From assembly GCA_027449865.1 (NCBI GenBank), contig DAIDKV010000177.1:1-32975 (forward strand): a stretch of DNA of 32,975 bases. Reading direction: 5' to 3'. The position numbers and the translations under genes were made by a program. Source of the stretch: Planctomycetales bacterium (lineage in GTDB: Bacteria > Planctomycetota > Planctomycetia > Isosphaerales > Isosphaeraceae). Below the pieces are notes generated by a model. That model had not been told where the DNA came from, did no database searches, and saw only the letters and a list, made by a program, of their open reading frames with translations. Below, piece by piece: positions 1 through 32,975 of the stretch. How positions within the stretch are numbered: the stretch's first letter is position 1; each line of letters opens with the position of its first letter.

Positions 1-10
1 CCATCGACCC

Positions 11-2788
11 ATGGAACGCGCGACCGTAGCCAATCGGTGGAACCTGGAACTGATCGAGGAATACTACGAGCGATGGCGGAAGGATCCGACGTCGGTCGAG
101 GACTCCTGGCGGTTCTTTTTCGAGGGGTTTGAGATCGGTCAGCAGGGCATCGGCAGTGGGCCGCCTGGAACGGCCGCGGCCGACCTCGACCCGGCTCGAG
201 CTCAGGCGGCCGTCACCCGACTGATCGACGCCTATCGAGAGCTCGGACACTACCTCGCCGACCTCGATCCTCTGGGGCTGGCTCCTCGGAGCGAATCCCA
301 CGAACTCCTGGACCTGACCGCTTTTGGCTTGACCGAGGCCGACCTCGATCGAGCTTTCTACAGTCGCGTCGTCAACCAGGACGGCGGCTCCTCGACCCTT
401 CGTGAACTCCTTGATGCCCTCCGCCAGACCTATTGCGGAACCATTGGCGTCGAGTTCATGCATATTCGCGACACGTCGATCCGCAAATGGCTCCTGGATC
501 GGATGGAGCCGACTCGGAATCACCCCGGGTTCGACATTCGCAAGAAGCGGCGCATCATCTACAAGCTGAATGCGGCCGAGCTTTTTGAGACGTTCCTCCA
601 CCGGAACTACGTCGGTCAGAAGCGGTTCTCGCTCGAAGGGGGCGAGATGCTGATCCCACTCCTGGACGCGATCATCGAGCGGGCCGGCTCGCTCGGCGGG
701 GTCCGTGAGGTTGTGATGGGGATGCCGCACCGGGGCCGGTTAAACGTCCTCGCGAACATCCTCCACAAGCCCTACGGCATGATTTTCAATGAGTTCGAGG
801 GAAGCAAGCCCGAGAGCGTCGGCGGCGATGGCGACGTCAAGTATCATCTGGGTTTCTCGGCCGAGCACGTCACGGTTGACAAGCAAAAGATCCACCTGAC
901 GCTCACCCCGAACCCGAGCCATCTTGAGGCCGTCGACCCCGTGGTCCAGGGTCGGATGCGGTCGAAGCAGCGTCGGTTCCACGACGAGGGGCGGAGGGTC
1001 GGCCTGCCGATCCTGATCCATGGTGACGCCGCCTTCGCCGGCCAGGGGCTGGTCGCCGAGACCTTGAACCTCTCGCAGCTTCCCGGCTACCGGACCGGCG
1101 GCACGATTCACATTGTCGTGAACAACCAGATCGGCTTCACGACCGCGCCGAGCGATAGCCGATCGACCCGGTATTGTACTGATGTCGCGAAGATGATTGA
1201 GGTCCCGATCTTCCACGTCAATGGCGAGGATGTCGAGGCTGTCGTCGCGGTCGCCGAGCTGGCGATCGACTTCCGCCAGGCGTTCGGCAAGGATGTGGTG
1301 ATCGATCTGGTTTGCTACCGTCGGCACGGTCATAACGAGGGGGACGAGCCGGCGTTTACCCAGCCTCTGATGTACGATCGGATTCGCGACCGTCCGACCG
1401 TCCGCGAGCTTTACACGCAGCGACTGGTCAGTCAGGGCGATCTCTCGGCCGAGGAGGCCGAAACGATCGCGGAGACTTTTGAGGAGAAGCTCAAGGAGGT
1501 CTTCGAGGAGGTCCGCCACGGGACCGTCGAGGCGGCGCCTCGTTACGGGTTCTCTGGGGCCTGGAAGGGTTTGACCGAGCGGTTCTCGTTTGAGCCGATC
1601 GACACCGGCGTTTCCTTCGAGACACTTCGCCAGATCGCTGACCGTGTGGTCGCTGTTCCCGAGGGCTTCGAGGTCAACCCGAAGCTGGCCCGGGTGCTCT
1701 CGGCCCGTCACAAATCGGTCGCGGAGAAGGGAGCCGTCGACTGGGGGACGGCCGAGATGCTCGCCTTCGGCTCGCTGCTCTGGGAGGAGACGCCTGTCCG
1801 GCTCAGCGGCCAGGATAGTCGTCGAGGAACCTTTAGCCAGCGTCACTCGGCACTGGTGGATGCCCGGACCGGCGATCGTTACATCCCCCTGAACCATCTC
1901 CGAGACGGTCAGGCCCAATTTTGCGTCTACGACAGCCTCCTCTCCGAGGCGGCCGTGCTGGGCTTCGATTACGGCTACTCGCTTGACGAGCCGCACATGC
2001 TCATCATGTGGGAGGCCCAGTTCGGCGACTTTGCCAACGGGGCTCAGGTGATCATCGATCAGTTCATCACGTCGGCTGAGTCGAAATGGGGGCGTGCCAG
2101 CGGGCTGGTGATGCTGCTGCCGCACGGATACGAGGGGCAAGGGCCCGAGCATTCGAGCGCCCGCCTTGAGCGGTTCTTGCAGCTCTGTGCCGAGGAGAAC
2201 ATCCAGGTCGCGGTTCCAACCACGCCCTCGCAGTATTTCCACCTGCTTCGCCGCCAGGTCCGTCGCGAGTTCCGCAAGCCTCTGATTGTGATGACGCCCA
2301 AGAGCCTTCTCCGGCACAAACTGGCCGTCTCACCGGTGGAGCAACTGGCGGTCGGCCACTTCCGTGATGTCCTCGACGACCCGGTCGCTCCCGATCGAGC
2401 GCGTCGGATCCTCTTCTGCTCGGGGAAGATCTACTACGACCTGCTCGCCCGTCGAACCGAGCTGGCGACGCGAGACGTGGCGATCATTCGGGTCGAGCAG
2501 CTTTACCCCTGGCCGGCCGACGAGCTGAAGTCGGTTCTCGACCGCTACCCCTCGGCCCGCGAATGGGTCTGGGTCCAGGAAGAATCGCAGAACATGGGCG
2601 CCTGGACGTTCGTCTCGACACGACTTCAGGAGATGCTGGGCCGGCCGATTGCCTATGTCGGCCGCGACGCCAGCGCCAGCCCGGCGACCGGCTCGAAGAT
2701 CGTTCACGATCGCGAGCAGGCCGAGATTGTCGAGGCCGCCGTGGGTGCCGAGGTGCCGCACCTGGTCACGGCGATTGGCAAGAGATAA
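11..2788 (+). CDS. odhA (sucA): 2-oxoglutarate dehydrogenase E1 component
   Basis: This is the thiamine-diphosphate-dependent E1 subunit of the 2-oxoglutarate dehydrogenase complex, which decarboxylates 2-oxoglutarate and passes the succinyl group to lipoylated E2 in the TCA cycle (cytoplasmic). The 925 aa length is close to the usual roughly 930 aa of bacterial SucA. The N-terminus (NRWNLELIEEYYERW) matches the short E1 N-terminal segment that contacts the complex core. The HRGRLNVL motif lies near residue 245. The ThDP/Mg site is visible as G338-D339 followed by N371-N372 in NNQIGFTT. The C-terminal transketolase-like half contains the motifs GQGPEHSSAR and QEESQNMGAW. There is no fused acyltransferase domain as in actinobacterial KGD. 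The E2 gene follows after 122 bp. Only 10 bases precede the ATG, so promoter and SD cannot be judged, but the start agrees with family length. Confidence 0.97.
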   Translation: MERATVANRWNLELIEEYYERWRKDPTSVEDSWRFFFEGFEIGQQGIGSGPPGTAAADLDPARAQAAVTRLIDAYRELGHYLADLDPLGLAPRSESHELLDLTAFGLTEADLDRAFYSRVVNQDGGSSTLRELLDALRQTYCGTIGVEFMHIRDTSIRKWLLDRMEPTRNHPGFDIRKKRRIIYKLNAAELFETFLHRNYVGQKRFSLEGGEMLIPLLDAIIERAGSLGGVREVVMGMPHRGRLNVLANILHKPYGMIFNEFEGSKPESVGGDGDVKYHLGFSAEHVTVDKQKIHLTLTPNPSHLEAVDPVVQGRMRSKQRRFHDEGRRVGLPILIHGDAAFAGQGLVAETLNLSQLPGYRTGGTIHIVVNNQIGFTTAPSDSRSTRYCTDVAKMIEVPIFHVNGEDVEAVVAVAELAIDFRQAFGKDVVIDLVCYRRHGHNEGDEPAFTQPLMYDRIRDRPTVRELYTQRLVSQGDLSAEEAETIAETFEEKLKEVFEEVRHGTVEAAPRYGFSGAWKGLTERFSFEPIDTGVSFETLRQIADRVVAVPEGFEVNPKLARVLSARHKSVAEKGAVDWGTAEMLAFGSLLWEETPVRLSGQDSRRGTFSQRHSALVDARTGDRYIPLNHLRDGQAQFCVYDSLLSEAAVLGFDYGYSLDEPHMLIMWEAQFGDFANGAQVIIDQFITSAESKWGRASGLVMLLPHGYEGQGPEHSSARLERFLQLCAEENIQVAVPTTPSQYFHLLRRQVRREFRKPLIVMTPKSLLRHKLAVSPVEQLAVGHFRDVLDDPVAPDRARRILFCSGKIYYDLLARRTELATRDVAIIRVEQLYPWPADELKSVLDRYPSAREWVWVQEESQNMGAWTFVSTRLQEMLGRPIAYVGRDASASPATGSKIVHDREQAEIVEAAVGAEVPHLVTAIGKR

Positions 2789-2910
2789 TCGCGAGGCGGG
2801 CCCCCAAGGGGTCCGCATCGACGCTTCGGACGGCGGGCACCGCCCGTCGATGGAAGGCCCGCGACGGTGGGCGAGGCCCACCGGATCCCCGAATCCCTGG
2901 TGGAATCCTA

Positions 2911-4167
2911 ATGGCCGCCGCCCTACCGATCACCGTGCCCAGCGTGGGCGAATCGATCTCCGAGGGGATCGTCTCGAAGTGGCTGAAGGCGAACGGCTCG
3001 TCCGTGAAGGAGGGCGAGCCGCTGCTGGAACTGGAGACCGACAAGGCGACGAATATCGTCCCCTCGCCGGGCTCGGGTGTTCTGAAGATCAGCGCCGCCG
3101 AGGGGGAGACGGTCGCCATCGGCGCGACGATCGGGACGATTGATCCCTCGGCGACGCCATCGGCCGCGGCTCCGGCGGAGAAGGTGAACGGCCCGTCGGC
3201 ACCGGTGGAGAAGTCCAACGGCTCGGGTGCCGCGGCCTCGGGCGATCGCCCGGTCTCGCCTGCGGTCCGCCGGATTGCGGCCGAGGAGCATCTGGATCTG
3301 GACCGCGTCGCCGGGACCGGACCGGGCGGCCGGGTCACCAAGGGGGACGCGCTCGCGGCTGTCGCGACGGAGGCCCCCCCTGCTCTGCCGAGAGTCGTGC
3401 CCACCCAGGTTGAGGCGCCTTCGGCCCGGCCAGCCTCCGCCGCCGCCGCGCAGGCTCCCTCGGTTTCAAGAACCGAGACCCGGCAGAGGATGAGCGGGCT
3501 CAGGCAGAAGATTGCTCATCGGCTTGTCGAAGTTCAGCAGACCGCCGCGATCCTCACGACCTTCAACGAGGTCGACATGTCGCGGGTCATGGACCTCCGG
3601 GCGAAGTACAAGGAGAGCTTCCAGAAGGCCCACGGGATCGGCCTGGGCTTCATGTCGTTCTTCGTCAAGGCGACGATTGAGGCCTTGAAGGCGTTCCCCG
3701 CCGTCAATGCCCGGATTGAGGGGAACGAGATCGTCCACCACAACTATTACGATATCGGTGTCGCCGTAAGCACCGAGAAGGGTCTGATGGTCCCCGTGAT
3801 TCGGGACGCCGACCGGCTCTCGTTCGCCGGGATTGAAAAGGCGATCGCGGCCTTCGCCGTGAAGGCACGCGAGGGGACAATCTCGGTGGACGACCTTCGC
3901 GGAGGCACCTTCACGATTACCAACGGTGGCGTTTTCGGCTCGATGATGTCGACGCCCATCCTGAACCCACCGCAGAGTGGCATCCTCGGGATGCACGCGA
4001 TCAAGAAGCGGCCCGTCGTGGTCGACGATCAGATCGTCGTCCGTCCGATGATGTACCTGGCGCTCTCGTACGACCACCGGATCGTCGACGGCCGCGAGTC
4101 CGTCAGCTTCCTGGTCAAGATCCGAGACGGCATCGAGAACCCCGAGCGACTGATGCTCGAAGTCTGA
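2911..4167 (+). CDS. odhB (sucB): Dihydrolipoamide succinyltransferase (E2 of 2-oxoglutarate dehydrogenase)
   Basis: This is the E2 core of the 2-oxoglutarate dehydrogenase complex; it transfers the succinyl group from lipoamide to CoA. The 418 aa protein begins with a lipoyl domain (residues about 4-80) with the lipoylation lysine K45 in LETDKAT. An Ala/Pro-rich linker follows, then a peripheral-subunit-binding domain (about 110-150, VSPAVRRIAAEEHLDLD) and the catalytic acyltransferase domain (about 190-418). The catalytic H389xxxD393G394 motif is intact (YDHRIVDG). The frame is open far upstream, but the lipoyl domain fixes the start at the ATG of MAAALPITVPSVGES; the SD there is weak (GGTGG). 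It lies 122 bp downstream of E1. No E3 (lipoamide dehydrogenase) gene is in the window, so E3 must be encoded elsewhere. Confidence 0.97.
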   Translation: MAAALPITVPSVGESISEGIVSKWLKANGSSVKEGEPLLELETDKATNIVPSPGSGVLKISAAEGETVAIGATIGTIDPSATPSAAAPAEKVNGPSAPVEKSNGSGAAASGDRPVSPAVRRIAAEEHLDLDRVAGTGPGGRVTKGDALAAVATEAPPALPRVVPTQVEAPSARPASAAAAQAPSVSRTETRQRMSGLRQKIAHRLVEVQQTAAILTTFNEVDMSRVMDLRAKYKESFQKAHGIGLGFMSFFVKATIEALKAFPAVNARIEGNEIVHHNYYDIGVAVSTEKGLMVPVIRDADRLSFAGIEKAIAAFAVKAREGTISVDDLRGGTFTITNGGVFGSMMSTPILNPPQSGILGMHAIKKRPVVVDDQIVVRPMMYLALSYDHRIVDGRESVSFLVKIRDGIENPERLMLEV

Positions 4168-4202
4168 GGCACGGGCGGTCGGCACGATCCGGGTGGAGGC
4201 CC

Positions 4203-4685
4203 ATGGCGTACTGGCTGTTCAAGTCGGAGCCGAACGTCTATTCGTTCGGCAACCTGATGTCCGAACCCGACCGGACGACCGGCTGGGACGGCGTCCGCAA
4301 TTACCAGGCTCGGAACTTCCTCCGCGATCGTGTGCAGGTCGGTGATCGAGTCTTCTTCTACCACTCGAACGCCGACCCGCCCTGCATCGCGGGGATCGCC
4401 GAGGTCGTCCGGGCCGGCCATCCCGACCCGACCGCCTTCGATCCCGAATCCGACCACCACGATCCAAAAAGCGATCCCGACAGCCCGACCTGGTATCAGG
4501 TCGCGATTCGGGCTGTTCGGGCGATCGAGCCGCCGATCGGGCTCAGGGAACTGGGCGGCCTCCCCGAACTGGCCGGGATGGAGTTGCTTCGCAAGGGGAG
4601 CCGGCTCTCGGTCCAGCCGGTGACCGAGGCGGAGTGGAACGCGATCCTGGCGATGGAGCGCGCCCGCAAGAAAGCGAAGCGCTAG
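4203..4685 (+). CDS. EVE domain-containing protein
   Basis: This 160 aa protein is a single EVE domain (PUA-like fold, thymocyte nuclear protein 1/YtfG type). Characteristic stretches are the N-terminal AYWLFKSEP, then GWDGVRNYQARNFLRD (about residues 27-43), VGDRVFFYHSNADPP and the central WYQVAIRAV. EVE/PUA-like domains in general bind modified bases in nucleic acids; the ligand here cannot be read from sequence. The ATG is preceded by GGTGGAGG with a short spacer. It sits 35 bp after odhB and 35 bp before the VOC gene on the same strand, so it is probably co-transcribed, without any obvious functional tie to the dehydrogenase. The C-terminus is a lysine/arginine-rich tail (MERARKKAKR). Confidence 0.88.
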   Translation: MAYWLFKSEPNVYSFGNLMSEPDRTTGWDGVRNYQARNFLRDRVQVGDRVFFYHSNADPPCIAGIAEVVRAGHPDPTAFDPESDHHDPKSDPDSPTWYQVAIRAVRAIEPPIGLRELGGLPELAGMELLRKGSRLSVQPVTEAEWNAILAMERARKKAKR

Positions 4686-4720
4686 GAAATCCCCCAGGCT
4701 CAGGAGAGAGACATACCCCC

Positions 4721-5104
4721 ATGGCGACCATCGAGCATTTCGCCGTCTATTCCGACGACTCCACGGCGTTGAAGGACTTCTACGTTCGGACGTTCGGCCT
4801 GAAGGTGATCGTCGAGGGGGGCGGCGATCCCCCGGGCTACTTCCTCGCCGACGATCGTGGGATGGCGATCGAGGTCCTCGGCCGGCCGGCCGGGTCGCCC
4901 GAGGTCAATCAGCGGTGGGTCTGCCATCTGGCCTTCTGGGTCGATGATGTGCTCGCCAAAAAGGCCGAGCTCGAGCGAGAAGGCTTCGTCTTCGAACCCG
5001 AGACCTTTGTCGACAACGATGAGCTGAAGACCGCCTTCTTCAAGGACCCGGGCGGGAACCGTTGCCAGATCGTCTGGCGGCGTCTGGCACTTGGTGGCAT
5101 CTAG
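4721..5104 (+). CDS. VOC family (glyoxalase/dioxygenase-fold) protein
   Basis: This 127 aa protein has the vicinal-oxygen-chelate fold of glyoxalase I, bleomycin-resistance and extradiol dioxygenase proteins. It shows two beta-alpha-beta-beta-beta modules: IEHFAVYSDDSTALKDFYVRTFGLKV, and CHLAFWVDDVLAKKAELEREGF ending in FFKDPGGNRCQIVW. Likely metal-site positions are H6, E51, H69 and Q116. The fourth is Gln where Glu is common, so enzymatic activity is uncertain. The frame is open upstream to 4634, but the ATG at 4721 starts at the first beta strand and has a good SD (CAGGAGAGAG) about 10-15 bases upstream. It lies 35 bp after the EVE gene and is the last gene of the odhA-odhB-EVE-VOC group. 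The substrate is not predictable. Confidence 0.87.
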   Translation: MATIEHFAVYSDDSTALKDFYVRTFGLKVIVEGGGDPPGYFLADDRGMAIEVLGRPAGSPEVNQRWVCHLAFWVDDVLAKKAELEREGFVFEPETFVDNDELKTAFFKDPGGNRCQIVWRRLALGGI

Positions 5105-5123
5105 TGGCCTACTCCAGCCCTGC

Positions 5124-5152
5124 TTGACCAATCCCGAGACTCCGACTAGATT
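5124..5152 (+). promoter_or_regulatory. Candidate sigma70-type promoter for the first glycosyltransferase gene
   Basis: TTGACC (5124-5129) and TAGATT (5147-5152) are separated by exactly 17 bases. This would start transcription near 5159 and give a leader of about 65 nt before the ATG at 5225. It lies just after the VOC stop codon and marks a likely transcription-unit boundary. It was read by eye against the consensus; no expression evidence is available. Confidence 0.5.
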
Positions 5153-5224
5153 CACTCCCGCCCGCGCCGGGACGGCCTCCGGGCAGACCTCGATCGACGA
5201 AACTACCGAGTCGGGAATCCAAAA

Positions 5225-7822
5225 ATGCAAGGAAGCAAGCGGGTTCTCATCGTCTCTCATGGTCCGTTCCCGACTCCTGAGCAGACCCGGGTGGAGGGAG
5301 GCGGACTGCGATGCTGGGGGCTCGCCCGCGGGCTCAAGGACAACAACCCGGGCCTCCATGTGACGGTCGTCCATCACGAGTCGTACTCCAGGCCGAATCC
5401 GACGACCGAATCCGAGGGCATCCGGATCGCGACCTGGAACCACGAGACGATCGCCGCGATGGCCCGCGAGTTCGACTCGGTGGTGGTCAGCTACTGCATG
5501 GGCGAGGCGGCGGTCCGGCTGATTCGTGGCCTACAGTCTCATCAACAATTGATACTTGATTGCTACGTCCCGATTTTTGTCGAGGTTCCCGCCCGGGAAA
5601 GCTCGGATTTGCTCCGCGAGCAGGCGGGGTATCTCCGCGAGTTTCCGACCTGGACCGAGCCGCTCCGTCGCGGCGATTTCTTCCTCGTCGCCAGCGCGGA
5701 GCAGGAGCGTTTCTACCGCGGTGTGCTCTCGGCGATGGGACGGATCAACCCGCTCACTTACGGTCGATCGATGCTCTTGCAGGTCCCCTACGGGATCGAC
5801 CGTGGCGACCCGGTCGCGGAGGATCGGCCGATCTCGCGGCTGGTGGGCGACCCCTCGGTGAAGAAGGTACTCTGGTTCGGCGGGATGTACCCGTGGTTCG
5901 ACGCCCGAGGACTGGTCGACGCGATGGCCCGCGTCAATGAGAAAAGGCCGGCCCGACTGGTGATCGTCGGCGCCCGAAACCCGTTCAACGAACAACCCGA
6001 CCTGCTGGCGAGATACCACGAATTTGTTGATTATGTGAATCGACCTGAATATAAGGGGCTGGTCATTCTTCAGGACTGGGTCGACTACCGGCGCCGGGGC
6101 GACTGGTATCTCGACGCCGATCTGATCGTGACGGTCAACCGGCCCGGCGAGGAGAACGCGCTCTCGTGGCGGACCCGGCTGGTGGACTTCGCCTGGGCGG
6201 GGGTGCCGGTTGCGACGAACGGCGGCGACCCGCTCGGCGAGGCGTTGATTGCCTCGGGCGCGGCGGCCCGGTTCGACGGGCTGGAACCAGCGGAGATCGC
6301 CGCGACGATCGGCCGGCTGCTCGGCGACGACGCCACGACCTCGGCCATCCGAGGGAACCTGGCCCGGTTCAAGCGACGGCTTTACTGGGACGTCGTGACC
6401 GCCCCGATGGCCCGTGTGATCGAGTCGGGCGAGCGAGCGCCCGACCTCTTGCTCGACCTCTCGACGGCCCCGACGTCCACGGCGGCCTCGCCGGGGCGGA
6501 TTGGCAAGGTCGTTCGGCTGGCGCGGAAGGTTCCGGCGTATCTTCGGAAGCACGGCCCGCGCGCGACCGCCGCGATGGCCCGCCAGTACCTGGCCAGGCG
6601 CCTCCGGATCGACGCCTCGGGAGCCCCCGGCCGGCGCCCGGCGATCGTCGCGATGGCCCATCGCCTCGACTGCTCGGGGGCGCCCTTTGTGCTCGTCGAC
6701 GCCCTGGCCGAAATGGTCGACCGCGGCCTGAGCAGCCAGATCCGCCTGTTTTCCCACCCGCCGGTCCACGGAAGCAACCTCGATCGTCTGGCCGGGCTCG
6801 GACTGACGACAACCCTGCTCCCCGACCCCGACGCCGTCCCCTCATTCGTCCCCGGCGATGTCGTGCTGATGAACACGACCGGCTTCTCCCACGCGTCGCG
6901 GTCGGCCGTCCTGAATGCCCTGGATCGCGGTATCGTCAAGAAAATGTTCTGGTATGTCCATGAAGACGCGCCTGGACGCATTTTCGACCCGACCGAGACT
7001 GCCGCGATCCGACGTCGGATCAACGAGGGGAAGCTGGAAATCGTCACGCTCTCGCGGCAGGCACGCGAGAATTATCGGGCCCACTTTGGAACCGAGATCG
7101 GGATCGAGCCACATCGGGTGGATCTGCCCGAGCGCTACCGGTGCGTTCGCGATCCGTCGGACTTCGAGAAGATCCGGTTCATCCTCCCAGGGACGTTCCT
7201 CGACGGCCGGAAAGGGCAGCACGCGATCCTTTATGCGCTCTCGGCGTTCCACCGGCACCACTTCGAACCCGATCGCGAATCGTACCGGGAGTTCACGCTG
7301 TCGTTCGTCGGAATCGAGGACGACTGGTACTCTCGCCAGGTCGTCCGCCATCAAAGAATTCTCGGCGACCGCCTGATCCTCCACCCGAAGGTCAGCCGCG
7401 AGGAAAGCCTCGAATTCATCCGCGAGGCGAACGTCACGATCTGCTACTCACAGAGCGAGACACTCCCCGTCTTCGTGGTCGAGGGAATGCTCGCCGGGCA
7501 CCCGATCCTCCGGAACGACTGCTCGGGCGTCGAGGAGCAACTCGAACCCGGCCGCAACGGATTCTTGCTCGATACCGAGGACTTCTGGCAGGTCGTCGGA
7601 ACATTCGAGCGGCTGCTCAACCGCTGGAAGACCAGCGACGATTGCCTCGCGGAGATGTCGGCCCGGTCGCACGCGATCGCGATGAAACAGCGCGCGAACC
7701 GATACGAAACACTGATCGACGGCCTTCGTTCGGCGCTTCTGGGCGATCCGACGCCTCCGCCCCGCCCGCATCTCCTTCGCGATCGCTCCGAAGCCCGTCC
7801 GCGTTTCCAGGTCCGCTCCTGA
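5225..7822 (+). CDS. Large two-domain GT4-type glycosyltransferase
   Basis: This 865 aa protein appears to contain two successive GT-B fold glycosyltransferase modules. Module 1 (about residues 1-415) begins with a Rossmann strand KRVLIVSHGPFP and a Gly-rich loop EGGGLRCWGLARGL. It includes a donor-side segment with LVDFAWAGVPVATNGG. A basic helical linker follows (about 425-465). Module 2 (about 470-845) starts with RRPAIVAMAHRLDCSGAPF. It has the GT4 C-terminal signature region FILPGTFLDGRKGQ, then SETLPVFVVEGMLAGHPIL and GVEEQLEPGRNGFLLD. Such proteins transfer sugars from activated donors in polysaccharide or glycoconjugate assembly; donor and acceptor are unknown. No membrane segment or signal peptide is evident, so it is probably cytoplasmic. 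The SD is weak. The next gene also ends in a GT4 module with a similar opening (THNLNWEGAP), so the two are probably functionally linked. Confidence 0.85.
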   Translation: MQGSKRVLIVSHGPFPTPEQTRVEGGGLRCWGLARGLKDNNPGLHVTVVHHESYSRPNPTTESEGIRIATWNHETIAAMAREFDSVVVSYCMGEAAVRLIRGLQSHQQLILDCYVPIFVEVPARESSDLLREQAGYLREFPTWTEPLRRGDFFLVASAEQERFYRGVLSAMGRINPLTYGRSMLLQVPYGIDRGDPVAEDRPISRLVGDPSVKKVLWFGGMYPWFDARGLVDAMARVNEKRPARLVIVGARNPFNEQPDLLARYHEFVDYVNRPEYKGLVILQDWVDYRRRGDWYLDADLIVTVNRPGEENALSWRTRLVDFAWAGVPVATNGGDPLGEALIASGAAARFDGLEPAEIAATIGRLLGDDATTSAIRGNLARFKRRLYWDVVTAPMARVIESGERAPDLLLDLSTAPTSTAASPGRIGKVVRLARKVPAYLRKHGPRATAAMARQYLARRLRIDASGAPGRRPAIVAMAHRLDCSGAPFVLVDALAEMVDRGLSSQIRLFSHPPVHGSNLDRLAGLGLTTTLLPDPDAVPSFVPGDVVLMNTTGFSHASRSAVLNALDRGIVKKMFWYVHEDAPGRIFDPTETAAIRRRINEGKLEIVTLSRQARENYRAHFGTEIGIEPHRVDLPERYRCVRDPSDFEKIRFILPGTFLDGRKGQHAILYALSAFHRHHFEPDRESYREFTLSFVGIEDDWYSRQVVRHQRILGDRLILHPKVSREESLEFIREANVTICYSQSETLPVFVVEGMLAGHPILRNDCSGVEEQLEPGRNGFLLDTEDFWQVVGTFERLLNRWKTSDDCLAEMSARSHAIAMKQRANRYETLIDGLRSALLGDPTPPPRPHLLRDRSEARPRFQVRS

Positions 7823-7855
7823 AGGAATTCGAATGGAAGGCGGATCCGGGTGACC

Positions 7856-7884
7856 TTGCCTCGATGGGGCCGGTCGGCTATCCT
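7856..7884 (+). promoter_or_regulatory. Candidate promoter for the second glycosyltransferase gene
   Basis: TTGCCT (7856-7861) and TATCCT (7879-7884) are separated by 17 bases, in the 171-bp gap between the two glycosyltransferase genes. A start near 7891 would give a leader of about 100 nt to the ATG at 7994 or about 208 nt to the alternative ATG at 8099. Hexamer matches are partial (4 of 6 each), so confidence is moderate to low. Confidence 0.35.
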
Positions 7885-7993
7885 GCGGCCCCGTGTCGTC
7901 CAGACCCGCGCTGGATCGCGTTCCGCACCCACAAGTCAGCATTGATTCGCGCGACGGGATACCATTCGAAGATGCCTTGATGTCGAGAGGCGA

Positions 7994-10900
7994 ATGCCGT
8001 CGAGGATGCCTCGCGGTCTGGATGCCATCCTGGAGATTCCTCGCACGCTCGGCCGTGCGAGGCCGATCGAAATTCAATGGAGCGAGGTGCGGTCGCCCAT
8101 GATTCCCGACGACTGGCAGGAAGCAAGGCCGGGCCGACTCGCGATCCTTCGGACGAAGTTCGACCGTGCCCGGACGCGATTCGTGGAGATCGCTCAGTCC
8201 GACGGCCTCTCCGCCGCGATCGCCCGAGCTTCGCGCAAGCTCCGTCGCAAGCTGGCCGGAAAGGGGCGTTCCCTGCTCGCCCGGTTCGGACCCGATCGTT
8301 GCGCCTATTTCACTCCACCGCCCACGCTCGACGCCTATGAAGCCTGGCAGCGCGTGAACCGCGAGAATCCCAGGCGACGGCGGCGACTCGACGCCGCCCG
8401 CCGATCCGCCGGAAGCCCACCCCGCTTCTCGATCCTCGTCCCGGTGTACAACCCTCCGCTCGACGCCTTCCGCGCCATGGTTCAGAGCGTGCTCGACCAG
8501 ACCATCGACGACTGGGAACTCGTTCTCGTCGACGATGCCAGCCCCAACCCGAGCGTCCGTGATGAGCTGGAGCACTGGGCCGCGAAGGACCATCGGATTC
8601 GGCCGGTCTACCGGCGTCAGAACGGGAACATCTCGGCCGCGACGAACGACGCCGCCCAGGCCGCGCGGGGCGATTTCCTCGTCCTGCTCGACCACGACGA
8701 CGCCCTGCACCCCGACGCCCTCGCCCATGTCTCCCTCTACCTCGACGACCATCCGAACGTCGATCTGCTCTACACCGACGACGACAAGATCGACCTCGAC
8801 GGCCGCCGGCACTCGCCGCAGTTCAAGCCCGACTGGTCGCCCGAGATGCTCCTCGCGTTCTGCTACACCGCCCATCTGACGGCCATCCGGCGCGATCTCT
8901 ACCATCGGGCGGGCGGGATGCGGCTGGGCTTCGAGGGATCGCAGGACCACGACTTCTGGCTCCGCGCCTCGGAGATCGCGCGCGAGGTCGGACACATCCC
9001 CCAGATTCTTTATCACTGGCGGATCGTCCCCGGCTCGACGGCCCTCTCGGGCCACTGCAAGCCCGAGAGCTTCGAGGCGGGACGGCTCGCCGTCGAGCAG
9101 GCGTTCCACCGGCGCGGGATCACCGATTGCACGGTGGAACAACCCGACTGGGCCCTCCGTTCCGGCTGTGCGATCTTCCGGCCGATCATGCCCGACGATG
9201 GCCCCTCGGTCGCCATCCTGATCCCCAGCCGGAACCAGGGCGCCCGGCTCAAGGTCGCCCTCGACTCCCTCGCGAAAACAACCTATCAAAACTATCGGAT
9301 CTACATTCTGGATAATGAGAGTGACGACCCGGCGACGCTCGATTACCTGGCCTCGCAGCCGCACCGTGTCTTGCGGATTCCCAACCGCGAGGGCCGGTTC
9401 AGCTTCGCGGCGATCAACAACACGGCGGCGTCGATGGTCGTTGAGGATTTGCTTGTTTTCCTCAACGACGACACCGAGGTGATCGAGCCTCGATGGCTGA
9501 GCCAGATGGTGGGCTGGGCGCGGCTGGAGGGAGTCGGGGCGGTCGGAGCCCGGCTGCTTTTCCCCGATCGCCGGGTGCAGCACGCCGGGATCATTCAGGG
9601 CGTCCCCGAGGGGATCGCCGGGCACGCGTTCAAGTATGTCCCGTGGTGGGATCCCGGACATTTGAACCAGTCACGCGTGACCCGAGACGTCGCGGCCGTA
9701 ACCGCGGCCTGCATGCTCACGCCCCGGAAACTGTTCCTCGAACTGGGCGGATTCGATGAGACCCATTTCGCGGTCGCGTACAACGACGTCGATTACGGCC
9801 ACCGACTCCGAGACGCCGGCCATCGCGTGATCTACTGCGCCGAGGCCGAACTGTATCATCATGAGGGAGCCTCGCGCGGGAAGTCGGGCGATCCTCGCGA
9901 GATGGCCGCGTATCGCCGGATGCACGGGCGCCGCGTCGATCCCTACTTCAGCCCCCACCTCGACCCCGAGAGCGAGGAGTTTCATCCGAGGCCCTCGATC
10001 GTCCCGGTCGGTCGGCCCAATGAGCCGGTGCCGATGCTCGCCGTGACCCACAACCTCAACTGGGAGGGGGCGCCCCGGATCGAGCTGGAAATCGTCCGTC
10101 GGCTGCAAGCGACCGGTCGGGTGAAGGTCGAGGTACTCAGCCCGCTCGACGGTCCACTCCGATCGGAATACGAGGATCTCGGGATTCCGATCCGGGTCGA
10201 GCCCGACCTGGCGGCGATCACGATCGGCGAGCCGCGGATCGGACTGTATCGCGAGCAGACGGCCCGTCTCGGACAGTGGATCGCGGAGCGGGGATTCGAG
10301 GTGGTTCACGCGAACACGCTTCGAACGTTCTGGGCGATCGAGTCGGCGCGGCTGGCGGGGATCGCCTCGGTCTGGAGCGTCCACGAGAGCGAGCCCTGGC
10401 AATCCAGCTTCGACGACCTGCCGACGGATCTCGCCGCGGCGGCGCTCGGGTCCCTGGCGTTTCCGTATCGGGTGGTCTTCTCGGCGGTCAGCTCGTTGCA
10501 GGTCTGGAAGGCGCTCGACACGAGCCGGAACTTCGGGCTGATCCGGTATGCGCACGACGTCCCGAAGCTGATCCGCGAGCTTCAGAGCGTCGATCGCGAC
10601 GAGGCCCGGCGCGGGCTGGGCCTCGGCGACGACGAGGTTTGCGTCTTGCTGATGGGGACGGTCTGCGAGCGGAAGGGACAGCACGATCTTCTACGAGCTT
10701 TCGCCGCGCTGCCCGAGGACGTTGCGCGTCGGCTGCGGTGCTTCGTCGTCGGGGCGAGGGATAGCATTCCGTATAGCCGGCGGCTGGTCGCGATGGCGGC
10801 GGGCCTGCCGGAAGGGCGCGGGGGGCGATTCACGATCGTCCCGGAGACGGGCGAGACGCTCGCGTTCTGGCGGGCGGCGGACGTTTTTTGTTGCTCGTCT

Positions 10901-11320
10901 CGGGTCGAAAGCTATCCGCTGGTGACAATGGAGGCGATGGCGGCGGGGTTGCCGATCGTCACGACGCCGGTGTTTGGGATCGCCGAGCAGGTCCAGCCGG
11001 AGGTCAACGCGCGGATCTACCGACCGGGCGACATCGCCACGATGGCCGGACATTTGAGCGACCTCGTCCGGGATGGCGCTCTCCGCCGGTCGATGGCCGA
11101 GCGGTCGCCGCAGGTGCTTGGGAGCCTCGCCGACGACGCGAGGATGAACGACCTGTATCTGCGCGTGATTCTCGCGGCGGCCGAGAGCTCGCCGATGTTC
11201 CCGGCGAGCGAGGGCGTGGGAGAAACGTCCGGCGCTCGCGGTCGGAAGTGGTTCGCCGACGCGGCCTCGCGCCGGTCGCAGCGTACGGGGGCGCGGAGCC
11301 GATCGGGGTATCCGGCGTGA
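7994..11320 (+). CDS. Multidomain glycosyltransferase (GT2-GT2-GT4)
   Basis: This 1108 aa protein carries three glycosyltransferase modules. The first GT2 (about residues 145-390) begins FSILVPVYN, has D180-D181 in VDDAS and the metal-binding-type D233-H234-D235-D236. The second GT2 (about 405-665) begins SVAILIPSRN, has D492-D493 in LNDDTEV, and ends in a rhamnosyltransferase-like region (FAVAYNDVDYGHRLRDAG, then YHHEG). The GT4 module (about 680-1075) includes GTVCERKGQHDLL and CSSRVESYPLVTMEAMAAG. This resembles large chain-building glycosyltransferases of O-antigen or rhamnan clusters; the product is unknown. The start is uncertain. ATG 7994 has GAGAGG 3 bases upstream. The in-frame ATG 8099 (MIPDDWQEARPG) has GAGG about 11 bases upstream and removes 35 residues that look non-domain-like. 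It lies downstream of the GT4-GT4 gene on the same strand. Confidence 0.88.
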   Translation: MPSRMPRGLDAILEIPRTLGRARPIEIQWSEVRSPMIPDDWQEARPGRLAILRTKFDRARTRFVEIAQSDGLSAAIARASRKLRRKLAGKGRSLLARFGPDRCAYFTPPPTLDAYEAWQRVNRENPRRRRRLDAARRSAGSPPRFSILVPVYNPPLDAFRAMVQSVLDQTIDDWELVLVDDASPNPSVRDELEHWAAKDHRIRPVYRRQNGNISAATNDAAQAARGDFLVLLDHDDALHPDALAHVSLYLDDHPNVDLLYTDDDKIDLDGRRHSPQFKPDWSPEMLLAFCYTAHLTAIRRDLYHRAGGMRLGFEGSQDHDFWLRASEIAREVGHIPQILYHWRIVPGSTALSGHCKPESFEAGRLAVEQAFHRRGITDCTVEQPDWALRSGCAIFRPIMPDDGPSVAILIPSRNQGARLKVALDSLAKTTYQNYRIYILDNESDDPATLDYLASQPHRVLRIPNREGRFSFAAINNTAASMVVEDLLVFLNDDTEVIEPRWLSQMVGWARLEGVGAVGARLLFPDRRVQHAGIIQGVPEGIAGHAFKYVPWWDPGHLNQSRVTRDVAAVTAACMLTPRKLFLELGGFDETHFAVAYNDVDYGHRLRDAGHRVIYCAEAELYHHEGASRGKSGDPREMAAYRRMHGRRVDPYFSPHLDPESEEFHPRPSIVPVGRPNEPVPMLAVTHNLNWEGAPRIELEIVRRLQATGRVKVEVLSPLDGPLRSEYEDLGIPIRVEPDLAAITIGEPRIGLYREQTARLGQWIAERGFEVVHANTLRTFWAIESARLAGIASVWSVHESEPWQSSFDDLPTDLAAAALGSLAFPYRVVFSAVSSLQVWKALDTSRNFGLIRYAHDVPKLIRELQSVDRDEARRGLGLGDDEVCVLLMGTVCERKGQHDLLRAFAALPEDVARRLRCFVVGARDSIPYSRRLVAMAAGLPEGRGGRFTIVPETGETLAFWRAADVFCCSSRVESYPLVTMEAMAAGLPIVTTPVFGIAEQVQPEVNARIYRPGDIATMAGHLSDLVRDGALRRSMAERSPQVLGSLADDARMNDLYLRVILAAAESSPMFPASEGVGETSGARGRKWFADAASRRSQRTGARSRSGYPA

Positions 11321-11352
11321 TCGATGGGACCGTGCGGCCTATCACATCTCAG

Positions 11353-11386
11353 GTAGGGTGGGCATCGCTGGCGGTGCCCACCTTAC
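11353..11386 (+). terminator. Hairpin downstream of the glycosyltransferase gene (terminator-like or dispersed repeat)
   Basis: GTAGGGTGGGCA (11353-11364) pairs with TGCCCACCTTAC (11375-11386) over 12 positions with one G.U pair and a 10-nt loop. It lies 32 bases after the stop at 11320. There is no U-tract, so a classical intrinsic terminator is not demonstrated. It could equally be a copy of a dispersed hairpin repeat. Confidence 0.45.
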
Positions 11387-11438
11387 AAACCGTGGCGATC
11401 CGCACGCCATGGCTGACGACCGCCAGGTCTTTCTTTTA

Positions 11439-11516
11439 GTAGGAGCCGGCTCCAGCCGGCGATCCACACACCACCTTGCGCTGCGTCCGGTTCGGGGGCT
11501 GGAGCCCCCCTCCTAC
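11439..11516. repeat. REP-like palindromic unit, copy 1
   Basis: The unit has a left arm GTAGGAGCCGGCTCCAGCC (11439-11457), continuing CGG to 11460. Its right arm at 11494-11516 contains GGCTGGAGCC and ends CTCCTAC. The arms are inverted copies of each other around GTAGGAG and GGCTCCAGCC, and each arm is itself partly palindromic. The layout resembles bacterial REP/BIME or short MITE elements. A second unit follows 124 bp later, and the left arm recurs at 32842. Confidence 0.75.
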
Positions 11517-11562
11517 AAAAGACCCAGCTCTTCCTCACTGGCGACAGCCAGGTCCCTCTTTT

Positions 11563-11639
11563 GTAGGAGCCGGCTCCAGCCGGCGATCCACACAACACCT
11601 TGCGCGGCGTCCGGTTCGGGGGCTGGAGCACCCTCCTCC
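11563..11639. repeat. REP-like palindromic unit, copy 2
   Basis: This is a direct repeat of the unit at 11439-11516 with a 124-bp period. The left arm is identical; the inner segment differs at a few bases. The right arm is degraded (GAGCACCCTCCTCC instead of GAGCCCCCCTCCTAC). The flanking sequence (GCCAGGTC upstream, AAAAGACC-like downstream) is also duplicated, so a region of about 115-120 bp was copied in tandem. It lies in the convergent gap between the glycosyltransferase gene and ppdK. The rest of 11321-11663 holds no gene. Confidence 0.75.
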
Positions 11640-11663
11640 AAAAAAGACCAAGGCCTTCCGCAC

Positions 11664-14339
<2,676 letters not shown>

Positions 14340-14402
14340 CGGTGTCGCTAACTCCTGGTGTCGTTCGAGCCGCATCCGCCTGCGATGAGTCGAGATCGAG
14401 GG

Positions 14403-14430
14403 CCTCGCCCCGTCGCACGACCGGGCGAGG
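14403..14430. promoter_or_regulatory. 28-bp palindrome in the ppdK/sigma divergent region
   Basis: CCTCGCCC (14403-14410) pairs with GGGCGAGG (14423-14430). Inside, after one mismatched base on each side, GTCG (14412-14415) pairs with CGAC (14418-14421). It lies 64-91 bp upstream of the ppdK start and about 270 bp upstream of the sigma gene. It could be a regulator-binding site or a hairpin in the ppdK leader. No T-tract follows on either strand. The rest of the 14340-14698 gap holds no convincing gene; a smaller inverted repeat (GGTAT/ATACC) is at 14462-14474. Confidence 0.4.
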
Positions 14431-14698
14431 GACGACCGCTCCGGTTGCGATCGCTCCTAATGGTATGGAATACCGAACGTTATCGATTCGCGGCCGGATC
14501 GTCAAGCATTCGCCCGCGGCGCGGGCGTGCGGGGGGACGGCGTCGGGCGGAGGGGCCCGCGTCTCGCTGACGGCGGGGCGACCCGTCGATTACGATGGTT
14601 GCCGGAATCCATGATTCGTATGGCCCCGCGCGAGGATTCCCGGGCCTTGAGTGAAAGGAATCGGCGCCCCGCCTGTGAGCCCCGGGGGAGGGGACGCG

Positions 14699-15304
14699 AT
14701 GATCGATCCGCCGGCGACGCGGGAGAGCCTGGTGGTCCGGCTGAAGGGCCCGCGCGACGAGGCCGCCTGGGCCGAGTTCGTCGCGATCTATGGGCCGCTG
14801 ATCGAGGGCCTGGCTCGGGGGAGGGGGTGGCAGGCGGCCGACGCCGCCGACCTCGCGCAGGACGTCTTCCGGGCCGTCGCCGGGGCGATCGATCGCTACG
14901 ACCCCGACCCGGCGCGCGGGTCGTTCCGGGCCTGGCTGTTCCGGATCGCGCGCAACCTGATGATCAACCTGCTGGCCTCGCGGAGGATTCGGCCGTCGGC
15001 GATCGGAGGGTCCGACATCCGGGAGCTGCTGGAGCGCCTCCCGGCCCCGGACGCCGCCGAGACCGCCCTCTTCGAGGCCGAGTACCGCCGACGGGTCTTC
15101 CGATGGGCCGCCGACCGGGTGCGTGGCGAGTTCCGCCGATCGACCTGGGAGGCGTTCTGGCTGACGGCCGTCGACGGCCGCGATCCCCGGGAGGCGGCCG
15201 AACAGGTCGGCATCTCGGTGGGGGCGGTCTACATCGCCCGGAGCCGGGTCATGGCGCGGCTCCGGGCGATGATCGATCAGGTGGAGGGGGAATCGATCCC
15301 GTGA
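14699..15304 (+). CDS. ECF-type RNA polymerase sigma factor
   Basis: This 201 aa extracytoplasmic-function sigma factor would direct RNA polymerase to a specific regulon. Region 2 is visible at about residues 20-90 (DAADLAQDVFRAVAGAIDRYD, then GSFRAWLFRIARNLMINLL). Region 4 with its helix-turn-helix lies at about 140-195 (FWLTAVDGRDPREAAEQVG, then SVGAVYIARSRVMARL). The ATG at 14699 is preceded by a strong GGGGGAGGGG SD and begins MIDPPATRESLVVRL, the usual start for this planctomycete type. The frame is open to 14651, but those 16 residues are unlikely. It lies 29 bp upstream of the Ser/Thr kinase on the same strand. Planctomycete ECF groups linked to such kinases are known, so kinase-controlled activity is the likely mode of regulation. 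The target promoters are unknown. Confidence 0.93.
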   Translation: MIDPPATRESLVVRLKGPRDEAAWAEFVAIYGPLIEGLARGRGWQAADAADLAQDVFRAVAGAIDRYDPDPARGSFRAWLFRIARNLMINLLASRRIRPSAIGGSDIRELLERLPAPDAAETALFEAEYRRRVFRWAADRVRGEFRRSTWEAFWLTAVDGRDPREAAEQVGISVGAVYIARSRVMARLRAMIDQVEGESIP

Positions 15305-15333
15305 GGGATTCCTACGAACGCGGAGGACGTCCG

Positions 15334-18432
<3,099 letters not shown>

Positions 18433-18454
18433 GCGCCCGCGAGTCGATCCGAAA

Positions 18455-18495
18455 GGCTCCGGCTCCCGCGAGGCTCGACTACGGGAGCCGGAGCC
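18455..18495. terminator. Hairpin shared by convergent kinase and DUF4058-like genes
   Basis: GGCTCCGGCTCCCG (18455-18468) pairs perfectly with CGGGAGCCGGAGCC (18482-18495), with a 13-nt loop. The stem lies 22 bp after the kinase stop and spans the last codons and stop of the opposite-strand gene. A short TTT follows on the minus strand only. It is a likely bidirectional terminator or transcript end for the two convergent genes. Confidence 0.55.
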
Positions 18496-19219
18496 CTCGG
18501 CAGGTCTCCTCGTAGCTGGATTCGAGGTCGAGCGGGAGCGAGAGGTTGTCGGCCAGCCAGAGCGGGAGCGTCGGGAGCGGCTGGCCGACCTTCATCTCGT
18601 GAATCCACGACTCGACCATCCACGTCTTTTCCTTGCGGGTGGCCCGGCAGGCGATCGCGTAGGTCGAGGCTTCGCCCTGGTCGGGAACCGGCCCGGCGCC
18701 GAGGAACTCCAGCAGATCGCGGCCGAGGTTGGCCGTCCGGTTGGTGACCAGGTCCACGATCGACACGCAGACCCGGTCCTCGAGCATTGCGGCGCACTTC
18801 GTGATGAACGCCCGACGGCTCTCGGGCCGGTCCTTGTTCGACGGGCTCACGATCTCGATCGCCGCGACGAGCCGGCTGCCTTCCTGGTCGTCGTAGACTC
18901 GCACCTCGTATTCATCTTGCGCCGGCCACCCGGTCGCGAAGGAGAGGCTCGGCATTGGTGGCGCCCAGACGGCGGTTGCTACCCCGCCCCCACCGTTCTT
19001 GCCCAGGACGGACCTCTCCCAGTCCGCATCCTCCTCCGTGTAGAAGGTGGCGACATCGATTTCAATGTCCGTCCCGACGTGGACGCCGGGCTCGGCCCGG
19101 TATCGTGCGGGGAGCCTCCGGTTGAGGCCCAAAACAATCACCCCCGGCCACAGGGAGTGGACACCTTCCCAGGATCGCCGAGAATGGAGCGGCCCGTGGA
19201 AATCATCGCGGAGCGGCAT
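18479..19219 (-). CDS. DUF4058-like protein
   Basis: This 246 aa protein resembles the DUF4058 family found in planctomycetes and cyanobacteria. It begins MPLRDDFHGPLHSRRSWEG. A conserved segment is AAIEIVSPSNKDRPESRRAF (about residues 110-130), whose E...K arrangement is reminiscent of PD-(D/E)XK nuclease-like folds. The C-terminus is rich in Pro and Leu (PLPTLPLWLADNLSLPLDLESSYEE), as is usual in DUF4058. The biochemical function of the family is not established. No signal peptide or membrane helix is seen. The ATG is preceded by a strong AGGAGG 8 bases upstream. It is convergent with the kinase gene and divergent from the PEP-CTERM gene. Confidence 0.75.
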   Translation of the reverse strand: MPLRDDFHGPLHSRRSWEGVHSLWPGVIVLGLNRRLPARYRAEPGVHVGTDIEIDVATFYTEEDADWERSVLGKNGGGGVATAVWAPPMPSLSFATGWPAQDEYEVRVYDDQEGSRLVAAIEIVSPSNKDRPESRRAFITKCAAMLEDRVCVSIVDLVTNRTANLGRDLLEFLGAGPVPDQGEASTYAIACRATRKEKTWMVESWIHEMKVGQPLPTLPLWLADNLSLPLDLESSYEETCRGLRLP

Positions 19220-19398
19220 GATTCGATCCTCCTACCATCCAGGATAACCGACCGTTCCCCTCGACAGGGGAGGGAAATCCGAGGGCGGACTGTAACGCGG
19301 AGACGCTCCTTGCGACCAATCCTCCGTCGGACGCGATGGTCCGGCCTGGTGAGGATGAAGAGTCTCTGTCCCGCACCCCTTCATGGAGCGATCGATCA

Positions 19399-20250
19399 AT
19401 GACCTACCGCACTCCGCGTTTCCTGGCAATGGCGGCGCTTCTGGCCGCCTGGACGGCGGCGGCCGCGCCCGCGCCCGCCCTTGCTGGAGAGATTCGCGTC
19501 ACGGTGACGAACGACCAGCCGAACGGAGGCTTCACCCTGGCCCCGATCTGGCTGGCTGTCCAGGATGGCTCGTTCTCGGCGTTCACGCCGGGGCTCACGG
19601 CCAGTTCGCAGATCGCCACGCTGGCCCAGTTCGGCAACACCGCGCCCCTTTCCGCGCAATTTGAGGCGGCGAATGCCGGCGTCGACACGACGTTGAAATC
19701 CGGCCAGTCCTTGCCCCCGTTTCTGCCCGGCGAGTCGAATTCGACGACGATCGACGTGACGAATCCGACTCTCGACCGCTACCTGAGCTTTGCCGGGATG
19801 GTGGTCCCCTCGAACGACTTTTTTATCGGTAACGCGACGCCGCTGGCGCTCTTCAACGCCGACGGCAGCTTCAAGGGCCCGATGACGATCTCGATCTACG
19901 GCTCGAACATCTGGGATTCCGGGACCGAGGCCCAGAGCCTGACGACGGGCCTGACCTTCATTGCCGGCCAGACGCCTGGCAGCGGGACGCAGATCAGCGG
20001 CGGGACGATCACCTCGCTTTTCAGCGAACCGACCGCGTCGGACTTCCTGGGTGGGATCGTCGGCAAGACCACGGCGGCCGGCTACACGATTTCGCACGTT
20101 CCGACGAGCAACGACCTGATCGCCACGATCACGATTTCGAGCGTTCCCGAACCGGGGTCGCTGGTGCTGCTCGGACTGGGCCTGGTCGGAATGCTCGCCG
20201 CCGGACGAGCCCGCCGGCTCGTCCGCCTCGACCGATCGCGGGCGTCCTGA
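19399..20250 (+). CDS. Spondin-domain protein with PEP-CTERM sorting signal
   Basis: This 283 aa protein is predicted to be exported. A signal peptide spans about residues 1-29 (basic start, hydrophobic core, cleavage near ALA|G). The body (about 30-245) resembles the spondin N-terminal domain: ITVTN-like opening strand IRVTVTNDQP, LAPIWLAVQDGSF, LAQFGNTAPLSAQF, then FAGMVVPSNDFFIGNATPLALF and IYGSNIWDSGTEA. The C-terminus is a PEP-CTERM signal: V249-P-E-P252, a hydrophobic helix and a basic tail (RARRLVRLDR). PEP-CTERM proteins are handled by exosortase and are typically surface or extracellular. No exosortase gene is in the window. The ATG has GGAG 10 bases upstream. The 179-bp divergent gap to the DUF4058-like gene holds a small CCCCT/AGGGG inverted repeat near 19257-19270 and no gene. 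The ligand is unknown. Confidence 0.88.
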   Translation: MTYRTPRFLAMAALLAAWTAAAAPAPALAGEIRVTVTNDQPNGGFTLAPIWLAVQDGSFSAFTPGLTASSQIATLAQFGNTAPLSAQFEAANAGVDTTLKSGQSLPPFLPGESNSTTIDVTNPTLDRYLSFAGMVVPSNDFFIGNATPLALFNADGSFKGPMTISIYGSNIWDSGTEAQSLTTGLTFIAGQTPGSGTQISGGTITSLFSEPTASDFLGGIVGKTTAAGYTISHVPTSNDLIATITISSVPEPGSLVLLGLGLVGMLAAGRARRLVRLDRSRAS

Positions 20251-20275
20251 TCGACCCGACGTCCTGAATCGATGA

Positions 20276-21298
20276 TTAGAGGAGCGCCGTTTCCTCGGGG
20301 TGGCCGAGCATCAGGTTCAGGTTTTGCACCGCGACGCCGGCCGCCCCCTTGATCAGGTTGTCCAGGCAGGCCAGCACGAGGATTCGGCCGCGAACCACGC
20401 GAACCGTGATGTCGCAGAAGTTCGTATGCGCCGAGTCCCTGGTCGCCGGCAGATGACCGACCACGCGAACAAACGGGCTCCTCGCGTAGAACGACCGGTA
20501 CCGCTCGATCAGGTCGTGCTCGACGGCCGTTCCCTTCGGGACGGCGTAGATGGTGGCGAAGATCCCGCGGTCCATTGGGACGAGGTGCGGGGTGAAGATC
20601 ACCTCCACGGGATCGCCCGGCGAGCTGACCTCGGTGAGCACCTGGTCGATCTCCGGCGTGTGGCGATGGCGCCCGACCCCGTAGGCCGAGAGGCTCTCGT
20701 TGCACTCGGGGAAATGATAAGGCAGCTTCGGCGAACGCCCCGCGCCCGAGACGCCGCTCTTGGCGTCGATCACGATCCCCTTCCGCTCGATCAGGTCATC
20801 GGCGACGAGCGGGGCCAGCGCCAGGATGCTCGCCGAGGTGTAGCAGCCGGGATTCGCGATCAGGTCGGCCGGCGGGATTTGCTCCCGGAACAATTCCGGG
20901 AGCCCGTAGACGGCCGACTTCAGGCCGTCGGCGTCGGTGTGGGGGTGTCCGTACCAGTCGGCGTAGACCTGGGCGTCCTTCAGCCGGTAGTCGGCGCTCA
21001 GGTCGATGACCCGGACGCCCCGTCGGCGCAGGTCGGGCGTGACTTCCAGGCTTGCCGTGTGCGGGAGGGCGAGGAAGGCGATCGAGGCTTTCTCGGCGAT
21101 TCGGTCGGCGTTGAACGGCTCGCAGGTCAGGTCGATCCGACGCGCCAGGCTCGGATGAAGGGCGTCGACGCGGGGCGACTCGTCCTGTCGGGAAGTCGCC
21201 GCCGTGATTTTCACCGCCGGATGATTCAGCAGGAGGCGGATCAACTCCCGCGCCGCGTATCCCGACGCCCCCACGATCGCCACGCCCGTTCTCGACAT
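20276..21298 (-). CDS. argC: N-acetyl-gamma-glutamyl-phosphate reductase
   Basis: This enzyme catalyses the NADPH-dependent reduction of N-acetylglutamyl phosphate to the semialdehyde, the third step of arginine biosynthesis (cytoplasm). The 340 aa length is typical. The N-terminal NAD(P)-binding domain starts [18 protein letters not shown]. The catalytic cysteine lies in [11 protein letters not shown]. The C-terminal part has [25 protein letters not shown] and the conserved ending with [20 protein letters not shown]. The frame begins upstream at 21331, but [10 protein letters not shown] at 21298 is preferred: it has GGGGAGAGG just upstream and matches the family start. No other arg gene is nearby. 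It follows the YfhO-like gene on the same strand with a gap of about 90 bp, which contains a 15-bp palindrome (GAAATCC/GGATTTC, 21378-21392). Confidence 0.96.
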
Positions 21299-21390
21299 CG
21301 AACCTCTCCCCCAACTTCGCGGAGCGAACAACCCAGCCCGCGAAGGTCGCGGGACGATTCGATCCTCATCTTATCGCGAAATCCCGGATT

Positions 21391-23970
21391 TCAAGCCGGG
21401 GGCCGGCGCCGGAGCGCGGCGGCCAGACCGCAGAGGACCCAGCCGGACCAGCCGACGATCGCGATGGCCAGGCCCTCGCGGAGGTCGGCCGGATCGTAGG
21501 TCAGGCGGAGGGTCCAGCGCCCGGGGGCTGGGATCGGGATCGCCTGCCATCCGCCGACGTCGTCTTTCGGCCGGCGGAAGACGGGTCGGATTCGGGCCGG
21601 GACCTCCATCCGACCTCCCAGGCCGATCCAGCGTGCCTGCCATTGCGGGTCGTCGAGCCGGGAGCAGATCACCCAGCCGTCTTCCTGGGCCTCGACCTCG
21701 AGCGTCCAGTCCTCGGGCCTCGACGACTGGGCGAGGAGAGGCTCGGCCTGCTCCAGGAGTGTGGCCAGCCGGGCGGGGTCGCCGGTCCAGTTGCTGAGGA
21801 CCGAGTCGGTTTCGTCGTCGGACGCGGGGAGGAACCAGGCGCGCGCGGGAAGGTCGTTGCAGCGCCAGAGGCGGAAGCGGTTGACCCAGTCGCCCTGCTC
21901 GGCGACCCAGTTGGCCCCGTAGATCCATCGAGCGAGGGCGGGATCGTCGATCGGCTCGCCGGGCGCCTCGGCCCGCTTGAGCAGCCCCCGAACGCGGAGC
22001 TCGATCGGAGGGAAGAGCCGCATCCGCGTTCCGGTCGCCCGGATCGCCGAAAGGGTTGTGGAATCCGAGGGATCGCCCATCGTGGCGGTCGCCATCACGT
22101 CGGCGGCCGGAAGATTCAACGTTCGGTAAGCGAGCGTCGGCGCTGAGCCGACAAGCATCGGAAGATTCCCGAGGCCCGAGATCGCCCGGGAGCCGCGTGG
22201 CTCGGCCGCCATCCGGGCGAGGACCGGACTCTGCTCGGTCATCGGACGAATCGGGCCGGTGTCGAGCAATCGGTGGCGGCCGAGCGTCCAGAGGTCCAGA
22301 AAGGAGAGCAGCAGCAAGAGCGCCGGCGCCGATCGGGTCCGTCGATCGCCGGCGCGATCGGTTCCGAGGAGAAGGCCGATCAGGACCAGCAGGGCGGCCG
22401 TTTCGCCCAGCTCTCGGGCGTAGATCGACCATCGGCTCCCGACCAGGCTCCTCGGCTTCACGGTTTTTCGGAGGACGACCGACGCGGGCAACTCGGGCGG
22501 GACGTGCGTGTCGGCAATCGGCCGACGCGCCGAGGCCATCACCTCGGCGAAACGCGGATCGGGCTGCTCCAGGCTGGGGTCGCCGTACCAGGGCATCGCC
22601 CGAAAGGCACGGTCGAACCCGGCGGCGATCGCCGGAGCGCCGGGACGCTGCGTACTCCAGACGGCCAGCTCGATCAGGCCGAGCACGACAACGATGCCGA
22701 GTCCGGCGGCGAGTGTCAGACGTCGGATCGATCGGCCCGGTCGCGACCAGTCGCGCCATCGGTCGAACCCCTTGCCCGCCAGGATCGCCAGGGCCATCGA
22801 GGTCGCGACGGTCCACCGCGAGGGTCCCCGGAAAAACGAGAAGCCCGGCAGCACGATCAGACCCCGGAAACCCGGGACGAACGGACCGAGGCTGAGGAGG
22901 AGCGTCGCGGCGGCGAGGATCGTCAGCAGCCGGACGGCCGGATCGCGGCGGAACTCCCGCCCGATCGCCATCACCGCGAGAAAGAGCGGGACGAGACCGA
23001 CGTAGATCAGGCACTCCTCGGGCGAGGTGTGGAACGGGTCCCAGGCGACGGGCCGCCAGCCCGGCTCTCGATGAAAAAGACCAGGCGCCACCAGATTGAC
23101 CAGGTGAACGGGCGTCTCGGCGAAGCCCGAGAGATACTCAAAATCACGCTGGCCGACGGCCATCCCGGCGAGTCGGGCCGTTGGAACAAGCTGGATCGCG
23201 GCCATCGGGAACGCCAGCGCGACCGAGAGAACCACCGCCGCCCCGCGCCGGTAGGACGGAGCCAGGGCCCGCGTTTCGCGATCACGGCGATTCGCCAGGC
23301 GACGGATCATCGCCCAGGCCACCATCAATCCCAGCCCGACCTGCGTCTGAAAGGCGATCTGGAAGTGGCCCGGGAGCAACTGCATCACCAGAACGAGGCT
23401 CAGCGCGAACGGCCGGACGCGTGCTCTCCGGCCGCGGTCGTCCCCCTGAAGAATCGACCAGCCGAGCCCCCACGCCCAGGGCATCCAGGAGCCGGTCGTG
23501 TAACCCCAGGGATGCGCGAGGTGGATCACGAAGAAGCCCGAGGTCGCCCAGGCAAACGCCGAGAGAGCCGCCCCGACGGCCGAGCACCCCATCCGGCGAG
23601 CCGCCCAGAAGGTTCCGAGAGCGCCCCAGATCGTGTGCCCGACCAGGCTGGCGACATAAGCCGCCTCGGTGGACATCGTTCGATACAGCAGGAGATGCGG
23701 CGGGTAGAAGACGCCCATCTGGCTCTCGGCCAACCCCGGGAAGCCAAAGCCCCAGAGATCGTTCCAGACCGGAAGCTCCCCCTCACGGAGCGCCTGGGCG
23801 AGGAATCCCATCAGCCCCAGGAAGAACTGGGTGACGTCGCCTCCAACCGGCATCCGCCCGCCGATCCCGATCGGCCAGAGCCAGGCCAGCATCGCGACCA
23901 GGAGCCCACCGATCGGAATCCAGACCGATCCTCGCCCCGCGACCACCCCTTCCGGGGACTCCGCCCGCAT
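21391..23970 (-). CDS. YfhO-like polytopic membrane protein
   Basis: This 859 aa integral membrane protein has about a dozen hydrophobic segments from residue 16 to about 560, a mostly soluble C-terminal third and a final transmembrane helix near 832-852 (IAIVGWSGWVLCGLAAAL). The first outer loop has GGDVTQFF and then WNDLWGFGFPGLAESQMG and YPPHLLLY. This pattern is seen in bacterial YfhO-type proteins, which are GT-C-like and in Firmicutes take part in glycosylation of envelope polymers. The assignment to YfhO rests on overall layout and these loop motifs; the substrate is unknown. The ATG at 23970 has GGAG 7 bases upstream. It is followed by argC on the same strand. A role in surface glycan assembly with the nearby glycosyltransferases is possible but is inference only. 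Confidence 0.7.
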   Translation of the reverse strand: MRAESPEGVVAGRGSVWIPIGGLLVAMLAWLWPIGIGGRMPVGGDVTQFFLGLMGFLAQALREGELPVWNDLWGFGFPGLAESQMGVFYPPHLLLYRTMSTEAAYVASLVGHTIWGALGTFWAARRMGCSAVGAALSAFAWATSGFFVIHLAHPWGYTTGSWMPWAWGLGWSILQGDDRGRRARVRPFALSLVLVMQLLPGHFQIAFQTQVGLGLMVAWAMIRRLANRRDRETRALAPSYRRGAAVVLSVALAFPMAAIQLVPTARLAGMAVGQRDFEYLSGFAETPVHLVNLVAPGLFHREPGWRPVAWDPFHTSPEECLIYVGLVPLFLAVMAIGREFRRDPAVRLLTILAAATLLLSLGPFVPGFRGLIVLPGFSFFRGPSRWTVATSMALAILAGKGFDRWRDWSRPGRSIRRLTLAAGLGIVVVLGLIELAVWSTQRPGAPAIAAGFDRAFRAMPWYGDPSLEQPDPRFAEVMASARRPIADTHVPPELPASVVLRKTVKPRSLVGSRWSIYARELGETAALLVLIGLLLGTDRAGDRRTRSAPALLLLLSFLDLWTLGRHRLLDTGPIRPMTEQSPVLARMAAEPRGSRAISGLGNLPMLVGSAPTLAYRTLNLPAADVMATATMGDPSDSTTLSAIRATGTRMRLFPPIELRVRGLLKRAEAPGEPIDDPALARWIYGANWVAEQGDWVNRFRLWRCNDLPARAWFLPASDDETDSVLSNWTGDPARLATLLEQAEPLLAQSSRPEDWTLEVEAQEDGWVICSRLDDPQWQARWIGLGGRMEVPARIRPVFRRPKDDVGGWQAIPIPAPGRWTLRLTYDPADLREGLAIAIVGWSGWVLCGLAAALRRRPPA

Positions 23971-24022
23971 TCGATCACTCCGAGGAATGCCCAGCTTCTC
24001 CAGCTTTCCGACACGCGAGCCT

Positions 24023-24028
24023 ATTTTA
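24023..24028 (-). promoter_or_regulatory. Candidate -10 element for the YfhO-like gene
   Basis: Read on the minus strand this is TAAAAT (5 of 6 to TATAAT), preceded by TTG, in a region that is locally AT-rich. Transcription would start about 46 nt before the ATG at 23970. No clear -35 hexamer was seen. Confidence 0.25.
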
Positions 24029-24141
24029 CAAGCGATGGTAGAAAACGGATGGCCCCCTGGGGGAACTCCAGGTCATTTTTACAAATTGTCGTCGATTTTA
24101 CAGACGGGGCCAGGCAACCGGCGTATTCCGGGCAAACCTCA

Positions 24142-24173
24142 CCCCTTCCATGGACAAGGATGGGGGCTTTTTT
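24142..24173 (+). promoter_or_regulatory. Hairpin plus T-tract with CsrA-type site in csrA leader
   Basis: CCCCTTCC (24142-24149) pairs with GGATGGGG (24158-24165) with one internal mismatch and an 8-nt loop. It is followed two bases later by six T residues (24168-24173), as in an intrinsic terminator or attenuator. ACAAGGATG (24154-24162) matches the core of the published CsrA SELEX consensus RUACARGGAUGU, and ATGGA lies in the loop. It is about 205 bp upstream of csrA. The remainder of 23971-24377 has three TTTTACA heptamers (24024, 24077, 24096) and no convincing gene. Confidence 0.4.
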
Positions 24174-24377
24174 GGGGCGATTCGCGGACGGGGAAGATTT
24201 GAAGGGTCGCTTGGCATGGAAGGTGCAATAATCCGAATCCGCAAGAGAGACGAGAAACGCGGGAATGACGGCGTCGCCCCGAACCATTGGGTTACGACAA
24301 ACGAATCAGGGAGAACCGCGGGCGAGTGAGGCCCGTCCCCCATATGGCCTGGATTTCGACTCAAGGAGGAGCGAAAC

Positions 24378-24572
24378 ATGTTGGTCCTGAGCAGGAAGCT
24401 CGGCCAGAGTTTCCATATCGGCCCGGACGTCCGGATCACCATCGTGAAGATTGACCGCAACTCGGTGCGGATTGGCATCCACGCGCCCGACGATGTCTCG
24501 GTTCAGCGTGAGGAGATTGCCTTCGAGGTGCCGCAATCGTCGTCGCGGAGTTACGAGGCCGGCGCGGCCTGA
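24378..24572 (+). CDS. csrA: Carbon storage regulator CsrA
   Basis: This is a small RNA-binding post-transcriptional regulator that binds GGA motifs in mRNA leaders and alters translation or stability. The 64 aa protein has the full family signature: MLVLSRKLGQSFHIG at the N-terminus, VRITIVKIDRNSVRIGI in the middle, and APDDVSVQREEIAFEV. The conserved residues for RNA binding (N-terminal L4/R6 strand and the VxREE region, with R at about 44) are present. The SD is very strong (AAGGAGGAG, about 6 bases before the ATG) and itself contains GGA. The long 407-bp upstream gap with a candidate CsrA site suggests autoregulation. The glycerate kinase gene starts 124 bp downstream on the same strand. 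Confidence 0.96.
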   Translation: MLVLSRKLGQSFHIGPDVRITIVKIDRNSVRIGIHAPDDVSVQREEIAFEVPQSSSRSYEAGAA

Positions 24573-24696
24573 AGGATCGTGGGGCTGGGCGGTTGGACGA
24601 TCCCGTCGGATCGACTAAGCTCAACGATCGCGACTCCCCGGGGTGGGGACTCGGCGCCCGGGCCCGCGCGGCCCATGCACCAGGCTCGGCGACCAG

Positions 24697-25887
24697 ATGA
24701 TGCGGGTGGTGATCGCCCCGGACAAGTTCAAGGGAAGTCTGTCGGCGTCGGAGGCCGCGGAGGCCATGGCGCGCGGAGTTCTCCGCGCCGCACCCTCCGC
24801 GACGATCGACCGCGCGCCGATGGCCGACGGCGGCGAGGGAACTGTTGCCGCGCTGGTGGCCTCGACAGGCGGGACCTGGCGGGAGGCCAGGGTCCGCGGT
24901 CCGATGGGCGAGCCACGAGTGGCTCGATACGGCCTGCTTGGCGATGGTCGAACAGCGGCGATCGAGATGGCGACGGCGTCGGGACTGGTCCTGGTTCCGC
25001 CCGAGCGTCGCGACCCGACGATCGCGACCACGATCGGCACCGGAGAATTGCTGCTGGCGGCGATCGCCGATGGGGTGAGCAAGATCATTATCGGAATCGG
25101 CGGGAGCGCCACCAACGACGGAGGCGCCGGGCTCGGCCAGGCGCTGGGGTTCCGGTTGCTCGACGACGAGGGGCGCGAACTGCCTCCCGGCGGCGGTGCG
25201 CTTGGGCGGCTTGATCGGATCGACGGATCGGCTCGCCGCCGCGAGCTGGACGGAGTCTCGATCGCGGTCGCCTGCGACGTCACCAACCCGCTTCGCGGGC
25301 CGAGGGGTGCCTCGGCCGTGTATGGTCCACAGAAAGGCGCGACGCCGGAGATGGTGGCGGCACTCGACGCGAATCTCTCGCATTTCGCGGCGATCGTGGA
25401 GCGCGACCTGGGCGTCTCGATCGCGGAGGTTCCTGGCTCGGGCGCCGCGGGAGGATTGGGCGGCGGGCTGATCGCGTTCGCGGGCGGACGGCTCCAGCCG
25501 GGGATCGACCTCGTGATCGAGGCGGTGAACCTTCGAGCCCGACTCGAAGGCGCTGATCTCTGCCTGACCGGCGAGGGAGCCCTGGACGATCAGAGCGCCT
25601 TCGGCAAGACGGCCGTCGGAGTAGCCCGGCTGGCGCGGTCGCTGGGCGTGCCGGCGTTCGCCCTGGCCGGGACGATCGGCGCGGGCGCCTCGGCGACGCT
25701 CGACCACGGCATCGACGCCTATTTCTCGATCTGTCCCGGGCCGATCGCGCTCGAACAGGCCATCGCCCGCGCCGGCGAGCTGCTCGAAGAGGCGACCGCG
25801 ATGGCGATCCGGGCGTTTCTGGCCGGTCGTCGGGACGGCCTGGGGGCTTCCGGGCGGCAGGACGGCGGGGTACGATCGGGGCCTTGA
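24697..25887 (+). CDS. Glycerate kinase
   Basis: This belongs to the GlxK/GarK-type glycerate kinase family, which phosphorylates D-glycerate (to 2- or 3-phosphoglycerate) with ATP in glyoxylate and serine-type carbon metabolism. The 396 aa length is slightly longer than the common roughly 380 aa. Family motifs in order are RVVIAPDKFKGSLSASEAA at the N-terminus, PMADGGEGTVAAL, IIGIGGSATNDGGAGLGQAL and LCLTGEGALDDQSAFGKT. Two adjacent ATG codons (24697 and 24700) are possible starts; no strong SD is visible. The frame is open upstream to 24643, but that extension is not family-like. The alcohol dehydrogenase gene follows after 44 bp, and thiL after that, so these three are probably an operon. 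Confidence 0.94.
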   Translation: MMRVVIAPDKFKGSLSASEAAEAMARGVLRAAPSATIDRAPMADGGEGTVAALVASTGGTWREARVRGPMGEPRVARYGLLGDGRTAAIEMATASGLVLVPPERRDPTIATTIGTGELLLAAIADGVSKIIIGIGGSATNDGGAGLGQALGFRLLDDEGRELPPGGGALGRLDRIDGSARRRELDGVSIAVACDVTNPLRGPRGASAVYGPQKGATPEMVAALDANLSHFAAIVERDLGVSIAEVPGSGAAGGLGGGLIAFAGGRLQPGIDLVIEAVNLRARLEGADLCLTGEGALDDQSAFGKTAVGVARLARSLGVPAFALAGTIGAGASATLDHGIDAYFSICPGPIALEQAIARAGELLEEATAMAIRAFLAGRRDGLGASGRQDGGVRSGP

Positions 25888-25931
25888 ACGGATCCAGAGC
25901 GCCCCGGAAAGCACGCACGAAGGAGCCGAGA

Positions 25932-26948
25932 ATGGCGATGATGCGAGTGGCGCAGGTCCCTCATGCCGGGGGCGCGTTTGAGATCGTCGAGCGGCCGATT
26001 CCGGAGCCCACCGCCGGGACGGTCCGGATCAAGGTGCAGGCGTGCGGCATCTGTCATAGCGATTCGCTGGTGAAGGAAGGGCACTACCCGGGAATTCAGT
26101 ATCCGCGCGTCCCCGGGCACGAGGTCGCCGGGGTGATCGACGCGGTTGGGCCGGGCGTCCTGGGATGGGAGCCGGGTCAGAAGGTGGGCGTCGGCTGGAA
26201 CGGCGGCTACTGCGGATACTGCGACCACTGCCGACGCGGCGACTTCTTCGCCTGTGTCCGCGGGCAGGTCACCGGGATCTCGTTCGACGGCGGATACGGC
26301 GAGTACATGATCGCCCCCGCAAGCGCCGTGGCACTCATGCCCGCGGACCTGTCGGCCGTCGATTCGGCCCCGCTCATGTGCGCCGGGGTGACCACGTTTA
26401 ACGCACTGCGAAACAGCGGGGCGAGGCCGGGCGACGTCGTCGCGGTGCATGGCCTGGGCGGACTCGGACACCTGGGCGTGCAGTACGCGGCGAAGATGGG
26501 CTTCCGAACAGTCGGGATCGCCCGGGGAACCGACAAGGAACCGCTCGCTCGCCAGCTTGGCGCCGACGTCTACATCGACAGCCACGCCCAGGATCCGGCC
26601 GCCGAGTTGCAGAGTCTCGGCGGAGCGAAGGTGATTCTGGCGACCGTGACGAGCGGCGAGGCGATGGCCGCCGTGCAGGGTGGACTGAGTGTCGGCGGGA
26701 CGATGATCCTGATCGGAGCAGCCGAATCGATGCAGGTCTCGCCGATCTGGCTGCTCAGCGGCAACCGATCGGTCAAGGGGTGGTACTCGGGGATCTCGAT
26801 CGAGTCGCAGGACACACTCGCGTTCAGCGCCCGGACGGGAGTTCGCTCGATGAACGAGGTGTATCCGCTCGATCGCGTGACCGAGGCATATGATCGCATG
26901 ATGAGCGGCCAGGCGCGGTTTCGCGTCGTTCTGAAGATCGGCGAATGA
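25932..26948 (+). CDS. Zinc-dependent alcohol dehydrogenase
   Basis: This 338 aa medium-chain dehydrogenase/reductase oxidises alcohols or reduces aldehydes with NAD(P). Catalytic zinc ligands are visible as C41 (in CGICHSD) with H63-E64 (PGHE). The structural zinc is held by C94, C97, C100 and C108. The Rossmann motif is GLGGLGHLGVQYAAKMG. It resembles the bacterial propanol-preferring or AdhA-type enzymes, but the substrate cannot be fixed. The ATG at 25932 is preceded by AGGAG with a 6-base spacer; the frame is open to 25884 but without domain support. It lies between glycerate kinase (44 bp upstream) and thiL (34 bp downstream), consistent with one transcript. Confidence 0.94.
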   Translation: MAMMRVAQVPHAGGAFEIVERPIPEPTAGTVRIKVQACGICHSDSLVKEGHYPGIQYPRVPGHEVAGVIDAVGPGVLGWEPGQKVGVGWNGGYCGYCDHCRRGDFFACVRGQVTGISFDGGYGEYMIAPASAVALMPADLSAVDSAPLMCAGVTTFNALRNSGARPGDVVAVHGLGGLGHLGVQYAAKMGFRTVGIARGTDKEPLARQLGADVYIDSHAQDPAAELQSLGGAKVILATVTSGEAMAAVQGGLSVGGTMILIGAAESMQVSPIWLLSGNRSVKGWYSGISIESQDTLAFSARTGVRSMNEVYPLDRVTEAYDRMMSGQARFRVVLKIGE

Positions 26949-26982
26949 GGCGGCGGCCGGTCATCGGCCCGCCGGGTGAACG

Positions 26983-27960
26983 ATGGAGCAAGACGTCCCG
27001 ATCGGTGAATTCGACCTGATCGACTGGATCCGGCGACAGGAGCCGGATCGGGCGGTCGATTCCTGGACCCGCGTCGGGATTGGTGACGACTGCGCGATTC
27101 TCGGCGTCGGCGAGGGGACCGGCGCGGGTGCTGATCTGCTCGTCACCACCGACATGCTGATGGACGGCCGTCACTTCCGCCTTGATACCGACGGCCCCGA
27201 GGCGGTCGGCTACAAGGCGATGGCGGTGAACTTCTCGGATATCGCGGCGATGGCCGGCATTCCCCGGGCGGCCGTCGTGGCGGTCGCGCTGCCGCGGTCC
27301 AACGCGGTCGACATCGCGCGCGGGCTCCACGCCGGAATGCGCGAGCTGGCCGATCGGATGTCGGTCGACCTCGTCGGCGGCGACACCAACGCCTGGGACG
27401 GTCCGCTGGTCCTCACGATCACGGTTCTCGGTCAGGCGACGGTTCGGGGCCCGGTGCGCCGGTCGGGGGCACGGCCGGGGGATGTGATCCTGGTCACGGG
27501 CCCGCTCGGCGGGAGCCTGGTGGCCGGACGTCATTTGCGGCCCGAGCCGAGGATTCACGAGGCGCTGGCCCTCCACCGCGCGGCCGACATTCACGCGATG
27601 ATCGACCTTTCCGATGGACTCTCGTCGGACCTGCCCCACATCCTCGACGAGAGCGGCGGCCTGGGCGCGATCCTCGACGCCCCCTCGATCCCGATCCACC
27701 CCGACGCCCACGAGCAGGCCCGCCGCGACGGAGCCTCGGCCTTCGATCACGCGATGAACGACGGCGAGGACTTCGAGCTCTGTCTGACCGTGGCGCCCGA
27801 CCTCGCCGAAAAACTCCTCGCCCATCCCCCGGCGCCGGCCAGGCTCTACCGGATCGGCGAGATCGTCGAGGCGCCCGGCCTGCTCCTCCAGACGCCGGAC
27901 GGGCGCCTCTCGCCTGTCCATCGCGGTGGATTCGACCACCTTCGTGGCGGGTCGGCCTGA
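26983..27960 (+). CDS. thiL: Thiamine-monophosphate kinase
   Basis: ThiL phosphorylates thiamine monophosphate to thiamine diphosphate, the cofactor used by OdhA in this same window. The 325 aa protein has the family landmarks: GEFDLIDWI at the N-terminus, VGIGDDCAIL, a TTDMLMDGRHF segment (equivalent to the usual VDxLVExxHF), KAMAVNFSDIAAMAG, VGGDTN, and IDLSDGLSSDL with MNDGEDFELCL in the C-terminal half. The ATP and magnesium-binding Asp residues in these motifs are intact. The start has only a weak GGGTGAA upstream. It is 34 bp after the alcohol dehydrogenase; the gap contains a short GGCGGCCG/CGGCCCGCC imperfect hairpin. No TPP riboswitch is visible in the short gap. Confidence 0.95.
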   Translation: MEQDVPIGEFDLIDWIRRQEPDRAVDSWTRVGIGDDCAILGVGEGTGAGADLLVTTDMLMDGRHFRLDTDGPEAVGYKAMAVNFSDIAAMAGIPRAAVVAVALPRSNAVDIARGLHAGMRELADRMSVDLVGGDTNAWDGPLVLTITVLGQATVRGPVRRSGARPGDVILVTGPLGGSLVAGRHLRPEPRIHEALALHRAADIHAMIDLSDGLSSDLPHILDESGGLGAILDAPSIPIHPDAHEQARRDGASAFDHAMNDGEDFELCLTVAPDLAEKLLAHPPAPARLYRIGEIVEAPGLLLQTPDGRLSPVHRGGFDHLRGGSA

Positions 27961-27993
27961 TCCCACGGGCGAGTTTAGGCTGATACAACGCCA

Positions 27994-28022
27994 TTGACGC
28001 GGCCTGGCCCGGCTCGTAAGCT
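27994..28022 (+). promoter_or_regulatory. Candidate promoter for the DUF1549/DUF1553 gene
   Basis: TTGACG (27994-27999) and TAAGCT (28017-28022) are separated by 17 bases, in the 107-bp gap after thiL. This would start transcription about 40 nt before the TTG start codon. The -35 match is good; the -10 is only partial. Confidence 0.35.
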
Positions 28023-28067
28023 CATGTTTAACATTTGGCGGCCCGTGGTCGGTCGGAGGAGGCGTCC

Positions 28068-30548
28068 TTGCATCGCACTCCTGGGCAAAGGGTGTTCGGG
28101 CTGGGATCGATCGCGATCGCGATCGCGATCCTGATCCTCGCGACCTCGGCAAGGGCGGGGGCAGCGTCGGGGCTCTCGATCGAGCCGCCCACGATCCGGC
28201 TCGCCGGCGGCGGGGCCCGGCAGCAGGTCGTCGTGACGCTCCGGACACCGGAGGGCTCGCCCCGCGACGTCACGCGATCGGCTCGAATCGAGGTCACACC
28301 GGCCGGGCTTGCCGAGGTCTCGCCCGGCGGCGTGGTCCGGCCCATCCGGCCCGGGACGGGCACCGTTCGCGTGCGATTTGACGGGAAACGGGTCGAGGCC
28401 CCGCTGGTCGTGAACCACGTCGATCCGCCCCCTGCCCCGGGCTTCCGCGCCGACGTGGTTCCGCTGCTCTCCAAGGCCGGGTGCAACATGGGCGCCTGCC
28501 ACGGCAACCTGAGCGGCAAGGGAGGATTCAAGCTGAGCCTCCGCGGCGAGGACTCCGACCTCGACCTCGCCGCGATCGCCCGCGATCAGCTCGGCCGACG
28601 GGTCGATCGGATCGCCGCGGCACAAAGCCTGGTCGTTCAGAAACCGACCGGCCTCCTGGCTCACGAGGGCGGCCTGCGGTTCCGGCCCGACTCGCCCGAG
28701 GCCCGCACCCTTATCGGCTGGATCGCCGCCGGCGCCCTCGACGACGCCGACCGATTGCCTCGTGTCCGATCGTTGAGCGTTTATCCGCCATCCCGAATCG
28801 TCGCCCCGGGCGAGACAGAGCAGCAGCTCATCGTCACCGCGACGTTCGACGACGGAACAAGCCGAGACGTCACCCGAGAGGCCGCCTTCGACCTCAGCGA
28901 TCCCTCGCGGTTCGAGGTCTCGGTCGACGGCCTCGTTCGCGCGACCGGCCCGGGCGCCCTGGCGGTCGCGGTTCGCTATCGGGACGGCCGGGCCGTGAGC
29001 CGCCTCGCGTTTCCGGCCGATCGACCCGGATTCGCCTGGCATGGCGGAGAAGCCCAGCACCCGATCGATCGCGCCGTTCACGCAAGACTCCAGGCCCTTC
29101 GGATCAACCCCGCACCCCAGGCCGACGACGCCACCTTCCTCCGCCGCGCCTACCTCGATGCCATCGGCCGCCTGCCGGCGCCCGAGGAAGCCCGCGCCTT
29201 CCTCGCCAAGACCGATCCCAGCAAGCGAGACCGGCTGATCGACGCCCTGGTCGAACGTCCCGAGTTCGCCGATTTCTGGGCACTCAAGTGGGCCGATCTG
29301 CTCCGCAACGAGGAGAAGACCATGGGCGACAAGGGCGCCTGGGTCTTCCAGCGCTGGCTGCGCGACCAGATCGCCGCCGACGTCCCACTCGACGCCATGG
29401 TCCGCCAGATCATCACGGGGATTGGATCAACCTATCAAAATCCACCCGCGAGCTTTTACCGGACCAACCGCGACCCGACCGCCGCCGCGGAGGGAGTCGC
29501 CCAGGTCTTCCTCGGTATCCGGATTCAGTGCGCCCGGTGCCACAACCACCCGTTCGATGTCTGGACGCAGGGCGATTACTACGGCCTCTCGGCCTTCTTC
29601 GCCAACCTCGGCCGCAAGGAAGTGGACAACAGCCGGAAAGACCGGCTCGACTCGCACGAGATCAACGGCGACGAGATCATTTATTTCCAGGGCCCGCCGC
29701 GAATGACACACCCGCGCACCGGGGCCTTGCTCCGTCCAACGGTCCTGCGCGGCGATTCCCCCTCGCCCGACAACGAGGAAAACGCCCTGCCCCGACTGGC
29801 CGACTGGCTGACCCGCCAGAATCGCCAGTTCGACCGCAACCTCGCCAATCGGATCTGGTTCCACCTGCTGGGCCACGGCATCGTCGACCCGGTGGACGAC
29901 TTCCGCGACTCGAATCCGCCGTCGAACCCCGAATTGCTCGACGCCCTCACCGATCACTTCACCGCAAACCAAAGACGGCTCCGGCCGACCGTGGCCTGGA
30001 TCATGAAATCGCGGACCTATCAGGTCTCTGCCCGGCCCGACGCGACCAATGCCGAGGATGAATCGAACTTCTCGCACGCGACCGTCAAACTCCTCCCGGC
30101 CGAGATCCTGCTCGACGCCATCAGCCAGGTGCTGGAGGTTCCCGAACGGTTCCGGCGCGCCCCGGGATCGCTCCGCGCCACCCAGCTTCCCGGCGCGGCG
30201 GCCGGCGTCCCATTCCTGAAGACCTTCGGCAAGCCCGAGCGGTTACTCACCTGCGAGTGCGAGCGATCCGAATCGACCACACTGGCGCAGGCCTTCCAGA
30301 TGATCAACGGCCCGACCGTCCGTCACAAGCTGGACGCCGACGATAACCGGATCGGCCGCCTGATCGCCGCACACCGCGACGACCGGTCGATCCTGGAGGA
30401 GCTGTACCTGGCCGCCCTCGGCCGCGAGCCGACCCCGGCCGAGCACTCCGCCGCGATCGATTATCTTCGCAACCGAGACCGACGCACCGCCTGGGAAGAT
30501 ATCGCCTGGGCCCTCCTCAACAGCAAGGAATTCCTGTTAAGGCATTAA
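28068..30548 (+). CDS. Secreted DUF1549/DUF1553 protein with Ig-like domains and haem-type motif
   Basis: This 826 aa planctomycete-type protein (PSD-type) is predicted to be exported. It begins with a hydrophobic signal segment (about residues 12-32). It then has a first Ig-like/Big_2 stretch (about 35-110), a Cys-His motif CNMGACHGNLSGKGGFKLS, a second Ig-like stretch (about 230-310), and DUF1549 (about 330-550) with a CxxCH motif in CARCHNHPFD. DUF1553 forms the C-terminus (CECERSESTTLAQAFQMING). The CxxCH motif is a typical covalent haem c site, but haem attachment is not proven. The best start is TTG 28068, preceded by GGAGGAGG at 5 bases; an upstream in-frame TTG at 28035 lacks this. 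It is paired with a DUF1501 gene as in many planctomycetes. The function of such pairs is not established. Confidence 0.9.
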   Translation: MHRTPGQRVFGLGSIAIAIAILILATSARAGAASGLSIEPPTIRLAGGGARQQVVVTLRTPEGSPRDVTRSARIEVTPAGLAEVSPGGVVRPIRPGTGTVRVRFDGKRVEAPLVVNHVDPPPAPGFRADVVPLLSKAGCNMGACHGNLSGKGGFKLSLRGEDSDLDLAAIARDQLGRRVDRIAAAQSLVVQKPTGLLAHEGGLRFRPDSPEARTLIGWIAAGALDDADRLPRVRSLSVYPPSRIVAPGETEQQLIVTATFDDGTSRDVTREAAFDLSDPSRFEVSVDGLVRATGPGALAVAVRYRDGRAVSRLAFPADRPGFAWHGGEAQHPIDRAVHARLQALRINPAPQADDATFLRRAYLDAIGRLPAPEEARAFLAKTDPSKRDRLIDALVERPEFADFWALKWADLLRNEEKTMGDKGAWVFQRWLRDQIAADVPLDAMVRQIITGIGSTYQNPPASFYRTNRDPTAAAEGVAQVFLGIRIQCARCHNHPFDVWTQGDYYGLSAFFANLGRKEVDNSRKDRLDSHEINGDEIIYFQGPPRMTHPRTGALLRPTVLRGDSPSPDNEENALPRLADWLTRQNRQFDRNLANRIWFHLLGHGIVDPVDDFRDSNPPSNPELLDALTDHFTANQRRLRPTVAWIMKSRTYQVSARPDATNAEDESNFSHATVKLLPAEILLDAISQVLEVPERFRRAPGSLRATQLPGAAAGVPFLKTFGKPERLLTCECERSESTTLAQAFQMINGPTVRHKLDADDNRIGRLIAAHRDDRSILEELYLAALGREPTPAEHSAAIDYLRNRDRRTAWEDIAWALLNSKEFLLRH

Positions 30549-30597
30549 CCACGAATTTTGTAGTTGGGGAGGAACCACGAAAAACACGGAGGACACG
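30545..30597. repeat. 53-bp direct repeat, copy A
   Basis: It begins TTAACCACGAATTTTGTAG and contains GGAGGAACCACGAAAAACAC followed by GGAGGACACG. The same 53 bp recurs at 30664-30716, 119 bp later. The first bases overlap the last codons and stop of the DUF1549/DUF1553 gene. Confidence 0.85.
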
Positions 30598-30663
30598 GAA
30601 GTCAGAAGTCATCAAGGATTTCTCATTCCAGATAGCCATTTTGTAGATGGGGAGGAACCACGA

Positions 30664-30716
30664 TTAACCACGAATTTTGTAGTTGGGGAGGAACCACGAA
30701 AAACACGGAGGACACG
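30664..30716. repeat. 53-bp direct repeat, copy B
   Basis: Identical to 30545-30597. Sequence after each copy is also related (CAAGGATTTCTCATTCCAGATAGCCA after A, a similar stretch after B beyond the heptamer array), so the duplicated unit is about 119 bp plus the array. Bases 30687-30719 also form one arm of a 33-bp inverted repeat with 30854-30886. Confidence 0.85.
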
Positions 30717-30725
30717 AAAATCGGA

Positions 30726-30781
30726 GGTCAGAGATCAGAGATCAGAGATCAGAGGTCAGAGGTCAGAGGTCAGAGGTCAGT
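30726..30781. repeat. Heptamer tandem array (GGTCAGA/GATCAGA, eight units)
   Basis: Eight consecutive 7-bp units: GGTCAGA, three GATCAGA, three GGTCAGA and a final GGTCAGT. The equivalent place in the upstream 119-bp unit has only GTCAGAAGTCA, so the array expanded in one copy. It is intergenic. Confidence 0.85.
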
Positions 30782-30853
30782 AAGGATCTCTCATTCTAGA
30801 TAGCCACCAAGTTAATCGTTTAATTTTTTTGCGTTTGCAATAAATCTGTCTTC

Positions 30854-30886
30854 TTTCGTGTCCTCCGTGTTTTTCGTGGTTCCTCC
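30854..30886. repeat. Inverted copy of the repeat core
   Basis: This 33-bp segment is the exact reverse complement of 30687-30719; it begins TTTCGTGTCCTCCGTG. Together they could form a long stem around the heptamer array. It lies 40 bp upstream of the DUF1501 start. The whole 30549-30926 interval contains repeats and no gene. Confidence 0.85.
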
Positions 30887-30926
30887 TAATCCGAGATTCG
30901 ATCCCTTCGTGGTGGGGTACAGGGTC

Positions 30927-32309
30927 ATGCTGGGATGTCCGGAATACCGGCAGGCGGGGGAATGGACGCGGCGTCGGCTGATCCGGGCCGGATTCGCGGG
31001 GATGGCCGGCCTTGCGCTTCCGTCGGTGCTCCGGGCGAATGGGTCGGGCACGCGGCCCCGGGCGCGGAACGTCATCTTCCTGCACCAGTTCGGCGGACCG
31101 TCGCACCTCGATACGTTCGACATGAAGCCCGACGCTCCCTCGGGGATTCGGGGGGAGTTCACGCCGATCGCCTCGGCCCAGCCGGGACTGAGGTTGACCG
31201 AGCACCTGCCCCGGTTCGCGACGGTGCTCCACCATTTCGCGCAGGTCCGGTCGGTTCATCACCGGATGCGGAACCACAACTCGGCGACCTATTACAGCCT
31301 GACCGGCCACGCGCCTCCGCTCGACGACATCCGGCTCCGCGACACCCAGGAGCTTTATCCCGCCTACGGTAGCACCGTGGCGAAGCTTCGGCCGTCGGAC
31401 GACCCGGCGATTCCCTCGTTCCTTTCGTACCCGCACGTTTTGCGCGATGGGAGCGTGACCCCGGGCCAGCATGCCAGCTTTCTTGGCAAGCCGTATGACC
31501 CGTTCTTCATCGGCCAGGATCCCAACGAGGCCGACTTCCGCCTTCCCGAGCTGAGCCTGCCGTCGTCGCTCGGGGCCGATCGGCTCGATGACCGCCGGGG
31601 CCTTCAGCAACTGATCGACCGGCAGGGCGATTTGCTCTCGTGGTCGTCGACGGCGAAGGGGATCGACGCCTTTTACGCGAGGGCGTTGACGATGCTCGCC
31701 AGCCCCCGCGTGCGCGGGGCGTTCGACCTCGCCGATGAGCCGGACCGGCTTCGCGACGAGTACGGCCGGACCACCTACGGTCAGAGCTGCCTGCTGGCTC
31801 GCCGGCTGGTCGAGGCGGGCGTCCGATTCGTGACGGTGTATTATTCGCAGTCGATCGGCGGCAGGGGGAACGGCGGCTGGGACACCCACGGCGACAACTT
31901 CAACCAGCTCCGCGATCGGCTGCTGCCCAACACCGACCGCGCGGTCCCGGCCCTGATCCGCGACCTGCATTCCCGCGGCCTGCTCGACGAAACCTTGATC
32001 GTATGGATGGGCGAATTCGGCCGTTCGCCGAAGGTCACCAACACGAAGCAATTCGGCCCCAACGGCCGCGATCACTGGCCGAATTGCTACACGGTCCTCT
32101 TCGCCGGCGGCGGCATCGTACCGGGTGCCGTTTACGGGTCGAGCGATCGGATTGGGGGCTATCCGTCAACCGATCCGGTCTCGCCCGACGACATCGCCGC
32201 CACGATGTTCTGGGCGCTTGGGATCGACCCGGCCACCGAGGTCACCGATACCCTTGGCCGTCCGCTTCCGATTGCCGCGGGCAAGCCGATCACGGCGATC
32301 TTCGGTTGA
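30927..32309 (+). CDS. DUF1501 protein with twin-arginine signal
   Basis: This 460 aa DUF1501 (alkaline phosphatase-fold, sulfatase-like) protein is typically encoded beside DUF1549/DUF1553 proteins in planctomycetes. It has a twin-arginine signal (TRRRLIRAGFAGMAGLALP, residues 14-32), so Tat export is likely. It then has NVIFLHQFGGPSHLDTFDMK, HNSATYYSLTGHAPP, GGWDTHGDNFNQL, WMGEFGRSPK and GRDHWPNCYTVLFAGGG, all DUF1501 landmarks. Metal-binding type Asp/His residues appear conserved, but no activity is established for the family. The frame extends upstream to a GTG at 30858, but that extension (SSVFFVVPPNPRF) is a translation of the inverted repeat. ATG 30927 is therefore preferred, although its SD is weak. 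The stop lies 6 bp from the convergent small gene. Confidence 0.9.
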   Translation: MLGCPEYRQAGEWTRRRLIRAGFAGMAGLALPSVLRANGSGTRPRARNVIFLHQFGGPSHLDTFDMKPDAPSGIRGEFTPIASAQPGLRLTEHLPRFATVLHHFAQVRSVHHRMRNHNSATYYSLTGHAPPLDDIRLRDTQELYPAYGSTVAKLRPSDDPAIPSFLSYPHVLRDGSVTPGQHASFLGKPYDPFFIGQDPNEADFRLPELSLPSSLGADRLDDRRGLQQLIDRQGDLLSWSSTAKGIDAFYARALTMLASPRVRGAFDLADEPDRLRDEYGRTTYGQSCLLARRLVEAGVRFVTVYYSQSIGGRGNGGWDTHGDNFNQLRDRLLPNTDRAVPALIRDLHSRGLLDETLIVWMGEFGRSPKVTNTKQFGPNGRDHWPNCYTVLFAGGGIVPGAVYGSSDRIGGYPSTDPVSPDDIAATMFWALGIDPATEVTDTLGRPLPIAAGKPITAIFG

Positions 32310-32315
32310 GATTCC

Positions 32316-32594
32316 TTAAGTCCGATCCTCGCGCCCGGGCGTCGGCACCACGGCGAGCCCCGCCTTGTCGAGCCGGCTGAGGATCACCGGCCAGTGCCGG
32401 GCGAGGCTGTGGTCATCCATGGTATGGGTGCAGAGGATCGTCTCGCGGTCCTCTCGCCCAACGACCTTCACGCCCCCGGGCGCCCGGTGCAGGGCCCGTC
32501 GGACGGCATTGACGCTTGGGGCGCGGACGAGGAACCTCCCAGCCGTCACCCCGTCCGGACAAAAGGAGAAATCGACTTGATCCCCGGCGGTCAT
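32316..32594 (-). CDS. Small protein of unknown function
   Basis: I do not recognise this 92 aa protein. It begins MTAGDQVDFSFCPDGVTAG, contains RALHRAPGGVKVVGREDRET and ends RLDKAGLAVVPTPGREDRT. The composition is ordinary for a soluble cytoplasmic protein; there is no signal peptide or membrane segment. The ATG has AAGGA about 12 bases upstream. It converges with the DUF1501 gene (6 bp apart). Its 5' end overlaps the promoter region of the divergent tRNA gene. It has good codon character and clear start and stop, but it could be a chance frame; a homology search would settle it. Confidence 0.55.
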   Translation of the reverse strand: MTAGDQVDFSFCPDGVTAGRFLVRAPSVNAVRRALHRAPGGVKVVGREDRETILCTHTMDDHSLARHWPVILSRLDKAGLAVVPTPGREDRT

Positions 32595-32604
32595 CGTGTA
32601 TTAT
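32577..32604 (+). promoter_or_regulatory. Promoter of tRNA-Glu
   Basis: TTGATC (32577-32582) and TATTAT (32599-32604) are separated by 16 bases. Transcription would start about 10 bases before the tRNA. It overlaps the start codon of the opposite-strand small gene. Confidence 0.55.
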
Positions 32605-32620
32605 TATCCTTGTTCGATTC

Positions 32621-32693
32621 GCCCCCATCGTCTAGCGGCCTAGGATACTTGGTTCTCAGCCAAGGGACCGGGGTTCGAGTCCCCGTGGGGGTG
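32621..32693 (+). tRNA. tRNA-Glu (anticodon CUC)
   Basis: The 73-nt cloverleaf folds cleanly: acceptor GCCCCCA with TGGGGGT (G1.U72 wobble), D arm with GTCTAGCGGCCTAGGAT, anticodon stem CTTGG/CCAAG with loop TTCTCAG (anticodon CTC in DNA), and T arm CGGGG-TTCGAGT-CCCCG. The discriminator base is G73. CCA is not encoded (TTCC follows). Anticodon CUC reads GAG, a codon used heavily in this GC-rich genome. Confidence 0.96.
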
Positions 32694-32710
32694 CTTCCGA
32701 GAGTTTAGTG

Positions 32711-32745
32711 AAGGCCGGGCCTGTGTGCCCGGCCTTTGTGTTTTA
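32711..32745 (+). terminator. Intrinsic terminator of tRNA-Glu
   Basis: AAGGCCGGGC (32711-32720) pairs perfectly with GCCCGGCCTT (32727-32736), with loop CTGTGT, and is followed by TGTGTTTTA. It is 17 bases after the tRNA 3' end. Confidence 0.9.
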
Positions 32746-32747
32746 TT

Positions 32748-32812
32748 ACGTCGGCAAGAAAGTCGGTCAGGCTGGAAAGCCTGACCGACTTGAGCTTCTG
32801 CTTCGCCGGCGT
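32748..32812. repeat. 65-bp hairpin element, copy 1
   Basis: It starts ACGTCGGC and ends GCCGGCGT, which are near-inverted. Inside, AAGTCGGTCAGGCT (32760-32773) and AGCCTGACCGACTT (32778-32791) form a perfect 14-bp stem with loop GGAA. An identical copy is at 32884-32948. Confidence 0.85.
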
Positions 32813-32841
32813 CATAAGCTTCGTCCGGGACTGATATTGTT

Positions 32842-32867
32842 GTAGGAGCCGGCTCCAGCCGGCGATC
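32842..32867. repeat. REP-like left arm, third copy
   Basis: The 26 bp starting GTAGGAGCCGGCTCC are identical to the left arm of the units at 11439 and 11563. The right arm is absent. It lies between the two 65-bp hairpin elements. Confidence 0.8.
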
Positions 32868-32883
32868 GGCGCGCCACTTTCTG

Positions 32884-32948
32884 ACGTCGGCAAGAAAGTC
32901 GGTCAGGCTGGAAAGCCTGACCGACTTGAGCTTCTGCTTCGCCGGCGT
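32884..32948. repeat. 65-bp hairpin element, copy 2
   Basis: Identical over all 65 bases to 32748-32812, in the same orientation, 136 bp later. No gene is seen in 32746-32975. Confidence 0.85.
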
Positions 32949-32975
32949 AGTGATGGAACTCTCGTGAGAATGGAA

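Follow-up and report, generated by a model that had tools for sequence, protein, structure and literature searches.

The two identical 65-bp hairpin repeats found downstream of a tRNA-Glu gene in a member of the Planctomycetales are, as judged from their ends and target sites, copies of a putative non-autonomous MITE of the IS630 type, which inserts at TA. The most likely history is that this MITE entered a TA of a REP array, was doubled together with a REP unit, and that the pair was then moved as a 205-bp composite. The family is apparently new, with a candidate repeat-trapping composite, and the kind of element is one already known. The stretch analysed, referred to as the window, is the whole of contig C177 (32,975 nucleotides) in an 8.48-Mb assembly of 278 contigs (genome G000).

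The two copies, at 32748-32812 and 32884-32948, agree letter for letter and form a direct repeat, 136 bp from start to start. As stated in a preliminary description of the region, each contains a 14-bp perfect stem capped by a GGAA loop, and the ends are near-inverted (ACGTCGGC / GCCGGCGT). The copies are situated after the terminator-like stem of the tRNA-Glu gene and close to the right end of the contig, which stops 27 bp beyond copy 2. The features of the region are as follows:

32317-32318, no strand: empty TA site, at which the related genome G017 holds a 101-bp copy of the MITE family (window versus G017 comparison)
32621-32694, + strand: neighbouring tRNA-Glu (CTC) gene (ARAGORN; Rfam RF00005)
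32708-32739, + strand: stem-loop resembling a terminator, with a T-rich tail, downstream of the tRNA; it belongs to the host sequence and is shared with G017 (G017 alignment)
32744-32745, no strand: TA, the target dinucleotide on the outer left (the empty site of G017 reads TG; G017 comparison)
32746-32814, + strand: MITE copy 1, 69 bp, made up of TT, the 65-bp core 32748-32812 and CA (comparison of filled and empty sites at the sister copy; TA positions)
32760-32791, + strand: hairpin inside copy 1 (14-bp stem, GGAA loop)
32815-32881, + strand: one GTAG-type REP-array unit opened at its internal TA (TAAGCTTCGTCC...CACTT), with the REP core at 32842-32865
32882-32950, + strand: MITE copy 2, 69 bp, made up of TG, the 65-bp core 32884-32948 and AG
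32896-32927, + strand: internal hairpin of copy 2
32951-32952, no strand: right outer target dinucleotide, TG (G017 comparison)

The limits of the element were defined by a sister copy in G017. At the position of the lone TA at 32317-32318 of the window, G017 carries a 97-bp core, 101 bp in all, with TA on both sides (window GGTTGAGATTCCTTAAGTCC versus G017 GGTTGAGATCTCTTA[101 bp]TAAGTCC). This clean duplication of TA indicates that the element consists of the core plus 2 nt at each end, and its proper length is 69 bp in place of the 65 bp first described. A survey of the ends gave 111 end-pair rows, of which 65 were kept on the basis of hairpin words and of limits on length and mismatches, with a few spurious rows remaining (e.g. 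L004, minus strand, and L021); the strict set comprises the 53 of these 65 rows that measure 64-66 or 95-98 bp, L021 being left out. The rows were drawn from the best matches and 60 hand-chosen stretches and cover a subset of the copies; the two members of a composite are non-independent rows, as are L169 and L174 of genome G003, which are identical. Of the 53 strict copies, 31 had TA at the expected offset on the left and 35 had it on the right; 23 had it on both sides, 43 on at least one and 10 on neither, against a mean TA count of 0.73 at 30 control offsets. The TA target-site duplication expected of an IS630-type MITE was thus observed as one exact empty/filled pair and as a TA signature across the family. 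In the window, the inner side of copy 2 reads TC instead of TA, and the outer right dinucleotide is TG. A search of the fetched loci for further orthologous empty sites gave none in addition to the two of the tRNA-Glu locus (matches of at least 80 bp at less than 99.5% identity, the first three per flank).

The element is not unique to this locus. With the 65-mer, 42 matches were obtained in its own genome (E<=0.001; 40 of 50 candidates scored), and a 96-nt two-hairpin consensus gave 60 matches (40 of 65 candidates scored), which were merged by hand to at least 32 places on 26 contigs; this is a lower bound, since only 40 of the 65 candidates were scored, and among the 32 places, those on C24, C214 and C238, which lie at contig ends, may represent a single region. 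A 73-nt query matched 8 of 45 genomes of the family, namely all five of the genus, G003, G014 and, by one weak match, G006. The exact hairpin GTAGGTCAGGCTNNNNAGCCTGACC was present in one of 392 sampled genomes of the phylum, the source genome itself, in a sample with only two genomes of the family; it is therefore no phylum-wide REP. Scanning of genome contigs with one exact pattern returned eight stretches, from the records clean5766, clean381 and an Isosphaeraceae MAG. In keeping with a MITE, the copies are short and without coding capacity (64-66 and 95-98 bp in the strict set), and other sizes seen range from 40 to 133 bp. The insertion hot spot beside tRNA genes that had been suggested was rejected: a tRNA lies within 350 bp in 3 of the 65 rows, which correspond to two loci only (tRNA-Glu and tRNA-Ile). 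A tRNA-Ile gene lies upstream of another 65-bp copy (L003, G000:C32). The window contains the gene of a DUF1501 protein at 30858-32309, upstream of the tRNA-Glu locus.

The family exists in a long and a short form. The 97-bp form has two inverted hairpins between its ends, and the 65-bp form corresponds to it minus 32 bp. The 97-bp consensus possesses the direct repeats GGTCAGGCT and AGCCTGACC, the members of each pair being 32 bp apart, and deletion between either pair yields 65 bp with a loop of GGAA or TTCC. In 22 copies of 64-66 bp the loop was TTCC in ten, GGAA in eight and another sequence in four. The presence of both predicted loops among the short copies suggests that the 65-bp form probably arose more than once from the long form, and the loss of 32 bp would be explained most simply by slippage between the direct repeats inside the hairpins. 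A 40-bp copy (L136) retains the ends and has no hairpin.

The search for a parent yielded seven DDE_3 matches in the genome itself, two of which are halves of a single element of the IS630 type that lies at the beginning of contig C10, with HTH_33 and the first DDE_3 half in one frame and the second half in another. Five end variants of the MITE, drawn from several genomes, have 7, 7, 7, 10 and 13 mismatches in 31 positions to the right terminal inverted repeat (TIR) of this element, which gives the best end match in the genome (24/31); to its left end all five have 9 to 14. Among the DDE_3 loci of this genome only C10 is similar, L141 to L145 having no ends like the MITE. Genome G003 contains a degraded relative of the C10 transposase, 62% identical to it across 125 residues and with two stops, for which one end was found. 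The end of the degraded IS630-type locus L260 of G003 (TATTACCCCGGCACGAAAG) is identical over 19/19 bp to the ends of the G003 MITEs L169 and L174, which are themselves identical and could represent a single element present on two contigs. The best matches of this 19-mer in six further loci of the IS630 type, L141-L145 of the source genome and L261 of G021, have five mismatches or more. It is by way of L260 and the right TIR of C10 that the MITE has terminal inverted repeats in common with IS630 elements. Next to its degraded IS630-like gene, L260 also contains a palindrome of 46 nt without mismatches at 1462-1507 (GGGGTCAGACCGAATTTTTAGTT / AACTAAAAATTCGGTCTGACCCC). Transposases of the C10 type were detected at E<=1e-30 in 3 of 45 genomes of the family (the source genome, G003 and G021); the G021 match (39% identity) had no MITE-like end, and the MITE-bearing genomes G006, G014, G016, G017, G018 and G019 gave no transposase match at that threshold.

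It is very unlikely that the 65-bp elements are instead a second REP or REPIN family moved by a RAYT (IS200/IS605-like), and such an origin was set aside upon the ends and the TA signature. REPs and REPINs are not known to have terminal inverted repeats outside their palindromes or a target duplication, whereas here the inverted ends are conserved outside the hairpins, TA is duplicated, an end is identical to an IS630-type end, and L136 keeps its ends without a hairpin. The two inverted hairpins of the long form are REPIN-like, and the hairpin of many copies starts with GTAG (GTAGGTCAGGCT..AGCCTGAC), which is regarded as a resemblance. No GTAGGTCAGGCT hairpin was found in the flanks, some of them shortened by contig ends, of six Y1_Tnp loci; GTAG with a perfect stem occurs there only at L094 and belongs to the other REP family.

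The segment between the two copies does represent a different repeat family, as the preliminary description had it, but it is a unit of a REP array and not a "left arm". It holds GTAGGAGCCGGCTCCAGCCGGCGA, a GTAG-type REP present at 185 places in the genome (up to two mismatches; 101 forward, 84 reverse), the reversed pattern giving none. The sequence after copy 1 reads TAAGCTTCGTCC...GTAGGAGCC..., and that before copy 2 reads ...GGCGCGCCACTT. Junctions between REPs that are free of the MITE read ...CACTT TA AGCTTCGTCC... (C143) and ...ACCT TA AGCTTCGTCC... (G018:C129), and since these carry TA, the interior is one array unit opened at that dinucleotide. As the flanks show, a MITE was inserted into the TA of a tandemly repeated REP unit. 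REPs are more crowded close to MITEs, with 11 in 10.55 kb up to 150 bp away versus 3 in 67.5 kb beyond 300 bp, a density about 24 times higher in 37 rows that are non-independent, since one REP can be counted from either member of a composite. Two more copies of the GTAG REP occur in the window at 11439-11462 and 11563-11586, 124 bp apart. Among the places listed, a REP is found within the first 50 bases of contigs C7, C60, C83, C114, C146, C153 and C198 of the same genome, which suggests that REP arrays probably break the assembly and are under-counted. At G000:C33:29711-29962 (L094) a Y1_Tnp (RAYT-like) gene has the REP GTAGGAGCCGGCTCC on both sides and is likely the partner of that REP family.

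The tRNA-Glu locus of G017 is 96% identical to that of the window, and downstream of the orthologous tRNA gene G017 has neither the MITE copies nor the REP (G017 CTTT TG ATCG versus window TTT TA[205 bp]TG ATGG). Two copies of the element therefore bound a segment that is wholly absent at the empty site; the trio measures 205 bp and its cargo is one 67-bp REP unit, although tandem units could be collapsed in this fragmented assembly. The same design recurs at two complete loci, G000:C143 and G017:C411, both with the MITEs in direct orientation, and at one partial locus, G017:C834. At C143, five forward REPs and one inverted REP are enclosed by two 65-bp copies, and at C411 one REP unit is enclosed by two 97-bp copies, all four MITE ends having TA at the expected offset. 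In C834, which lies in a REP array, MITE and REP are repeated (144 bp at 95.8%), the first MITE being cut by the contig start with its end alone present. The outer dinucleotides are TA/TA at C143 and at C411 and TA/TG in the window, the empty site of which reads TG; no empty site for C143 or C411 was found among the fetched loci. The inverted ends and TA duplication of the MITE family, the absence of the trio from G017 and the recurring design support the composite mobile unit first proposed.

How the pair was formed can be proposed in outline. Exchange within the REP array, possibly unequal, may have produced the order MITE-REP unit-MITE, of which C834 provides one duplicate; a transposase would then have read the outer ends of the MITE pair as one element, and the 205-bp composite would have been inserted in a single step after the tRNA-Glu terminator. 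Somewhat short of an even chance, we would extend this to a two-step repeat-trapping cycle, in which a MITE enters the TA of a REP, is doubled together with the REP by tandem exchange, and the doubled unit leaves as a composite of about 200 bp. Recent duplication, which had been suggested from the perfect identity of the copies, is plausible for the window pair, but the other pairs have diverged, by 7/65 mismatches at C143 and to 93.8% identity at C411. The C143 copies have GGGGGCAAG in common, which is in no other of the 65 rows, and those of C411 share GGGCTGGCTGG, which is found also in L184. By plain identity, the partner is missing from the five closest neighbours of each C143 copy, and at C411 the pair is tied with the unrelated copy L219. 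Because this test does not favour the other pairs, a local duplication stands out clearly in the window and in the C834 repeat alone, and our confidence in the composite cycle and in the overall reading was lowered accordingly.

The main alternative is that a single MITE was inserted after the tRNA-Glu gene, and that homologous recombination or gene conversion involving a REP array elsewhere that carried MITEs later put the trio in its stead, an ectopic event that would yield an identical product. This course of events is a serious possibility, though on the doubtful side: MITE and REP copies are numerous and alike, MITE-REP units are duplicated in the REP array of G017:C834, and of the three composites that are complete, two contain copies that are not clearly each other's nearest kin. 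The outer boundaries of all three nevertheless lie at MITE target positions and are REP-free outside (no REP palindrome within 150 bp, or within the 27 bp available on the right of the window), which counts against recombination because it is predicted directly by one-step insertion, and no single-MITE intermediate was seen at the tRNA-Glu site.

An assembly artefact at the contig end is a highly improbable source of the twin copies. Copy 2 stops 27 bp short of that end, and several contigs of the same genome begin in REPs. The 27-bp right flank, however, matches G017 sequence downstream of the orthologous tRNA, so that the right boundary is no contig-end chimera; the G017 ortholog has the two outer flanks joined without a break, and like architecture is found inside contigs of two genomes (C143, G017:C411). 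Least credible is a conserved functional RNA or terminator tied to the tRNA operon: the + strand as RNA does give a very stable fold (-42.8 kcal/mol, z -7.05, with 0 of 200 shuffles as stable) and a stem change is compensated (GTAG/CTAC to GTCG/CGAC), but the fold is accounted for by the inverted-repeat structure alone, the orthologous G017 site is without hairpins, the hairpins lie at many unrelated sites and beside a tRNA in two loci only, no terminator-like site was called at them, and the tRNA is the sole Rfam family at gathering score in 32300-32975; this reading was set aside.

The preferred interpretation, an IS630-type MITE paired around a REP unit, has counterparts among known systems. 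MITEs have been reviewed (PMC10969869). RUP is described as about 100 bp long and without genes, its ends resembling those of the resident IS630-Spn1, which is the proposed mover in trans (PMC3049150). The planctomycete MITE is like such elements in its size of about 100 bp, its lack of genes and its ends akin to a resident IS630, and differs from them in its unrelated sequence and host, its two internal inverted hairpins and its recurrent form shorter by 32 bp. NEMIS/Correia and Nezha are also of the IS630 type. NEMIS and Nezha are listed as MITEs, and GTAG repeats are reported in the Planctomycetes/PVC group, in the same source (PMC3733652). The middle unit resembles the GTAG-type REPs and BIMEs with RAYT in that it starts with GTAG, occurs in tandem arrays and has one Y1_Tnp gene among its REPs, a likeness which concerns the cargo and not the 65-bp element. 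REPs are described as transposition hot spots (PMC1525189), and the enrichment of REPs near MITEs recalls the IS elements that target them, although those are autonomous and here a MITE lies at TA between REP palindromes. In TIME-COMPs two MITE copies bound and mobilise a segment (PMC13367494), and the blaPER-1 region is reported between two copies of a 439-bp MITE (PMC3934969). The window trio shares with TIME-COMPs the two MITE copies bounding a segment; TIMEs, however, derive from the Tn3 family and the cited composites carry resistance genes, whereas here the cargo is a 67-bp REP in a total of 205 bp. Among the open-access publications listed, titles and abstract openings revealed none on this MITE family or on MITE-REP-MITE composites, nor any study of MITEs in Planctomycetes.

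The spread of REPs to new sites is attributed mainly to RAYT enzymes. If the composite reading is true, MITE pairs would give REPs a second route of dispersal besides RAYT, and if the cycle is true, one repeat family, the MITE, would disperse RAYT-associated REPs and seed new REP arrays. The trio illustrates, compactly and with its sequence complete, how two non-autonomous elements could give rise to a composite transposon.
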